Shown here piece after piece: positions 1 to 64,000 of a DNA stretch of 64,000 nt (within the stretch, counting starts at the first letter, position 1; each line of letters opens with the position of its first letter). Under the pieces are notes generated by a model. That model saw only the letters and a list, made by a program, of their open reading frames with translations, was not told the DNA's origin and ran no database searches. Source of the stretch: Bacteroidota bacterium (lineage in GTDB: Bacteria; Bacteroidota; Bacteroidia; Bacteroidales; F082); assembly GCA_020444415.1 (NCBI GenBank), contig JAHLLA010000001.1, positions 806,001 through 870,000 of the forward strand, in the 5' to 3' direction. The position numbers and the translations under genes were made by a program.

Positions 1-294
1 CTAGTGACCATTGTTGCTATCTCTCTTGAAACCATCGCTGACAACCAACTCAGAAAGCATCTTCGTACCCGGAAAAGCAAAGATGAATTGCTGAAAACCG
101 GTTTGTGGGGCATCATGAATTATCCAAATTATACTGGTGAAATGCTTTTTTGGTGGGGAATGTATTTGTTTGCCCTGGCATTTAATATTGATTTATGGTG
201 GACTATCTTTGGGCCGCTTTCCATCACCTTACTTTTTGTTTTTATCAGCATCCCCATGATGAAAAAGCGCAGAGAAAACAAAGTAGCTGTGTAA
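1..294 (+). CDS. DUF1295/steroid 5-alpha-reductase-like membrane protein, C-terminal part
   Basis: The gene is cut by the left edge of the window; the open frame already runs at base 1 and ends at 294. What remains is about 97 residues: a charged stretch around RKHLRTRKSK, then NYPNYTGEMLFWWGMYLF and two hydrophobic segments. The PNY-x-GE-xxxWWG pattern is typical of the C-terminal half of the DUF1295/isoprenylcysteine-methyltransferase-like superfamily, where it forms the cofactor-binding region at the membrane surface. The substrate cannot be inferred. It is followed after 13 bases by a metallophosphoesterase on the same strand, so the two may be co-transcribed. Confidence 0.8.
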   Translation, partial: LVTIVAISLETIADNQLRKHLRTRKSKDELLKTGLWGIMNYPNYTGEMLFWWGMYLFALAFNIDLWWTIFGPLSITLLFVFISIPMMKKRRENKVAV

Positions 295-307
295 TTGTTA
301 TGCAGGT

Positions 308-1462
308 ATGAAAAATTTCGGTTTTATTTTTTTCTTTTCGATCGTTTTGGTGCTTTATGCGCTGATCAATTATTATATCATTAGGCGGGGAATATCTGTT
401 TTACCCCAGGGTTCATCATTGAAAATGTGGCTCATTTTAGGCGTTTCATTCATGGCAGTGGCATTTATTGCAGGGCGTTTCCTTGAGCGGGTTTCTGTGA
501 ACTGGTTCACGGCCACGCTGATCTGGATAGGGTCATTCTGGCTCGGCATCATGGTGTATTTGCTGCTTCAACTTGTACTTATCGATTTGGTGCGATTGTT
601 GAATATAATTTTTGGCTTTCTGCCTGCACTCTCTGATCCCGAAAAAATAAGAAAAATAATAGGGATTACGGTTATTTCAATTACCGGGTTCATTGTATTG
701 ACTGGTCATATAAACACCTGGTTTCCTGTTATTCGTAACATTGAATTAGAAGTCGATAAGGGTGGTGGGAAGATGAAGGAATTGCATATTGTAGCATTTT
801 CGGATGTCCATCTTGGAACGACCATTGAAAAAAGACATTTATCTATCATTGTCAATAAAGTCAATGCGCTGAAGCCTGATGTAATCTTGATTCCGGGAGA
901 TATCATTGATGAAGATATCGCTCCGGTGATCCATAATAATGTTGGTGAAATACTCAAGCAACTTAAAGCCAGGTATGGGGTTTACGCGGTAACCGGTAAC
1001 CACGAGTATATTGGTGGTGTTATGGCATCCAAAAAATATCTCGCCGGGCATGGTGTTGAATTATTAAACGATACTGCTTTACTGATTGATGATTCATTTT
1101 ATGTGGTGGGAAGGGAAGATCTGACGATCAAACAATTCACCAATGACAAGCGAAAAGAACTCAGTGAAATTATGATGGGGTTAGATCACTCGAAGCCTAT
1201 TATTTTAATGGATCACCAGCCGTTTAAACTGGAAGTGGCTGAACAAAACGGAGTAGATTTACAATTATCGGGGCATACGCATCATGGTCAATTGTGGCCT
1301 TTTAACTATATTACCAATATGGTTTACGAATTAGGTTGGGGCTACAAAAAGAAAGGCAATACGCATTATTATGTGTCGAGTGGCGTTGGAGGCTGGGGAC
1401 CACCTATCAGAACGGTAAACAGGCCGGAGATCGTTTCTATCAAACTAAAATTTACCAAATAA
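308..1462 (+). CDS. Membrane-anchored metallophosphoesterase
   Basis: This is a 384-residue protein with about four hydrophobic segments in residues 1-140 and a calcineurin-like phosphoesterase domain from about 158 to the end. The metal-binding motifs are visible in order: SDVHLG (D166, H168), GDIIDED (D198), GNHEY (N231, H232), a MDHQP segment, and SGHTHHGQ near the C-terminus. Related membrane-anchored proteins (YkuE/YaeI-like group) act on phosphorylated lipids or UDP-linked compounds at the membrane, but the substrate here is unknown. The catalytic domain follows the last hydrophobic segment. Only 7 bases separate it from the SDR gene downstream, which suggests one transcript. Confidence 0.88.
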
Positions 1463-1469
1463 GATAGCC

Positions 1470-2240
1470 ATGCAAAAGTCGAAATGGAAGCTGGAAGGTA
1501 AAATTGCACTCATCACAGGTGGCACCAAAGGTATTGGCCTGGCCATTGCAGATGAGTTCGTGGAATTAGGCGCCCAGGTTTTTATTGTTGCCCGCGATCA
1601 GCAAATGATTGATAAGCAAGTTGAGAAATACCGGGCTAATGGTCACAAGGCATGGGGATGTAAAGCAGATGTCACCAGGAAAGAAGATCGCATCCATATA
1701 TTTGAAAAGATACATGCCGAAGCTGGAAAACTGGATATCGTAGTCAATAATGTAGGCATGAACATCCGCAAGAAAACGGTTACTTATTCTGAAGAAGAAT
1801 ATCTGCAGATCATCAACACGAATATGCATTCCTCTTTCGATATTAGCCAGCGGTCATATGAGCTGTTGAAAAAATCGGATGCAGGTGTGTTGGTAAATAT
1901 TGTTTCAACAGCCGGATTGACCCATGTAAGAACCGGAGCACCTTACGGGATGACAAAAGCAGCTTTGGTACAACTCACCCGCAACCTGGCAGGAGAATGG
2001 GCCCCGGAAGGCATAAGGGTGAATGCGGTTGCCCCCTGGTATACTCGCACGCCACTTGTAAACAAATTATTGGAAGATAAGGCGTACTTAAATAATATCA
2101 TTGAAAGAACCCCCATCGGGCGCATTGCAGAGCCGGAAGAAGTGGCCACTGCTGTGGCTTTTCTTTGCATGCCTGCTGCCTCCTACATCACGGGTGAATG
2201 CCTGGTTGTCGATGGCGGTTTTTTAATCAATGGATTTTAA
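1470..2240 (+). CDS. SDR family oxidoreductase (tropinone-reductase-like)
   Basis: A 256-residue classical short-chain dehydrogenase/reductase of standard length. The nucleotide-binding motif TGGTKGIG lies at 16-23, NNVG at 93-96, catalytic Ser at 146 and the YxxxK pair at Tyr159/Lys163. The C-terminal GG-F end is also usual. R42 after the second strand (VARD) favours NADP(H), by family knowledge. The overall pattern resembles tropinone-reductase-like and 3-oxoacyl-ACP-reductase-like SDRs, which cannot be assigned a substrate from sequence. It sits between the phosphoesterase and the DsrE-like gene with gaps of 7 and 15 bases. Confidence 0.9.
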
Positions 2241-2255
2241 ATTACATTTACAGCT

Positions 2256-2600
2256 ATGAATACCCCCGTAACACTTTATATTTTATGGACAAGCGGAGAA
2301 GTGGAAACATTTGATGAGATGGTTTTTATGTACGCGTTGAATGCCAAAAAAAGAAACTGGTGGCATGAAGTAACAGTAATTATCTGGGGTGCCTCGGCAA
2401 CACTGGTTGGAAAAGATAAACTGGTACAACTAAAAATTAAAGAATTAATTGATGGGGGCGTTCATATAACCGCTTGTAAAGCCTGCGCCGATGACCTGGA
2501 TGTTACCAAACTTATGGAAAATATGGGTGTGGATGTTAAATACTGGGGCAATCCTTTAACCGAAGTACTGAAATCAGATGCAAAATTACTCACCATATAA
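2256..2600 (+). CDS. DsrE-like small protein
   Basis: A 114-residue soluble protein resembling the DsrE/DsrF-like fold: an initial beta strand (TLYILWTSG), a helix ending in ALNAKKRN, and a segment GGVHITACKACADDL, which places two cysteines in a CxxC arrangement where DsrE-family sulfur carriers often have a functional Cys. No signal peptide. Whether it handles persulfide sulfur is inference. It lies between an SDR and a flavin reductase in one run of plus-strand genes, which hints at a redox role for the group. Confidence 0.75.
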   Translation: MNTPVTLYILWTSGEVETFDEMVFMYALNAKKRNWWHEVTVIIWGASATLVGKDKLVQLKIKELIDGGVHITACKACADDLDVTKLMENMGVDVKYWGNPLTEVLKSDAKLLTI

Positions 2601-2609
2601 ATTTGAAAT

Positions 2610-3137
2610 ATGCAATCCATTAAACCAACCCAATTCCTGACACAGATTAATGAACTCTGGCTGAACAAATGGTTTTTACTTACCAGCGGTGATTACGATA
2701 AATACAATTACAATACAATGACCGTTGCCTGGGGATATTTTGGCATTATGTGGAACAAACCTATGGCCGTGGTCGTGGTGAGGCCTACCCGCTTCACCTT
2801 TGAGTTTATAGAAAAGTATGATACATTTACATTAACGGCCTTCGATAAAAAGTTCAAAAAAGACCTCAACCTGCTGGGCACAAAATCAGGCAGGGATGGT
2901 GATAAAATTGCCAAAACCGGGCTTACTGTTATTCCATCTCAGGTAGTTACTTCCCCTTCATTTAAAGAAGCCGAACTGGTCATTGAGTGTAAAAAATCCT
3001 ATTGGGACGACTTTAAACCTGAAAACTTCCTCGACCCGGATATCGAAAAAAAATATCCCTTAAAAGATTACCACCGGATGTATTTTGGGGAAATACTCCA
3101 CATTTTTGGGGATGAAAAATATGCATCAGCTAAGTAA
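2610..3137 (+). CDS. Flavin reductase-like protein
   Basis: A 175-residue protein of the flavin reductase-like / FMN-binding split-barrel type. The segment NTMTVAWGYFGIMWNKPM is the usual FMN-phosphate-contacting region of this family, followed by VVRPTRFTFEFIE and the TLTAFD strand. It probably binds FMN and acts in the cytoplasm; partner and substrate are unknown. It is the last gene of the 1-3137 plus-strand run, and its last 12 bases overlap the end of the convergent radical SAM gene. Confidence 0.85.
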   Translation: MQSIKPTQFLTQINELWLNKWFLLTSGDYDKYNYNTMTVAWGYFGIMWNKPMAVVVVRPTRFTFEFIEKYDTFTLTAFDKKFKKDLNLLGTKSGRDGDKIAKTGLTVIPSQVVTSPSFKEAELVIECKKSYWDDFKPENFLDPDIEKKYPLKDYHRMYFGEILHIFGDEKYASAK

Positions 3138-4133
3138 TGTTTCAAAGCTGCGACCTATAATTGAGGGTTGCGCTACAAATGAAACACTATCAAATTTCTT
3201 AAGCAACATTTCCCTGTTTTTTGCCTCATATCCAATCGCATAATTCAATTCTTTTGGCGATATAAAGACAGTCAGTTTTTTCGCCTCATTGTTTTCTGTC
3301 AGGGGTTGCAATTGTTGATTCCATATTTCCGTCAGCGCCAGCTCTTTAAACGACTGGTGAAAAGGTCCGGCCACCAATTCATGGCCACTTAAAAGTCCCT
3401 CGGAGGGGTGCAATCCAACCCGCAGCACTTTTACTTCTGCTTCTTCAAATAAAGGTAAAATTTGCGCGGTCCATTGTATGGCCTCTTCCATGCTCAATGG
3501 TGTATATTTTCCATCCTCATACCATTTGTGCAAGGCAGTTCCCTTGATCACAACTGCAGGATAAATTCTTGTATTTGCCGCTCCCAGTTCAATAATCCTT
3601 TGTGCTGTGCTGATGGATTTTTCCAATGTATCTCCGGGCAAGCCGACCATCATTTGTAATCCCATCTTAAAGCCATTTTCCAGGATCAGTTTTGCTGCTT
3701 GCTCCGTTTGCTTTGCAGTATGTCCCCGAAACGATTTTTTCAGCACTTCCTCATCCATAGATTGTGCACCCAATTCAATAGTGCTTACCCGGTATTTCTT
3801 CAGCACATCCAATATTTTTTCATTGATATAATCAGGCCGGGTTGACAAACGGATGCCTTTAATTTCGCCCCGGTCAATGAATGGCTGAACAATTCCGAGG
3901 TAATGTTCCTGTTGTTCGATAGGAATGCCTGTAAAACTACCTCCGAAGAATCCCACTTCAGCCACCCTGTCAGCCCTTTTAAATGATTTGAGATGTCCTG
4001 TAATCGTTTGTTCAATTTCTTTTTTGCCAGGAATATGCTGTTGACCTGAGATTTTCCGCTGGTTGCAAAAAACACATTGAAACGGGCAGGCTAGTTCAGG
4101 TATAAAAACAGGTATGGTATAATGTTTGAGCAT
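3126..4133 (-). CDS. Radical SAM protein (Elp3-like C-terminal type)
   Basis: About 335 residues. The radical SAM [4Fe-4S] motif is near the N-terminus: CPFQCVFCNQ (CxxxCxxC), then GFFGGSFTGIP (SAM-binding GGE-like region), RLSTRPDYIN, and ELGAQSMDEEVL, the usual order in Elp3-like/CPRO-like radical SAM enzymes. Conserved relatives occur in Firmicutes and Bacteroidota without a settled function. The open frame extends five codons upstream to a TTG, but the ATG at 4131-4133 is preferred because it gives MLKHYTIPVFIPELACPF, the usual beginning of such proteins. The 3' end overlaps the flavin reductase by 12 bases in convergent orientation. Confidence 0.82.
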   Translation of the reverse strand: MLKHYTIPVFIPELACPFQCVFCNQRKISGQQHIPGKKEIEQTITGHLKSFKRADRVAEVGFFGGSFTGIPIEQQEHYLGIVQPFIDRGEIKGIRLSTRPDYINEKILDVLKKYRVSTIELGAQSMDEEVLKKSFRGHTAKQTEQAAKLILENGFKMGLQMMVGLPGDTLEKSISTAQRIIELGAANTRIYPAVVIKGTALHKWYEDGKYTPLSMEEAIQWTAQILPLFEEAEVKVLRVGLHPSEGLLSGHELVAGPFHQSFKELALTEIWNQQLQPLTENNEAKKLTVFISPKELNYAIGYEAKNREMLLKKFDSVSFVAQPSIIGRSFETLLS

Positions 4134-4160
4134 TTTGTTTCTTAACAATAATTCACAAAG

Positions 4161-4187
4161 TTGATATAATTTTTTTAAATACTTTTG
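4161..4187 (+). promoter_or_regulatory. Bacteroidota-type promoter for the 4256 lipoprotein gene
   Basis: TTG at 4161-4163 and TACTTTTG at 4180-4187 fit the Bacteroidota -33 TTG / -7 TAnnTTTG consensus with a 16-base spacer. Transcription would start near 4194, leaving a leader of about 60 bases before the ATG at 4256. This argues against the upstream in-frame ATG at 4196. Confidence 0.6.
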
Positions 4188-4255
4188 CGTTTAATATGTC
4201 AATAAATTCACAGATTTTCAAAATACCCATTTCAAATATTTTAATCCCTACTAAA

Positions 4256-4915
4256 ATGAAGCAAATGCTTAAAAATTCATCCCAATTGATTGCGATGATG
4301 CTTATCATGGCCATCGCCATTGGAGGAGCAACAAGTTGTAAGAGTAAAAGACTGGCCAAAGAAGCGGCAGCGGCAGAGTACGCTGCCATGGTAGAACAGG
4401 CTAAAAAGGATCTGAATGCCATCATCAACGAGGAAACCGATTGGTCGATTGATGAGCAGGCAACACGCGTGGCCACCATAAAAACATATAATATTGACGA
4501 TCCGGAAGTTCAGGAATTGATTGAAAAAGCTGAATTGAAAATTGCGGAACTGCGCGAAGAAGCTGAAAGATTAGCTGAAGAAGAAAGGCTCAAACGTGAA
4601 GAAGAAGCGAGGCTCCGTGCAGCACAGTCTGAGTTTGCTGTAATCGACAATGCCTTTAAAGGAGTTGCCGGCGCAGGAAGTTATGATGCTGCCAACCGTC
4701 AGATTGACGCTGCATTGCAACAATTTGCAAGCCCTGATGTTCCGGTACTGATCATTATCAGCCAGGCAGGCGGGTTTAATGATTACGATCGCCCCACCAC
4801 CATTTCCAATTTCCTAAATTACCTGAAAGACAGAAAAGAGTATAAATACAAAGTCGAATCGGTAAAGCAGGATAACCTGGGAAAAATTACTGAAATTGAA
4901 TTAATTACTAAATAA
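4256..4915 (+). CDS. Coiled-coil lipoprotein of unknown function
   Basis: The longest frame begins at 4196, but the ATG at 4256 is chosen: it directly precedes a lipoprotein signal peptide (MKQMLKNSS, hydrophobic core, then GGATSCKS with the lipid-bearing Cys), and a promoter-like element ends at 4187. The mature part begins with a helical, Ala/Glu/Lys-rich stretch (roughly residues 30-130, with EAERLAEEERLKREEEARL) that should form a coiled coil. It is followed by a globular C-terminal part containing VPVLIIISQAGGFNDYDRPTTI. No acidic surface-export signal follows the Cys, so it probably faces the periplasm. Its stop codon overlaps the next start by one base, indicating translational coupling. 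Not recognised as a named family. Confidence 0.75.
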   Translation: MKQMLKNSSQLIAMMLIMAIAIGGATSCKSKRLAKEAAAAEYAAMVEQAKKDLNAIINEETDWSIDEQATRVATIKTYNIDDPEVQELIEKAELKIAELREEAERLAEEERLKREEEARLRAAQSEFAVIDNAFKGVAGAGSYDAANRQIDAALQQFASPDVPVLIIISQAGGFNDYDRPTTISNFLNYLKDRKEYKYKVESVKQDNLGKITEIELITK

Positions 4916-5502
4916 TGAAGGTCATGAATAAAACAGCATTTATCATATTATTTGCCATTGGATTGGGATTTACCACATCCGGTTTTGCACAGGATAACCT
5001 GAGCCCCGAACGTAAACAAGCTATCGACAGCCTTGCCATGGAAAAAGTTCGTGACCTGAGTAAATACATCGTCATCATAGGTGATAAAGACACCCCCTGG
5101 AGTGAAGCCAACAGGGTGATTGACCGGGCCGAAGAACTTTTTATGACCGGTAGTGAAATTGGTGTTTCATCGCTCGTCAGAACCGAGATCAATTATTACG
5201 ATGTACGTAAATATTTTGAAAGACTGATGCGCCTCAATTATAATAAAGTTGAGATCAGTTGGTACAATATTGAATATGTAAGCGACCTGCAACGCCAACC
5301 TGACGGAACCTATGTGGGTGTGATTACCATTTTCCAAAAATTTAAAGGCTACGACAAAGAAGGCCGCCTGATTTACCAGGATACAACCAAAAAAGATATT
5401 ACCGTATATGTAAAGCGTAAAGAAACCCAAATCGGCGGCAGGCTGATCGGTTTCTGGGATGTATTGCTGGGTGATATAAGGGTGAAGGAAACAACACAAT
5501 AA
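4915..5502 (+). CDS. Secreted protein of unknown function
   Basis: A 195-residue protein with a signal peptide (MKVMNKTAFIILFAIGLGF... cleavage near GFAQ|D). An alternative start is the ATG three codons in. The mature region starts with helices, has IVIIGDKDTPW around residue 45, and then alternating beta strands (YNIEYVSDL, TYVGVITIFQKF, DITVYVK, LLGDIRV). A helix-then-sheet layout of this size resembles NTF2-like domains. This is an inference from pattern only. The start codon shares a base with the stop of the lipoprotein gene, so the two products are likely made together. Similar helix-then-strand organisation is seen in the first 180 residues of the LRR protein downstream. Confidence 0.75.
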   Translation: MKVMNKTAFIILFAIGLGFTTSGFAQDNLSPERKQAIDSLAMEKVRDLSKYIVIIGDKDTPWSEANRVIDRAEELFMTGSEIGVSSLVRTEINYYDVRKYFERLMRLNYNKVEISWYNIEYVSDLQRQPDGTYVGVITIFQKFKGYDKEGRLIYQDTTKKDITVYVKRKETQIGGRLIGFWDVLLGDIRVKETTQ

Positions 5503-5512
5503 AAAATATAGA

Positions 5513-6253
5513 TCATTCCTGAAAACCGCTTCTGAAAAGGAGCGGTTTTTTATTCCTATTAATCGTATATGTAGCTCCCGCTGAAATTAATAAATCCAAT
5601 TGACTTTTTGCAAATCCACTGTCTACAGGAAAAGGTAAGAACCTGTTACTTATATCAACCTGAACACTCCAGTTATCAGAAATGATGTATTGTAGTCCGG
5701 TACCTATGCCAACACCCACATTAAAATCTCTCAAGTCATCTCTGGCATTACCTTCTACAAATTTTTCCGAGTATTCATAGTACCAATGTCCATCAGGCAG
5801 ATCAATCCTTTTTGAACTCCCAATTGTACCTGACATATTGGAATTTAATAGAATACCGAATGTAATTCCTGTATTAAAATAAAACTTCACTTTATTACCA
5901 AATACCCACTCAGGGTAAAATTTAAAGTATAAGTAATTGAACTTATAATTTATGTCTCTTTTATTAGATCCAATATGGGAGCCCAAACTTTCTTTAAAAT
6001 AAAGTTTATAATTATCAAGACTCAGATCAATTCCAATGAACATTGTATTCGTTGCCTTCTCTTTATATTTCAATGCCATAAATACGGAACCGCTATAATC
6101 TGCACTACCTGAATAATGGGGGTCATCTGTTCTGCTTAATAGCAAAGGTTTAATATATCCAACATTTAATCCCATTTCTGTCTGCCCAAATGCGTTTATG
6201 AGGGTGAAGAGAGATAATAGCCATGTAATATATGTCCTGATATTTTGGGTCAT
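5513..6253 (-). CDS. Outer-membrane beta-barrel protein
   Basis: About 246 residues with a signal peptide (MTQNIRTYITWLLSLFTLINAFGQ|T). The ATG at 6251-6253 is preferred over a TTG two codons upstream. The mature protein starts with EMGLNVGYIKPLLL and shows alternating amphipathic strands ending in aromatic residues (YLYFKFYPEWVF, KFYFNTGITFGIL, GVGIGTGLQYII, LLISAGATYTI), the pattern of small 8-stranded porin-like barrels common in Bacteroidota. Function unknown. Unusually, the last strand region is followed by a short tail, KKPLLFRSGFQE, encoded by the terminator hairpin of the opposing gene. Confidence 0.78.
   Translation of the reverse strand: MTQNIRTYITWLLSLFTLINAFGQTEMGLNVGYIKPLLLSRTDDPHYSGSADYSGSVFMALKYKEKATNTMFIGIDLSLDNYKLYFKESLGSHIGSNKRDINYKFNYLYFKFYPEWVFGNKVKFYFNTGITFGILLNSNMSGTIGSSKRIDLPDGHWYYEYSEKFVEGNARDDLRDFNVGVGIGTGLQYIISDNWSVQVDISNRFLPFPVDSGFAKSQLDLLISAGATYTINRNKKPLLFRSGFQE
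5522..5551 (+). terminator. Rho-independent terminator after the 4915 gene
   Basis: A perfect 9-bp inverted repeat, AAAACCGCT (5522-5530) and AGCGGTTTT (5541-5549), with a 10-base loop and a T-rich tail. It lies inside the 3' end of the convergent gene that ends at 5513, so the terminator also encodes that protein's C-terminus. Confidence 0.8.
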
Positions 6254-6361
6254 CCACAAATTATTGTTGCTAATTTACAAATTAAGCATCCTTTTATAAG
6301 GATATTACTGATAATTTTGCAGCCGTTTATTCGTTCTAATGAACAGATTAAAACAATCAAA

Positions 6362-7219
6362 ATGACATATTTAAAAAAGATAGTATATAGCCTTATTTTC
6401 TTCATTATATGCAGCCAGGTGGTGGCTCAAAACAACTCCTTTAATGGTTTCAGCGAAGACGAAACCGTATTGTACACCATGAACAAACAGGTAGGGCAGT
6501 TTGTGCGGCGGTTCAATATGGAAGAAGACCCTTACGGGAAACGCTTGCCTGAAAATGATAGTAAATACCACAACAACCAGCTCAGGGAAGAGATGCTCCC
6601 TATTATGTTTGACACCTACAATCCAAGGACTTCCGGAAAGCTGAAACAATATTTTATTGATGATGTTACCGATGAAGAAAACCCGGTATACCTGAATTTC
6701 CTGGATAAAAACTGGTATGCCGAGGTGTCTGCCACTTTTATGGCCAATGGCGACGAAGTAAACATCATCTTATTCCTGACACTCGAAGAGGAAAACCTGG
6801 GTTCCAAGTGGATCATCAGCAATGTATACTACAGCTATTTCCCTAATCTTTTTCCGCCTACAGAAGACAGCATACATCAACAATATTTTCTGCACCCGCA
6901 AAGTCATGAACTTGATTTCATGAACCTGCATCGGGCCCTTGATGATCCATCACACATTGAACTATACGCCTCTAACAATTACAGGCCTGACTATCTTTCA
7001 CTATTCTTTTACCAAATGAAAAAAGGACAATTGAAATTTAAAGAGATCGATTCGGTAAAGTTTCATTTCTTCCAGATCGAAAATTGGTATTTTGAGCTTT
7101 CATACTTTAACAGGAACGACACCAATTCCGGTTGGTTGATTTCAAATCTTAAATTTGTAAACAACGAAGAGAAAAAAGAACTTATTAAATCATATAAACT
7201 ATGCGCTATCGATCAATAG
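6362..7219 (+). CDS. Secreted protein of unknown function
   Basis: 285 residues from the ATG at 6362, chosen because it starts a clear signal peptide (MTYLKKIVYSLIFFIICSQVVAQ|N); the 39 residues upstream in frame look non-coding. The mature part is rich in aromatic and acidic residues with two similar halves: LNFLDKNWYAEVSATFM ... WIISNVYYSYF and FHFFQIENWYFELSYF ... WLISNLKFV. This suggests an internal duplication of a beta-rich unit. No named family recognised. It overlaps the start of the LRR gene by 19 bases, so the two are probably translated from one message and may act together outside the inner membrane. Confidence 0.75.
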   Translation: MTYLKKIVYSLIFFIICSQVVAQNNSFNGFSEDETVLYTMNKQVGQFVRRFNMEEDPYGKRLPENDSKYHNNQLREEMLPIMFDTYNPRTSGKLKQYFIDDVTDEENPVYLNFLDKNWYAEVSATFMANGDEVNIILFLTLEEENLGSKWIISNVYYSYFPNLFPPTEDSIHQQYFLHPQSHELDFMNLHRALDDPSHIELYASNNYRPDYLSLFFYQMKKGQLKFKEIDSVKFHFFQIENWYFELSYFNRNDTNSGWLISNLKFVNNEEKKELIKSYKLCAIDQ

Positions 7220-9849
7220 TTTTACTCTTTACATGCTTTTCTATTCTTTTTACCGCCGTTTCGCAGGAAACCGTGGAGCTTACTCCCCAGCAAGTTGAAG
7301 AATATACCGAACAAAGCAAACAGATCATCCAGTTTTTGGAAGGCACACTTAACTTTCTTGGTGATGATACGCAGTTGCCATCAGATAAAGATGTGATCAT
7401 CAATGAAAGCTATCTGAAGTTTTTCAGGGATGATGAAGTACAGGTTGAGGATGACCTGGACGAAAACCGCGAGATATCTTTAAGCAAGGATGTGCAAGCT
7501 TACCTGAAAGATGTGGACTTCTTTTTTAACAGCGTGACTTTTACATTCAACATTGAAAAAGTAGAACAGCAGGTAAATGATAATGGTCAGTTGTTTTTTA
7601 AAGTAACTATGAACCGCCACCTGCAAGGTATAACTATTGAAAATGACACAGTGGATAATAATATGATCCGCTATGCCGAAATTAACCTTGACCCTGCCCA
7701 AAAAGACCTGAAAATAGTGAGTTTGTATACCACCAAGCTGAATGAAAAGCAAGAATTACGATACTGGTGGGAAAATATGGCTGTCACCTGGAAGAACTTT
7801 TTTAGTGAATCGGTATTGATCTATGATACACTGCCTTTCCATAAAATTGTATCGTTTGACGACAGCACCATTGTGGTCGAAAAATGGGTAAATACGATCA
7901 GGGTGGATACATTTTTAGTGCAGGAAGGCGATACCATCAACTATGGCGCCGTAGCCGAGCATCTGGCTACCGACCAGGTTTATACTGTTTCGGATACCAT
8001 ATCACAAATTAAACCCGATACCATCAATGTGGATGCAACACCGATTTATAAACAGCTTATGCGGTTTAAGAAGATCAAAATAATTGATGTATCCAACAAT
8101 ATGATGATAGGAAACCTCGATCCGGTTTCAGAATTAACAGAACTTACCGCTATTGATTTCTCAAATACACTGATTGATGATCTTGCTCCGCTTCGAAACC
8201 TCAACCAACTGCAAAAGCTTGATTGTTCCGGAACCCCCGTTACCGACATCAACCCTCTTCGCTATGCCACCAACCTCATTGAGTTGGATTGTTCCTTGAC
8301 CGGAATCGCTGATTTTTCAGTATTAGAGCATTTAAGACAACTTGAAAAACTGGACGTAAGCTATACACCCATTTCGTCGGTTGATATGCTTGCAAACCTT
8401 ACCCATCTAAAGCAACTGAAGCTATCAGGTACCCGGGTAACGGATGTATCCCCTATAGATCAGTTAACACAACTGGCATACCTGAACATCTCAAATACTG
8501 AAATGACATCACTGGCATCCGTTAGTGGCTTTTCAGGACTAAAAAACCTGAACATCGACAGCACGGCCATTGCGGACCTATCGCCTATAAGCAGCCTTCA
8601 AAAGCTTTCCGTATTACAGGCAAACCATACGCCGGTGAGTGAGCTGTCGCCATTGGAAAACCTGGAAGAACTGGATATGATCTATTGCGATAATAGCGGT
8701 ATCAACGCACTGAAAGCACAGCAGTTTATGGAAGTGAATGAGGATTGTCTCGTCATCTTCAACTCTGAAAAATTATTTGAATGGTGGCAAACGCTTTCAA
8801 AGGACTGGAAAAATATCGTAAGCCAGGATATTAACATAAGCGAAACAATTACCAAGGAAGAATTGCACGAGATCATCAACCGCTCATCACTTGACATTCA
8901 GGTGCCGGTAATTAATTCATTAGCGCCGCTTAGTATGCTTTACAGGCTTGAAAAACTGGATGCCGGCAGCACGCAGGTATCTGACCTGGAACCTTTGGGT
9001 TCGCTGAATCATCTCAGGGAATTGAATATAAACAATACCCGTGCAACTTCTCTCGAGCCTTTGATCAAACTGGATAACATCAGGATCATCCGTTTCGAAA
9101 ATACCGGAATTGATAACCTGATGCCATTACAAAACAACACACAACTGCAAATCGTTTATTGCGACAATTCAAAAGTTACCACTGATAATGTATTGGAATT
9201 TAAAAACAAACTGCCTGATTGCCTCGTAGTGTATCAGTCGGACAATATGAATTTATGGTGGTTGAACCTTGATAATGACTGGAAAGAGCTGCTTAAAAAA
9301 GAGTCAGAGGTTGACGGGGCGATGACCCGTGAAAACATGCAGCGCGTAGCCGATATAAAAAAACTGAACATCTCCGATAAATTATCCATCCGCAACCTTG
9401 AACCATTAACAGTGTTTCTGCAATTAAACGAATTAATCATTAGTAATACGGCCATCTCTGATATTTCGCCAATTACAAACCTTCCCAATTTAACAAAACT
9501 CGAAGTAACAAGCAGTCCGATTACTTCCGTAGAAAGAATTAGCGGATTAGAGCAACTCCAGCATTTGAGTATTGAAAATACCCCCGTTGATGATATTGAT
9601 CCCTTGTATGAACTCAAAGGGCTTATTTCGTTAAATATCAGCGGCACACAGGTAAAAAAACTCAAGGGTATCGAAGACCTGAAAAAACTCGAACTTTTAG
9701 CTATCAATAACACAAATATTAAAAATCTGAAACCGGTCGAGGAGCTTGTCAATCTAAAAGAATTCAGATGTTTTAATACTTCGGTACGGTCTTCAAAAAT
9801 TGAAGATTTCAAAGCCGAACATCCCGCTGTGGAAGTAGTATATTACTAA
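7201..9849 (+). CDS. Large secreted modular leucine-rich-repeat protein
   Basis: 882 residues with a signal peptide (MRYRSIVLLFTCFSILFTAVSQ|E). Residues about 25-185 form a non-LRR N-terminal domain. Three LRR blocks follow (about 283-510, 555-675 and 720-870) with 21-24-residue repeats of the type L-x-x-L-x-x-L-x-I-x-x-T-x-I-x-D-I-x-P-L, like SDS22/internalin-type LRRs. Each block ends in a similar cap: YCDNSGI...DCLVIF, YCDNSKV...DCLVVY and RCFNTSV...VEVVYY. Linkers carrying a WW pair and a second Trp occur before or between blocks: YWWENMAVTWKNF (about 189), EWWQTLSKDWKNI (about 528) and LWWLNLDNDWKEL (about 686). No C-terminal T9SS sorting domain is evident. Ligand unknown; LRRs bind proteins. 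It overlaps the upstream gene by 19 bases. Confidence 0.85.
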   Translation: MRYRSIVLLFTCFSILFTAVSQETVELTPQQVEEYTEQSKQIIQFLEGTLNFLGDDTQLPSDKDVIINESYLKFFRDDEVQVEDDLDENREISLSKDVQAYLKDVDFFFNSVTFTFNIEKVEQQVNDNGQLFFKVTMNRHLQGITIENDTVDNNMIRYAEINLDPAQKDLKIVSLYTTKLNEKQELRYWWENMAVTWKNFFSESVLIYDTLPFHKIVSFDDSTIVVEKWVNTIRVDTFLVQEGDTINYGAVAEHLATDQVYTVSDTISQIKPDTINVDATPIYKQLMRFKKIKIIDVSNNMMIGNLDPVSELTELTAIDFSNTLIDDLAPLRNLNQLQKLDCSGTPVTDINPLRYATNLIELDCSLTGIADFSVLEHLRQLEKLDVSYTPISSVDMLANLTHLKQLKLSGTRVTDVSPIDQLTQLAYLNISNTEMTSLASVSGFSGLKNLNIDSTAIADLSPISSLQKLSVLQANHTPVSELSPLENLEELDMIYCDNSGINALKAQQFMEVNEDCLVIFNSEKLFEWWQTLSKDWKNIVSQDINISETITKEELHEIINRSSLDIQVPVINSLAPLSMLYRLEKLDAGSTQVSDLEPLGSLNHLRELNINNTRATSLEPLIKLDNIRIIRFENTGIDNLMPLQNNTQLQIVYCDNSKVTTDNVLEFKNKLPDCLVVYQSDNMNLWWLNLDNDWKELLKKESEVDGAMTRENMQRVADIKKLNISDKLSIRNLEPLTVFLQLNELIISNTAISDISPITNLPNLTKLEVTSSPITSVERISGLEQLQHLSIENTPVDDIDPLYELKGLISLNISGTQVKKLKGIEDLKKLELLAINNTNIKNLKPVEELVNLKEFRCFNTSVRSSKIEDFKAEHPAVEVVYY

Positions 9850-9860
9850 AGAAAGCCAAT

Positions 9861-10295
9861 ATGGATGTTAAAATAGTTCCCTATAAAACAGGTAATTATC
9901 AGACGTTGATCGACATTTGGGAAACGGCCGGATTACCATATAAACCGCTTGGCAGAGATAGTGAAAAAAGTATTGAAGCCGAGTTAAAAAAGGGTGTTGG
10001 AAAATTTCTGTTTGCTGTGATTGGAAATGTATACGCCGGGGTGGTTCTTGTTACCCACGACGGGCGGAAAGGATGGATCAATCGGGTGGCCGTGTTACCC
10101 GAATACCGGCACAAAGGCATTGCCAAATTGTTGGTAGATGCAGCCGAAAAATGGCTGGATGAGCAGGGTATCAGTATTTATGCCTGCCAGATTGAAGATT
10201 ATAATGAAGATTCGTTGAAAGTATTTAAAAAACTTGGATACATCCCTTTTAAGGGCATGCATTATCTTACTAAAAGAAAATACCCGGAAATTTAA
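9861..10295 (+). CDS. GNAT family N-acetyltransferase
   Basis: 144 residues matching the GNAT fold. The acetyl-CoA-binding stretch is INRVAVLPEYRHKGIAKLLV (VxPxxRxxGI/A at about residues 75-90), followed by a helix EKWLDEQG and the strand IYACQIEDYNEDSLKVFKKLGY, the usual end of such domains. The substrate is unknown. It begins 11 bases after the LRR gene and may be read from the same transcript, although its role is probably unrelated. It is convergent with the flavodoxin gene, with 2 bases between. Confidence 0.88.
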   Translation: MDVKIVPYKTGNYQTLIDIWETAGLPYKPLGRDSEKSIEAELKKGVGKFLFAVIGNVYAGVVLVTHDGRKGWINRVAVLPEYRHKGIAKLLVDAAEKWLDEQGISIYACQIEDYNEDSLKVFKKLGYIPFKGMHYLTKRKYPEI

Positions 10296-10297
10296 TT

Positions 10298-10828
10298 TCA
10301 GGCTTCGATGCCCAGTGCATCTTTAATGAAGCCGGTCCATTGTTTGATACGTTCATCGGTTAAATCCGACTGGTGGTCCTCGTCAATGGCCAGGCCATAG
10401 AACATACCGTTTTCAGCACCTTCTGAATTTGTGAAAGTATAGCCGGTGGTAGGCCAGCTTCCGATCACATTGGCATGAACGGTTTCAGCTTCTTCCTTTA
10501 AAGTACCAAGATCGTCCACAAAATGATCGGGATACAGCACCTGGTCACCCAAACCGAAAAGTGCCATTGCTTTGCCGGTCAAGTCATGTTCCTCCAATTT
10601 CCTGAAAAAAGTCGCCCATACATTGTCCGAAGAAGCTTCTTTCCAATGGTCGGCACCGATAGTTGAACCTCCCAGGATCACCAAATCGTAGGATTCGATG
10701 GTATCCACGTTAAAACTGGCTACATCAAACATATCGGTGAGCTCCGGTTTAAACATGGCATACATCTTTTTGGCAACGCGCTCTACATTGCCGCCTTTGC
10801 CCCAGTATAATAAAACTATTTTCTTCAT
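10298..10828 (-). CDS. Flavodoxin
   Basis: 176 residues, the size of long-chain bacterial flavodoxins. MKKIVLLYWGKGGNVERVAKKM is the phosphate-binding loop region, slightly changed from the common T/S-x-T-G-x-T pattern (here WGKGGN). YDLVILGGSTIGADHWKE is the second FMN-contacting loop, and FGLGDQVLYPDHFVDDLGTL with TTGYTFTNSEG are the third loop and long-chain insert. It is an electron carrier in the cytoplasm. The start codon follows a CAAAATTA element (10851-10858), which reads TAATTTTG on the minus strand, a -7-like box about 22 bases upstream of the start. Confidence 0.87.
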   Translation of the reverse strand: MKKIVLLYWGKGGNVERVAKKMYAMFKPELTDMFDVASFNVDTIESYDLVILGGSTIGADHWKEASSDNVWATFFRKLEEHDLTGKAMALFGLGDQVLYPDHFVDDLGTLKEEAETVHANVIGSWPTTGYTFTNSEGAENGMFYGLAIDEDHQSDLTDERIKQWTGFIKDALGIEA

Positions 10829-10850
10829 TTTTTCAGCTTATGTAAGGCCG

Positions 10851-10858
10851 CAAAATTA
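10851..10858 (-). promoter_or_regulatory. Probable -7 element for the flavodoxin gene
   Basis: TAATTTTG on the minus strand fits TAnnTTTG and lies just upstream of the flavodoxin ATG. A clear -33 TTG at the usual distance was not found. Confidence 0.42.
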
Positions 10859-10920
10859 ATATTATTCACGAAGATATGATGGCCCGGCATCTAATTTATT
10901 CCACTCTTAGGTAAAACGAT

Positions 10921-11790
10921 TTATTGCCTGTCGATCAGTTCCAGTGCATTAGCAATGGCAGTCTCCATAAAAGTATAGACCGCTTCACGTTGATCATCCA
11001 TTCTCATGCTAATCAGTTTATCACCTGACAATACTTCACCGGTCCATTCATGCGTATGCCATGCACCGGGCGACATAGCTGGCGGTAATTTTGAATAGTC
11101 CATCCCCTTTTCTGACCACGTGATAACAAAAAAATAGGGAAATTCGTAATATTTGTCAGGCGGTGCCATTCCAATGCTAAAAGAGGTAAGCACTTTTTTA
11201 TCATCAAATTTTTGAGGAATATGGCAGCCTTCGTCAAAATGATGCGGCCAGACCCTTATCTCTTCCGAAGTATCGTAACGTGTTGCAAAGTATTCCAATA
11301 CCCTGTGTCCATTAGTTCTGTAATGACTCAGTTCTTCGAAATAATCGAAAAATGGTATATCAAAAACAGCTCCACCATCAATAGGATGAAATGGAATCTC
11401 AAAATGAAGTTGGTTTTTAAAACCTGATACATCTAGCTTCAAATTTTCAAATTGCTCCATGAGCCAAGTAAAAACCTCTGTATTACTTTTTCCTTTTAGT
11501 TCAATCTCATTAGCAACTTCTAATGCTTCATTTACCATCATTAAAACAAGCCGGGGATAGTTAAGCGCAACTTTAAACCGGCCTTTTGGGGTTTCAATTG
11601 TCTGTCCGACCAACCATTGATTACCAGGTATCCAAATCGCACTCGTGTGGCTATCATCGGGCTTTTCGTTTATAAAATATTTACCTGCCAGTGCAATATA
11701 ACGACAAGCATGGTGCAATATATCCGAGCATACCGATAGCTTGTTACCATCCGGCAAACTCAATTGTATCCAGTTTTCAGAAGTCTTCAT
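10921..11790 (-). CDS. Unknown protein, fourth gene of the ergothioneine-type operon
   Basis: 289 residues, no signal peptide or membrane segment, not recognised. Notable motifs are RVWPHHFDEGC (about residue 190), SIGMAPPDKYYEFPYFFVITW (about 215-236, aromatic rich), and PPAMSPGAWHTHEWTGEVL (about 245-265), where closely spaced His residues could bind a metal. A loosely similar order (WP-x-HFD, a G-x-x-P-x-D/E-x-x-Y-x-EPY region, then W-x-x-G) is found in uncharacterised proteins of other phyla; this is recalled pattern similarity, not a search result. It follows the DUF427 gene after 11 bases, so it should be co-expressed with egtB and egtD. This makes a role linked to histidine betaine thiols the leading guess. 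Confidence 0.7.
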   Translation of the reverse strand: MKTSENWIQLSLPDGNKLSVCSDILHHACRYIALAGKYFINEKPDDSHTSAIWIPGNQWLVGQTIETPKGRFKVALNYPRLVLMMVNEALEVANEIELKGKSNTEVFTWLMEQFENLKLDVSGFKNQLHFEIPFHPIDGGAVFDIPFFDYFEELSHYRTNGHRVLEYFATRYDTSEEIRVWPHHFDEGCHIPQKFDDKKVLTSFSIGMAPPDKYYEFPYFFVITWSEKGMDYSKLPPAMSPGAWHTHEWTGEVLSGDKLISMRMDDQREAVYTFMETAIANALELIDRQ

Positions 11791-11801
11791 ATTACACTAT
11801 T

Positions 11802-12086
11802 TTATTCATTTATTACTTTCACACCTTTCCAAAAAGCGATGAAATCTTTTATTTTACTGGCAGCTTCTTTAGGTTCAGGATAATACCAGGCAGCATCTTT
11901 ATTCTTTTCTCCTTCCACAATGATATTATAATATGATGCTTCGCCTTTCCAGGGGCAAGTTGTATGCGTTTCTGTTTTTTCAAAGAAATTCTCATTGATA
12001 GATCCGGGAGGAAAGTAGTGGTTGCCTTCAACAACAATAGTATTCTTACTTTCTGCCAGTATTTGATTTTTCCAGATTGCTTTCAT
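11802..12086 (-). CDS. DUF427 domain protein
   Basis: 94 residues, nearly the whole length a DUF427 domain. Seen: KAIWKNQILAES (N-terminal strand), VEGNHYFPPGSI, then THTTCPWKGEASYYNI (the CPWKGxAxYY signature of the family), followed by AAWYYPEPKEAASKIKDFIAFWKGV. The family is small, cytoplasmic and without an established biochemical function. It is placed 7 bases after egtD and 11 bases before the unknown fourth gene, so it is part of the same transcript. Confidence 0.88.
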   Translation of the reverse strand: MKAIWKNQILAESKNTIVVEGNHYFPPGSINENFFEKTETHTTCPWKGEASYYNIIVEGEKNKDAAWYYPEPKEAASKIKDFIAFWKGVKVINE

Positions 12087-12093
12087 TTCAGAT

Positions 12094-13077
12094 TTATTTT
12101 AGTTTCCATAAGGTATCTACGAAATACTGTTTCCCATCGAAAAAGTGTTTCATTACTTTAAAATGCTGGCTTTCTGCCATCATTTCCAGTTCTGAAATGC
12201 TGTACTTTTTCGATACTTCAGTATGTATAAATTCGTCTTTATTAAATTCAACTGACCATTCAAGGGCATCAAAATGTACTACCTGATCTTTTTTTGAAAC
12301 CAGGTAACTTAACATCTCCCCATCCACGGGCTCATAAAATGCATAATGTGAGAAACTGTCCGTTTTAAAATCGGCGCCCAATTCCCGGTTCATCCGTTTC
12401 AGTAAATTCAGGTTAAAACTTGCGGTAATACCATGCGGATCATCGTAAGCCAATCTTATAATATTTGGATTTTTTCGCAGGTCCACGCCCATCAACAACA
12501 AGTCTCCTTCGTTCAAGCTGCTATGTATCCTGCCGATAAAATTTTCGGCTTCTTTATACCTGAAATTTCCAATATTGGCGCCCAGGAACAACACTACATT
12601 TCGCCTGTTTTTTATTTTTGAGAGTGTGGTTAACGCCTCAAAATATTCCAAATTCACCGGTTTTACATCCAGGTCAGGCATCTCGTCATGTAATTTTGAT
12701 TGTAACTCATCTAATATATGATTGGAAATATCTACCGGATAATAATTGAATTCAGCCTTGTTATCCAGCAGGTATTTTAACAGGAGCTTTGTTTTGTAGC
12801 CATCTCCTGCTCCGAATTCGATAAGATTTAAAGGTTCGTCAAGCGCATGGATGGCATCGCAAATATCTTTTCGCTGTTGCGATAGAATTTCATATTCGCA
12901 GTTTGTGAGATAATATTCGGGCATGTTCATGATCTGTTGAAATATCTTATCGCCTTCTGCATCATAAAAATACTTGGATGAAAGCGATTTCGGATGCTGC
13001 GACAATCCATACATCACGTCTTTTCCAAAAGCCGAAGTTTTTCTCTGAATGGTTCCTGTTGTTATCTTTTCGTTCAT
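12094..13077 (-). CDS. egtD: L-histidine N-alpha-methyltransferase
   Basis: About 327 residues, the usual length for EgtD. The ATG at 13075-13077 (MNEKITTGTIQRK) is preferred over an upstream GTG that would overlap egtB by 23 bases. EgtD trimethylates the alpha-amino group of histidine with SAM to make hercynine. Seen: YYLTNCEYEIL, IEFGAGDGYKTKLLL (SAM-binding glycine-rich loop), FLGANIGNFR, and MGVDLRKNPNIIRLAYDDPHGITASFNLNLL, all typical of the Methyltransf_33/EgtD family. It lies 7 bases after egtB. The pairing gives the two core ergothioneine steps. OvoA-type pathways fuse similar domains in one chain, which is not the case here. Confidence 0.92.
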   Translation of the reverse strand: MNEKITTGTIQRKTSAFGKDVMYGLSQHPKSLSSKYFYDAEGDKIFQQIMNMPEYYLTNCEYEILSQQRKDICDAIHALDEPLNLIEFGAGDGYKTKLLLKYLLDNKAEFNYYPVDISNHILDELQSKLHDEMPDLDVKPVNLEYFEALTTLSKIKNRRNVVLFLGANIGNFRYKEAENFIGRIHSSLNEGDLLLMGVDLRKNPNIIRLAYDDPHGITASFNLNLLKRMNRELGADFKTDSFSHYAFYEPVDGEMLSYLVSKKDQVVHFDALEWSVEFNKDEFIHTEVSKKYSISELEMMAESQHFKVMKHFFDGKQYFVDTLWKLK

Positions 13078-13084
13078 TTGATTT

Positions 13085-14251
13085 TTATTTTGCCAGTCTG
13101 ATACCACTAAATTGCCACCTTGCCCAGGGATGGAAAAAATTCCTGTATGTATATCTTGAATGCCCCGGAGACGTATAGACAGAAGCCCCCCGCAACACTT
13201 TCTGATTCACCATGAACTTACCGTTGTATTCACCTACAGCTCCTTCAGCACGTTTGTAACCGGGATATGGAAGATAAGCGCTTTCGGTCCACTCCCAGCG
13301 TTTACCCCATTCAAACTTTGATGAGGCTGCCTCCCACTCAAATTCAGTAGGTAATCGCATCCCTTTCCAACGGGCAAATGCAAATGCTTCGTAATAACTG
13401 ATATGGGTTACCAATTGATTTGGATTTAGCGGCTGTAGGCCTGTGAGCGAATAATTCATCCACTTTCCATCTATGTTGTGCCAGTGATGAGGTGCTGAAA
13501 TGTTCTCCTGGTTCACCCATTGCCAGCCCTCGTCATGCCATAGATCAAAATTTTGGTAACCGCCATCATTCATAAATTCGAGGTATTCAGCGTTGGTAAC
13601 CAGTCGGTCAGCAATTTGATATTCGTGTAAATATACTTTATGAACACCCAATTCATTGTCATAACAAAAACCATCACTCTTATGTCCGATCTCGTATATG
13701 CCTTCGTCCATCTTTACAAACCCCATCTTATCTTTAAAATAAGTATGACCGCTGAAAGGAAACGGTCCTTCATATTTGGGGAATAAAGGATGGAGCCCAA
13801 AAGTATATTTCAGGTCTGTCCAGAAGAGCTCCTGGTGTTGTTGCTCGTGCTGCAAGCCCAACTCAAGCAGCAATTCAACTTCGGCAGAGATTCCGGATTG
13901 AATAAATGCCATCATCTCCTGATCGACAAATGACCGGTATGCATAAACCTCTTCTACCGTTGGCCGGGTTAGATCACCGCGTTTATGACGTGAAATCCGA
14001 TCTCCTTCAAAATTGTAATACGAGTTGAAGAGCAATGGATAATCCTCATTATAAAGCAGATAGTTTTCTTTATGTTTCTTTAAAATAAAGGTCTCGAAAA
14101 ACCATGTGGTATGACCCAGGTTCCATTTGGGGGGGCTGGTTTCTGTAATTGGTTGCGCCACATAATCTTCAGTTTTCAGGGGTCTGCAAAGGTTCTCCGA
14201 ATAATTTCTAATTCGTTTAAACCTGTCCAAGATATTCTCACTATTCATCAT
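13085..14251 (-). CDS. egtB: Ergothioneine biosynthesis iron sulfoxide synthase EgtB
   Basis: 388 residues, shorter than mycobacterial EgtB. The N-terminal DinB-like domain carries the expected iron ligands: LGHTTWF gives His47, and LQHEQQHQE gives His135 and His139 (HxxxH). The C-terminal part (about 165-388) is an FGE-sulfatase-like fold, with LPTEFEWEAAS, WEWTESAY and VLRGASVYT...RYTYRNFFHPWARWQFSGIRLAK. EgtB oxidatively joins hercynine to a thiol donor. Because no egtA (glutamate-cysteine ligase) or egtC gene is adjacent, the enzyme may use cysteine directly, as known for some EgtB types; this is inference. It starts with ATGATG and either codon may be used. TerC is divergent 132 bases away. 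Confidence 0.9.
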   Translation of the reverse strand: MMNSENILDRFKRIRNYSENLCRPLKTEDYVAQPITETSPPKWNLGHTTWFFETFILKKHKENYLLYNEDYPLLFNSYYNFEGDRISRHKRGDLTRPTVEEVYAYRSFVDQEMMAFIQSGISAEVELLLELGLQHEQQHQELFWTDLKYTFGLHPLFPKYEGPFPFSGHTYFKDKMGFVKMDEGIYEIGHKSDGFCYDNELGVHKVYLHEYQIADRLVTNAEYLEFMNDGGYQNFDLWHDEGWQWVNQENISAPHHWHNIDGKWMNYSLTGLQPLNPNQLVTHISYYEAFAFARWKGMRLPTEFEWEAASSKFEWGKRWEWTESAYLPYPGYKRAEGAVGEYNGKFMVNQKVLRGASVYTSPGHSRYTYRNFFHPWARWQFSGIRLAK

Positions 14252-14383
14252 AAAAAGCTATGTGTCAATTTTTATGCCATTGCGAAAAAATTCGCGTCAA
14301 CAATTATTTAGTTAGACGTATGAAAAACAATTAATTTACAAACTTATTAAATCTCTATTTTAGCAAATTGTTAAATCACCAGG

Positions 14384-15433
14384 ATGAGCACACAGGAAAT
14401 AGTAATTTTATTGGGGTTTTTATTACTTATTATCATTGTTTTGGCCATTGATATGGGTGTTTTCCATAAAAAAAATCATGAGGTTGGCTTCAGGGAATCA
14501 CTCATTTTCACATCCATATGGGTAAGCCTTGCATTAATATTTTGGGGGCTGATCTATTTTTATGGTGATTGGATACATGGGCCACAAAACATGAACGAGC
14601 TCAAACTCCTCGTAGCTGAATATTCCCACCCCATAACTCTGGTTGAAAACGATTTCGAGAAATCAATTGCTATTTACCGGCAAAACCTGGGGCTTGAATT
14701 CATAACCGGTTACATTATTGAATACTCACTTTCCATTGACAATATTTTCGTCATCCTGATGATTTTTTACTCATTTGGGGTGAAAAAGATATACTACCAC
14801 CGGGTACTTTTCTGGGGTATCCTGGGTGCTATCGTCATGCGGTTCCTGTTTATTTTTATCAGTTCGGCACTGATTCAGCAATTTGCATGGATACTTTATG
14901 TGTTTGGTGCCTTATTACTTTTTACGGGTGTTAAAATGTTTCTCGACAGGAATAAAAAGGAGTCCATTGATACCAATAAACATCCTGTTATTGTTACATT
15001 ATCCAAATTTTTTGCCATCGACCGTGAATACGAGGGACCTAAATTTTTTATCAGGAAAAATGGTAAACTCTACCTGACCGGACTTTTCGTCGTATTGATG
15101 GTGATTGAATTTTCGGATGTGATATTTGCGGTCGATTCGGTGCCAGCTATTTTTTCCATCACCAAAGACCCGTTTATGGTATATTTTTCCAATATTTTTG
15201 CCATTATCGGGCTCAGGTCTCTGTTCTTCCTGCTGATCAACGTGATTGAGAAATTCCGCTTCCTGAAAATCGGTTTATCCGCTTTGTTGGTGTTTATTGG
15301 CGCCAAAATGCTGTTGCATCATTATGTTGAAATAACAACCATGCAATCCTTAACCGTGGTATTGTTCATCCTGGTAATCAGTGTTGTGGTTTCCATCCTC
15401 ATTCCTGCCAAACCGGATATCACAGAAGTTTAA
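14384..15433 (+). CDS. TerC/Alx family integral membrane protein
   Basis: 349 residues with about eight or nine hydrophobic segments. Typical TerC features are seen: VLAIDMGVFHKK near the N-terminus, YIIEYSLSIDNIFVILMIF (acidic residues inside the membrane, about 115-135), VMVIEFSDVIFAVDSVPAIFSI (about 245-265) and IFAIIGLRSLFFLL. These conserved Asp/Glu residues are thought to handle metal ions; family members are linked to manganese export and metal loading of secreted proteins. It is divergent from egtB and convergent with meaB, whose stop overlaps its own by 4 bases. Confidence 0.88.
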   Translation: MSTQEIVILLGFLLLIIIVLAIDMGVFHKKNHEVGFRESLIFTSIWVSLALIFWGLIYFYGDWIHGPQNMNELKLLVAEYSHPITLVENDFEKSIAIYRQNLGLEFITGYIIEYSLSIDNIFVILMIFYSFGVKKIYYHRVLFWGILGAIVMRFLFIFISSALIQQFAWILYVFGALLLFTGVKMFLDRNKKESIDTNKHPVIVTLSKFFAIDREYEGPKFFIRKNGKLYLTGLFVVLMVIEFSDVIFAVDSVPAIFSITKDPFMVYFSNIFAIIGLRSLFFLLINVIEKFRFLKIGLSALLVFIGAKMLLHHYVEITTMQSLTVVLFILVISVVVSILIPAKPDITEV

Positions 15434-16530
15434 CGCTTTTTCAATTCTTCGATATAGGCAGAAAGCAGCAATTGTGCGGCTTCATAAGGGTTGATCTCGG
15501 CATTCAGAATTTGTTGCTCGTATTGCTTTATCAACGGTTTGATGGTTTGTGAATTAAAAAAGCCTGAAGTCAATCCCTGTTCAATGCCTTCTTTTAAAAT
15601 GCCGAGTGATTGCTCGTTTCTCAATTTTTTAAAATGGCCATTTTCTTTTGTGAGTTCTACAAATTCTTCAATGGTTTCCCAAATATCCGCTAATCCCTTA
15701 TTATACAATGCCGAAGCGGTCAGCACCTGGGGTGTCCATCCGTTTGGTAAAGCTGGAAAAAGGTGCAGGGCATTTACAAATTCTCTTTTTGACAATTCAG
15801 CCTTTTTCATATTGTCACCATCGGCTTTGTTGATCACGATCAGGTCGGCCATTTCCATGATTCCTCGTTTGATGCCTTGCAATTCATCGCCACCGCCGGC
15901 CAGCATAAGTAACAGGAAGAAGTCAACAATTTGGGATACAGCAGTTTCTGACTGTCCCACCCCTACCGTTTCGATAATGATAATATCAAAACCGGCTGCT
16001 TCGCATAAAATAACGGCTTCGCGGGTGGCCCGAGCTACACCGCCCAGTGTTCCTGAACTGGCTGATGGCCTGATGAAAGCCGCATTGCTTGTCGACAAGG
16101 CTTCCATCCGGGTTTTATCACCCAAAATACTGCCTTTGGTACGTGTGCTGCTCGGATCGATCGCCAACACGGCAATTTTATGTCCCCTTTCAATCAAATT
16201 CAATCCGAACGATTCAATAAATGTACTTTTTCCGGCTCCGGGCACGCCTGTGATACCCAGCCTGATCGAATTCCCGGAATGCGGCAAACAACGATTGATC
16301 AACTGACGGGCAATTTCAGCATCATCAGCAAGCGAACTTTCAATTAGTGTAATGGCCCTGCCGAGTATTGACCTGTTATGATCAAGGATGCCCTGATAAA
16401 AATCATCTACCGTTGGTTTGACTTTCTTGAATTTTTGAAGTCCGGCAGATAAAGAGGGATTCAACTGGGAAGGTTGATCTATCCCTTTCTGAACATTTAA
16501 AGCACTCTTTTCCGGATTCTCTTTTGTCAT
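15430..16530 (-). CDS. meaB: Methylmalonyl-CoA mutase-associated GTPase MeaB (ArgK family)
   Basis: About 366 residues from MTKENPEK. The longest frame begins 21 codons earlier (16593), but a promoter-like element at 16549-16577 lies inside that extension, so the ATG at 16528-16530 is chosen. Seen: GITGVPGAGKSTFIE (Walker A), LAIDPSSTRTKGSILGDKTRM, FIRPSASSGTLGGVARATREA, ETVGVGQSE (Walker B region), and VINKADGD (NKxD). MeaB proofreads and protects B12-dependent methylmalonyl-CoA mutase. No mutase gene lies beside it here; the neighbours are TerC and an acyl-CoA ligase. Confidence 0.92.
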   Translation of the reverse strand: MTKENPEKSALNVQKGIDQPSQLNPSLSAGLQKFKKVKPTVDDFYQGILDHNRSILGRAITLIESSLADDAEIARQLINRCLPHSGNSIRLGITGVPGAGKSTFIESFGLNLIERGHKIAVLAIDPSSTRTKGSILGDKTRMEALSTSNAAFIRPSASSGTLGGVARATREAVILCEAAGFDIIIIETVGVGQSETAVSQIVDFFLLLMLAGGGDELQGIKRGIMEMADLIVINKADGDNMKKAELSKREFVNALHLFPALPNGWTPQVLTASALYNKGLADIWETIEEFVELTKENGHFKKLRNEQSLGILKEGIEQGLTSGFFNSQTIKPLIKQYEQQILNAEINPYEAAQLLLSAYIEELKKR

Positions 16531-16548
16531 CGTTTGCGACCTTTCATG

Positions 16549-16577
16549 CAAAGATATGGAAAAGGAGAAGCTGTCAA
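16549..16577 (-). promoter_or_regulatory. Promoter of meaB
   Basis: On the minus strand TTG (16575-16577), an 18-base spacer, then TATCTTTG (16549-16556) match the Bacteroidota promoter consensus. The predicted transcript starts about 12 bases before the ATG at 16530. Confidence 0.62.
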
Positions 16578-16672
16578 TCCTGCCGGTTTTCAATTTCGAT
16601 ACAAAATACCATATTCAATAAAATAAATATTACATTTACATATTCAATTATTTACCACTTAAGATCAATCAG

Positions 16673-18457
16673 ATGACCAGGATAACCCGGACTTTCGACG
16701 TGTTAACAAATGCCGAAGAGAATTTTAATTATGAAGTAGCCCTTTCTGTAAAGAGACATGGAAAATGGGAAAACTTCAGCACGGCTGAATATCGAAAACA
16801 TGTAGATAATTTCAGTTTGGGATTATTGGCTATGGGCTTTGAAAAAGGCGATAAAATTGCTTCGGTAACTAACAACCGCCCCGAGTGGAATTTTATTGAT
16901 TTCGGTATGTCGCAAATTGGATGTGTGCACGTGGGTATCTATCCCACCATCAGTGAAACCGAATACCTTCATATTTTATCACATTCTGATGCAAAGATTA
17001 TCATTGTTTCAGATGCTGAATTGTATGAAAAAATCAAACCGGTATTTGACAAAACCGACAACCTGAAAGCGATTTATACTTTTGATGAAGTAAAAGGTGC
17101 CAGAAACTGGAAAGAGATATGTGAACTGGGCATATCCAAAGAAAAAGAATTAAGGCCAATGCTTGAAAAACGGCGGGATGATGTACAACCTGACGACCTG
17201 CTCACTTTAATTTATACTTCAGGTACTACCGGATTATCAAAAGGAGTAATGCTGACCCACAACAATGTGGTAAGCAATTTTACGCTCGCTTATCAATTTT
17301 GTGAATACCTGAAACCCGGCGACAGGGCATTAAGTTTTCTGCCCCTATCGCATGTACTGGAACGCGTTGGGAATTACCTGTGGCAAGCCAAAGGCCTGGT
17401 CATTTATTATGCTGAAAGACTGGACACCATCGGTGACAATATGAAGGAGATCAAGGTGAATACTTTCATCACTGTTCCCAGGGTATTTGAAAAGGTCTAT
17501 GATAAAATCATTAACAAAGGAAGGGAACTACCGGCGATTAAAAAGATGATCTTTTTCTGGGCAGTTAAAGTCGGTGATAAATACGATCCTGACCCTAAAA
17601 AAAGAAGCGCCTTTTACAATTTGAAACTTGCGCTTGCCAACAAGCTGATTTTCAGCAAATGGAGGGAAGCGCTCGGGGGTGAGTTGAAAGGAGTTATATC
17701 GGGAGGTGCCGCATTACAACCCCGTTTGGCACGTATTTTCTGGGCAGCACAAATTATTGTGCAAGAAGGATATGGACTAACCGAAACCTCACCCATTATT
17801 TCGGCCAACAATTCCTATTTCCCCTGGATCAAATTTGGAAGTGTAGGCGTAGTGCCAAAAGAAGTAGATGTGATGATTGCCGAAGATGGCGAAATACTTG
17901 CCAAAGGCGAAAACCTGATGAAGGGTTATTATAAAAATCCCGAGCTTACAAAAGAAGTGATTGATGAAGATGGTTGGTTCCATACAGGTGACATTGGTGA
18001 ATTAGACGAAAACCGGATGCTGACAATTACTGACCGTAAAAAAGAAATATTCAAACTATCTGGTGGCAAATACGTAGCCCCGCAACAAATTGAAAATAAG
18101 TTCAAAGAGTCGCAGTTTATCGACCAGATTATGGTGGTCGGTGAAAACGAAAAATTTACAGCTGCCATCATCGTTCCTGATTTTGTATTCCTGCACAACT
18201 GGTGTTTTTTGCACAAGGTGAAATTTGTGGAAAATACGGACCTGGTTAAGCACCCGAAAATTTTGGCGAGATACCAGGAAGAGGTTGACAAATACAATGA
18301 ATCGCTTGGACAGGTGTCGAAAATCAAAGTATTCGAACTGGTAAGCGAAAGCTGGACACCGGAAAGCGGCGATCTGTCACCCACCCAAAAGCTCAAACGT
18401 AAGGTGATTATGAGCAAATACAAAAAAATTCTATACAAAATTTACGAGAAGAACTAG
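16673..18457 (+). CDS. Long-chain acyl-CoA synthetase (AMP-forming)
   Basis: 594 residues, usual for FAA1/FadD15-like ligases. The AMP-binding P-loop is LIYTSGTTGLSKGVMLTHNN (about 180-199). Other family motifs are SFLPLSHVLERVGN, VQEGYGLTETSPIIS, GWFHTGDIGELDENRMLTITDRKKEIFKLSGGKYVAP (A8 core region), and a C-terminal lysine region LSPTQKLKRKVI. It activates fatty acids to acyl-CoA in the cytoplasm for lipid synthesis or degradation. It is divergent from meaB, with 142 bases between, and upstream of the tRNA-Lys gene. Confidence 0.92.
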   Translation: MTRITRTFDVLTNAEENFNYEVALSVKRHGKWENFSTAEYRKHVDNFSLGLLAMGFEKGDKIASVTNNRPEWNFIDFGMSQIGCVHVGIYPTISETEYLHILSHSDAKIIIVSDAELYEKIKPVFDKTDNLKAIYTFDEVKGARNWKEICELGISKEKELRPMLEKRRDDVQPDDLLTLIYTSGTTGLSKGVMLTHNNVVSNFTLAYQFCEYLKPGDRALSFLPLSHVLERVGNYLWQAKGLVIYYAERLDTIGDNMKEIKVNTFITVPRVFEKVYDKIINKGRELPAIKKMIFFWAVKVGDKYDPDPKKRSAFYNLKLALANKLIFSKWREALGGELKGVISGGAALQPRLARIFWAAQIIVQEGYGLTETSPIISANNSYFPWIKFGSVGVVPKEVDVMIAEDGEILAKGENLMKGYYKNPELTKEVIDEDGWFHTGDIGELDENRMLTITDRKKEIFKLSGGKYVAPQQIENKFKESQFIDQIMVVGENEKFTAAIIVPDFVFLHNWCFLHKVKFVENTDLVKHPKILARYQEEVDKYNESLGQVSKIKVFELVSESWTPESGDLSPTQKLKRKVIMSKYKKILYKIYEKN

Positions 18458-18468
18458 GTAATTATCGC

Positions 18469-18497
18469 TTGTAGGATTTTCAAAAAACATAATTTTG
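18469..18497 (+). promoter_or_regulatory. Promoter of the tRNA-Lys gene
   Basis: TTG (18469-18471), an 18-base spacer and TAATTTTG (18490-18497) closely match the Bacteroidota consensus. The -7 box ends 11 bases before the mature tRNA 5' end. Confidence 0.7.
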
Positions 18498-18508
18498 CAA
18501 TTGATTTG

Positions 18509-18581
<73 letters not shown>

Positions 18582-18613
18582 CTTGAAATGTTAAAGGACT
18601 GAATGATTTAAAG

Positions 18614-18636
18614 CTTTAGCTAAAGATTTTTATCTC
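18614..18636 (+). terminator. Possible short terminator after tRNA-Lys
   Basis: The self-complementary CTTTAGCTAAAG (18614-18625) is followed by ATTTTTAT. The stem has almost no loop as written, so this is weak. Confidence 0.25.
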
Positions 18637-18669
18637 ACCCCCCTGCATAAATTAACTACCAATTAAGCT

Positions 18670-20148
18670 TTATATGGGCATACCAAACCTGATAAAGAAC
18701 CCATTTGTTCCGATGGAAGTAAATGCATATTCAAAGCGAAGCACCAAATCGTAATACGTTACGAAATCTATCCCCAGCCCCCAACTGTACAACATCTTAT
18801 TGTTATATGGATTGTCTTCAGTAAATTTATTTGTCACATAGCCTGCATCAGCAAACAGGTTAATATAAAATGCATACTGAAGTGCTTTGAACTTGCTACC
18901 CTTCTGGTCTTCTTTCACTTTCCTTTTGTTTGGTTTAACCAACACGTATTTGAGATTATTTCGCGTGTAATACATTGCATCACCTTTCAAAGTGAATAAG
19001 TCGAACCCTCGTATATAATCATCTTTATCCGTCATATTCATTTGGTAGTGGTAAGGACGGCCTTCTCCTGATGAATTTTCGAGTTTTACCATTTCTGCCA
19101 CATACCATCTCTCACTTAACTTCTGATAAAACCGAAAATCAATACCGTAATAAAAGTAGTCCACATCTTTACTTATAAACCCCATCCCTTCTTTGTTAAT
19201 GAATGCTTTCAGGTGATTTCCGTAGAGAGGATAGGATTTGCTGTTTCTGGTATCATAAGTATAATCAACATAAACTGAAAAAGAATTATTGATTTTTTTC
19301 TGTTTCGCGAGAAAGTTCGTATCAAGCGAAAACAATGTATCAGATATCTGCACCCATTCTCCAGTTAAAGTGACATTAATATAATTATACAGCCCGGTCC
19401 GAAATTTAAACTTAGCCCCGTATATAAAATTTTGAAACGAATTGTCTTCATACAACATTTGCCTTTTGTTTTCCAAAGAGCCATACTCAACTGTATATAA
19501 ATTTTGATAAGCTGCAACAAAGGTTACACCTGTTTTTTTCCCGTGACCAATCCATGGTATTCGGTAACCTAAAAGTGCCGCATATGATTTGCCTACATAT
19601 CCGGCAATTGACATTTGCTGGCTTGTACCAAATAGGTTATTATGGCTGAAAAACAAACCCATGCTTACATCTGCAATATCAGGATCACGTATCCACTCAT
19701 TAAAGTTGGGTGCGTTCAGTTTCACCACGGGGAAAATCCACCAGTAATGGCGTTCTGTTACTTCAATTAAAAGCTTGTAAGCATTTCCTTCCGTCTGTTC
19801 AATACCTATATCAACAGTCATGAATAGTTTGGTATTAATAATGTTTTCGCGACTATAATGTAAACGCAACAGAAGTTCGCTTGAGTCGCCTATAGCTTTT
19901 CTTTTTTGCATACCCAAAAACTTACTTTTACTATCAATAGTGTTAAGGGTGTCTCCAATCTTGAAATCCAGCTCTCGTGTGATTATAAAATCTTTTGTCA
20001 GCTTATTACCTGCTACTTCAATACTATTGATAATAATCTCATCAAACTGAATGCTTTCTGGGAGTGTAACTTTTCCATCTTCATTCTGCGACAAGACTTG
20101 TCCGAAAAAGCAAATACAGACCAATGTAAGGGTGAGTAATTTCTTCAT
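18670..20148 (-). CDS. Omp85/BamA-like outer-membrane protein, single POTRA
   Basis: 492 residues with a signal peptide (MKKLLTLTLVCICFFGQVLSQ|N). A single POTRA-like unit is visible around 38-125 (INSIEVAGNKLTKDFIITREL... DTLN... YKLLIEVTER), followed by a beta-barrel of alternating strands (SMGLFFSHNNLFGTSQQMSIAGYVGK, FSVYVDYTYDTRNSKSYPLYGN, LLYSWGLGIDF-like end) and a C-terminal FFIRFGMPI. It is far smaller than BamA (about five POTRA domains), so it is likely an accessory Omp85 protein of the two-partner or patatin-type size class rather than the essential assembly factor. No partner gene is adjacent. A -7-like element (TATATTTG at 20183-20190) precedes it. Confidence 0.8.
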   Translation of the reverse strand: MKKLLTLTLVCICFFGQVLSQNEDGKVTLPESIQFDEIIINSIEVAGNKLTKDFIITRELDFKIGDTLNTIDSKSKFLGMQKRKAIGDSSELLLRLHYSRENIINTKLFMTVDIGIEQTEGNAYKLLIEVTERHYWWIFPVVKLNAPNFNEWIRDPDIADVSMGLFFSHNNLFGTSQQMSIAGYVGKSYAALLGYRIPWIGHGKKTGVTFVAAYQNLYTVEYGSLENKRQMLYEDNSFQNFIYGAKFKFRTGLYNYINVTLTGEWVQISDTLFSLDTNFLAKQKKINNSFSVYVDYTYDTRNSKSYPLYGNHLKAFINKEGMGFISKDVDYFYYGIDFRFYQKLSERWYVAEMVKLENSSGEGRPYHYQMNMTDKDDYIRGFDLFTLKGDAMYYTRNNLKYVLVKPNKRKVKEDQKGSKFKALQYAFYINLFADAGYVTNKFTEDNPYNNKMLYSWGLGIDFVTYYDLVLRFEYAFTSIGTNGFFIRFGMPI

Positions 20149-20182
20149 TTTATTAAAGATAAAAGTGCATTTTCAACTATGA

Positions 20183-20190
20183 CAAATATA
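20183..20190 (-). promoter_or_regulatory. Probable -7 element for the Omp85-like gene
   Basis: TATATTTG on the minus strand fits TAnnTTTG, about 35 bases upstream of the ATG. No clear -33 TTG was seen. Confidence 0.42.
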
Positions 20191-20239
20191 GTATCTGGAG
20201 TTTGTTAAAGTTTAATTTTTCTTCTGTTATCAAAATAAA

Positions 20240-20255
20240 TACTCATTAGTGAGTA
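20240..20255. promoter_or_regulatory. Operator-like palindrome, site 1 (sulfatase upstream region)
   Basis: TACTCA-TTAG-TGAGTA is a perfect 6-bp inverted repeat with a 4-base spacer. It shares the left half and spacing with sites at 20305-20320 and 25409-25424. It lies about 110 bases before the sulfatase -7 element. Confidence 0.55.
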
Positions 20256-20304
20256 GATGTGGGGAGATCTTTAAAACTGAGTTTATGCCTTAAATTTTAA
20301 AATA

Positions 20305-20320
20305 TACTCACCAATAGGTA
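20305..20320. promoter_or_regulatory. Operator-like motif, site 2 (sulfatase promoter)
   Basis: TACTCA-CCAA-TAGGTA has the same left half and spacer length as site 1 with an imperfect right half. Together with flanking bases (AATA before, TTTTA after) it matches site 3 near the LuxR gene at about 21 of 26 positions. Its centre is near -60 relative to the predicted sulfatase transcription start, a usual place for activator binding. Confidence 0.55.
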
Positions 20321-20358
20321 TTTTACAAATACGATGATCCTTTTGACGGCATAAGCTT

Positions 20359-20366
20359 TATTTTTG
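20359..20366 (+). promoter_or_regulatory. Probable -7 element of the arylsulfatase gene
   Basis: TATTTTTG fits TAnnTTTG, 43 bases before the ATG. A TTTG at 20342-20345 is only 13 bases upstream, shorter than the usual spacer, which fits a promoter that needs an activator. Confidence 0.5.
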
Positions 20367-20409
20367 TTTTATCTGATAAAAACATTTGTCCTTTTTAAAT
20401 TGAAATCAT

Positions 20410-22932
20410 ATGAAAAATTATTTATTTACACTTTTTGTAGCTTTAATTGTTTTGGGTCTTACATGTAGTATAACCGAACAAACCTTTGCCCAGGAAGTAA
20501 AAGGCAAACTGGGTTCTCCTAGCGCAACAACCACCATTGATGGCAAACAGTTACCGGCTCCACCACCTGAATTTGGAGGTAAAATCGGCAAAACCACTTC
20601 AGAGTCTCAAACTTGGTGGGCACCAAGAATTGTTCCGCCCGAAGAAGCGCCCAATGTGCTGCTTATCCTAATTGATGATGCAGGTTTTGGAGTTCCCAGC
20701 GCGTCAGGAGGTGTTATTCCAACCCCTACCATGGACCGTGTGGCACAAAACGGACTGCTTTACAACAACATCCATACAACAGCATTGTGTTCACCTACAC
20801 GTGCAGCAATGCTTACCGGCCGCAACCACCATTCGGCGGGTTTTGGTGTAATAGCTGAACAAGCTACCGGATTTCCGGGATACAACAGTATTATTAGTGA
20901 AGAAAAAGCCACCATTGGCCGGATTTTAAATGATAATGGCTATGCTACAGCATGGTTTGGAAAAAACCATAACGTACCTGCCTTTGCAGCCAGTCAGGTA
21001 GGACCATTCGACAAATGGCCTATTGGTATGGGATTTGAATATTTTTATGGCTTTATTGGGGGTGATGCCAATCAATGGCAACCCAACCTGTTCAGGAATA
21101 CTACACAGATTTATCCTTACGATGCGACTGATGCTCCGGAGGACTGGAACCTGATCACAGCCATGGCCGATGATGCCATTGACTATATTCACCGTATCAA
21201 CCAGACAGATCCATCAAAACCTTTCTTCATCCATTATGCACCGGGAGCAACACACGCCCCTCACCACCCTACAGAGGAATGGATTAAAAAAATAGAAGAA
21301 ATGCACTTGTTTGACGAAGGCTGGAATAAATTGAGGGAACAAATATTTGAGAACCAGAAGAAAATGGGAGTTATTCCGGCTGACTCAAAACTGGAACCCT
21401 GGCCAAGCGATGTGATAAAGGATTGGGATGATTGCACTCCTGAAGAAAAAAAACTCTTTATTAAACAAGTTGAAGTATTTGCCGCTTATTCAGCCTATAG
21501 CGACTACGAAATTGGACGCATTATCCAAACCATTGAAGACGTAGGCAAATTAGATAACACTCTCATTATTTATATTAATGGTGATAATGGTACTAGCGCA
21601 GAGGGAGGACCATTGGGTACTCCCAACGAAGTGGCCTTTTTTAACGGTGTCAATATGATGCCTGTGGAGACCCAGATGAAATGGTACGATGTATGGGGTA
21701 CCGAACAAACTTACAACCATATGTCAGCTGGCTGGTCGTGGGCATTTGACACACCTTTTACCTGGTTCAAGCAGAACGCCTCAAAACTGGGCGGCATCAG
21801 GCAAAGCATGGCTGTAATGTGGCCTGAAAAAATTAAAGATAAAGGAAACGTGCGTGATCAGTTTACCCACGTAATTGATGTTGTACCGACAATACTCGAA
21901 GCATCCGGCATCCCGGCTCCCGAATATGTCGACGGTATTAAACAAGACCCTATCGAGGGAACAAGCTTTGCTTACACCTTCAATGAAGTAAATGCCAAAG
22001 CGCCATCGGAACATAAAACACAGTATTTTGAAATGATGGGGCAATGGGCATTGTATCACGAAGGTTGGTTGCTAAGCACCAAAGTAAATCGTGCTCCCTG
22101 GGATGCCTTTGGAAAGATAAATGAAGATCCGCTTAACAACCAAATTCTTGAGCTCTATGACTTAAATACGGACTTCACCCAATCAAACAATGTTGCAGAT
22201 AAATATCCTGAAAAGGTTAAAGAGATGAAAAAGCTATTCATTAAGGAAGCCGAAAAATACCAGGTATTTCCATTGGATGCATCAGTTGGCCCAAGGGTTG
22301 CAGCACCACGCCCGAATATCACAGCCGGCCGCACAGAATTTGTCTACACATGGCCAATGACGGGTCTGCCACAGGGCGATTCTCCCGTTTTGTTAAATTC
22401 GTCCTACACCATTACTGCAGAAATTACGGTACCTGAAGGTGGCGCTGAAGGCATAATCCTTACTTCAGGCGGACGCTTTTGCGGATATGGTTTCTACCTG
22501 CTCGACAGTAAACCTGTATTTCTATGGAATTTGATTGACCTCGAGCGAATTAAATGGGAAGGCGAAGCATTAAGCCCGGGTAAACATACCCTGGAATTTG
22601 ATTTTAAATACGATGGATTGGGAGCCGGAACACTTGCGTTTAACAACATGAGTGGCCTTGGTCGTTCAGGTACAGGAACACTAAGTGTAGATGGAAAGGT
22701 GGCTGAAACCAAGAAAATGGAAAAAACAGTTCCGGTTATCCTGCAATGGGATGAAGCTTTCGATATTGGATCGGATACTGAAACCGGTGTGAATGATGCA
22801 GATTACAAACCCCCATTTAAACTGACTGCGGAATTGAATAAACTTACTGTTAAAGTAGACCGTCCTAAACTCAGTGAAGCTGATATTAAAAAGCTGCAGG
22901 AAGGACAAGCTGCTGCTACTGACAATAAGTAA
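20410..22932 (+). CDS. Arylsulfatase (type I, formylglycine-dependent)
   Basis: 840 residues with a signal peptide (cleavage likely at TFAQ|E, about 28). The sulfatase domain starts at NVLLILIDDAG (metal ligands D89, D90) and carries the C-x-P-x-R maturation motif CSPTRAAMLTGR with Cys127, the residue converted to formylglycine by an FGE or anSME enzyme. Further support comes from WFGKNHNVP, HYAPGATHAPHHP and YINGDNGTSAEGG. The C-terminal 180 or so residues (after about 650) form an extra beta-rich domain (YTITAEITVPEGGAEGI...). The substrate sulfate ester is unknown. A strong hairpin at 22960 ends the transcript. No FGE gene was seen nearby; the FGE-like domain of egtB is a different family. 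Confidence 0.9.
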   Translation: MKNYLFTLFVALIVLGLTCSITEQTFAQEVKGKLGSPSATTTIDGKQLPAPPPEFGGKIGKTTSESQTWWAPRIVPPEEAPNVLLILIDDAGFGVPSASGGVIPTPTMDRVAQNGLLYNNIHTTALCSPTRAAMLTGRNHHSAGFGVIAEQATGFPGYNSIISEEKATIGRILNDNGYATAWFGKNHNVPAFAASQVGPFDKWPIGMGFEYFYGFIGGDANQWQPNLFRNTTQIYPYDATDAPEDWNLITAMADDAIDYIHRINQTDPSKPFFIHYAPGATHAPHHPTEEWIKKIEEMHLFDEGWNKLREQIFENQKKMGVIPADSKLEPWPSDVIKDWDDCTPEEKKLFIKQVEVFAAYSAYSDYEIGRIIQTIEDVGKLDNTLIIYINGDNGTSAEGGPLGTPNEVAFFNGVNMMPVETQMKWYDVWGTEQTYNHMSAGWSWAFDTPFTWFKQNASKLGGIRQSMAVMWPEKIKDKGNVRDQFTHVIDVVPTILEASGIPAPEYVDGIKQDPIEGTSFAYTFNEVNAKAPSEHKTQYFEMMGQWALYHEGWLLSTKVNRAPWDAFGKINEDPLNNQILELYDLNTDFTQSNNVADKYPEKVKEMKKLFIKEAEKYQVFPLDASVGPRVAAPRPNITAGRTEFVYTWPMTGLPQGDSPVLLNSSYTITAEITVPEGGAEGIILTSGGRFCGYGFYLLDSKPVFLWNLIDLERIKWEGEALSPGKHTLEFDFKYDGLGAGTLAFNNMSGLGRSGTGTLSVDGKVAETKKMEKTVPVILQWDEAFDIGSDTETGVNDADYKPPFKLTAELNKLTVKVDRPKLSEADIKKLQEGQAAATDNK

Positions 22933-22959
22933 AACATTAATAAATAGATTGAACGATAA

Positions 22960-22983
22960 CCTGGGCCCTATTTCGGGCCCAGG
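22960..22983 (+). terminator. Strong hairpin after the arylsulfatase gene
   Basis: CCTGGGCCC (22960-22968) and GGGCCCAGG (22975-22983) form a perfect 9-bp GC-rich stem with a 6-base loop. The T-tract is weak, so it may be a terminator or an mRNA-stabilising hairpin. Confidence 0.6.
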
Positions 22984-23108
22984 CTTCGTCAAGTATTTTA
23001 TGTCAATCTAGCGAAATATAAACGAAATGAAAAAATGGTATTTGAAAGATTAATTGGTCATCTTTACCATAAATAGATGTTTATAATAAAAATTAAAAAC
23101 AAGATCAT

Positions 23109-23618
23109 ATGAAAATGCTCATTTTAAAAACATGCCTGGCATCGCTGTTCATGGGTCTGGCCATAGGTATAACAGCTCAAACCACCGGAGATGCCATTAA
23201 CAAAAAGGTAGGGCTTTATGTATTCCCTGCTAACAACCAAACTGCAGAACAACAGGAAGCAGACGAGTCATATTGTTATACCTGGGCTGTAAAGCAATCG
23301 GGTTACGATCCGATTAATCCAACAACTGTGCAGGCAAAACAGGTAGAGCAGGGACCTGATGGTGCTGCTGTCCGAGGGTCTGCTGGAGGCGCTGCTGCCG
23401 GTGCAGCTATTGGAGCGGTGTGCGGCGATGCCGGAAAAGGCGCCGCCATTGGAGCCATAAGTGGAGCCGTGCTGGGACGCCGAAGAGGCAACATGGAAAA
23501 ATCTGCACAGCAACAGCAATACAACCAGCAAGCAGCTCAAACAAACCAAAACCTGGTAGATGGTTTTAAAAAGGCATACACAGCCTGTCTTGAAGGCAAA
23601 GGTTACACCATTAAATAA
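23109..23618 (+). CDS. Glycine-zipper outer-membrane/periplasmic protein
   Basis: 169 residues with a signal peptide (MKMLILKTCLASLFMGLAIGITAQ|T). An N-terminal part has ESYCYTWAVKQSGYDP; then a glycine-zipper segment, RGSAGGAAAGAAIGAV followed by GKGAAIGAISGAVLG, spans about 95-127, and a Gln-rich helix plus a second Cys (AYTACLEGKGYTIK) end the protein. The pair of cysteines (YCYTWA and TACLEGKGY) frames the zipper, as in the DUF4124-like/Rick_17kDa-type small envelope proteins. Base composition is locally more GC-rich because of the Gly/Ala codons. It lies between the sulfatase and the two-repeat protein; the gap to the next gene is 19 bases, which suggests co-transcription. Confidence 0.8.
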   Translation: MKMLILKTCLASLFMGLAIGITAQTTGDAINKKVGLYVFPANNQTAEQQEADESYCYTWAVKQSGYDPINPTTVQAKQVEQGPDGAAVRGSAGGAAAGAAIGAVCGDAGKGAAIGAISGAVLGRRRGNMEKSAQQQQYNQQAAQTNQNLVDGFKKAYTACLEGKGYTIK

Positions 23619-23637
23619 ACATCTAAAACAAAAGACA

Positions 23638-24399
23638 ATGAAAAGAAAATATACATTATTGGTGATCCTTCTGTTTATTGGAGCTGAAGTGACATTTGCC
23701 CAATTATCTGACAAAGACTGGAAATACATAGTAGTAAGGGAAGACGTAGTAAAACCTTCCATGACCAATGATTATGAAGCATCTTTGACCGACCTGAGAT
23801 CTTTTTTAATGGAAAACAAAGTGCATGGAGTGAAATACATCACTCAATTACAGGACAACCTTCACTATACGCATATCACTACGGTAAAAAAATTAGGTGA
23901 GTTTGATGAAGGTTTAAGTGCATATATCCGCGGCGATAAAAAATCTGCTGAGTTTGATCTGATTTGGTCAGATTTGAATGAAACCATCGAAAGTTATAGC
24001 TATTATGTGGTAAAATACGAAGACGATCTCAGCTATGTACCTGATGATAAGGTTTGGCTTGAAGACGCTCCCTATCGCAGGTGGAACTATTTTTACTTCC
24101 AGCCGGGAACCGAAAAAGAAGTGCAGAAATTAATATCAGCATGGAAAAACCTTTATGAGGATAAAGGTATATCAAACGGATTCAGGGTGTATACAGGAGT
24201 TATTGGAATCGAACGCCCGGTTATCATATTTACAACCTGGGCAAAAAATCCCCGTGACTTTCAGGAAAACATTCAGAAAAACATCGAGTTGCTTGGTGAG
24301 GAAGGGACCATTCTTTGGATGGCTATGATGCAACTCGTAAGAAAAGTTGAAACTGTGGAAGGTTGGTATTTGCCACAATATTCTTTCGTACCTGAATAA
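23638..24399 (+). CDS. Secreted protein with two alpha/beta repeats, unknown function
   Basis: 253 residues from the ATG at 23638, which opens a signal peptide (MKRKYTLLVILLFIGAEVTFAQ|L); the longer frame from 23560 overlaps the glycine-zipper gene and is rejected. Two halves appear related: about 25-130 (WKYIVVREDVVKP..., THITTVKKLGEFDEG..., ESYSYYVVKYEDDLSY) and about 145-250 (WNYFYFQPGTEKEVQ..., IIFTTWAKNPRDFQE..., RKVETVEGWYLPQY). The strand-helix-strand plan recalls the dimeric alpha/beta-barrel fold of antibiotic-biosynthesis monooxygenase-like proteins, fused in tandem. This is pattern inference. No catalytic residues are identifiable. It is probably exported with its neighbour. Confidence 0.7.
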   Translation: MKRKYTLLVILLFIGAEVTFAQLSDKDWKYIVVREDVVKPSMTNDYEASLTDLRSFLMENKVHGVKYITQLQDNLHYTHITTVKKLGEFDEGLSAYIRGDKKSAEFDLIWSDLNETIESYSYYVVKYEDDLSYVPDDKVWLEDAPYRRWNYFYFQPGTEKEVQKLISAWKNLYEDKGISNGFRVYTGVIGIERPVIIFTTWAKNPRDFQENIQKNIELLGEEGTILWMAMMQLVRKVETVEGWYLPQYSFVPE

Positions 24400-24436
24400 A
24401 CTCTGGAAAATAATTTAGATACATGCGCTAATTTCT

Positions 24437-24480
24437 TTGTTCTTTACAAACAGTTTTAGATGGTGTACGTCAAAGAACAA
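24437..24480. repeat. Inverted repeat in the convergent intergenic region
   Basis: TTGTTCTTT (24437-24445) and AAAGAACAA (24472-24480) are exact inverted repeats separated by 26 bases. They lie between the ends of the two-repeat protein gene and the LuxR gene and could form a bidirectional 3' structure. Confidence 0.4.
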
Positions 24481-24586
24481 CACATTTAAACCTAGCATTG
24501 TAGTTCAAATATTTAAGATTACCACATTTTTATGGTGGTTGTAGCCTATACAATTTGATATTCTGCGAGTTACATTATAAGCATGC

Positions 24587-25342
24587 TTAAAAGAAACCCC
24601 TTTCCTGCAAATCAATTATAAGCTCATTTATTGATTGTTTATTCGCTTTTTTTAGAATATTTCTGCGGTGTGTATCAACGGTATGTGGACTTATAAAAAG
24701 TTTATCCCCTATATGCTTACTGCTTAATCCTTCTTTGATAAGTTTTATTATTTCGAATTCCCGGGCTGTAAATATACACCCCGTCATAATCAATTCTTTA
24801 TCAGGCAGCCTGAAATAAGATAAGTCCTTTCCAATATAATAATTATACCCATGTTTTATAGGTCCAAACCAGGAAATATCGGTATTGATAAAAAGACAAT
24901 ACACCGTTGGTTTAGGTATGGTACCCTTAAATACATAACCCTGAATAAGAAAATTTATATCCGCTCCCTGTTTATGTATAAAACGAAGGTTTGTTGACAT
25001 TACAGCATAATTATTTTGATCGATAAAAACATCACTGCATAATTTTACCATCCTTGAGCGGGCAACACTGTGTCTTTGCATATCATCAGGATGTGTACTC
25101 GTAAAAATATTTCCCGGGTTGAGTTTTTCGGGCTGAATACCCATCATATCAATACATCTCTCACTTGTGTATACAACCTCCCAATTGATCATATCTGCCA
25201 AATAGAAGAATTGATTGTTTTTCTCAGTCATCTTCTCCAACTCAACAACGAGCGGATCTTTTGTGTTAATATTTTTAAATCCTGAAGCTAAATAGGTTTC
25301 AATAAACTTTAAAAACAACTTGTATTGACCTGATGAGTTCAT
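24587..25342 (-). CDS. PAS-domain LuxR-family transcriptional regulator
   Basis: 251 residues. The N-terminal half (about 35-135) looks like a PAS domain: NQFFYLADMINWEVVYTSERCIDMMGIQPEKL and FTSTHPDDMQRH, then RFIHKQGADINFLIQGYVF. The C-terminal 60 residues form a LuxR-type helix-turn-helix: FTAREFEIIKLIKEGLSSKHIGDKL and SPHTVDTHRRNILKKANKQS. Such cytoplasmic PAS-LuxR proteins are common in Bacteroidota. Its upstream region carries a palindromic motif (25409-25424) shared with the sulfatase promoter, so autoregulation and control of the sulfatase are predicted. It is convergent with the two-repeat gene and divergent from the beta-barrel gene at 25643. Confidence 0.85.
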   Translation of the reverse strand: MNSSGQYKLFLKFIETYLASGFKNINTKDPLVVELEKMTEKNNQFFYLADMINWEVVYTSERCIDMMGIQPEKLNPGNIFTSTHPDDMQRHSVARSRMVKLCSDVFIDQNNYAVMSTNLRFIHKQGADINFLIQGYVFKGTIPKPTVYCLFINTDISWFGPIKHGYNYYIGKDLSYFRLPDKELIMTGCIFTAREFEIIKLIKEGLSSKHIGDKLFISPHTVDTHRRNILKKANKQSINELIIDLQERGFF

Positions 25343-25408
25343 AAAAGCAGCAATACCTTATTAAGAAAGTACCCAGGAGCCCTTTCCATTTGGCTAATAT
25401 AAATAATA

Positions 25409-25424
25409 TACTCAATAGTAAGTA
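25409..25424. promoter_or_regulatory. Operator-like motif, site 3 (upstream of the LuxR gene)
   Basis: TACTCA-ATAG-TAAGTA, a near-perfect inverted repeat, lies 67-82 bases upstream of the LuxR start. With its flanks it matches site 2 (20305-20320) at about 21 of 26 positions. The rest of the 300-base region 25343-25642 holds a -7-like box at 25592 and two copies of CCGGTAT (25498, 25522) with no gene seen. Confidence 0.55.
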
Positions 25425-25591
25425 TTTTATCAACCGCAATGATAATAGACTAAATAAGATTTGCTTATGTAGTTTTAGATTATCATATTTGCCTTAACCG
25501 GTATTTATTTAAAGCTTGTATCCGGTATATTGTATATTATCTTTTAATCTTAGTAAATTTTATTTTTTTATAATTGGTATTCCCTATTGAT

Positions 25592-25599
25592 TAAATTTG
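25592..25599 (+). promoter_or_regulatory. Probable -7 element of the 25643 gene
   Basis: TAAATTTG matches TAnnTTTG; TTG at 25574-25576 lies 15 bases upstream. The leader would be about 37 bases. Confidence 0.45.
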
Positions 25600-25642
25600 A
25601 CTTTCAGAAAATAACAAAATACTACCACCAAAAAATATCTAT

Positions 25643-26431
25643 ATGCTCAGAAAAATAAAAATAATATCGCTGATGGGCCTTCTACTACTGGCTTCCACGC
25701 AAATGATGCAGGGGCAGGTACTCCTTTCGCTGATTTTTGGTGATAAACTGAATTCAGGAAAAGTTGAGTTTGGGATGAATGGCGGATTCAATCTCTCATA
25801 TATTCGGGGCATACAGGAATCAAAAGGGCAGAATAACTGGGAGTTAGGGTTTTATTTCGACATACTTCTGAAAGATAAATCACCCTGGTATCTTGCTACC
25901 GGTGTTTATATAAAGTCAAATGTGGGGGGAAGAAATATACCACTGGATTTTGCGGGTAATCGCGTAATTAACGATTCGGTTTATAATGGATTTGTTAATG
26001 CCAAGGGAAGAGTAGAAAAAAAATTCAACACTTTTTACGTGCCACTTAACCTCAGGTATTTGTCAAAATCCGGCTTTTTTATCGAAGGAGGTGCCCAGAT
26101 AGGTTTGGTATTTAAAACCCACGATGTTTACGGTGCAGAAGTTAACGACAATGATCTGACCTATGAAGTGACCAAGGGTGTTCGCAATAACGGTTTGTAT
26201 AAATGGTTTGATGGGGGTATTGACGGTGGCATTGGTTACAAGTCGAAAGGAGCGTTGGGCTGGAAGCTTGGGGTTTGGTATTATGTGGGCTTAACCAATA
26301 TTTATAAAAACGACCTCGGCCCGAAAGCCTATAATTCTTCCATGTATGTATTGGCAACCATACCGATCGGAAAAAAGAAAGCTGAAAAAGCAAGAGCCGA
26401 AAAAGCTGCCGCTGCAGCCGCTAACGATTAA
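25643..26431 (+). CDS. Outer-membrane beta-barrel protein with Lys/Ala tail
   Basis: 262 residues with a signal peptide (MLRKIKIISLMGLLLLASTQMMQGQ|V). The mature part has alternating strands typical of 8-stranded barrels: KVEFGMNGGFNLSYI, NWELGFYFDILL, PWYLATGVYIKS, TFYVPLNLRYLS, GFFIEGGAQIGLVF, GWKLGVWYYVGLTN and MYVLATIPIG. It ends in a highly charged tail, KKKAEKARAEKAAAAAAND, beyond the last strand, which is unusual for a barrel whose terminal strand normally ends the chain. Function unknown. It is divergent from the LuxR gene and may share regulation with it. Confidence 0.78.
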   Translation: MLRKIKIISLMGLLLLASTQMMQGQVLLSLIFGDKLNSGKVEFGMNGGFNLSYIRGIQESKGQNNWELGFYFDILLKDKSPWYLATGVYIKSNVGGRNIPLDFAGNRVINDSVYNGFVNAKGRVEKKFNTFYVPLNLRYLSKSGFFIEGGAQIGLVFKTHDVYGAEVNDNDLTYEVTKGVRNNGLYKWFDGGIDGGIGYKSKGALGWKLGVWYYVGLTNIYKNDLGPKAYNSSMYVLATIPIGKKKAEKARAEKAAAAAAND

Positions 26432-26487
26432 TCCTGTTTACAAAATTAAGGAGCAGTTATTTAATTTGTTGTACCTGGATGAATATC

Positions 26488-27495
26488 TTAATCATTTGTC
26501 AGGTACCAGTCCGTAAATTTTTTCAGACCTTCTTCAAGGGGAGTAAAGGGTTTATACCCACAATAGGCTTCTAGCTTGCTAGTATCAGCAAAAGTGGTCA
26601 ACACATCTCCTTTTTGCATTGGGTGCATTACTTTTTCCGCTTTTTTCCCCAGTATTTTCTCCAGCACTTCAATAAAGTGAAGCAATTCGACAGGACTGGA
26701 ATTTCCGATATTAAAAACGCGGTGTGGCACCGGATCGTCAGGTATAATTTGCAGCACGTCAGTAATGCCTTTTACAATATCGTCAATAAAAGTAAAATCG
26801 CGTTTCATCTGCCCGTTGTTATAGACCTGGATAGACTCGTTATTCAGAATGGATTTGGTATATTTATAATAGACCATATCGGGTCTGCCCCAGGGACCGT
26901 AAACTGTAAAAAACCGCAAACCAGTCATCGGAATTTGATATAAATGGCTGTAAGCATAAGCCATCAGCTCGTTTGATTTTTTAGTGGCGGCATATAAACT
27001 CGCGGGATTGTCCACCCTATCATTTTCCGAGTAAGGTACTCGCTCATTATTTCCGTACACACTGGAGCTGCTGGCATATACAAAATGTGAAGGCTTGGCG
27101 CTGCGACATGCTTCAAGCATATTAAAAAACCCTATAATATTATTATCGATGTAGCTTTCCGGATAATCCACGCTGTATCTTGCACCAGGTTGTGCAGCCA
27201 GGTGTATGATGCTATCGAAGGTATTTTGCGCAAACAACGAACGCATCTGGTCTGCGTCACCCACGTTCATTTTCATAAAACGATATTCAGGATACAATCC
27301 ACTGTGTGCATATGTTGATGATTTAATATCAGGTTTTTTTATGCCACATTGCTGCAAGCGCTTTACCTTTAAATCAGGGTCGTAATAGCTGTTCAGGCTA
27401 TCAATGCCTGTAACCTTGTATCCTGATTGAATTAAACTGATGGTGGTATGAAAACCAATAAAGCCCGCGGCACCTGTTACCAATATATGTTTCAT
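26488..27495 (-). CDS. NAD-dependent sugar epimerase (UDP-glucuronate 4-epimerase-like)
   Basis: 335 residues from the ATG at 27495 (MKHILVTGAAGFIGFHTT), the normal start of extended SDRs. The longer frame to 27582 lies upstream of a -7-like box (27513-27520) and crosses the divergent gene's start, so it is rejected. Seen: GAAGFIG (NAD loop), IIHLAAQPGARYSVDYP (R-Y-S typical of UDP-glucuronate 4-epimerase), VYASSSSVYGNNE, YAATKKSNE (YxxxK), and TVYGPWGRPDM. The family interconverts UDP-glucuronate and UDP-galacturonate for surface polysaccharide. The adjacent glycosyltransferase and flippase-like genes fit this. Confidence 0.87.
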   Translation of the reverse strand: MKHILVTGAAGFIGFHTTISLIQSGYKVTGIDSLNSYYDPDLKVKRLQQCGIKKPDIKSSTYAHSGLYPEYRFMKMNVGDADQMRSLFAQNTFDSIIHLAAQPGARYSVDYPESYIDNNIIGFFNMLEACRSAKPSHFVYASSSSVYGNNERVPYSENDRVDNPASLYAATKKSNELMAYAYSHLYQIPMTGLRFFTVYGPWGRPDMVYYKYTKSILNNESIQVYNNGQMKRDFTFIDDIVKGITDVLQIIPDDPVPHRVFNIGNSSPVELLHFIEVLEKILGKKAEKVMHPMQKGDVLTTFADTSKLEAYCGYKPFTPLEEGLKKFTDWYLTND

Positions 27496-27512
27496 AAATG
27501 CTGATAAAGCGC

Positions 27513-27520
27513 CAAAGTTA
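27513..27520 (-). promoter_or_regulatory. Probable -7 element of the epimerase gene
   Basis: TAACTTTG on the minus strand fits TAnnTTTG and lies 17 bases before the chosen ATG. No good -33 TTG is visible. Confidence 0.48.
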
Positions 27521-27566
27521 CGCATATGGCTATATATTTGCATAAAATTATGATACTTTATATTGA

Positions 27567-28511
27567 ATGAAAAAACTTTCACTCGTCATTTCTGTTTTTA
27601 ACGAAGCAGAAAATATGGCCCCTTTAGCCACACAAATTAACGAGGCACTTAAAGGATATGATTACGAAACCATTTTTGTAGATGATGGGTCTTCTGACCA
27701 AACGGTAAAACTCATCAAAGAATTGAAGGATCCCCATATCCATCTTATCGAATTAAAAAGAAATTATGGCCAGAGTTCGGCACTGGCAGCAGGAATTGAC
27801 TATGCTTCGGGCGAGTATATTATTACCCTTGATGGTGATTTACAAAATGATCCGTCTGATATTCCTGCTATGGTAAAAATGGCTGAAGAAGGTGATTGGG
27901 ACCTGGTGGCCGGCATTCGAAAAAACCGCCAGGATGGAATGCTGATCAGAAAACTGCCTTCCATCATCGCCAATTCCATTATCCGTAAATCGACGGGTAT
28001 AAAAATGAAAGATAATGGCTGTGCCCTGAAAGTTTTTAAAAGTGACATGGCTAAAAGCCTGGGGCTTTATGGAGAAATGCACCGTTTTATTGCTGTGCTT
28101 GCCGCTCTGGAAGGTGCCACCATAACGCAAACCCATGTGAAGCATCATGCCCGCGTACATGGTAAATCAAAATACGGTTTGTCAAGAACTTTTAAGGTAA
28201 TCAGCGATTTGATTTTGCTTCTTTTCTTTAAACGTTACATGCAAAAGCCCATCCACTTTTTTGGATTCTGGGGATTGCTATTATTCGGCATCGGCATCAT
28301 CATCAATCTCTATTTGCTTATAATTAAAATATTTGGCGAAGACATTTGGGGCCGGCCACTGCTTATTCTGGGTATATTGCTGGTATTGGCAGGTTTTCAA
28401 ATGATAACCATCGGCATTATCGTAGAATTTCAGATGAGAACGTACTACGAATCACAAAACAAAAAACCCTACCGGGTTAAAAATGTTTTTAGAAGTGAAC
28501 AAGCGAACTAA
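27567..28511 (+). CDS. Polyprenyl-phosphate glycosyltransferase (GT2, GtrB/DPM1-like)
   Basis: 314 residues. The GT2 catalytic domain spans about 1-220: LSLVISVFNEAENMAPLATQ at the N-terminus (donor loop), TIFVDDGSSDQT, LDGDLQNDPSDIP (D-x-D metal site), and KDNGCALKVFKSD. Two hydrophobic segments near 225-290 anchor it to the inner membrane. Proteins of this type attach a sugar to undecaprenyl phosphate for later transfer outside. The next gene overlaps it by 29 bases and encodes a multispanning flippase-like protein, a frequent pairing. The glycosyl donor is not known. Confidence 0.88.
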   Translation: MKKLSLVISVFNEAENMAPLATQINEALKGYDYETIFVDDGSSDQTVKLIKELKDPHIHLIELKRNYGQSSALAAGIDYASGEYIITLDGDLQNDPSDIPAMVKMAEEGDWDLVAGIRKNRQDGMLIRKLPSIIANSIIRKSTGIKMKDNGCALKVFKSDMAKSLGLYGEMHRFIAVLAALEGATITQTHVKHHARVHGKSKYGLSRTFKVISDLILLLFFKRYMQKPIHFFGFWGLLLFGIGIIINLYLLIIKIFGEDIWGRPLLILGILLVLAGFQMITIGIIVEFQMRTYYESQNKKPYRVKNVFRSEQAN

Positions 28512-29358
28512 AAAATTAATTATCACAATTCTCAAGTTTGGGCTTACCGCGTTCGCGCTTTATTTTGTATTTCAAAAAATTGAATTTACAAATGTGCTGG
28601 CCATCTACAAACAATCCAATGTCGCTTACCTGATACTGGCTTTACTATTTTTTGCCGCCTCCAAGGTGCTCTCCGCATTTCGTTTACAATTCTTTTTAAA
28701 ACAAACCGGAGTCTTTATTTCACAATGGGTGAACATAAAGCTATATGCACTCGGAATGTTCTACAATCTATTTTTGCCGGGCGGCATCAGTGGTGATGGA
28801 TATAAAATTTATCTGCTGCAAAAAAATTACAAAACCGGCACAGGCAAACTTTTTGGCGCCGTGTTAACTGATCGTATTTCCGGAATGAGCGCCCTGACCA
28901 TTTTAGCACTTATTATTTTTTCATTTCATACTGTGCCAGTACAAGGGCATACATTCGGATTCCTGCTCGTGCCGATGGTGTTGCTAGTGCTATATTTTTT
29001 TATGAGGTGGTTCTACAGCTATTTTCTTCAGGTTTATTCGGTTACATTGTTCTTTTCATTAGGGGTACAGCTCCTTCAACTAATGTGTACCTGGATGATT
29101 GTGCTGGCATTAGGCGAAACTCAGCAGGTATGGTCGTACCTGCTAGTATTTTTAGTATCCTCCATTATTGCTATTTTACCGATTTCTATTGGGGGTATGG
29201 GTGTCAGGGAGCTTACCTTTTTATATGGTGCCAAAATATTGGGAATAAATGCCGATTTAGCCGTAAGTGTTAGCTTGATGTTTTACATTATTACGGCGGT
29301 TATTTCTTTTATCGGGATTGTGTATGTTATCAGGCCTATTCAACTTAAAATCAGGTAA
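28483..29358 (+). CDS. Lysylphosphatidylglycerol-synthase-like transmembrane protein
   Basis: 291 residues with about seven or eight hydrophobic segments. It resembles the UPF0104 / LPG_synthase_TM family of integral membrane proteins: GMFYNLFLPGGISGDGYKIYLL, FGAVLTDRISGMSALTI, and ISIGGMGVRELTFLYG near the end are typical motifs of this family. The catalytic lysyl-transferase domain of true MprF is absent. Such stand-alone proteins often accompany polyprenyl-phosphate glycosyltransferases and have been proposed to move lipid-linked sugars; that role is inferred here. It overlaps the glycosyltransferase gene by 29 bases (an internal GTG at 28495 is an alternative start). Confidence 0.84.
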   Translation: MFLEVNKRTKKLIITILKFGLTAFALYFVFQKIEFTNVLAIYKQSNVAYLILALLFFAASKVLSAFRLQFFLKQTGVFISQWVNIKLYALGMFYNLFLPGGISGDGYKIYLLQKNYKTGTGKLFGAVLTDRISGMSALTILALIIFSFHTVPVQGHTFGFLLVPMVLLVLYFFMRWFYSYFLQVYSVTLFFSLGVQLLQLMCTWMIVLALGETQQVWSYLLVFLVSSIIAILPISIGGMGVRELTFLYGAKILGINADLAVSVSLMFYIITAVISFIGIVYVIRPIQLKIR

Positions 29359-29446
29359 TATTAAATTTCAGAAGTGTTGATTAACAGACATCTATTTAAA
29401 AATGGCCTTACTTACATATGAAGTTTTTTAAATAAAAAAATCATCG

Positions 29447-29454
29447 TATATTTG
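29447..29454 (+). promoter_or_regulatory. Probable -7 element of the TonB-dependent receptor gene
   Basis: TATATTTG matches TAnnTTTG, 47 bases before the ATG at 29502. The -33 region lacks a TTG. Confidence 0.48.
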
Positions 29455-29501
29455 GACTTCCAATTAAACAACAAAACCATTAACAGCCTTTTTGTTAATT
29501 G

Positions 29502-31910
29502 ATGAAAAACGTATTTTTTGCATTTATTCTATTCTTTATAGTCTATTCCATCTTTGCCGATACACCGGATAATAAAGGGGTCATCAAAGGTGTTATACGG
29601 GATTCCATCACAAATCAACCTGTCGAGTTTGCAACTGTTGCTGTTTATCAATCAAAAGATCAGTCCCTCGTTGACGGAGCTATTACAGGCGAAATGGGAG
29701 ACTTTAAAATTACCAAACTTAAGAATGGCAATTACGATCTGGAAATTACATTCATTGGTTATAAAACCAAGCACCTAAAAAATATATTCATAACTGGCAA
29801 TAATGCTATTGACCTCAATGATATTTTCATCAGCATGACGGCTGAAAACCTCAAAGAAGTTGAAATAACAGCCGGTACACCCTCCATTGAGTTTCAAATT
29901 GATAAAAAAGTAATCCACGTTGATAAGCAAATAACGGCCACGGCAGGCACGGCGGTTGATATTCTGGAAACTGTGCCTTCGGTAAGTGTGGACGTGGAAG
30001 GAAATGTTACCCTGCGTGGCAGTTCAGGCTTTTCGGTTTTTATTGACGGCAAACCTTCCATTTTGGATCCTAATGAAGTGCTTCAGCAAATTCCTGCTTC
30101 AGCCATTGCCGATATTGAAATTATTACCAACCCTTCTGCTAAATATGATCCGGATGGAACAGCGGGGATTATCAATATCATCATGAAAAAAATTAAGCTG
30201 GAAGGATTTAATGGTATTGTAGATGCTAATGTAGGTATGTACGGTACATTTGGTGGTGATTTCCTGCTGAATTACAGGAAAAATGCGATAAATTTATACC
30301 TGGGCGCCGATTACAACAAACGTGTCGATCCGGGTATAACCGAGTATGAACGAATCACGATAGATACTGCAGCCTGGGATACAACCACTACCACAGCGAA
30401 AGGTGATTTTGAAAGCATCAGGTTATCATGGCAGGCACGTGGAGGTATTGAAATTGATGCCGGTGAGAACGATTACTTCAATATTGGGTTCAGATATGGA
30501 CATCGTGAAAGAACCGGAACAACTACACGTAATTACGACGAATGGGTAACTCCGGGAGATTTCCATCACCCATACATTAGCAATGAAACCTCCGAAAGAG
30601 GTGGGAATTTTTACTCAGCCACACTTGATTACCGACATTCGTTCCAAAAAAAAGGGCATAATCTGACAGCCCAATTCATTTACGACCACAGAGACTCAAA
30701 AGAGATAAGCACCAACGAACTGCTGCAAATGAACCATGCGATTCAAAGCGCCCAAAAATCAACCGAAGAAGGGCCGTCTGAACGCTTCCGTATAAAAGCA
30801 GATTATACATTACCCATTGGAGAAAACGATAAGTTTGAAGCAGGTTATCAAAGCCGGATCAGCCAGTCAGAAGATGTAAACAAGTTGTATAATTTTGATC
30901 TTGATTCAGGCTTTATTTTGGTACCAGAGTACAGCAATTCAACCAGTTATGATCATAATATACATGCTGTTTATGCCATGTACGCGGGTGAAATAAAGAA
31001 TTTTGGATACCAGGCAGGCCTTCGCGGTGAGTACACCTACAGGTACATGGAGTTGCTAAAAACCGGTGAATCGTTTACGCTCGACAGGATGGATTATTTT
31101 CCTACCGTCCACTTGTCATATAACTTCCCAAAGGACCATATGCTGATGGCCAGTTATGCCCGCCGTATCGACCGTCCAAGGGGGTGGTATCTCGAGCCAT
31201 TTATTACGGTGCAGGATGCCTATAACCTTAGCCAGGGAAACCCCGAATTATTGCCCGAATATATTGATTCCTACGAATTAAATTATCAAAAAAGATTTGA
31301 CCGCGATTTTATATCTTTCGAAACATATTACCGTGTAACCCATAATAAAATTGAAAGGGTAAGCAGTGTGTTTGAGGAAAATATTTTACTGCACACTTAC
31401 GAGAATGTTGGCAAAGACTATTCGCTGGGCGGAGAACTTATGATTGGTGTTGACATTTTCAAATGGTGGCATGCCGATTTAATGGGAAACTTGTATTATT
31501 ACCAGGTAAAAGGTGAATTATATGATGAACAATTTGATAATACTAGCTTAAACTGGGGTTCGAGATTTAATAACTCGTTTAAAGTAGCCGAGTTTACCAA
31601 CATTCAACTGACCGGGAATTATGTAAGCCCATCAGTTTCGGCCCAAGGAAAAAGATATGGATATTATATGGCGAATGCTGCAGTAAAACAAGAGTTTTTG
31701 AAAAGAAAACTTTCTCTTACTTTATCAGCCCGCGATTTATTCGGTACCGCCGTTTTTGAATCAATTGATGAAGGGCCTTATTTCAGCAACTATTTTTACG
31801 CGAAAAGAAATGCGCCCATGGTATCCCTGTCAGTTACCTTCAAAATCAATAACTATAAGATTAAAAGAAATCCTACCAGCGAAGGTTTTGATACGGACGA
31901 AGAGTTTTAG
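29502..31910 (+). CDS. TonB-dependent receptor, outer-membrane beta-barrel family
   Basis: 802 residues from the ATG at 29502. Signal peptide MKNVFFAFILFFIVYSIFA|D. Domains in order: a carboxypeptidase-regulatory-like beta-sandwich (about 25-115, GVIRDSITNQPVEFATVAVY and ITGEMGDFKI), a plug (about 130-230, VDILETVPSVSVDVEGNVTLRG and IDGKPSILD, IEIITNPSAKYDPDGTAGIINI), then a long barrel. The plug sequence is of the type found in OMP_b-brl_3 receptors, which lack a SusC-like partner lipoprotein. No SusD gene is present next to it, so this is not a SusCD pair. The substrate is unknown; the neighbours do not show it. Confidence 0.9.
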   Translation: MKNVFFAFILFFIVYSIFADTPDNKGVIKGVIRDSITNQPVEFATVAVYQSKDQSLVDGAITGEMGDFKITKLKNGNYDLEITFIGYKTKHLKNIFITGNNAIDLNDIFISMTAENLKEVEITAGTPSIEFQIDKKVIHVDKQITATAGTAVDILETVPSVSVDVEGNVTLRGSSGFSVFIDGKPSILDPNEVLQQIPASAIADIEIITNPSAKYDPDGTAGIINIIMKKIKLEGFNGIVDANVGMYGTFGGDFLLNYRKNAINLYLGADYNKRVDPGITEYERITIDTAAWDTTTTTAKGDFESIRLSWQARGGIEIDAGENDYFNIGFRYGHRERTGTTTRNYDEWVTPGDFHHPYISNETSERGGNFYSATLDYRHSFQKKGHNLTAQFIYDHRDSKEISTNELLQMNHAIQSAQKSTEEGPSERFRIKADYTLPIGENDKFEAGYQSRISQSEDVNKLYNFDLDSGFILVPEYSNSTSYDHNIHAVYAMYAGEIKNFGYQAGLRGEYTYRYMELLKTGESFTLDRMDYFPTVHLSYNFPKDHMLMASYARRIDRPRGWYLEPFITVQDAYNLSQGNPELLPEYIDSYELNYQKRFDRDFISFETYYRVTHNKIERVSSVFEENILLHTYENVGKDYSLGGELMIGVDIFKWWHADLMGNLYYYQVKGELYDEQFDNTSLNWGSRFNNSFKVAEFTNIQLTGNYVSPSVSAQGKRYGYYMANAAVKQEFLKRKLSLTLSARDLFGTAVFESIDEGPYFSNYFYAKRNAPMVSLSVTFKINNYKIKRNPTSEGFDTDEEF

Positions 31911-31975
31911 AACGCAATACCCACTCTTTTGGATTTACAGATCATGATATCTTAAGGCTCCTTTTCCGTTATTAC

Positions 31976-32194
31976 TTATTCTTTTGATTTCAAGGTGATC
32001 CCGGAAAAATAAGCATAAAATTCTTTGTCGGATGTAAATCTACTGAATTGAACATCCAGCAAATCCCCTGCAGATGCGGCTAATTGTACACATTTGTCAC
32101 ATGAATCATCAATTAGAGAGGGTTTGATCGTTATAGAAATGGTGGTTAAAAATACAAGAACAATCAATGTAATGGTGGTAAATTTGGTACCCAT
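31976..32194 (-). CDS. Small membrane-anchored or secreted hypothetical protein
   Basis: 72 residues: a hydrophobic N-terminal segment (FTTITLIVLVFLTTISITI) followed by a short tail with a CDKC pair (about residue 32-35) and a region DVQFSRFTSDKEFYAYFSG. The CxxC could form a disulphide or bind a metal. No family recognised and no clear promoter seen, so coding status is moderate. It lies convergent with the TonB-dependent receptor. Confidence 0.45.
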   Translation of the reverse strand: MGTKFTTITLIVLVFLTTISITIKPSLIDDSCDKCVQLAASAGDLLDVQFSRFTSDKEFYAYFSGITLKSKE

Positions 32195-32525
32195 AATGTA
32201 CGTTTAGTGAATTTTATATTTCACCAAACCTAATATGTATTTCTGAAGATTTCTGTTAAATATTAGTTACTTAACACTTTATTAACGTTTCCTATGACGT
32301 AGGAATGATAAAAGAATGGGGCTGCCCAGTCGCTCTTTATTTATACAATGTCTGTTAAAACATTTTTTTTACAAAAATTCTTTTTCTTTTACTTTCCTGA
32401 TTATCAATATCTAAAAATAATATTTATCTTTTTTGTTTATTTTTTATTTGTTTTTATTAAACAAAATGAAGTTCAGGATGTTTTTATGTCTGTAAACACT
32501 AAAACAAATATTAAAAATTAAAATC
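32195..32525. other. 331-base AT-rich intergenic region before the fasciclin gene
   Basis: No gene seen. It holds the perfect palindrome TTCCTA-TGACG-TAGGAA at 32289-32305 and long T-rich stretches (32360-32460) with no clear TAnnTTTG box. The palindrome is reported separately as an operator candidate. Confidence 0.5.
32289..32305. promoter_or_regulatory. Palindrome upstream of the fasciclin gene
   Basis: TTCCTA and TAGGAA form a perfect 6-bp inverted repeat with a 5-base spacer, in an otherwise featureless region 220 bases before the ATG. It may be a regulator site. Confidence 0.4.
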
Positions 32526-33536
32526 ATGAAAACTATTAAAAAATTTAATTACGCCATTGTACTGGCCCTCGCAGGTCTCGTCATATTCACATCTTGTAAA
32601 AAAGATGATGAAGTAAGTCCAGAACCTATGCCAGAAACTTCTAAAAGTATTGTTGAAATTGCAACAACTACTGACGACTTTACTATATTAACGGAAGCAC
32701 TCATTAAAGCTGATTTGGTTTCAGCCTTACAAGGTGAAGGCCCATATACTGTATTTGCACCGACAAACTCAGCTTTTAACATGCTGTTTAATGACCTGGG
32801 TGTTAATGGTATCCAGGATATCCCAGCTGAAACACTTAAACCTATTTTACTTTACCACGTGGTAGCTGCCAAAACTCAGTCAACTGATATTACTACGGGT
32901 TACTACGAATCTTTAAACATGAACTCAGCAGATAACAAATCGGTTAAACTATACATCCAGGCTGACAACCAGAAAGCCGCACTAACACGTGGATCTGGCA
33001 CAGAAACCGGTGAAATTAAATCAAATTTGGCTCAAAGTGTGATGATCAATGGAAGTACCAGCGTTGTAACCGCTGATGTGCAAGCTACTAACGGTGTTAT
33101 CCATATAATCGACAAAGTGTTGCTGCCACCTACAGTAGTTGACTTTGCCATCTCAAACCCATCGTTTAGCATTCTGGTTGAAGCCGTAGTAAAAGCAGGT
33201 TTGGTGGATGCATTGAGTGCTGAAGGACCTTTCACTGTATTTGCCCCGACAAATGAAGCTTTTGAATCCCTTTTCGCCCAACTGAATGTTTCGGGTATTG
33301 CTGATCTTTCAGCAGAAGCGCTTACACCCATTCTGTTGTATCACGTGCTTGGTGACAATGTAATTTCATCGGAAGTGGCTAAAGGCAGCGTTCCTACTTT
33401 AAACACTGAAGCCATGATCGATATTGACATCATGAACTCAAAAGTAATGCTTAACGGAAATACCACCATGGTAGCTGTAGATGTGCAGGCAGCAAATGGC
33501 GTGATCCATGTAATTGACAACGTTCTACTCCCATAA
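32526..33536 (+). CDS. Two-domain fasciclin (FAS1) lipoprotein
   Basis: 336 residues with a lipoprotein signal peptide ending LVIFTSC24KKDDE. The KKDDE after the Cys resembles the Bacteroidota lipoprotein export signal (K and acidic residues after Cys), which would place it on the cell surface. Two FAS1 domains follow (about 42-195 and 200-336); each begins with an acidic helix and has the typical GPYTVFAPTNSAF / GPFTVFAPTNEAF strand, the LLYHVV / LLYHVL motif, and ends NGVIHIIDKVLLP / NGVIHVIDNVLLP. FAS1 domains act in adhesion. A terminator hairpin follows at 33562. The two domains are clearly duplicated. Confidence 0.9.
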   Translation: MKTIKKFNYAIVLALAGLVIFTSCKKDDEVSPEPMPETSKSIVEIATTTDDFTILTEALIKADLVSALQGEGPYTVFAPTNSAFNMLFNDLGVNGIQDIPAETLKPILLYHVVAAKTQSTDITTGYYESLNMNSADNKSVKLYIQADNQKAALTRGSGTETGEIKSNLAQSVMINGSTSVVTADVQATNGVIHIIDKVLLPPTVVDFAISNPSFSILVEAVVKAGLVDALSAEGPFTVFAPTNEAFESLFAQLNVSGIADLSAEALTPILLYHVLGDNVISSEVAKGSVPTLNTEAMIDIDIMNSKVMLNGNTTMVAVDVQAANGVIHVIDNVLLP

Positions 33537-33561
33537 ACTTTTCATAGGTTTGTTTTTGGTT

Positions 33562-33593
33562 GAGCCATCTTCTTCGGAAGGTGGCTCTTTTTT
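33562..33593 (+). terminator. Rho-independent terminator after the fasciclin gene
   Basis: GAGCCATCTTC (33562-33572), TTCG tetraloop, GAAGGTGGCTC (33577-33587) with one T-G wobble, then six T. It lies just beyond the 3' end of the convergent cyanophycinase gene. Confidence 0.85.
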
Positions 33594-34479
33594 ATTCAAT
33601 TACTTTTCTTTCTCTAAGGTTGTATTTTCTTCCTGCCCCTAACAAATAAAATCTTTCGCTGCCTTCAGGCAACTTTTCAATTTCAGGCCGTTCAACTGAC
33701 CAGTCTTTTTTATCCCTGATAAAACGGCACATGGTGCCATCATATACCGCGACAAAACTTTTTCCAATCACTTCAAATTCGTCGCCATGAACTACAATGG
33801 CAGTATTTTCATCCAGGCCAATGCCCAGCAATTCAGGATGCTCTTTCAGTATTTCAAAAATATCGAACTGCCTGTTCAACGCCAACAAATGCTGATCGAT
33901 AGCACAATGGGTTAGAAACCCTAACCCTTCTTCATGATCACCCATCATTACCACATTTGTCTTTGTGTCACCACGCACCAGGTAAGAGGCTTGAATTGAA
34001 GCTCCGGCCGAACTTCCCCCAATCACACCACCCCTTCCAAGTAATTCAAATAATGCCTCATGGGTTTTTGTATTTTTATAAGAATCAACCAAGCGCCATT
34101 GCCTGCCACCACTGAACCAAACACCACCGGCTTTTTTAATGGGGGCATAAAACGCTTCCATATTGGCTTCCCCAGGGTTTCTGGTATGCAACATCGTAAT
34201 GTTTTTGAAGCCGTGCTTTTCAAACCTTTCTTTTGTTTTTTCAATACCACCATCATCAATTAAAAATTCATCGTTACCGGCAGTGGGAATGATCACGATC
34301 AGTGCCTCCGGCCCTCCAGCCAACTCCATAAATTCAGCATAAATAGCACTATCTGACAGATTTCCTCCCACAATGATAAGGTGACCGTTTTGCGGGCCAC
34401 TTGTGATCACTTCCGGGCTTTCTTGCGTAAAACCCAACAGGCCGGTCGTTAACAATAGAATAGTTGAAATGATTTTCAT
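33592..34479 (-). CDS. Secreted cyanophycinase-like peptidase (S51)
   Basis: 295 residues with a signal peptide (MKIISTILLLTTGLLGFTQ|E). The peptidase S51/cyanophycinase motifs are present: HLIIVGGNLSDSAIYAEF, VWFSGGRQWRLVDSY, and GVIGGSSAGASIQASYL (nucleophile Ser in the GGSSAGA elbow), then LDENTAIVVHG near the C-terminus. Cyanophycinase cuts cyanophycin (multi-L-arginyl-poly-L-aspartate) to beta-Asp-Arg dipeptides. As the protein is exported and no cyanophycin synthetase gene is present here, it would be used to scavenge external polymer or another isoaspartyl-type substrate. This is inference. Confidence 0.88.
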   Translation of the reverse strand: MKIISTILLLTTGLLGFTQESPEVITSGPQNGHLIIVGGNLSDSAIYAEFMELAGGPEALIVIIPTAGNDEFLIDDGGIEKTKERFEKHGFKNITMLHTRNPGEANMEAFYAPIKKAGGVWFSGGRQWRLVDSYKNTKTHEALFELLGRGGVIGGSSAGASIQASYLVRGDTKTNVVMMGDHEEGLGFLTHCAIDQHLLALNRQFDIFEILKEHPELLGIGLDENTAIVVHGDEFEVIGKSFVAVYDGTMCRFIRDKKDWSVERPEIEKLPEGSERFYLLGAGRKYNLRERKVIE

Positions 34480-34568
34480 GGATTTTGTTTTTTAGGAGGC
34501 TCTAAATTAATGAAATTAATTACTGGTTCAGGATTGTCTCATTGAAACCCCTGAATATGCTTTTTTAT

Positions 34569-34576
34569 TACATTTG
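34569..34576 (+). promoter_or_regulatory. Possible -7 element of the 34605 gene
   Basis: TACATTTG matches TAnnTTTG, 28 bases before the ATG; the nearest TTG (34542-34544) is 24 bases upstream. Confidence 0.4.
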
Positions 34577-34604
34577 GGCCATTAGTCCTTAAAGAAAAGA
34601 AACT

Positions 34605-35024
34605 ATGCATCCAGTTGTCAGAAATATTTTAGCCGTAATTGCCGGTATCATCGTGGGAAGTGCTGTGAACATGGGCCTTATTATGGTCAGCGGTTCCATC
34701 ATCCCTCCTCCTGAAGGTGTGGATCCCACCAATATGGAAAGCCTGAAAGCCTCCATGCATTTATTTGAAGCCAAACATTTTATATTTCCATTTTTAGCAC
34801 ATGCACTGGGGACACTCACAGGCGCATTCCTGGCTGCATTGATTGCTGCCAGTCATAAAATGAAATTCGCAGTAGCCATTGGTGTCTTCTTCCTTATTGG
34901 CGGTATTGCCAATATATTTATGCTGCCTTCACCCCTTTGGTTTACCATATTGGACCTGGCAGGAGCTTATATTCCAATGGCCTGGTTGGGCGGATTAATA
35001 GCTGGTGGCGTTTGCAGGAGTTAG
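34605..35024 (+). CDS. Small integral membrane protein
   Basis: 139 residues with four hydrophobic segments (about 8-30, 62-85, 90-110 and 115-137). Visible features: a conserved-looking SGSIIPPPEGVDPTN loop, FIFPFLAHALGTLTGAFLAALIA, and an ending YIPMAWLGGLIAGG. The four-segment plan and the periplasmic loop with PPPEGVDP occur in uncharacterised Bacteroidota membrane proteins. No function assigned. It is divergent from the cyanophycinase gene and convergent with the DUF2007 gene one base away. Confidence 0.78.
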   Translation: MHPVVRNILAVIAGIIVGSAVNMGLIMVSGSIIPPPEGVDPTNMESLKASMHLFEAKHFIFPFLAHALGTLTGAFLAALIAASHKMKFAVAIGVFFLIGGIANIFMLPSPLWFTILDLAGAYIPMAWLGGLIAGGVCRS

Positions 35025-35025
35025 T

Positions 35026-35238
35026 TTATTTATTTTCTATTTCTTTTAAAATTTCCCGGACTCGTTCCATATCTGAAGATGATACCTGAAGTTCGGCTAC
35101 GAAAGTAGCCATATGGTTCATTATTTGGGTGGTATATTCATTTTTCAAATAGCACTTGATTCCTTCAGACTCTAACCTGCATTTCAATACCAGCAAATCT
35201 GATACTACATGTGATTCTTTGATGGTTATTAAATTCAT
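35026..35238 (-). CDS. DUF2007 small protein
   Basis: 70 residues starting at the ATG 35236-35238; the frame extends three codons further to a GTG that is not favoured. MNLITIKESHVVSDLLVLKCRLESEGIKCYLKNE and VAELQVSSSDMERVREILKE fit the DUF2007 (putative signal transducing protein) pattern: a strand, a helix carrying LESEGI, then a strand and helix. Family function is unknown. It is the only gene between the 34605 membrane protein and katG. Confidence 0.75.
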   Translation of the reverse strand: MNLITIKESHVVSDLLVLKCRLESEGIKCYLKNEYTTQIMNHMATFVAELQVSSSDMERVREILKEIENK

Positions 35239-35361
35239 AGTCCTCACATTCAGGATATGTTGAAATCAAATAATTCTTCTTTTTTACATCTTTCCAGCTA
35301 CCTGGTTTTCGCTGTAATTTCTATGTCGCTTATTGTTGAGTACTAGGAATGTCCTTTCTGC

Positions 35362-37554
<2,193 letters not shown>

Positions 37555-37788
37555 TTATAATTTATTTACTATTCATAGCTACCAATATCCGAATAAAAAT
37601 ATTTTCAAAGACAGGCAGAATTGTTTAATTTCTATTAAAGTTTCAGCTGGATTGTAATTCAGTGCATGAATGTACAAAATATTTAGTTCAAAATCAACAA
37701 GTAAACAGTACGAGTCTGCCGATAATGGTAAATTACAAAACTTATACTGGTTAAGTAATATGATGGATTGAAAATTTGCATTTCGATA

Positions 37789-37827
37789 AACCAAAAAACC
37801 CTGCACTTTATGCAAGGTTTTTTGGTT
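37789..37827 (-). terminator. Terminator hairpin after tRNA-Pro
   Basis: AACCAAAAAACCCTGCA (37789-37805), loop CTTTA, and TGCAAGGTTTTTTGGTT (37811-37827) form a 17-bp stem with one mismatch. On the minus strand it follows the tRNA directly and its own stem contains the T-run. The 286 bases 37543-37828 hold no gene; short open frames there are not credible. Confidence 0.75.
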
Positions 37828-37828
37828 G

Positions 37829-37902
37829 TCGGGGTAGCCGGATTTGAACCGACGACTTCTTCGTCCCGAACGAAGCGCGCTACCGGGCTGCGCTATACCC
37901 CG
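37829..37902 (-). tRNA. tRNA-Pro (anticodon CGG)
   Basis: A 74-base cloverleaf on the minus strand. The acceptor CGGGGTA/TACCCCG pairs perfectly, the D stem is GCGC/GCGC, the anticodon stem CTTCG/CGAAG encloses TTCGGGA (anticodon CGG), and the T stem GTCGG/CCGGC encloses TTCAAAT. The discriminator is A and CCA is not encoded. Confidence 0.95.
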
Positions 37903-38060
37903 AAAAAAAAGATATGCGTTTGGGTGTGGGTGTGCGTGTGAATTTCATGGCAAATTTAGCAATCCTATAGCAAAATACATCGCTAAATCCTCAAATAAAA
38001 CTGCAATTATTTTCCTATCCAATTACCATTGTATACTTTTACATTTTAAACGATTTACAT

Positions 38061-39200
38061 ATGGAACGATTTACAATATATAATCCTACGAAACTCCATT
38101 TTGGAGCAGGCGTGGTGGATAATTTAGGAAAAAGTGCCGCCGCTTGCGGAAAAAAAATATTGCTGGTGTATGGCAAAGGTTCCGTTATTAAATACGGCTA
38201 TTACGAACAGGTACTAAAACAATTGAAATCGGCTGGACTCGAAATAGTTGAATATGGCGGTATCAAGCCCAACCCGGTGATTGAAGATGTACGAAAAGCC
38301 ACAGAATTGGGCAGAAAAGAAAATATTGAAGCTATCGTAGCACTGGGTGGTGGCAGCGTGATCGACTCCGCCAAAATTATGGCGCTTGCTATTGCATCTG
38401 GATATGATGGTTGGGACATTATGAACCATAAAGAAAAACCAGCTTCCTCCCTCCCGTTGATTTGTGTGCTCACATTGGCAGCCACAGGTACTGAAATGAA
38501 TGGTGCTGCCGTTGTTCAAAGCCACGACACGGGTAAAAAGATAGGTTATGTAACTGATCTGGCTTTTCCGGTCGAATCATTTCTCGATCCCACATTTACA
38601 GTTTCTGTTCCAAAAAATTACACGGCTTATGGTATTGTCGACCTCATCGCACATGCTTTGGAAGCCTATTTTGGTGAAGGAGAACCCCCGGTGATCGACC
38701 AGATCACATTTGATATCATCAAAGATGCCATTCAATGGGGTCCCAAACTAATAAATGACCTCGACAATGTGGAATTGCGGGCCAACATCATGCTGGATGC
38801 CACCTTGGCCTTGAACGGCCTGACACGCTACGGTAAAAAGAATGGCGATTGGGCCGTGCATGGTCTCGGGCATGAAATCTCATTGCTATTCGATACCGCT
38901 CATGGTGCCACCTTGAGCATTGGTTATATCGCATGGTTGCAATTGCAAAAAGACCGCATTCCTGAGCGAATCATTAAACTGGGTAAAAATGTGTTTGGAG
39001 TGGATACCGTGGATGACACAATTGCTGAATTAAGAAAATTTTTCACGTCCATTAATTCTCCCGTTCAATTATCGGAAGCAGGAATTGGCAAGGATCAGCG
39101 GCAAAAAATTATCGATCAAGTGCATAAAAATGGTGTTTCGGGTATGCATCATTCGCTATCTGAAAAAGACCGGGAAACGATTGTAGATTTGATGTTTTAA
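38061..39200 (+). CDS. Iron-containing alcohol dehydrogenase (BdhA/YqhD-like)
   Basis: 379 residues. Group III alcohol dehydrogenase motifs are visible: FGAGVVDNLGKSA, LLVYGKGSVIKYGYYEQV (nucleotide strand), VEYGGIKPNPVIEDV, VALGGGSVIDSAK (NADPH glycine-rich motif), and GLGHEISLLFDTAHGATLSI, containing the His ligands of the metal (Fe or Zn). The sequence is closest in pattern to butanol dehydrogenases/YqhD, which reduce aldehydes with NADPH. It is followed after 11 bases by a methyltransferase gene. Confidence 0.9.
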   Translation: MERFTIYNPTKLHFGAGVVDNLGKSAAACGKKILLVYGKGSVIKYGYYEQVLKQLKSAGLEIVEYGGIKPNPVIEDVRKATELGRKENIEAIVALGGGSVIDSAKIMALAIASGYDGWDIMNHKEKPASSLPLICVLTLAATGTEMNGAAVVQSHDTGKKIGYVTDLAFPVESFLDPTFTVSVPKNYTAYGIVDLIAHALEAYFGEGEPPVIDQITFDIIKDAIQWGPKLINDLDNVELRANIMLDATLALNGLTRYGKKNGDWAVHGLGHEISLLFDTAHGATLSIGYIAWLQLQKDRIPERIIKLGKNVFGVDTVDDTIAELRKFFTSINSPVQLSEAGIGKDQRQKIIDQVHKNGVSGMHHSLSEKDRETIVDLMF

Positions 39201-39211
39201 AAGCAAAAAAG

Positions 39212-39808
39212 ATGGGGATAAAGAAGCGCTTCGCTGAATATTATGAACAGGGTTTTATGCCATGGGTACATAAAAACCCGGATTTCAACCTGGTTGAAAT
39301 GGTGGAAAAGTGGCCGATACAGCCATGCAAAACCCTTGAAATGGGATGTGGTACGGGAATAGATGCTATCTGGCTGGCCTCACAAAATTTTGATGTCACT
39401 GCCTGCGATATTTCAGAAAAAGCTATTGAAATGGCGCTGGAAAATCTACCCAAAACCATGAAAAATAGCCACTTTTACGTGTTGGATTGTTTGAAAGATC
39501 CGATACCCGGAGCACCTTTTGATTTTATATTCGACCGGGGTTATTTCCATTCCAACAGAACAGGAAGAGACCGAAAAAGGCTGGCTAAAAAGGTAGCCGC
39601 GTCATTGAGGCCAAATGGACTTTGGTTAAATATTTCAGGCAGTTATGATGCCCCGGAACGTGAAACCGGTCCGCCACGAATGAAAGCCAAAAATATTGTA
39701 GATGCGGTTGAAGACTTTTTTGAGATACTATCCATCAATGCCACCTACTTTGGAAGCGACCAGAAAGATCCTGCTCCGGCATGGGTCTGTTTATTTCAGA
39801 AAAGATAG
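39212..39808 (+). CDS. Class I SAM-dependent methyltransferase
   Basis: 198 residues. The SAM-binding motif I is KTLEMGCGTGIDAIWLA, and FDVTACDISEKAIEMA gives the motif II acidic residue. FDFIFDRGYFHS (motif post I/II) and WVCLFQKR end the chain. The layout resembles thiopurine/tellurite-methyltransferase-like proteins. Substrate unknown. It follows the alcohol dehydrogenase by 11 bases, so the two may be co-transcribed. Confidence 0.87.
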   Translation: MGIKKRFAEYYEQGFMPWVHKNPDFNLVEMVEKWPIQPCKTLEMGCGTGIDAIWLASQNFDVTACDISEKAIEMALENLPKTMKNSHFYVLDCLKDPIPGAPFDFIFDRGYFHSNRTGRDRKRLAKKVAASLRPNGLWLNISGSYDAPERETGPPRMKAKNIVDAVEDFFEILSINATYFGSDQKDPAPAWVCLFQKR

Positions 39809-39886
39809 TATATCTTTCGATTCAATTGGTGATTAGATGTGTCGGATAATAAAACAGATAGCATAACTGATCTTTTATAACAGGGG

Positions 39887-39927
39887 TTGACATTTGTCAA
39901 TTTTTACAATGGTGAATGCAACCTTTG
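39887..39927 (+). promoter_or_regulatory. Promoter-like region before a gene remnant
   Basis: The palindrome TTGAC-ATTT-GTCAA (39887-39900) includes a TTTG (39893-39896), and AACCTTTG (39920-39927) lies 23 bases further on, close to but not identical with TAnnTTTG. It precedes the short frame at 39989. Confidence 0.35.
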
Positions 39928-39988
39928 TATTCAATAGTTTGTCTTATAATCAGAACTAAAAATTAAAAAACCCGCATTGGAAAGGGAT

Positions 39989-40159
39989 ATGCAACATATT
40001 GACGAGCTGTTTACCAGCAGGCTGAAAGGGTATTCCCAAACACCACCTGATCATCTTTGGCTTTTAATTGAAAGCAAGCTTGATTTGGAAGACCGTTCTG
40101 TTGCTGAATCCACGATTTTGCAAAAACTACTTGCGAAATTCAGGATTATTCATTCGTAG
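39989..40159 (+). pseudogene. Truncated N-terminus of an anti-sigma/porin-type protein
   Basis: 56 codons from an ATG at 39989 (a TTG four codons upstream is also in frame): MQHIDELFTSRLKGYSQTPPDHLWLLIESKL. This resembles the short cytoplasmic start (MKDID-x-LF...L-x-x-Y-x-x-x-PP-x-x-VW) of Bacteroidota outer-membrane-barrel or anti-sigma proteins. The frame ends at a TAG inside a hairpin, and no transmembrane or barrel part follows in any frame nearby. It is best read as a remnant, although a small protein cannot be excluded. Confidence 0.5.
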
Positions 40160-40176
40160 CCCTGTAGCCAGGGCTA
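40157..40176. terminator. Hairpin after the gene remnant
   Basis: TAGCCCTG (40157-40164), loop TAGC, CAGGGCTA (40169-40176) is a perfect 8-bp stem followed by TTTAT. The stop codon of the remnant is its first three bases. Confidence 0.4.
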
Positions 40177-40332
40177 TTTATAGGGCTTCATGCTGACCAA
40201 ATATCACAACAAAATTTATAGAAACACACCTTACGAAAGGCTATAAAACATTGAGATCCCTCGCCTTTCGCTCGGGATAAGTTCGTCTAAATGATTTAAA
40301 TGCGTCTTCGCCTTTTTAAATCATAGTCTCAA

Positions 40333-41799
40333 TTATTTAAACAACCAATTAGAACCCTCTTTGCTGTCCTTTATCTGGATGTTTAATTTTTCCAGTTCTT
40401 CCCGGATTTTATCTGCAGTTGCATAGTCTTTGTTTTCCTTCGCCTGTTTACGTATGTCCAATATGGTTTCCATCAGGTAATCGATCAAATGGCTGTCGTC
40501 CTTTCCTTTTTCATCACGTAAGCCAAAAACACTGAACAACAGTGTCTCAAACAGCTTTTTAGCGATTGTAATATTTTCCTTGGTGAAGCTTTTCTTGCCA
40601 TCATTCACCTGGTTGATGATCCTTGAAAGATCGAACAAATGCGCTAAGGCGATTGGGGTATTAAAATCATCATTCAGTGCATCAAAGCACAAATCGTGGT
40701 ATTTTTTTATATCGACTGAGGAGGAGGACTCCTGAATTTGATCCAGCAATTTATAAGCTTCAAATAACTTATTCATACCCTTTTCAGCCGCCTTCAGGGC
40801 CTCATTTGAAAAGTCGAGGGTGCTGCGGTAATGTGCCTGTAGCATAAAAAAACGGATCACCATGGGGTCGTATGCCTGGTCAAGCGCCTCATGATCACCA
40901 CTAAAAAATTCATTCAGGGTGATGAAATTATTCAGCGATTTCCCCATTTTCTGCCCATCTATGGTGATCATATTATTATGCATCCAGTATTTAACGGCTT
41001 CGTGCCCTTTAGCGGCATTTACCTGTGCAATTTCCGACTCATGGTGCGGGAACAGCAAATCCAGTCCGCCACCATGGATATCAAACTGTTCGCCTAAATA
41101 CTTGGCACCCATAGCCGAGCATTCCATATGCCATCCCGGGTATCCGTCACTCCATGGTGAAGGCCATCTCATAATATGTTTCGGATCGGCTTTTTTCCAT
41201 AAAGCAAAATCGAAACTGTTCTTTTTATCTTCCTGTCCTGCTAATTCACGGGTGTTTTGCAAAAGGTCCTCCACCTTCCGGCCCGAGAGTTTGCCATAAT
41301 TGTAATCCTCGTTGTATCTGACCACATCAAAATAAACAGAACCTTCTTTTTCGTAAGCATAACCATTTTTGAGTATCTCTTTTACGTATTCAATCTGCTC
41401 AATTACATGTCCCGAAGCGGTAGGCTCAATGCTGGGTGGCAATACATTCAACTGCTCCATATTTTTATGGTAACGATTTACAAAAAGCTGCACCACTTCC
41501 ATGGGTTCCAGTTGGTCAAGCCGGGCTTTTTTGGCAATTTTATCTTCACCCAATTCATCCGTATCGTTTTCAAGATGGCCCACATCGGTGATATTTCTGA
41601 CATAGCGCACTTTATAACCCAAATGCATTAAGTAGCGGAAGACAATATCGAAAGTGATGGCAGCACGGGCATGACCCAGGTGGGCATCACCATATACGGT
41701 AGGGCCGCAGACATACATACCCACGTGGGGTGGGCTTAAAGGTTCAAAATTTTCCTTTTTCCTGGTAAGGGTATTATAAATCTGTAGCGTACTTTGCAT
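40333..41799 (-). CDS. cysS: Cysteine-tRNA ligase
   Basis: 488 residues, typical length. The class I synthetase motifs are [17 protein letters not shown] (zinc ligand Cys31; HLGH at 40-43 as the HIGH motif) and [11 protein letters not shown] (KMSKS). WHMECSAMG and [14 protein letters not shown] carry the other zinc ligands. It charges tRNA-Cys in the cytoplasm. It is transcribed away from the fused transporter/synthase-like gene. A promoter-like element precedes it (41817-41848). Confidence 0.97.
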
Positions 41800-41816
41800 G
41801 GGAATGAATTTGTAGA

Positions 41817-41848
41817 CAAAATTAAAAATACTCTTTAAACAATTGCAA
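41817..41848 (-). promoter_or_regulatory. Promoter of cysS
   Basis: Minus strand TAATTTTG (41817-41824) fits TAnnTTTG, with TTG (41846-41848) 21 bases upstream. The leader would be short, under 15 bases. Confidence 0.52.
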
Positions 41849-41891
41849 TGGCTTTTTAAATCGTATGAATACGATACTGACTGAATATCCC

Positions 41892-41899
41892 TATTTTTG
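41892..41899 (+). promoter_or_regulatory. Possible -7 element of the 41937 gene
   Basis: TATTTTTG fits TAnnTTTG, 37 bases before the chosen ATG at 41937 and downstream of the first in-frame ATG at 41865. No -33 TTG at a usual distance. Confidence 0.4.
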
Positions 41900-41936
41900 T
41901 TTTTTAATAAAAATAAGCCCGCAATACGCTATTCAC

Positions 41937-44435
41937 ATGTCAAAGCTGCAAAGCAAATCTGAATTCTATTTCATTCACCTCGTCATCTTTTTTGCTGGCT
42001 TTTCTTTCCTGGTTTACGAAGTGAGCTGGAACCGGATGTTATCGCTGTTGCTGGGTGCCACGGTTTCCGCATCAACACTGGTGCTGATGTCGTTTATGGC
42101 AGGGTTTGGTATGGGTGCTTTTTATTGGGGGAAGTTTGCTGCTTCTTTCAAAGAAACTGCGCGTTTGCTGGCTTTTTTATTGCTGGGCGTGGGTATATTG
42201 AGCCTGCTGAATTATTTTATGATCATCTCCTTTCTGCCGGCATTATATGATACTTTTTCAGGTTCAGAAATTGCTTTTACTGACGGGCTTGTATTTAGTC
42301 TGGCCTTGTTCCTTTTATTCATACCGGCATTTTTGATGGGCGGTGTAATCCCGGTTGTTAGTAAAATCATTATTCGCTCGAATGTTCATTTTTCATCGGA
42401 CCTGGGCCGGATTTATGCCATTGAAACCCTGGGAAGCACCCTGGGCGGATTAACTGCAGGATTTATTTTACTGGGCAATATCGGACAAAAAAATACGGTG
42501 CTTTTGGCTGTTGCGATCAATATTTTATTGGCACTATTTATCTTCTTTTTCAGGAAAATTGGTGATTCGAAAACTTTGAAAAAGCACACTGACACACTAC
42601 TTGAGGAAAAGCCGGGTAAACCTTCAAAGAAATATCAGAAAGCAGCTTTAGCAGCGACTTTTATAAGTGGCTTATTCATTTTGGGCTTACAGGTAATTTG
42701 GATACGCATCTTCAAAATATATCTGACCAACACCAGCTACACCTTTGCGCTAATTACTTCTATGGTGATTTTTGGGCTTTTTGTGGGCAGTTGGATCTAT
42801 AAAAAACACGGTGATCAATTTAAAAACCATATCAAATTATTGACCAATGCGCTGATCTTTATGGGCGTATTTGCGTTTGTGGGAATGTTTATACTGATTA
42901 AACTTCCTGAACTGATGATGTTTCCTTTTGGCAGCCTGAATGAATTGCCCTTTATAAGGCTGATTGTTATTCCGGCCATCGCTTCCTTGCTGGTCGTATT
43001 ACCGCCCTCCATTGTTTCCGGATTCATTTTTCCGCTTGCCTGCCGAATTTATTCATCAGACGCTAAACACGTAAGTAAAAATGTAGGCTTTGTATTGATG
43101 TGCAATACCCTCGGTGCTGTGTTGGGTCCATTGCTCGCTGCCTTCCAGCTAATTCCATTGTTAGGTGTGGTTAAATCCATACTGATGCTAATTGTGGTGC
43201 TATCAATTGTCGTCATTTACGTGTTTAAAGCAAGAAGAAAGCAAATCGGCCTTGGAGCAGTTGCGCTGGTTATCCTTGCTTTCATCCTGTTTTGGGGCGA
43301 AATACAGATTCTTCCTCCTTCCTTCAAAAAATCAGAACGTGATATATTGTTTTACAACGAAACCGTGGAAGGCACACTGGTTGTTGCCCAGGAAAAAACA
43401 CCCGGCGCCTTTATCAGGGTTTCATTTGTAAATAACAGTGCTGTTATCGGTTCTACTTATGATGCGGTGAAGGCTGTAAAAATGATCGGTCACATTCCAT
43501 TTTTCGCAGGTTTGGAATGTGAGAAAGCTTTGATCGTGGGTTTCGGAATGGGTGTAACAACCTCCGCCATTGCCCAACACCAGGAAGTGAAAGAAATTGA
43601 TTGCGTGGAGATGGTACCCGGACTGAAAGAGGCCGCTCCTTTTTATTCGGAACTCAATAATGATGTAATCGATGACCCTCGTGTTCAAATGATATCGGGT
43701 GATGGTCGGCATTTCCTGCAAAAAACATCAAAAAAATACGACCTGATTTCCTGTGACCCAACGCATCCCGTGTTGGGTTCTGGCAATTTATACACACAAG
43801 ACTATTTTGAGTTGTGCAAACAACATCTGAATGATGGGGGCTTGGTGAGCCAGTACTTGCCACTTCACAAACTCAGACTGGAAGATTTTCTGGGCATTAT
43901 TAAAACATTCCATACCGTTTTTCCAAATTCGACAGTATGGCTAGGACAATACCATGCCATATTGCTGGGATCAACCCGTCCCCTTAAAATTGATTTCAGG
44001 AAATGGCAGGAGAATGTCGCAAAAATACCACAGGAGAAATTCTTTTATATAGATCCCTATCATTTCGCGGTTTGCGTGATGATGGATGATAAAACAATTC
44101 AAAATTTTCCGGACGATATTCAGATAAACACGGACAATCTGTCGTACACCGAGTTCTTTTCGATGGATTGTTTTGATGAAGACAACCTGACCAACAACCT
44201 TGCTTATATGGCAGAAAACAGATGCAATATTCACAATGTATTTTACAATATTGACGACTTTCAGTTGATGGACCGCTACCTGGCCGGTAATGAATTTCTT
44301 GTGGAAAGTTTGTATTACTATTTAAAAGGTGATATGAATCAATCGCTGAGTGAGTTAAGAAAGGCTGTAGAAGTGAATCCGGAGGATGAAGAATACCCAT
44401 TCCTGATCCAGTTCAATTTTAATGTTCAGAAGTAA
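41937..44435 (+). CDS. Fused membrane protein/spermidine-synthase-like protein
   Basis: 832 residues. The ATG at 41937 is preferred because the preceding 24 residues in the longer frame look non-coding and a -7-like box lies between. Residues about 1-460 hold some 12-14 membrane segments (starting FAGFSFLVYEVSWNRMLSLLLGATVSAS, typical of fused MFS/spermidine-synthase proteins). About 470-750 form a spermidine-synthase-like domain: ALIVGFGMGVTTSAI (SAM-type loop), IDCVEMVPGL, DPRVQMISGDGRHFL and YDLISCDPTHP. The last motif has His where true synthases carry the catalytic Asp (DCTDP-like), so polyamine synthesis is doubtful. About 80 helical residues end the chain. Function unknown. Confidence 0.85.
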   Translation: MSKLQSKSEFYFIHLVIFFAGFSFLVYEVSWNRMLSLLLGATVSASTLVLMSFMAGFGMGAFYWGKFAASFKETARLLAFLLLGVGILSLLNYFMIISFLPALYDTFSGSEIAFTDGLVFSLALFLLFIPAFLMGGVIPVVSKIIIRSNVHFSSDLGRIYAIETLGSTLGGLTAGFILLGNIGQKNTVLLAVAINILLALFIFFFRKIGDSKTLKKHTDTLLEEKPGKPSKKYQKAALAATFISGLFILGLQVIWIRIFKIYLTNTSYTFALITSMVIFGLFVGSWIYKKHGDQFKNHIKLLTNALIFMGVFAFVGMFILIKLPELMMFPFGSLNELPFIRLIVIPAIASLLVVLPPSIVSGFIFPLACRIYSSDAKHVSKNVGFVLMCNTLGAVLGPLLAAFQLIPLLGVVKSILMLIVVLSIVVIYVFKARRKQIGLGAVALVILAFILFWGEIQILPPSFKKSERDILFYNETVEGTLVVAQEKTPGAFIRVSFVNNSAVIGSTYDAVKAVKMIGHIPFFAGLECEKALIVGFGMGVTTSAIAQHQEVKEIDCVEMVPGLKEAAPFYSELNNDVIDDPRVQMISGDGRHFLQKTSKKYDLISCDPTHPVLGSGNLYTQDYFELCKQHLNDGGLVSQYLPLHKLRLEDFLGIIKTFHTVFPNSTVWLGQYHAILLGSTRPLKIDFRKWQENVAKIPQEKFFYIDPYHFAVCVMMDDKTIQNFPDDIQINTDNLSYTEFFSMDCFDEDNLTNNLAYMAENRCNIHNVFYNIDDFQLMDRYLAGNEFLVESLYYYLKGDMNQSLSELRKAVEVNPEDEEYPFLIQFNFNVQK

Positions 44436-44448
44436 AACTGAAAATCTT

Positions 44449-45564
44449 CTACAATTCTTTTACGTAGCAGCGACGTCTTTTATGCTGAATGTATTTATAG
44501 TTTTTCCAGGTGGTGATGCCTTTGGTATTTGTCTCAAACATACCTGTAGTTTCAACATATTTTACACCATTAGCGATCATTTGTTTTTGCAACTCGCTGA
44601 TCAAAATAGCCGGCAAACCCATTTTTTGATAATGCGGATCAACACCAGTTAGCAACAAATCCATTACTTCGGGTCGCTTCATGGCTTTCATAATATGAAA
44701 TATACCAAAAGGCAATATTTTGCCATTGGCTTTCTGCATGGCTTTTGAAAGGCTCGGTAGTCCCACAATAAACGCCAGTATTTTACCTTCTTTCCGGATA
44801 ACAAAAATATATTTTGGTTGCAGCACATCCAAGTATTTCTTAGCCGAATAATCGATCATTTTACCTGTGAATGGTGCCACGTAAGGTAATTCCTCAAAAG
44901 CAACATTTAACAATTCAAATATTTCTTTCAGGTACACCTGCATTTCCTTTTTTTCCTTCAGCCTGACTATTTCCAGGTTGTTTCTTTTCACGATAATATC
45001 AACCAGGCGCGACGCTTTTTCAGGTACTTCTTCAATTTCCAGCCTGAATTCAATCCAGTCATTTTCTTTTGTATATCCGTGCGCTTCTATGTGCTTCTGG
45101 TAATATGGAAAATGCATCACGGAAGCAATGGATGGCAGGTAATCGAACCCTTCAATAAGCAATCCCTGGTTATCAAGATTGGTAAATCCGAGCGGTCCAT
45201 GCACCTCGGTCATTCCTTTCTCTTTTAAATAATTTTCAGCCGTTTCCAGCAGTTTTGCAGATACTTCAGGATCATCTATAAATTCAAGGCGCGAGATTCT
45301 TCCTTTTTTCTTACCAATCTTATCAAGGTACATATAATTGATGATGGCTGCAATCCTTCCTACCACCTTGCCATCTTTAAACGCGATCCAGAATTTGGCA
45401 TCGCAGAAATCGAAAGCCGGATTTTTATCTCTTTTTAATTGCTTGGCTTCGTCTGTTTTTATAGATGGTACCCAGTACGGATTGTCCTTATAAAGCCTGA
45501 ATGGGAAATTAACGAATTGCTTAATATCAGCGTTCGAAATAACTTCTTTAATTTCAATCATCAT
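44449..45564 (-). CDS. GNAT-like acetyltransferase of unknown substrate
   Basis: 371 residues. The first 120 residues (MMIEIKEVISNADIKQFVNFPFRLYKDNPYWVP, AFKDGKVVGRIAAIINY, VHGPLGFTNLDNQGLLIEGF) are common in Bacteroidota proteins called GNAT-like, and the last 170 residues (EILAFIVGLPSLSKAM-like end, VDPHYQKMGLPAILISELQKQM, then KYVETTGMFETNTKGITTWKNYKY) form a second half resembling an acetyltransferase domain. Two GNAT-like halves may therefore be present. The ATGATG start leaves the exact codon open. It is convergent with the fused transporter-like gene, 13 bases apart. Confidence 0.75.
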   Translation of the reverse strand: MMIEIKEVISNADIKQFVNFPFRLYKDNPYWVPSIKTDEAKQLKRDKNPAFDFCDAKFWIAFKDGKVVGRIAAIINYMYLDKIGKKKGRISRLEFIDDPEVSAKLLETAENYLKEKGMTEVHGPLGFTNLDNQGLLIEGFDYLPSIASVMHFPYYQKHIEAHGYTKENDWIEFRLEIEEVPEKASRLVDIIVKRNNLEIVRLKEKKEMQVYLKEIFELLNVAFEELPYVAPFTGKMIDYSAKKYLDVLQPKYIFVIRKEGKILAFIVGLPSLSKAMQKANGKILPFGIFHIMKAMKRPEVMDLLLTGVDPHYQKMGLPAILISELQKQMIANGVKYVETTGMFETNTKGITTWKNYKYIQHKRRRCYVKEL

Positions 45565-45632
45565 CTGGTGTTTGTCAATTATTCTGTAAAAATAAAATAA
45601 TGTCGCACATCATGTTAATTTATTAACAGTAA

Positions 45633-45665
45633 TTGGAGTAAATACGTGTCGATTTAATACTTTTG
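45633..45665 (+). promoter_or_regulatory. Promoter of the threonine dehydrogenase gene
   Basis: TTG (45633-45635), a 22-base spacer and TACTTTTG (45658-45665) fit the Bacteroidota consensus. The ATG is 24 bases after the -7 box. Confidence 0.6.
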
Positions 45666-45689
45666 TCAGAAATTTGAAAGCCCCCGAAT

Positions 45690-46649
45690 ATGGAAAGAAT
45701 ACTCGTTATAGGAAGCTCCGGACAAATCGGTTCAGAATTGGTTCTTGAACTCAGAAAAATTTATGGCAACAACAATGTATTTGCCACGGATATAAAAAAT
45801 CCAACGGAAGAATTAAAAAACAGCGGTCCGTTTCAGATACTGGACGTACTGAATTACCAAAATTTATTGCATTTTCTTGTCCGGCATAATATAACGCAAG
45901 TCTATAATTTAGCAGCCGTGCTATCAGGAAACGCAGAGAAAATTCCGCTCCAGGCCTGGGACATCAATATGAAAGCCTTGATGAACACGCTGATGGCGGC
46001 TCGCAAATCAGACGCCAAGAAATTATTCTGGCCCAGTTCAATAGCGGTATTTGGGCCTACCACACCGCGTCAAAACACACCTCAGCTAACCGTTATGGAA
46101 CCCAATACGGTTTATGGCATATCTAAATTGGCCGGGGAGCGCTGGGGTGAATATTTCTTTAACCGTTACGGTGTTGATTTCAGAAGCGTACGATATCCCG
46201 GACTGATCAGTTACAAAACAGAACCGGGTGGTGGCACCACAGACTACGCTGTTGAAATATTTTTCGATGCCGTAAAAAAAGGATGTTACGAGAGTTTCCT
46301 GTCAGAAAATACAGCACTCCCCATGATGTTTATGGATGATGCGATTAAAAATACGATAAAACTGATGGAAACCGACCCATCAAAATTATCGGTTCGCTCA
46401 AGCTACAATATGGCCGGTATTTCATTTACGCCTAAGGAACTGGCCAACGAAATTAAGACCCACAAACCCGACTTTAATATTTCTTATAAACCTGATTTCA
46501 GGCAAGCCATTGCTGATAGCTGGCCGGCAAGCATCGACGATGGTGTGGCGCAAAAAGACTGGGGATTGGAAACTGAATTTGATATAAAAAAGATGTCGAA
46601 GCTCATGCTGGAAGAGATTGCAAAGAAACTGAACAACAAAAAATCCTAA
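45690..46649 (+). CDS. tdh: L-threonine 3-dehydrogenase, extended SDR type
   Basis: 319 residues. It is the short-chain (SDR) type found in Bacteroidota and animals rather than the zinc type. Seen: RILVIGSSGQIGSELV (NAD loop), VYNLAAVLSG, FWPSSIAVFGP, YGISKLAGERW (YxxxK), and the hallmark RYPGLISYKTEPGGGTTDYAVEIF. It oxidises threonine to 2-amino-3-oxobutanoate, normally followed by Kbl cleavage to glycine and acetyl-CoA; kbl is not in this window. The stop codon overlaps the end of the convergent lipid kinase gene by 4 bases. Confidence 0.92.
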   Translation: MERILVIGSSGQIGSELVLELRKIYGNNNVFATDIKNPTEELKNSGPFQILDVLNYQNLLHFLVRHNITQVYNLAAVLSGNAEKIPLQAWDINMKALMNTLMAARKSDAKKLFWPSSIAVFGPTTPRQNTPQLTVMEPNTVYGISKLAGERWGEYFFNRYGVDFRSVRYPGLISYKTEPGGGTTDYAVEIFFDAVKKGCYESFLSENTALPMMFMDDAIKNTIKLMETDPSKLSVRSSYNMAGISFTPKELANEIKTHKPDFNISYKPDFRQAIADSWPASIDDGVAQKDWGLETEFDIKKMSKLMLEEIAKKLNNKKS

Positions 46650-47611
46650 TCAATAATCGCGTAGCGTTTTCGTACGATCATTTTTGCAGCTCTCGGTATT
46701 ACTTCAAAATCCAGAGGCGAATGCCCTAAAGATTCGCCATCGGTTTCCAAAAATAATTTATCAGAAGGTGTCGATCTGATCGTGAATTTTTTGCCTGTAA
46801 ACGTTTCCACTTCACGCATATTAATAAATGAACCGTCATACAGGTTTTTGATATTCTTTATGACGCGCATTTTGGTGGTTTTTCTGATCACTGTTACATC
46901 AAACAGGCCATCGTCGGGAATGGCAAATGGTAATTGCATCATTCCTGCGCCATTGTATTTGCAAATGCCAATACTCATAGTAAATACTCTTCCTGTAAAT
47001 ACCAGTTTTCCATCCGCTTCAATTTCGAGTTGGGTATTTTTATATTGAAACAGCCCTGAAACAAGATTGATCATATATACAAGTGCACCACCCCTCCCTC
47101 TCTGCTTCATTACATTGGTTTTTTTGGCTACAAGTGCATCATAACCCATTCCGGCAATATTGGCAAAATACCTGTTGTCTTCTTCGCTGGCATGCCTGTA
47201 CTTTACAACGCCCACATCCTGTAAAATGAACAGTCCGCCCTTTACAATCTCCACCTGCTCTTCATACGATTCAGGAATTTCGTACATTCTTCCCCAATCA
47301 TTACCGGTACCCACAGTTATCAACCCGATTTGAATTTCCATGGTGCGGAACCGATTTTGCTTAAATACGCTGTTCACCACCTCGTTTAATGTGCCATCGC
47401 CACCTACCACAATTATTTTTTTAAAGCCTTCTTCTTCAATCAGGCTTTTTGCCAATTGCATTGCATGGTTCTGATATTCGGTAAACACAATATGCATATC
47501 AAAGCCCGCATTTAGCAGCAGGCTCTTTATTTCAGGCCAATCACGTTCGCACTTTTTACTTCCGGCGTGTAGATTAACTATTACTAACCATTGTTTCTTG
47601 ATATTTTCCAA
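46646..47611 (-). CDS. Diacylglycerol/lipid kinase family protein
   Basis: 321 residues of the DAGK/YegS lipid kinase type. MENIKKQWLVIVNLHAGSKK is the start of the family; KIIVVGGDGTLNEVVNSVF is the catalytic-domain glycine loop; LITVGTGNDWGRM (G-T-G-N-D) follows; and the C-terminal half carries the beta-rich domain ending GESLGHSPLDFEVIP. It phosphorylates diacylglycerol or a related lipid at the membrane. No ATG is present at the expected place; the start codon appears to be TTG (47609-47611), unusual for this window, as upstream in-frame ATGs were not found. A 4-base convergent overlap with tdh is seen. Confidence 0.85.
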   Translation of the reverse strand: MENIKKQWLVIVNLHAGSKKCERDWPEIKSLLLNAGFDMHIVFTEYQNHAMQLAKSLIEEEGFKKIIVVGGDGTLNEVVNSVFKQNRFRTMEIQIGLITVGTGNDWGRMYEIPESYEEQVEIVKGGLFILQDVGVVKYRHASEEDNRYFANIAGMGYDALVAKKTNVMKQRGRGGALVYMINLVSGLFQYKNTQLEIEADGKLVFTGRVFTMSIGICKYNGAGMMQLPFAIPDDGLFDVTVIRKTTKMRVIKNIKNLYDGSFINMREVETFTGKKFTIRSTPSDKLFLETDGESLGHSPLDFEVIPRAAKMIVRKRYAIID

Positions 47612-47760
47612 CTTTATGTATGCTAAAATTTATCAGTGAAGAGTGTCATATTTTCGAGCCAGTGCAAGATACATTTTTTCGTTGAGAAAACTTGGATGTA
47701 CAACCGGCCCAAGTAAATATTGGTTAATTTTGAAATTCGAAAATCGGTTGAAAAGTGCTC

Positions 47761-48654
47761 ATGGATATTGGTCAGATTCGTTTTCAAAAAAAGCCACAAG
47801 CAGGTGACTTTAAATTTTCAGTATTAATTCCTTCCTGGAATAACCTGCCCATGCTGAAAACATGTATCAAAAGTATTAAAAAAAACAGCCATTTTGCACA
47901 TCAGATAATCATCCATATTAATGAAGGAAATGATGGTACATTGGACTGGGTGAAAGAACAAGGGTTCAGCTATAGCCATTCGGAAAAAAATGTGGGTGTA
48001 TGTTATGCTTTCAATGCTGCTGCTTCGTTAGCTGATTCGTTATATTTACTTTTAATTGACGATGACAATTACGTGCTCCCCGATTGGGATTTGTATTTAT
48101 GGGAAGATATTGCAAGTTTAGGACATGATTATTTTTCTGTTTCTGCTACCAAAATTGAACATCATATTTCATTTAATCCTTGCGTTATCGCACCTCATTT
48201 TTTCGGTTCAACGGCTGAAAATCTTGATGAAGCGTCATTGTTAGCGTCATACGATAAACTGAAATGGAATGACTGGAATGGCAGCAGTTGGTACCCCCTG
48301 GTTGTACATCGGAATATTTGGGATATGGTAGGCGGCATGAGCATTGAATATACACCAGGTATGTATTCGGATCCTGATTTTATGATGAAACTGTGGCAGG
48401 TGGGCGTCAGGTATTTTAAAGGAGTTTCAAAAAGCCGGACTTATCATTTCGGTTCAGCCAGTGTAAAGCGCATTAAAAAAAATAATGGCCGGAAGCAATT
48501 CCTGAAAAAATGGAGTATCAGCAATTCTATTTTCAGGGAATATTACCTGCGCATGGGTACACCTTTCAAAGGACCTCTAGAAGATCCCAAACATACGATT
48601 AAACTACAATTGCTACGTTTTCTTGACCGGATCAAACTTCTTTTTTCTTTGTGA
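47761..48654 (+). CDS. Glycosyltransferase family 2
   Basis: 297 residues from the ATG at 47761, rather than an in-frame GTG two codons earlier. The GT-A fold is indicated by FKFSVLIPSWNNLPMLKTCIKSI, IIIHINEGNDGT, LLLIDDDNYVLPDWDLYL (D-D-D metal site), and the acceptor side WYPLVVHRNIWDMVGGMS. It ends with a basic tail. It probably acts on cell-surface glycans from the cytoplasm. The last 42 bases overlap the 3' end of the convergent glycosyltransferase gene, an extended antisense overlap. Confidence 0.87.
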   Translation: MDIGQIRFQKKPQAGDFKFSVLIPSWNNLPMLKTCIKSIKKNSHFAHQIIIHINEGNDGTLDWVKEQGFSYSHSEKNVGVCYAFNAAASLADSLYLLLIDDDNYVLPDWDLYLWEDIASLGHDYFSVSATKIEHHISFNPCVIAPHFFGSTAENLDEASLLASYDKLKWNDWNGSSWYPLVVHRNIWDMVGGMSIEYTPGMYSDPDFMMKLWQVGVRYFKGVSKSRTYHFGSASVKRIKKNNGRKQFLKKWSISNSIFREYYLRMGTPFKGPLEDPKHTIKLQLLRFLDRIKLLFSL

Positions 48655-49401
48655 CCTTGATAAATGCCAGGCTTTGGCATATTTCTGAAAAGTTTCGTAA
48701 GCGGTGATGGTACAAATAATGAAACCATAATACCCATCAAGAAATCCAAGTTTTATAAAATAATTTCGGATAAATTTAAAAGCCGGGTTTACGAGCACAT
48801 GCCAAAATAATATACGCCCGTGTTTTTCGATCAATTGATTTGCAGCGATGCTGCTGAATTTATTGGCCTGCAGGATGTGTTGCTCAATGGTATAATATGA
48901 ATAATGTAACAAATCTCCTTTAAGATGCTGTATCCGGTTACCCTTTCTGAGTTCATACTTTTCATGGATCAATAATCCTGTCCATTCCCCTTTTCTGCGG
49001 TCAAATAACCGGAGTTTTACATCAGGATACCAGCCTGAATGCCTGATCCATTTTCCAGCATAATTGGTCAGACGGTTCATGGAATAACCATCGGCATCAA
49101 AGTTTTCTTTAGCTTTTTTAATTGATAGAAGTAGTTCTTCCGACAGGGCCTCGTCAGCATCCAGCGATAGCACACGATCATACTTTGCTTGCGAAACGGC
49201 ATAATTTTTCTGTTGTACATATCCTTCAAACGGTTGCTGAATAAACCGGGCGCCAAATGTATTGCAAATTATTTCCGTTTTATCTGTGGAATTGGAATCA
49301 ATAATTACAATATCATCAGCGATTTCCTGAACAGACTCCAGGCATCTGCCAATATTTTTTTCTTCATTAAGTGTAATTACGACAACGGACAACTTTAACA
49401 T
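48613..49401 (-). CDS. Glycosyltransferase family 2 (WaaE/KdtX-like)
   Basis: 262 residues. LSVVVITLNEEKNIGRCLESV begins the GT-A domain, followed by DIVIIDSNSTDKTE, QKNYAVSQAKYDRVLSLDADEALS (D-x-D metal site), and an acceptor region WIRHSGWYPDVKLRLFDRRKG and LIHEKYEL. It is close in pattern to lipopolysaccharide core beta-1,4-glucosyltransferases of the WaaE/KdtX group. The C-terminus carries a hydrophobic segment and a basic tail SQRKKKFDPVKK encoded in the overlap with the neighbouring gene. Confidence 0.88.
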   Translation of the reverse strand: MLKLSVVVITLNEEKNIGRCLESVQEIADDIVIIDSNSTDKTEIICNTFGARFIQQPFEGYVQQKNYAVSQAKYDRVLSLDADEALSEELLLSIKKAKENFDADGYSMNRLTNYAGKWIRHSGWYPDVKLRLFDRRKGEWTGLLIHEKYELRKGNRIQHLKGDLLHYSYYTIEQHILQANKFSSIAANQLIEKHGRILFWHVLVNPAFKFIRNYFIKLGFLDGYYGFIICTITAYETFQKYAKAWHLSRSQRKKKFDPVKKT

Positions 49402-49454
49402 AAAAGCAAAAGATGTTTGAAATTAACGTGCTAATATACAGAAAATGGGCATTC

Positions 49455-50918
49455 CTAACTTTTCCAGAAAGCAGGTGAAATTACGATCAGTACCGTAAAC
49501 AATTCAAGCCTTCCTAAAAGCATTAGAAAGGACAGAAACCATTTGGCGAAAGGTGTAAAAAAAGCATAATTTTCAACAGGGCCTACACCCCCGATGCCCG
49601 GACCAATATTACCGAGTGTGGCTGCAACCGAACCAATAGCCGTTTGAAAATCAAATCCGATAAAAGAAATAACAACAACACCAGTGGCAAAAATCATCAT
49701 GTAGAGCAGGAAAAAAGCCATCACGTTAAAAATGATTTGCTGGGTAACAGATTTACCATTGAATTTAACCGGAATGACCGCTTGTGGATGTATAGCTCTT
49801 TTAAGCTCGACCCATGAATTTTTTACCAATAATAAATGCCTTGATATTTTTATACCACCGCCTGTTGAGCCCGCACTGCCACCAATAAACATCAGTGTAA
49901 ATACCATAATCCATACCGATGTGGGCCATTGTAAGTAATCGGCCGTTACAAAGCCTGTAGTGGTCAATATTGAAACCACCGTAAACAAAGCATCCCTGAA
50001 ATATAATTCTATCGGACCGCTCAAATGAAACAGTATCAAACCAATGGTGATAAGTATGGTAATAATGACGATTATGCCCATATAAACTTTAAATTCCTGG
50101 TTTGCCCATAGTTTATCAAACTTCCGGTGAAGCGCCATGTAGTGAAGCGTAAAGTTTGTTCCGGCTAGTATCATAAAGACAATAATAACATATTGTGTAA
50201 ATGGTGAAAAACTGGTAATGCTATCATTCTTTGTCGAAAATCCACCTGTTGCCATAGTTGCAAAAGCATGACAAATGGCATCAAAGAAATTCATTTCTCC
50301 AATCCACAAAATGAGTGTTTCGAGCAAGGTGAATAAGACATAAATTCCCCACAAACGTTTCGCAGTCGCCATTATACGTGGATGTAACTTATCGGGTGTA
50401 ATACCCGGCATTTCTGCAATAAGTAACTGCATGCCACCGATTCCCAGAAAGGGTAAAATGGCGACAGTTAGCACAATAATTCCCATTCCCCCAAGCCAAT
50501 GTGTTAAGGCCCTCCAATATAAAATACTTTTCGGTAAAGCCTCAATATCCGTTAATATAGATGCTCCTGTCGTTGTAAAACCACTCATGGTTTCAAAAAA
50601 TGCATTTGTAAATGAGGGTATTGCATTACTGAATATATAGGGTAATGAACCAAATAGCGAAACAACAACCCAGCTTAAAGCCACAATCAGATAGCCCTCT
50701 CTTTTCCCAATTCCTTTTTTACTTCTCTTGCCGAGAAATAGCCAAGTTAACCCTCCGGTTGCGCCGGTTATAAGAGATGAAAAAACCAATGGCCAGGCCA
50801 GTTCGTTAAAATACCAGGCAACAAAAACCCCGCTTAACATAAAAGTTGAAACAACCAGTAAAAGAAAGCTGAGCACTCTAATGACAATACGATAGTTTAT
50901 GAGTCGTTTAGTTGGCAT
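49455..50918 (-). CDS. trkH: Trk potassium uptake system, membrane subunit TrkH
   Basis: 487 residues with about ten to twelve hydrophobic segments and four selectivity-filter-like loops: FFETMSGFTTTGASIL, CHAFATMATGGFSTKN, LFTVVSILTTTGFVTADYLQ and SVAATLGNIGPGIGG. The GFxTTG patterns are the TrkH/KtrB signature. It transports K+ across the inner membrane under TrkA control. trkA lies 11 bases upstream on the same strand, so this is a two-gene operon. Confidence 0.95.
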   Translation of the reverse strand: MPTKRLINYRIVIRVLSFLLLVVSTFMLSGVFVAWYFNELAWPLVFSSLITGATGGLTWLFLGKRSKKGIGKREGYLIVALSWVVVSLFGSLPYIFSNAIPSFTNAFFETMSGFTTTGASILTDIEALPKSILYWRALTHWLGGMGIIVLTVAILPFLGIGGMQLLIAEMPGITPDKLHPRIMATAKRLWGIYVLFTLLETLILWIGEMNFFDAICHAFATMATGGFSTKNDSITSFSPFTQYVIIVFMILAGTNFTLHYMALHRKFDKLWANQEFKVYMGIIVIITILITIGLILFHLSGPIELYFRDALFTVVSILTTTGFVTADYLQWPTSVWIMVFTLMFIGGSAGSTGGGIKISRHLLLVKNSWVELKRAIHPQAVIPVKFNGKSVTQQIIFNVMAFFLLYMMIFATGVVVISFIGFDFQTAIGSVAATLGNIGPGIGGVGPVENYAFFTPFAKWFLSFLMLLGRLELFTVLIVISPAFWKS

Positions 50919-50929
50919 GTATACGACAG

Positions 50930-52288
50930 TTAAATCCCGAAACCGCTTTTATGAAACATTTTTTCTACTTTATGTTTGGTGCCGGGTAGTGCAAAAACAA
51001 CTACTTTATCACCAGCATCAATCTGTAGGTCGCCAATGGCGATAAATGATTCGTTTCCACGAATAATTCCACCGATCAGCGCACCAACCGGCATTTTTAA
51101 ATCACGAATAGGTTTTCTGGTGATCGGCGATCCCTGCATGGCAACAAATTCAACAATATCTGAATTTATACCACTTAAACATTTTAGGGATGTTACTTCA
51201 TCTCCCATCGAATGTTTAATAATATGGCTGGCAACAATTAGCTTTTTATTGATAATGGTATCAATTCCTATGTTTTGTGAAATCTCGATATAATCAAGAT
51301 TTTCAACTAGCGCAATGGTCTTTTTTACACCAAATTTTTTAGCATGCAGACATGTGAGAATATTCGTTTCAGAACTGTTGGTAACTGCCATAAATGCATC
51401 TACATTTTCAATTCCTTCATCTTCCAACAGGTTAATATCCCTTGCATCGCCGTTGATAATCAGAGTATCGTGTAATAAATCACTCAGGCTTTCGCAGCGT
51501 GCCCGGTCAATTTCGATGAGTTTTACGTTTAGGCTGTTTTCAACCCTCCGTGCAATCACCTTCCCCACCCGTCCTCCGCCAACGATCATGATATTACTGA
51601 TTTCTACCTTCTTTTTACCGCCAAGCATTAATAATTCATCTTTTGCATTACGTTTGGTAATTACATATACCAGGTCGTTAGGTTCAAAAACAGTATCAGC
51701 TTCAGGTAAGAAGGTATCCGTTTCCCTGTGTATGGCTACAGCCCTGAATCCAAGCGAACCTCTCTCCTCGGCAATCATTCTTAATGATTTACCAATCACG
51801 GGAGCATCTTCTTCTATCTTAATCAGAAATACAGAGAGTTTACCATCTGAAAAATCAAATATCTCTGTGGCTTCGGGTTGTTCAAGCAGTTTAATTACCT
51901 CAAGTCCTGCAATGTCTTCAGGTGAGATAAGATAATCAATCCCGAGCTCTTCATAAATTCTCCTGTTTTCAACACTTACATTCTCCAAGGTAGCTACCCG
52001 CGCAATGGCTTTTTTAGCTCCCAGTTTTTTGGCAAGGATGGCCGTTAGAATATTGATGGTTTCATCGTGCAACACTGAGATCACGAGATCGGCCTTACTT
52101 ACATTGGCCCGTTTTAGTACGGATACCGAATTGGAATCGCCTACAATGGTCATCAGGTCAGTATGTGATTCGATCATCTTCAACAGCTCATCATGCGGAT
52201 CCACTACAGTAATGTCGTGGTTTGAATCGACTAAAGCCTCTGCCAGGTAAAACCCGGCTTCACCATCACCGGCAATAATAATATTCAT
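50930..52288 (-). CDS. trkA: Trk potassium transporter regulatory subunit TrkA
   Basis: 452 residues, a complete TrkA with two tandem RCK modules. MNIIIAGDGEAGFYLAEAL is the first NAD(H)-binding loop and IMIVGGGRVGKVIARRVE (about 230-250) the second; RCK_C domains with LIGGIIRG follow near the end. It binds the cytoplasmic side of TrkH and gates K+ uptake in response to nucleotides. It is the first gene of the operon with trkH. Confidence 0.95.
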   Translation of the reverse strand: MNIIIAGDGEAGFYLAEALVDSNHDITVVDPHDELLKMIESHTDLMTIVGDSNSVSVLKRANVSKADLVISVLHDETINILTAILAKKLGAKKAIARVATLENVSVENRRIYEELGIDYLISPEDIAGLEVIKLLEQPEATEIFDFSDGKLSVFLIKIEEDAPVIGKSLRMIAEERGSLGFRAVAIHRETDTFLPEADTVFEPNDLVYVITKRNAKDELLMLGGKKKVEISNIMIVGGGRVGKVIARRVENSLNVKLIEIDRARCESLSDLLHDTLIINGDARDINLLEDEGIENVDAFMAVTNSSETNILTCLHAKKFGVKKTIALVENLDYIEISQNIGIDTIINKKLIVASHIIKHSMGDEVTSLKCLSGINSDIVEFVAMQGSPITRKPIRDLKMPVGALIGGIIRGNESFIAIGDLQIDAGDKVVVFALPGTKHKVEKMFHKSGFGI

Positions 52289-52380
52289 GCTTCACTAATT
52301 AAGGCGTAAAAGTATAATTTTTACACAAATCAGATTATTAATTTTCAAGAGATTCGCTGAACCTTAGCCTAAAATGAATT

Positions 52381-53883
52381 TTAGGGTTTTCTTTTAAATA
52401 CGATCAATTCCTCAGTTTTATCCAGCACGAAATAGTGTTCAAACTCGTCTCCTTTCTGATAGGCAGATATTCCCAACATTTGCTGGTAACGGGGTGCCAC
52501 CAAAATCAGGTCTCTATCGAAATCGTTTGCGCGTTTTAAAAAACCTTTTCCGTATATAGTCGAATCCAGTTTTTGCAGTTCTGTATAGCATAGTTCTCCC
52601 TGGATTTGTTCAAAATTCTTTATCTCATTAAATATGAAAGTCATGGGTGCCACTATTTTCATATGCGTGGTATTTCCACTGGTATATTTTTTAGCCAGTT
52701 CACGATTTTGATCGGACGAAAACTTTTGGATTGACAACTGTATGTTGAAATAAGTGGATACCCCTACGAAAATAATAAACAGGACGAAAAGCAATCCCTT
52801 TATTTGCTTTGGCTCACCTTTCTTGAATACAGTAATTTTCCCTTCGTAAATCGCCTTAATGGTTAATACGATGAGCAGCACCATATAAGGAAAATTTAAT
52901 AAAAAGTAGTGTCTGGATTTATGCATAGCCACAACTCCCGTTATGATAGCTATCAGAATGGCGAACTGAAATAACCTTGTGTGATTAGTAGATAAATATT
53001 TATATCCGATAATTATTATTGCTATTAAAAAGGTACTAAAAATAATGATCTTTAAATTATGAAAATAGCGCATGTGCTCATTCAGGAGGTTGGCAACAGG
53101 TTTTAGCCAGGCAGCACCTTTATGTAAACTATCAAGCGATGGGGATTCGAAAAACTGATGTTTCCAAAGTGCTATGGATTGCGCATCTGTTAAATCATAA
53201 AAATATATTGAAAAAGCCAATAAAACGCCAATCCCATAAACAATCACGGCACTGTATCTTTTGTTTAAAATCAGCAGAAAAAAACCTGCTGCCATCAAAA
53301 TGATACCGTTTAAATGTGTCGACATGCTCAAACCAAAGAACACGCCTGCCAGAAAAAGTTGCCAGGAGACATTTTTTTTCCCAGCGAGAAATGATTCAAG
53401 TAATATAAAACCAACAAAGCCAAGTGTCATCAGCATAATTTCTGGCCGGTATATAAAGGCAAACTTGAATATCCAGGGAAATGAAAATATGATAAGGAGC
53501 GACAACCAGAAATCGTTTCTATTGAACAATTTTTTCCATTTCCGGGTATAAAAATAAAATAGCAACAGAAAAATGACGAAATATAAAAGGCTTACTGCTT
53601 TTAAGGTATATAAAGAAAAACCAAACAAATTGATAAATAACGCACCGTTAAAATTAAACAGTTTGTGATGAACAACAAAATTGACTTCTTGGCTATTGAT
53701 TCCGCGCATCAACTCTGAGTGCACATAACCATCTTCGGCAAACCAATAGGCATATTCACCTATCCATGCGTCATCTTCATCTGGCATTCTGCCATATAAT
53801 GAGTAGATAAAAAGAAGAAGCAATATAATAACAACGGGCAGAAAATATAATGATTTGCCGTCATATGAAAGTGGTTTTCTCAT
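52381..53883 (-). CDS. Glycosyltransferase-like membrane protein (GT-C, ArnT/PMT type)
   Basis: About 500 residues from MRKPLSYDG at the ATG 53881-53883; the longer frame overlaps the amidase gene and is rejected. It has about ten to eleven hydrophobic segments. The first extracytoplasmic loop has the acidic pair and aromatic-rich PDEDDAWIGEYAYWFAEDG, the expected place for the metal-dependent catalytic Asp of GT-C enzymes. A C-terminal periplasmic part follows the last membrane segment. It probably uses a polyprenyl-linked sugar donor to glycosylate lipid or protein. The exact acceptor is unknown. It is 13 bases downstream of the amidase gene. Confidence 0.8.
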   Translation of the reverse strand: MRKPLSYDGKSLYFLPVVIILLLLFIYSLYGRMPDEDDAWIGEYAYWFAEDGYVHSELMRGINSQEVNFVVHHKLFNFNGALFINLFGFSLYTLKAVSLLYFVIFLLLFYFYTRKWKKLFNRNDFWLSLLIIFSFPWIFKFAFIYRPEIMLMTLGFVGFILLESFLAGKKNVSWQLFLAGVFFGLSMSTHLNGIILMAAGFFLLILNKRYSAVIVYGIGVLLAFSIYFYDLTDAQSIALWKHQFFESPSLDSLHKGAAWLKPVANLLNEHMRYFHNLKIIIFSTFLIAIIIIGYKYLSTNHTRLFQFAILIAIITGVVAMHKSRHYFLLNFPYMVLLIVLTIKAIYEGKITVFKKGEPKQIKGLLFVLFIIFVGVSTYFNIQLSIQKFSSDQNRELAKKYTSGNTTHMKIVAPMTFIFNEIKNFEQIQGELCYTELQKLDSTIYGKGFLKRANDFDRDLILVAPRYQQMLGISAYQKGDEFEHYFVLDKTEELIVFKRKP

Positions 53884-53896
53884 CAATATTTGGATA

Positions 53897-54694
53897 CTAT
53901 ATCTTAATCTCAAACTGATCCCAATCCAGTCCAACATTAAATTTCTCCCTAAAGCGTATCAATTCACCATAACTTAATACTGCCGAAAGGGAACGTTCCT
54001 TACCCTCATCTGCTCTTTCGATTACTTTTCCTTTAGGATCGATGATCATCGAATCGCCAGTATACAAAGTACCCTGTGTATCGTAACCCACACGGTTAAC
54101 GCCTGCCACGTAAGCCAGGTTTTCAATGGCACGTCCGATCAATAACATCTCCCAGGGATAATTTCTTACCGATGGCCAATTGGCTACATAAATAGCCAGA
54201 TCGTAAGCGTAATTGCCCTCATCATCCAGGGTATTTTTACTCCACACGGGAAACCGAAGGTCGTAACAAATCATGGGAGCGATTTTCCAACCATTTAAAT
54301 CGACAACCCGTTTTTGGGTTCCTTTGCTAATCTTTTCATTTTCACCGCCCATTGAAAAAACATGTCTTTTTTCGTAAGTCTCAAAACTACCATCCGGGCG
54401 CATCCAGATTAATGTATTGAAGTATTTTCCGTCTCTGTCAATAAAAAGGCTGCCCGTGATAACGGTTTCTGATTTTGCTGCCATTTGTTGCATCCAGGCC
54501 ACGGTTTTTCCTTCCAATGTTTCGGAGTTCCCTTCCGGATCTACATGAAAACTGGTTGTAAAAGCTTCGGGAAGAATAATCAGGTCATGGTTTTCTGCAT
54601 GGTTTCTGATCTTTATTTCAAACAACTCCCTATTCTTTTCAGGATCATTTGAAACAATATCTGATTGTAAACAAAGTATCTTTAAATCCTGCAT
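53897..54694 (-). CDS. Nitrilase-family omega-amidase-like hydrolase
   Basis: 265 residues from the ATG 54692-54694 (MQDLKILCLQSD); a longer frame to 54742 reads into the aminotransferase gene. The nitrilase catalytic triad is visible: Glu in LIILPEAFTTSF, Lys in YEKRHVFSMGGE, and Cys in IAPMICYDLRFP. The closest pattern is YafV/Nit2-type omega-amidase, which hydrolyses alpha-ketoglutaramate and alpha-ketosuccinamate. The gene overlaps the 3' end of the aminotransferase by 13 bases, indicating translational coupling. The pairing fits the glutamine transaminase-omega-amidase pathway, in which the amidase makes the transamination irreversible. Confidence 0.87.
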   Translation of the reverse strand: MQDLKILCLQSDIVSNDPEKNRELFEIKIRNHAENHDLIILPEAFTTSFHVDPEGNSETLEGKTVAWMQQMAAKSETVITGSLFIDRDGKYFNTLIWMRPDGSFETYEKRHVFSMGGENEKISKGTQKRVVDLNGWKIAPMICYDLRFPVWSKNTLDDEGNYAYDLAIYVANWPSVRNYPWEMLLIGRAIENLAYVAGVNRVGYDTQGTLYTGDSMIIDPKGKVIERADEGKERSLSAVLSYGELIRFREKFNVGLDWDQFEIKI

Positions 54695-55839
54695 AATATT
54701 TCTCCTGCTTTTTCGATGGTTTCCTGTTGTTTGGCAAAGCAAAAACGCAATACCTTATGATCGCTTTTATCGTGGTAAAAAGGTGAAACCGGCACAGCCG
54801 CAATACCATGTTCTTTTACGAGTTGTACAGCAAAATCCATCTCATTTTCGCCTGAAATGGCATCGTAACCCAACAATTGGAAATAAGTGCCATAACAGGG
54901 TAATACTTTAAAGCGAGAGGTTTTAACTTTTCCAACAAAAAGATCTCTTTTTTTCTGGTAAAACTTTCCCAGGTATTGATAATTGGCCGGATTGGTGATG
55001 TAATCTGAAATAGCATACTGAACAGGCGTATTAGAAGCGAAAACCACAAATTGATGGGCTTTTCTGAATTCACGCATCAAGTTTTCAGGTGCCAACACGA
55101 AGCCGGTTTTCCATCCGGTGGCATGAAATGTTTTTCCGAATGAACCCACCAGCAGACTTCTGCGTGCCAGGTTCGGAAACCGACAAACACTTTGGTGCTG
55201 TATATCCTCAAAAATCAAATGTTCATACACCTCATCACTTAAAACCACTATATCCCTACCCTCCAGCATTCTTTCCAATCGTTTCAAATCACCTTCATGC
55301 AACACACTTCCCGTTGGATTATGGGGCGTATTTATGATCACCATTTTGGTACGATGGGTGAACATTCTTGGCAATTCATCCCAGTTTATTCTAAAGTCTG
55401 GAAATTCGAGTTGGGCATACTTTACGATGCCGCCATTGAGTTGCACTGCCGGGGCATAACTATCATATGCCGGCTCAAATATAATAACTTCATCGTCTTT
55501 TTTGATAAACGCAGCAATTGCAGCATACAACGCCTGTGTACCACCTGCGGTAACAGTAATTTCCGTATCGGGGTTATAGTAAGCATCATGATTTTTTCTG
55601 AACATCTGCGAAATGGCATTTCTCAGCTCAGCAACACCAGGCATAGGGGCATACTGGTTAAAACCTGCTTTCATATAATATGAAACCCTGTCAATCAACT
55701 CTTCAGAAATAGGAAAGTCGGGAAAGCCTTGTGAAAGATTCACCGCGTTATGTTCTTTTGCCAGTCCGGTCATTACCGCAAAAATAGACGTGCCGGTTTG
55801 TGGCAGTTTTGAATGAATATTCCCTTGAAACAAATCCAT
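54682..55839 (-). CDS. Methionine/glutamine aminotransferase (YbdL/KAT-like)
   Basis: 385 residues of class I PLP-dependent aminotransferase. Seen: NLSQGFPDFPISEELI, GGTQALYAAIAAF, NTPHNPTGSVL, VLSDEVYEHLIFEDI, and the PLP lysine region SFGKTFHATGWKTGFVLAP. The pattern is closest to YbdL-type methionine aminotransferase and kynurenine aminotransferase/glutamine transaminase K. It transfers amino groups from methionine or glutamine to 2-oxo acids, for instance to regenerate methionine in the salvage pathway. It is the first gene of a coupled pair with the omega-amidase-like gene. Confidence 0.9.
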   Translation of the reverse strand: MDLFQGNIHSKLPQTGTSIFAVMTGLAKEHNAVNLSQGFPDFPISEELIDRVSYYMKAGFNQYAPMPGVAELRNAISQMFRKNHDAYYNPDTEITVTAGGTQALYAAIAAFIKKDDEVIIFEPAYDSYAPAVQLNGGIVKYAQLEFPDFRINWDELPRMFTHRTKMVIINTPHNPTGSVLHEGDLKRLERMLEGRDIVVLSDEVYEHLIFEDIQHQSVCRFPNLARRSLLVGSFGKTFHATGWKTGFVLAPENLMREFRKAHQFVVFASNTPVQYAISDYITNPANYQYLGKFYQKKRDLFVGKVKTSRFKVLPCYGTYFQLLGYDAISGENEMDFAVQLVKEHGIAAVPVSPFYHDKSDHKVLRFCFAKQQETIEKAGEILCRI

Positions 55840-55861
55840 ATCGTTATATTTTCAATAACAA

Positions 55862-55869
55862 CAAAAATA
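55862..55869 (-). promoter_or_regulatory. Possible -7 element of the aminotransferase operon
   Basis: TATTTTTG on the minus strand fits TAnnTTTG, 22 bases before the ATG. No clear -33 TTG. Confidence 0.42.
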
Positions 55870-55961
55870 GGGTTTTTGATTCAGGCATACGGTGCTATTG
55901 CTCAATAAAAATAAATTCAAAATTCAGTGGATGAAATCATACTTCCCTGCCCGGTATTTTT

Positions 55962-55969
55962 TAGTTTTG
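55962..55969 (+). promoter_or_regulatory. Probable -7 element of pgk
   Basis: TAGTTTTG fits TAnnTTTG, 37 bases before the ATG of pgk. No -33 TTG at the usual distance. Confidence 0.48.
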
Positions 55970-56006
55970 CCTAAAATACTGACATATCATTTTACAACTT
56001 TATATT

Positions 56007-57200
56007 ATGAAGAAAAATATTGATAATTACGACTTTACTGGAAAAAAAGTTATTATCCGGGTTGATTTCAATGTGCCTTTAAATGATCAATTTGAAATTA
56101 CTGACGATACCAGGATCAGGGCTGCAATCCCTACCATTAAAAAGGTATTGGACGAAGGAGGCGCCGTGATTCTGATGTCGCACCTGGGCAGACCAAAAGA
56201 GGGACCGGAAAATAAATTTTCATTAAAACACCTGGTTCCCAATCTTTCTGAAAAATTAGGCATTGAAGTACAATTTGCAGACGATTGCATCGGAAAACAG
56301 GCAACAGAAAAAGCGGCGGCATTGAAACCCGGACAGGTATTGCTATTGGAAAATCTTCGTTTTTACAAGGAAGAAACCAAAGGCGACGAAGCTTTTGCCA
56401 AAAAACTTGGCGACCTGGCCGACGTGTATATGAATGATGCCTTCGGAACAGCCCACCGTGCACATGCCTCTACCGCCATCATCGCCCGGTTTTTTCCAAA
56501 CGATAAAATGTTTGGTTACATCATGGGCAATGAACTTGCCAGTATAAATAAAGTATTATCGGAAGGGAAAAAACCCATTATTGCGATTTTAGGAGGTGCC
56601 AAAGTCTCCGGAAAAATTGAAATTATCAATAATTTACTCAATAAAGTGGATCATTTATTAATTGGCGGGGGCATGATGTTCACTTTTATCAAAGCACTGG
56701 GTGGCAAAGTGGGCAATTCACTTGTTGAAGATGATTTGATAGAAACAGCTAAAAAAGCCATGGCAAAAGCGGATGAACTGGGTGTTGTTATGCACATTCC
56801 AACCGACGCAGTAATTGCCGATAAATTTGACAACAATGCCAACCGGAAATTCTGCAAGTCGCACGAAATACCTGATGGCTGGATGGGGCTGGATATTGGT
56901 CCCGAAACCGGGCAGGCATTTAAAGATGTGATAGAAAATTCCTCTACCATTTTATGGAATGGCCCCATGGGTGTATTTGAAATGGACAATTTCGCTTCAG
57001 GTACCTGTGAAGTGGCACATGCCATTGCCAATGCAACTTCCAAAGGAGCTTTTTCGCTGATTGGCGGAGGTGATTCGGTAGCTGCGATCAACAAATATGA
57101 TTTGGCTGACAAGGTAAGTCATGTATCAACCGGTGGCGGTGCCATGTTGGAGTATATCGAAGGAAAAACATTGCCGGGGGTAGCTGCTATAGAGGAATAA
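56007..57200 (+). CDS. pgk: Phosphoglycerate kinase
   Basis: 397 residues, the standard bacterial length. Motifs: [15 protein letters not shown] (N-terminal substrate site), [85 protein letters not shown], and the C-terminal [11 protein letters not shown] / [21 protein letters not shown]. It makes ATP in glycolysis and is essential. It stands alone, without gap or tpi nearby. Confidence 0.98.
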
Positions 57201-57208
57201 ATATATTT

Positions 57209-57745
57209 TTAAATATGCCTGATGATTTCTTCTTTATCAGGAATCCGGAAATCGAAATTATCAAGGTGCAACCAATTGTATAGTTGTGGTGCAAATGCTG
57301 CTACAGGCTTATAAAAGATGGAGTTTTCCTTGTATTCTTCTTTTATAAGGTTTTGGTTGGAATCAAAATAGTTGATGATCAGCAGAAGGATGCTTAAGAT
57401 CAGGGCTCCTTTTACTATGCCGAAAACAGCTCCGGCAGCTTTATTTAAAAAACCCAGCAGGATGATGTCGATCAGTTTTTGTAATATTTTTCCGATGGCG
57501 ATGATGGCAATAACGACGACAATAAATGTTACAATAAATGACAAAGCAGCGATATATTTTTCATCTATGTTGAAATACTCATTTAACAGCCTGGCGGCAT
57601 AATCAGAAAAATAAAAGGCAAAAAACAACCCCAGAATTAATGCAGCCAAGGTAGCCACTTCAATAATAAATCCTTTTTTATAGCCCTGCCATGCAAACAA
57701 CATTAAGGGTATGATGATGATGATATCCAGGAAGTTGATGCTCAT
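57209..57745 (-). CDS. cvpA: CvpA family membrane protein
   Basis: 178 residues with four hydrophobic segments near the N-terminus and middle: FLDIIIIIPLMLFAWQGYKKGFIIEVATLAALILGLFFA, then YIAALSFIVTFIVVVIAIIAIG and ILLGFLNKAAGAVFGIVKGALILSI, the usual pattern of the colicin V production protein family. Function is poorly known; it has been linked to envelope biogenesis. It follows mlaF by 13 bases and is therefore the third gene of an mlaE-mlaF-cvpA operon. Convergent with pgk. Confidence 0.85.
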   Translation of the reverse strand: MSINFLDIIIIIPLMLFAWQGYKKGFIIEVATLAALILGLFFAFYFSDYAARLLNEYFNIDEKYIAALSFIVTFIVVVIAIIAIGKILQKLIDIILLGFLNKAAGAVFGIVKGALILSILLLIINYFDSNQNLIKEEYKENSIFYKPVAAFAPQLYNWLHLDNFDFRIPDKEEIIRHI

Positions 57746-57758
57746 AATGTATCCTTTT

Positions 57759-58508
57759 CTAATCCCTGTTGATCCTTCTGGTTAATTCTGTTGAAAAAAC
57801 AAATTCGTTTAATTCCTCGTTGTCGGTTTTTAAGATCACATTTTTATCACCTTCCCACCAGAGTTCACCCTTATGTAAAAAAGCAATTTTCTGGCCTATC
57901 TGTATCACTGAATTCATATCGTGGGTATTGATCACCGTGGTCATCTGAAATTCTTCTGTCAGATCGGAAATCAATTCATCGATCAATTCAGCAGTTTTCG
58001 GGTCGAGGCCCGAATTGGGTTCGTCACAAAACAAATAATTAGGTCGTAACGAAATGGCCCTGGCAATGGCTACACGTTTAATCATCCCCCCGCTGATCTC
58101 GGCAGGAAATTTTTTATTGGCGTTTACCAGGTTTACCCTTTTAAGCACGGTATTCACGCGTTCTCTTTTTTCTTCTAACGACATTTTAGTGAACATATTC
58201 AGCGGGAACATCACATTGTCTTCAACGGTAAACGAGTCGAACAAAGCACCACCCTGGAAAAGAACACCCATTTCTTTCTGTATTTTCCTTTTCTCTTTTT
58301 CACTAAAACATGAAAAACAGGTTTCTCCAAAATTAATTTCACCTTTGTCTACATCCAGTAATCCAATACAGCATTTCATTAAAACCGTCTTTCCTGAACC
58401 ACTTTGCCCGATAATCAGGTTCGTTTTACCTTTTTCAAAAACAAAGGAAATATCCTTCAAAACCTCCTGATCGGCAAAAGACTTGGATATGTTTTTAAGC
58501 TCGATCAT
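57759..58508 (-). CDS. mlaF: Phospholipid ABC transporter ATPase MlaF-like
   Basis: 249 residues. ABC motifs are in order: Walker A GQSGSGKTVLMK (about 34-45), a Q-loop FQGGALFDSFTVEDNV, signature SGGMIKRVAIARAI (about 139-152), Walker B YLFCDEPNSGLDPKT and a switch His in NTHDM. The GGALFDS and SGGM signatures are those of MlaF-type ATPases that retrograde-transport phospholipids with MlaE. Its start overlaps the end of mlaE by 4 bases. No mlaD (MCE) or mlaC homolog lies in this operon, where one would commonly expect mlaD. Confidence 0.9.
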   Translation of the reverse strand: MIELKNISKSFADQEVLKDISFVFEKGKTNLIIGQSGSGKTVLMKCCIGLLDVDKGEINFGETCFSCFSEKEKRKIQKEMGVLFQGGALFDSFTVEDNVMFPLNMFTKMSLEEKRERVNTVLKRVNLVNANKKFPAEISGGMIKRVAIARAISLRPNYLFCDEPNSGLDPKTAELIDELISDLTEEFQMTTVINTHDMNSVIQIGQKIAFLHKGELWWEGDKNVILKTDNEELNEFVFSTELTRRINRD

Positions 58509-59245
58509 GTAAGTAGCATTTGAGTTAAAATAAGGTCGAAAACAATGATTAAGATACTACTGTACACTACGGCTTGTGTGCTCGCCCTTCCAACTTCTAC
58601 GGAACCGCCTTTTACGTTAAACCCTTTATAGCCCGAAACTGACGCAATGATGAACGCGAAAACGAGTGTTTTGATCATTGCATATGTGATAGTAAATGGA
58701 TCGTACCATGCTCGAACGCCTTCAATATATACAACTGACGAAGAGAGTCCTGTTACCATCATGGCCAACCAGCCTCCGAAAATTCCTAAAACGATTGAGA
58801 AAACAATCAATACCGGGTTATAAATCATGGAAGCGGTTATTTTAGGCAGAATTAAATAATTTGCCGGGTTAATGCCCATTACTTTTAAGGCATCTATTTG
58901 CTCGGTAACACGCATGGTTCCAATTTCAGAAGCAATACTGGATCCAACTTTTCCTGCTAATATCAAGCTTATAATTGTGGGCGAAAACTCAACAATCATC
59001 ATCTGTCGTGTACTGAACCCAATGGTTTTGAGCGGTATTAAAGGATTATCAATATTGTATGCCATTTGAATGGCAATAATGGCCCCGGTAAAAAGGGAAA
59101 TAACAGCCACAATACCTATGGAATTGGCTCCCAGATCCTGGAAATCCATCATCAATTGCCTTCGGAAAACTTTTCCCTTGTCAGGTCTTTTAAAAGCTTG
59201 GTACATTAGCCAGACATAGGCGCCTATTTCTTGAATTATTTTCAT
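58505..59245 (-). CDS. mlaE: MlaE family lipid ABC permease
   Basis: 246 residues with five hydrophobic segments. Typical motifs: GIVAVISLFTGAIIAIQMAYNI, FSPTIISLILAGKVGSSIASEIGTMRVTEQIDALKVMGINPANYLILPKI (read in two pieces: LAGKVGSSIASEIGTMRVTE, then IDALKVMGINP), and VKGGSVEVGRASTQAVVYS at the C-terminus. It is the membrane subunit partner of MlaF. A -7-like element (TACTTTTG on the minus strand, 59264-59271) lies 18 bases before its ATG. Confidence 0.9.
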   Translation of the reverse strand: MKIIQEIGAYVWLMYQAFKRPDKGKVFRRQLMMDFQDLGANSIGIVAVISLFTGAIIAIQMAYNIDNPLIPLKTIGFSTRQMMIVEFSPTIISLILAGKVGSSIASEIGTMRVTEQIDALKVMGINPANYLILPKITASMIYNPVLIVFSIVLGIFGGWLAMMVTGLSSSVVYIEGVRAWYDPFTITYAMIKTLVFAFIIASVSGYKGFNVKGGSVEVGRASTQAVVYSSILIIVFDLILTQMLLT

Positions 59246-59263
59246 AGTTCAGGCTAAATTAAA

Positions 59264-59271
59264 CAAAAGTA
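59264..59271 (-). promoter_or_regulatory. Probable -7 element of the mlaE-mlaF-cvpA operon
   Basis: TACTTTTG on the minus strand matches TAnnTTTG; candidate TTG triplets lie 11 to 14 bases upstream, shorter than the usual spacing. Confidence 0.42.
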
Positions 59272-59350
59272 TTTATTACTTCCAACAACACGGTTTTAAA
59301 AAAATCGTTTCTTTGAAAACGCAAAATAATACATAAACATTCTTTTTGGG

Positions 59351-59527
59351 ATGAATTTTATATTTAAACTTTTCATTGTTCTGTTTATAAGTACTTTTCT
59401 CTGTGCTTCTTGCACCACCCAAAAACAGGGTTATCAGCCAAAACGATACAAAAAAAAAGACTGTAATTGCTCCAGCTGGACGTATCAGCCCCCAATAACG
59501 AAAAACAATTCCAAATCTTCCTCATAG
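59351..59527 (+). CDS. Small lipoprotein (58 residues)
   Basis: An open frame starting at ATG 59351 and ending at TAG 59525-59527. The N-terminus MNFIFKLFIVLFISTFLCASC is a lipoprotein signal peptide with a Cys at position 21, and the mature part is short, basic and contains CNCSSWTYQPP. No surface-export acidic signal follows the Cys. It begins between the divergent mla operon and the SprT-like gene, whose ATG is 13 bases after the stop, so co-transcription with the latter is likely. Small basic Cys-containing lipoproteins of this kind occur in Bacteroidota without known function. Confidence 0.7.
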   Translation: MNFIFKLFIVLFISTFLCASCTTQKQGYQPKRYKKKDCNCSSWTYQPPITKNNSKSSS

Positions 59528-59540
59528 TTTTTACTCTTAC

Positions 59541-60149
59541 ATGAAGGAAAAACAAATACTAAGCGCCTACCTGCCCTCAGAAGCTGTTGATATTGTATTT
59601 GACCGGATAAAGAGTAAAAATATACATTTGAAGATCACCCGTAACCGGAAAACCAAATTCGGTGATTACCGACCTCCCATTTACCATGAAAACCACCGTA
59701 TATCCATCAATCACGACCTGAATCCTTACGCTTTTTTAATCACGTTTATACATGAATATGCCCATTTACTGGTTTTTGAAATTTATAAAAACCGTGTATC
59801 CCCGCATGGAAAAGAATGGAAGAAAACCTATAAATACCTGATGGAAGAATTTCTCGATCTTCATATTTTTCCGGATGACCTTTCAAAAATACTACTAAAA
59901 AGTATCCAGAACAGCAAAGCCTCCAGCGCATCAGACCTTGAGTTAAGCCGGGTTTTACAGGCTTACGATACTACAGCGCCACAAATTAAAGTGGAAGATT
60001 TACCTGCCAATGCTATTTTTAAAACCAACAAGGGTAAAAAATTTATAAAAGGCGAAAAGCAACGCATCAGGTACAAATGCAAATGTCTTGATAACAACAA
60101 ACTTTATTTGTTTCACCCGCTTACACCAATTATTCCTGTTTCGCAATAG
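59541..60149 (+). CDS. SprT-like zinc metalloprotein
   Basis: 202 residues. The core zinc motif is FIHEYAHLLVFEIYKN (HExxH), preceded by KFGDYRPP and RISINHDLNPYAFL, and followed at the C-terminus by RYKCKCLDNNKLYLFHP, a Cys-poor version of the usual zinc ribbon (two Cys, C-x-C). SprT-like proteins resemble the DNA-protein crosslink protease Spartan, but the role in bacteria is unsettled. It is preceded by the small lipoprotein and followed by manC after 50 bases. Confidence 0.85.
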   Translation: MKEKQILSAYLPSEAVDIVFDRIKSKNIHLKITRNRKTKFGDYRPPIYHENHRISINHDLNPYAFLITFIHEYAHLLVFEIYKNRVSPHGKEWKKTYKYLMEEFLDLHIFPDDLSKILLKSIQNSKASSASDLELSRVLQAYDTTAPQIKVEDLPANAIFKTNKGKKFIKGEKQRIRYKCKCLDNNKLYLFHPLTPIIPVSQ

Positions 60150-60168
60150 TTTAAACTACTGAGTTTTG

Positions 60169-60176
60169 TACCTTTG
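60169..60176 (+). promoter_or_regulatory. Probable -7 element of manC
   Basis: TACCTTTG followed by CA closely fits the Bacteroidota -7 box, 23 bases before the ATG. A -33 TTG is not clear. Confidence 0.5.
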
Positions 60177-60199
60177 CACTCCTCAAATACATAACCCTT

Positions 60200-61297
60200 A
60201 TGAGCAATCTGAAAAATAACTATTGCGTAATTATGGCGGGTGGAGTTGGTACCCGTTTCTGGCCCATGAGCCGCACATCCAGACCCAAGCAATTCATTGA
60301 CGTCCTTGATGTAGGGAAAACCCTGATACAGCTCACTTTCGAGCGTTTTAGAAAAATATGCCCTCCTGAAAATGTATATGTCGTTACCAATGCTATTTAT
60401 AAAGATCTCGTATTGGAACAACTTCCGGAACTCTCAGAAAACCAGGTGCTTTGCGAACCCTCTATGAGAAATACGGCGCCATGCGTGGCCTATGCGAATT
60501 ATAAAATCAATGAAATTAACCCGGAAGCTCTAATAGTAGTTGCTCCTTCTGATCATATTATCCTAAATGAAGATGCATTTGTCAGTGACATAAATTCCGC
60601 ATTAAAAGCTGCTTCACAAAACGACTGCCTGCTTACATTGGGGATAAAACCCAGCAGGCCCGACACAGGTTATGGGTATATTCAATACCTCGAAAAAAGC
60701 ATCTCGGCAGAAATTCCTGAAATAAAAAAAGTAAAAACTTTTACGGAAAAACCTAACCTCGAAATCGCAAAATCATTCCTGGCAAGTGGTGATTTTCTCT
60801 GGAACTCCGGTATTTTTATCTGGTCGTTAAAGAGCATCATGAGCGCTTTCAAGCGATACCTGAACGATGTGGATTCATTATTCGCTGAAGGAGTAGGTAT
60901 CTACAATACACCTGACGAAGCTGATTTTATTGGTAAAACATATGCCGTTTGCAAAAACATTTCCATCGACTATGGTATTATGGAAAAAGCGGAAAATGTA
61001 TATGTGCTGGCTGTAGATTTTGGATGGTCGGATTTGGGTACCTGGGGATCGCTATACGAAATCAGGAGTAAAGATGCTCATGAAAACGCGGTGATGGGTA
61101 ATAACGTAATGTTCTATAATTCTGAAAATTGCATTGTGAATGTGCCCAAAGACAAATTGGTTGTTCTGCAAGGTCTGAAGAACTACATCGTTGTCGAAGA
61201 CAACAACACCCTGCTTGTCTGCCGCAAAGAAGACGAGCAGCATATCAGGCAGATTGTTTCCGATGTGAAGCTTGAAAAAGGTGAAAAATTTGTGTAA
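60200..61297 (+). CDS. manC: Mannose-1-phosphate guanylyltransferase
   Basis: 365 residues, the single-domain form without the C-terminal phosphomannose-isomerase part. The nucleotidyl-transferase signature is VIMAGGVGTRFWPMSRTSRPKQF, followed by PSMRNTAPCVAYA, VVAPSDHIILNE, VKTFTEKPNLEIA and WNSGIFIWSLKSIM. It makes GDP-mannose from mannose-1-phosphate and GTP for surface glycans. Adjacent glycan genes elsewhere in the window could use the product. Confidence 0.94.
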   Translation: MSNLKNNYCVIMAGGVGTRFWPMSRTSRPKQFIDVLDVGKTLIQLTFERFRKICPPENVYVVTNAIYKDLVLEQLPELSENQVLCEPSMRNTAPCVAYANYKINEINPEALIVVAPSDHIILNEDAFVSDINSALKAASQNDCLLTLGIKPSRPDTGYGYIQYLEKSISAEIPEIKKVKTFTEKPNLEIAKSFLASGDFLWNSGIFIWSLKSIMSAFKRYLNDVDSLFAEGVGIYNTPDEADFIGKTYAVCKNISIDYGIMEKAENVYVLAVDFGWSDLGTWGSLYEIRSKDAHENAVMGNNVMFYNSENCIVNVPKDKLVVLQGLKNYIVVEDNNTLLVCRKEDEQHIRQIVSDVKLEKGEKFV

Positions 61298-61336
61298 AGT
61301 TCTTAATCATGAAATGTTAAACTAATTTGATATAAA

Positions 61337-63556
61337 ATGAAAAAAGTTATCATTATTACAATCGCATTTTTAATCGGTTTTACTCAGTTTATAAAAGCTG
61401 ACGAAGGAATGTGGTTACCTCTGTTGATCAATAACAATATTGTTGAAATGCAGGAAATGGGATTAAAATTAAGTGCTGAAGACATTTACAGTGTCAATCA
61501 TTCAAGTTTAAAAGATGCCATCGTAATTTTCGGCAGAGGCTGTACCGGCGAAATGGTATCTCCCGAAGGTTTATTACTCACCAATCATCATTGTGGTTAC
61601 GGTTCCATTCAAAAAGTAAGTACACCCTCAGATAACCACCTTCAGAATGGTTTTTGGGCCACCAGTAAAAAGGAAGAAATTCCGATCGAAGGTTTGACCG
61701 TGAAATTTTTAATTAAAATGGAAGATGCATCGGACAAAGTGTTGGAAGGTGTAACATCAGAAATGACAGAAAAAGAAAGAGCCAATAAAATTGCTGAAAA
61801 TTCAAAAAAACTGATTGAAACAGCTACCGAAGACACTCATTATAGTGCCATTGTTGAATCTTTTTTTGGCGGAAATGAATTTTACCTTTTCGTTTATGAA
61901 ACCTATACCGATGTCCGCCTTACCGGAACACCGCCCGAATCGATCGGAAAATTTGGTGCCGATACCGACAACTGGATGTGGCCTCGTCATACAGGCGATT
62001 TTTCGATGTTCAGGGTGTATGCTGATGCAAATGGTAAACCCGCCGCATTTTCAGAAAACAATGTACCTCTAAAACCCAAACACTTTCTGCCTGTTTCAAT
62101 TGAAGGTGTTAAAAAAGGCGACTTTACCATGATCATGGGTTACCCGGGAAGTACGCAACGATATTTATCATCTTATGGTGTCGACCTGGCCATCAATCAA
62201 TCCAATATGACCATTGTTAATATCCGTGCTGAAAAACTACGTATTATGAAAGAAGGCATGGATGCTGACGAAACAGTCAGGTTGCAATACGCGTCAAAAT
62301 ATGCACGTACCGCCAACTATTGGAAATATTTCATTGGCCAAACAAAGGGTTTGAAAAGGCTAAAAGTAAAAGATAAAAAGCTTGCCGAAGAAGCTGAGTT
62401 CTCAAACTGGATCAACCAAAATCCGGAGGCAAAAGAAAAATACGGTGAAGCAATACCATTGATCAGCAGTGCGTTTGAGGAGATCGAAGAAACAAACCTG
62501 ACCAAATGGTATTTCCGCGAAGCCATCATGTATGGACCCGAAATTTTAAGTTATGCGAATTCCTTCAAAAATTTGTCAAAGCTCCTGAATAATAAAGATG
62601 CTAAAGAAGACGAAATTAACAAGGAGATTGAAAAACTGAAAGCAGGCGTTGCAGATCATTTTAAAGATTATAATAAAAACATCGATCAAAATCTACTGGC
62701 CTCCATGATTGACATGTACAATGAGCATGTTCCTTTGGATCAGCAGCCGGTTTATCTGCTGGAAATAGATAATAAATACAAAGGTGACTTTTATGCCTAC
62801 GCAGAAGATGTTTTTGAAAAAACAATGTTCGCTGATAAAGATAAGGTAATGGCGTTTTTGAATGATCCGAAAGCAAAACAACTGGACAAAGATCCGGCAC
62901 TAACAGCCATGAGGGCATTTGTGGAAAAATATAAAGAAGTGATGAGCACAACCAAAGATGCAAACGGAAAGCTTGAAAAAGGTCATCGCCTTTATATTGC
63001 AGGGTTAAGGGAGATGAATGATGATAAAAATTATTATCCTGATGCCAATTTCACCATGCGATTAACTTACGGGACTGTTCAGGACTATTATCCTGCCGAT
63101 GCCATTCATTATGACTATTATACAACTATCGAAGGCATCATGGAGAAAGAAGATCCGAACAATTGGGAATTTATTGTTCCGGAGAAATTGAAAGAACTGT
63201 ATAAAGCCAAAGATTACGGCCCTTATGGTGTCAATGGTACCCTGCCAATTGGTTTTTTAACAACCCACGACATTACCGGTGGCAATTCGGGAAGCCCCGT
63301 TTTAAATGACAAGGGAGAGTTAATCGGTCTCGCATTCGACGGTAACTGGGAAGCCATGAGTGGCGATATCGCTTTCGAGCCCGAATTGCAGCGAACCATT
63401 AATGTCGACATCAGGTACGTCATGTTTATTATTGATAAATTTGCCGGTGCCACCAACCTGATCGATGAAATGACCATCGTGAAGAAAACTCCTTCAAAAA
63501 TACTTGGAGGTCCCACCTATGAAACTGAAAAAGTTTCTAGAGAAGGACAGGAATAA
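61337..63556 (+). CDS. Dipeptidyl-peptidase 7-type S46 family serine protease
   Basis: 739 residues with a signal peptide (MKKVIIITIAFLIGFTQFIKA|D). The S46 catalytic triad is His85 (LLLTNHHCGYG), Asp221 (RHTGDFSMFR) and Ser651 (GGNSGSPVLN). The residue 18 after the Ser is Gly669 (LAFDGNWEA). In the family, Gly at this place (as in P. gingivalis DPP7) gives preference for hydrophobic P1 residues, while Arg (DPP11) gives preference for acidic residues. So DPP7-like specificity is predicted. It releases dipeptides from peptides in the periplasm for amino-acid nutrition. A rho-independent terminator follows at 63578. Confidence 0.93.
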   Translation: MKKVIIITIAFLIGFTQFIKADEGMWLPLLINNNIVEMQEMGLKLSAEDIYSVNHSSLKDAIVIFGRGCTGEMVSPEGLLLTNHHCGYGSIQKVSTPSDNHLQNGFWATSKKEEIPIEGLTVKFLIKMEDASDKVLEGVTSEMTEKERANKIAENSKKLIETATEDTHYSAIVESFFGGNEFYLFVYETYTDVRLTGTPPESIGKFGADTDNWMWPRHTGDFSMFRVYADANGKPAAFSENNVPLKPKHFLPVSIEGVKKGDFTMIMGYPGSTQRYLSSYGVDLAINQSNMTIVNIRAEKLRIMKEGMDADETVRLQYASKYARTANYWKYFIGQTKGLKRLKVKDKKLAEEAEFSNWINQNPEAKEKYGEAIPLISSAFEEIEETNLTKWYFREAIMYGPEILSYANSFKNLSKLLNNKDAKEDEINKEIEKLKAGVADHFKDYNKNIDQNLLASMIDMYNEHVPLDQQPVYLLEIDNKYKGDFYAYAEDVFEKTMFADKDKVMAFLNDPKAKQLDKDPALTAMRAFVEKYKEVMSTTKDANGKLEKGHRLYIAGLREMNDDKNYYPDANFTMRLTYGTVQDYYPADAIHYDYYTTIEGIMEKEDPNNWEFIVPEKLKELYKAKDYGPYGVNGTLPIGFLTTHDITGGNSGSPVLNDKGELIGLAFDGNWEAMSGDIAFEPELQRTINVDIRYVMFIIDKFAGATNLIDEMTIVKKTPSKILGGPTYETEKVSREGQE

Positions 63557-63577
63557 GTACATTAAAAAAATAATTTA

Positions 63578-63612
63578 AATAGCCCGGAATATAAAGATCG
63601 GGCTATTTTTTT
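63578..63612 (+). terminator. Rho-independent terminator after the S46 protease
   Basis: AATAGCCCG (63578-63586), a 12-base loop, CGGGCTATT (63599-63607), then a T-tract. The stem is perfect. Confidence 0.88.
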
Positions 63613-63649
63613 GTTTTCCATAATTCGTATATCCGTATTTTAATTCCTT

Positions 63650-63657
63650 TATTTTTG
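63650..63657 (+). promoter_or_regulatory. Probable -7 element of the porZ-like gene
   Basis: TATTTTTG followed by C fits TAnnTTTG, 71 bases before the ATG at 63729. No -33 TTG at the usual distance. Confidence 0.42.
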
Positions 63658-63728
63658 CCTGCAATTCAATATTTGCAATATTTTACCTGATTTTCAGTTA
63701 GTATTTATGAATCTTATTTTGCGTCCAT

Positions 63729-64000
63729 ATGAATAGAAAATATTACGCCAGCCCCATCTTAATTGTTCTTTTTATAGTAAGTAATTTAGTATCGTTAGCC
63801 CAACCAGCAGCTCTTGGCGAATGGAAAACACACCTACCTTATAAACAAGTAATTGATGTGGCGGTTTCAAGCGATAAGGTATTTGCCGCTACTCCTTATA
63901 GCATGTTTACTTATAGTTTTATCGACAACAGGGTTGAACTGTTTGACAAAATAAAAGGCTTAAGCGATGTGGGCATCAACAAAATTGGATATAACCAGCA
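63729..64000 (+). CDS. porZ: PorZ-like type IX secretion protein, N-terminal part
   Basis: The gene runs off the right edge; about 90 residues are seen. An ATG at 63729 opens a signal peptide (MNRKYYASPILIVLFIVSNLVSLA|Q), then ALGEWKTHLPYKQVIDVA, SSDKVFAATPYSMFTYS, and LFDKIKGLSDVGINKIGYN. This is the typical first blade of the N-terminal beta-propeller of PorZ, a surface protein of the type IX secretion system (C-terminal signal processing and A-LPS attachment). Because only the first blade is seen, another two-component-propeller protein cannot be fully excluded. Confidence 0.75.
   Translation, partial: MNRKYYASPILIVLFIVSNLVSLAQPAALGEWKTHLPYKQVIDVAVSSDKVFAATPYSMFTYSFIDNRVELFDKIKGLSDVGINKIGYNQ

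Follow-up and report, generated by a model that had tools for sequence, protein, structure and literature searches.

The window, by which we mean the whole 64,000-nucleotide stretch of DNA analysed, contains an ergothioneine operon whose last gene encodes a 289-residue protein of a family that occurs in a conserved neighbourhood and in near-strict co-occurrence with EgtD, next to either type of sulfur-inserting enzyme, with Rieske fusion enzymes nested within the gene-bearing genomes. The reading that we favour, with a confidence just short of even, is that this two-lobed alpha/beta protein, which stands beside DUF5996, acts after ergothioneine has been made, as an ergothioneine-using component of redox or detoxification chemistry. 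The gene is unlikely to encode a biosynthetic step and is probably accessory, belonging to a redox pathway, so far undescribed, that uses ergothioneine.

The reading frame at 10921-11790 begins with ATG and encodes 289 residues, reproducing exactly the coordinates and length given in an earlier note made from the sequence alone; the gene runs on the minus strand, and the plus strand of the interval contains many stops. Inspected by eye, the N-terminus is not hydrophobic, in line with the lack of a signal peptide reported in that note, and the protein is probably cytosolic. The gene and its surroundings are as follows:

10298..10828, minus strand: long-chain flavodoxin, 92 bp downstream of the 289-residue gene
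10921..11790, minus strand: coding sequence under study, 289 residues, DUF5996-like clade with WPHHFD motif (reading frame and translation, homologs, hhalign)
11802..12086, minus strand: DUF427 (PF04248) protein, 94 residues, operon partner (Pfam E 4.2e-33)
12094..13107, minus strand: EgtD, histidine N-alpha-methyltransferase (TIGR03438, 305.9 bits, cut-off 290.9)
13085..14251, minus strand: EgtB, sulfoxide synthase, opening the operon (TIGR03440, 511.5 bits, cut-off 360; PDB EgtB matches)

The operon thus reads EgtB-EgtD-DUF427-289-residue gene, all on the minus strand, with a gap of 7 bp after EgtD and one of 11 bp after DUF427. The listed EgtD frame opens with GTG, and we judge an ATG present at 13077 to be the likelier start. 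Terminator-like sites in the stretch are as frequent as expected by chance (4 versus 3.7) and all lie within EgtB and EgtD, so that it is the spacing alone from which we infer co-transcription. Compared with the known EgtB/EgtD operon, the window has that operon, with EgtB and EgtD above their NCBIfam cut-offs, whereas the 289-residue protein itself has no NCBIfam match at E ≤ 1. Elsewhere in the window, an 882-residue reading frame at 7201-9849 contains many leucine-rich-repeat-like stretches, as judged by eye from its translation.

Searched on its own, the window protein had no real match in Pfam (only a chance match to Nup188, E 0.16), none in NCBIfam at E ≤ 1, and none among PDB sequences, PADLOC or PHROGs. 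As the NCBIfam library includes the EgtE model TIGR04343 and, we presume, a model for EgtC, identity with EgtE or with the glutamine amidotransferase-like EgtC was rejected. Profile searches of PDB sequences returned nothing in one case and two weak matches in the other (E 0.036 and 0.28). The order of its motifs, in our view, resembles that of DUF5996 (Pfam PF19459), a family without known function; a PF19459 search with the window protein gave no match, so that the gathering score of 25 bits was not reached. At the level of profiles, the relationship was clear: hhalign aligned 14 homologs with eight DUF5996 proteins over 266 columns, that is at full length (probability 99.0%, E 6.1e-18), and HMMs built from either set recovered members of the other. 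The description of the protein as unrecognised therefore held for the single sequence and not for its family, which lies distantly beside DUF5996. The HMM search that the earlier note had proposed turned up this distant kinship and no known enzyme family of unrelated function.

Among the 78 rows of our wide alignment (77 loci from the best 80 of 319 relatives plus the window protein, leaving out L093 with an internal stop, L101 with an open N-terminus and L103, which is cut), six matched PF19459 at E ≤ 0.001, and one protein, from L097, passed its cut-off (31.4 versus 25 bits). A tree of 50 rows (27 of the 78 with 23 more, but without L034 and L035 of DUF5996) placed the window clade on one side of a branch with 100/100 support and the canonical DUF5996 proteins on one side of a branch with 100/99 support, with five PF19459 proteins carrying W-x-HH-[F/S]-D falling between them. 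Owing to these separate sides and intermediate proteins, the 289-residue protein is filed, on sequence comparison, as a distant relative in a separate sister clade beside DUF5996 and not as a member of PF19459. Two genomes (G262 and G354) carry both types, making the clade and canonical DUF5996 paralogs. D186 and G207 are invariant across all 50 joint rows; the window clade has D45 at the position of the canonical H of NHWW (12/12 rows) and P182 at that of the W preceding the H/G in the canonical F/Y-W-x-x-x-D motif (W in 11/12), while positions H183/H184 are mixed among canonical proteins. The clade is often found beside egt genes, in contrast to the nine canonical DUF5996 loci examined; the neighbourhoods of three canonical plasmid genes, from 36 records, were uninformative.

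In the loci examined, the clade spans Bacteroidota, Balneolota, records titled Chlorobiota, one Gemmatimonadota and one Marinimicrobia, as well as two cyanobacterial plasmids (L116 and L117), bearing out the suggestion of a conserved, undescribed family in several phyla. An open-access full-text search found no paper naming DUF5996, and literature searches returned nothing pointing to the family of the 289-residue protein.

Conservation in the wide alignment is concentrated in a few short segments, all on the minus strand:

11713..11715, minus strand: conserved H26 (72/78)
11644..11658, minus strand: DDSHT, residues 45-49 (D45 78/78, D46 73/78)
11392..11409, minus strand: LHFEIP, residues 128-133, in the linker joining the model's halves (H129 71/78)
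11233..11250, minus strand: WPHHFD, residues 181-186 (W181, H183, H184 and D186 each 78/78)
11155..11178, minus strand: SIGMAPPD, residues 205-212 (G207 and D212 invariant)
11128..11139, minus strand: PYFF, residues 218-221 (Y219 78/78)
11044..11061, minus strand: WHTHEW, residues 244-249 (W244 78/78, W249 59/78, H245 14/78, H247 6/78)

D212 is present in 78/78 rows and R158 in 73/78. WPHHFD is intact in all 78 rows, a count that is partly selected since the loci were gathered in part with this motif as a search pattern. Unselected evidence comes from 14 homologs of a whole-genome search run without the motif filter, that of the window genome included, in which it is invariant (14/14), and from six further rows found by profile or tblastn and checked separately (6/6). 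This invariance, together with the presence of the gene in 14/61 related genomes, makes the observation more than chance. Of the histidine-rich signature originally noticed (HFD at residues 184-186, HTHEW at 245-249, next to SIGMAPP at 205-211 and YEFPYFFVITW at 215-225), the HFD part proved conserved, with H184 and D186 in 78/78 rows, but the HTHEW histidines did not. Conserved histidines, whose absence from homologs had been named as speaking against the idea, are present at H183, H184, H26 and H129.

An AlphaFold2 model from 78 sequences (pLDDT 96.8, pTM 0.93) predicts two alpha/beta halves, each alpha-beta(5-6)-alpha with 12 strands in total. The first helix (15-39) is followed by six strands and a second helix (103-116); after a linker that contains LHFEIP come a third helix (148-169), another six strands and the last helix (264-287). 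The similar secondary structure of the halves suggested an internal duplication, which hhalign of the N-terminal against the C-terminal half did not support, as it shows no repeat. A DinB-type thiol S-transferase was rejected; the protein has no DinB match in Pfam (EgtB does match DinB_2), and the model is alpha/beta, not a four-helix bundle. Foldseek searches with the whole model against the PDB and the viral models of BFVD gave nothing at E ≤ 0.001. The best VIA match was a chain of yeast Mediator (Z 7.2 over 106 residues), which we set aside as a common arrangement. When the N-terminal half was modelled alone (pLDDT 89.1), frataxin/CyaY proteins filled the top 20 of the 50 VIA matches listed, at Z 5.7-6.6 and thus all below 8; the best of these is a weak match (Z 6.6, 93 residues, rmsd 4.1), and Foldseek reached E 0.13 at best. 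Frataxins also appear among the VIA matches listed for the whole model. Each half shares the alpha-beta(5-6)-alpha order with frataxin/CyaY, but the 289-residue protein has two halves in one chain, Z below 8 and no PDB sequence match; the frataxin-like hints from the model are weak and below the trusted level.

To describe the neighbourhood, genomes of 84,980 species were scanned, yielding 319 relatives of which the best 80 were used, a choice biased to close relatives. Neighbouring reading frames within about 5 kb (less at contig ends) were clustered without preset targets, and cut genes were added by tblastn. With more than 40 aligned residues required, the best 80 of the 319 loci contain EgtD in 39, DUF427 in 36, a Rieske-glutamate synthase fusion (Rieske-GltB2) in 32, an EanB-like enzyme in 20, a Rieske-TPP fusion in 19 and EgtB in 13 (a tblastn tally at any length gives 37 for DUF427 and 14 for EgtB). 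At least one of these six neighbours is present in 72/80 of these loci and none in 8/80, and EgtB and an EanB-like enzyme never occur together (0/80). Clustered neighbours of the six types point in the same direction as the clade gene in 145/146 cases, and in some loci (L067 and L069) Rieske-GltB2 shares one base with the clade gene. Linkage to EgtD within 5 kb extends over three phyla with differing gene orders; EgtB and EgtD both lie within 5 kb in L082 (Gemmatimonadota) and L084 (Marinimicrobia). Flavodoxin is near the clade gene in 4/80 of the best 80 of 319 loci.

The EanB-like enzymes are rhodaneses by domain search, and one matches the sulfurtransferase 6ktv, which we take to be EanB, at E 2.7e-146. 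Relative to the anaerobic EanA-EanB pathway of Chlorobium limicola, described in excerpts of PMC11767532 and PMC9516567 that make no mention of the clade family, related loci carry an EanB-like enzyme with EgtD and the clade gene, whereas the sulfur enzyme of the window itself is EgtB.

The phylum sample supplied four more clade loci: L144 has EgtD and EgtB nearby, while L134, L145 and L146 lack egt, DUF427 and Rieske neighbours alike. The cyanobacterial plasmid loci have no egt or Rieske neighbours (by annotation in L116 and by tblastn in L117). In L116, a gene annotated as NAD(P)H-hydrate epimerase (11466-12212) lies two genes after the Acaryochloris member; a cluster near the gene in L062, L079, L089 and L098 (4/80, best 80 of 319) is presumably the same enzyme. 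The DUF5996 loci with W-x-HH-[F/S]-D have clade-like neighbours in 4/5 cases: G176 lies between Rieske-GltB2 and an EanB-like gene, G188 beside Rieske-TPP, G200 beside Rieske-GltB2 and G380 beside EgtB-EgtD-DUF427. No such neighbours were found at G371 or at the nine canonical DUF5996 loci (L132, L133 and L135-L141).

Complementarily, we evaluated co-occurrence with EgtD at the genome level. In 61 related genomes, of which 14 have the gene and 27 have EgtD, EgtD is present in 14/14 with the gene and 13/47 without it (Fisher test, 8.9e-7), and within a single family in 12/12 versus 7/25 (p 2.7e-5); these p-values overstate independence, owing to kinship among the genomes and overlap between the samples. 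In a phylum sample of 296 genomes, a profile search matched 29, of which 28 carry EgtD, against 98/296 overall; six of the 98 EgtD matches score below 60 bits, and removing them leaves 28/29 unchanged. All 21 matches above 180 bits are in EgtD-bearing genomes, as are the five DUF5996 proteins with W-x-HH-[F/S]-D, at 37-80 bits; three weak ones at 20-24 bits comprise two with EgtD and one (G195) without. PF19459 occurs in 17/296 phylum genomes, 15 of them with EgtD, one of the 17 (G299) being a fragment. The only two in EgtD-lacking genomes (G111:C38:22612-23358 and G122:C7:18349-18978) are DUF5996 proteins without the HH-x-D region.

For the 41 loci (best 80 of 319) without EgtD within 5 kb, a search of 40 genomes, leaving out L105, located EgtD elsewhere in 37; the three in which it was not found (L057, L085 and L101) are all MAG records. 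The samples overlap in that at least 12 of the best 80 loci lie on contigs equal in length to matched contigs of the 61-genome sample and are treated as identical to them, and several of the 40 genomes have EgtD coordinates equal to those of phylum-sample genomes. The converse does not hold, as 13/27 EgtD-bearing relatives and 70/98 EgtD-bearing phylum genomes are without the gene. In one relative (G020:C20:34405-35309), the EgtD match is in two pieces in different frames, and the adjoining clade gene is open. Together, co-occurrence and conserved neighbourhood make the ergothioneine link of the clade strong, a link that the earlier note had drawn from operon position.

Three kinds of Rieske protein are found among the clade neighbours. 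Pfam confirmed the Rieske plus Glu_synthase architecture of Rieske-GltB2 (about 537 residues, FMN glutamate-synthase-like, for example L109:3345-4952) and the Rieske domain with three TPP domains of Rieske-TPP (about 647 residues, pyruvate-oxidase/acetolactate-synthase-like, for example L060:3376-5316). The third, a membrane protein that resembles ferric reductases and carries a fused Rieske domain, occurs in eight loci (best 80 of 319; for example L088:7580-8680), in several of which it directly precedes another conserved reading frame (cluster c8). We know of no function for the Rieske-FMN glutamate-synthase-like fusion. Admitting full-length enzymes or high-identity fragments, the two fusions are present in 10/14 related genomes with the gene (Rieske-GltB2 in G011, G013, G025 as a fragment, G032 and G050; Rieske-TPP in G004, G012, G013, G020 as a fragment, G027, G031, G032 and G050) and in 0/47 without it. 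Within EgtD-bearing genomes alone, the comparison is 10/14 versus 0/13 (p 1.2e-4). Neither fusion was found in the window genome, indicating that these partners are not obligatory.

DUF427 shows a similar restriction, occurring among the 61 relatives in EgtD-bearing genomes only (16/16), namely in 12/14 genomes with the clade gene (two being without DUF427) and in four EgtD-bearing genomes without it, and thus merits the same question as the 289-residue gene. The 94-residue single-domain protein is not homologous to the 289-residue protein by Pfam. According to the excerpt of PMC4287342, DUF427 has a beta-tent fold, as do MsrB, GFA and others, with no sequence likeness to these. An open-access full-text search found no paper in which ergothioneine and DUF427 appear together.

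Several other roles could account for parts of this pattern. That the gene fills a missing biosynthetic step, such as the EgtE-type PLP-dependent C-S cleavage, or aids EgtB, is quite unlikely. Its place at the end of the EgtB-EgtD operon fits such a role, and with EgtE above the NCBIfam cut-off in 0/61 relatives (weaker matches are also seen in all 14 control genomes), C-S cleavage has no assigned gene. However, the gene is missing from many EgtD-bearing genomes (13/27 and 70/98), is found beside EanB-like enzymes in 20/80 of the best 80 of 319 loci, and its product matches no PLP enzyme in Pfam or NCBIfam. Since EanB adds sulfur directly to hercynine, as excerpts of PMC11767532 and PMC9516567 describe, a lyase would be unnecessary at the EanB-like loci. 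The partnership with both EgtB, which depends on O2, and the EanB type, which does not, further argues against a biosynthetic step; the excerpt of PMC9516567 presents these as unrelated routes to ergothioneine. A part in degrading or remodelling ergothioneine or hercynine is unlikely, even if four Balneola loci (L051, L053, L066 and L067) have LysR, HutH (histidine ammonia-lyase) and HutU (urocanase) near the gene, and Pfam identifies a permease-OpuAC fusion transporter with an ATPase near it in L072, L074, L079 and L084. Such fusion transporters, we believe, resemble the ergothioneine importer EgtU. The one HutH and one HutU tested from Balneola, in turn, pass the ordinary cut-offs, with HutU below those for thiourocanate hydratase, and the company of ergothioneine biosynthesis genes in 43/80 of the best 80 of 319 loci would be odd for catabolism.

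It is decidedly unlikely, judging from sequence and model, that the protein acts as a metal or Fe-S/persulfide chaperone to EgtB, an iron enzyme, or to the Rieske partners. The conserved His and Asp, the three kinds of neighbouring Rieske protein and the alignment of the N-terminal half, and in the matches listed of the whole model, with frataxin/CyaY would suit this function, but Z below 8 and Foldseek E of at least 0.13 are at the level expected of common arrangements, the gene also accompanies EanB-like enzymes, which are rhodaneses, and H183/H184 are mixed in canonical DUF5996. Finally, a generic lifestyle gene travelling with ergothioneine genes without any working link could explain why PF19459 co-occurs with EgtD (15/17) though nine canonical loci are not EgtD neighbours. 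The conserved linkage, with EgtD within 5 kb in 39/80 of the best 80 of 319 loci, across three phyla and in varied gene orders, largely refutes this explanation, and co-occurrence inside a single family (12/12 versus 7/25) also speaks against it, leaving it very improbable.

In the reading that we favour, of a protein using ergothioneine after its synthesis, the 289-residue protein would bind ergothioneine or hercynine in a predicted pocket of invariant acidic, histidine and aromatic residues (D45, WPHHFD, D212, Y219 and W244), whose aromatic residues, along with the acidic ones, would suit the trimethylammonium group. Ergothioneine would then serve as co-substrate or cofactor while the protein, jointly with DUF427, carried out a reaction of redox or detoxification type, and in many species electrons might pass to or from the Rieske-FMN or Rieske-TPP partner enzymes. 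The Rieske neighbours, the ferric-reductase-like Rieske protein and flavodoxin suggest electron transfer at the clade loci. More tentatively, we consider it possible that the clade is one core component of an ergothioneine-dependent redox pathway not yet described, in which the protein and DUF427 would handle ergothioneine or an adduct and the Rieske-FMN and Rieske-TPP enzymes would pass electrons.

What ergothioneine does physiologically is still not understood, according to the abstract of PMC9516567. A gene set that tracks EgtD whatever the synthesis route, yet is missing from many producers, points to a pathway that uses ergothioneine, and relatives almost confined to EgtD-bearing bacteria are a good lead to that use. 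The work provides named genes for knock-out in the search for bacterial ergothioneine use and a way into the function of DUF5996, and of DUF427 beside ergothioneine genes. If the reading as an ergothioneine-dependent redox pathway is true, DUF5996 as a whole would be an ergothioneine-using family, and one pathway would be common to producers relying on either of two unrelated ergothioneine chemistries.
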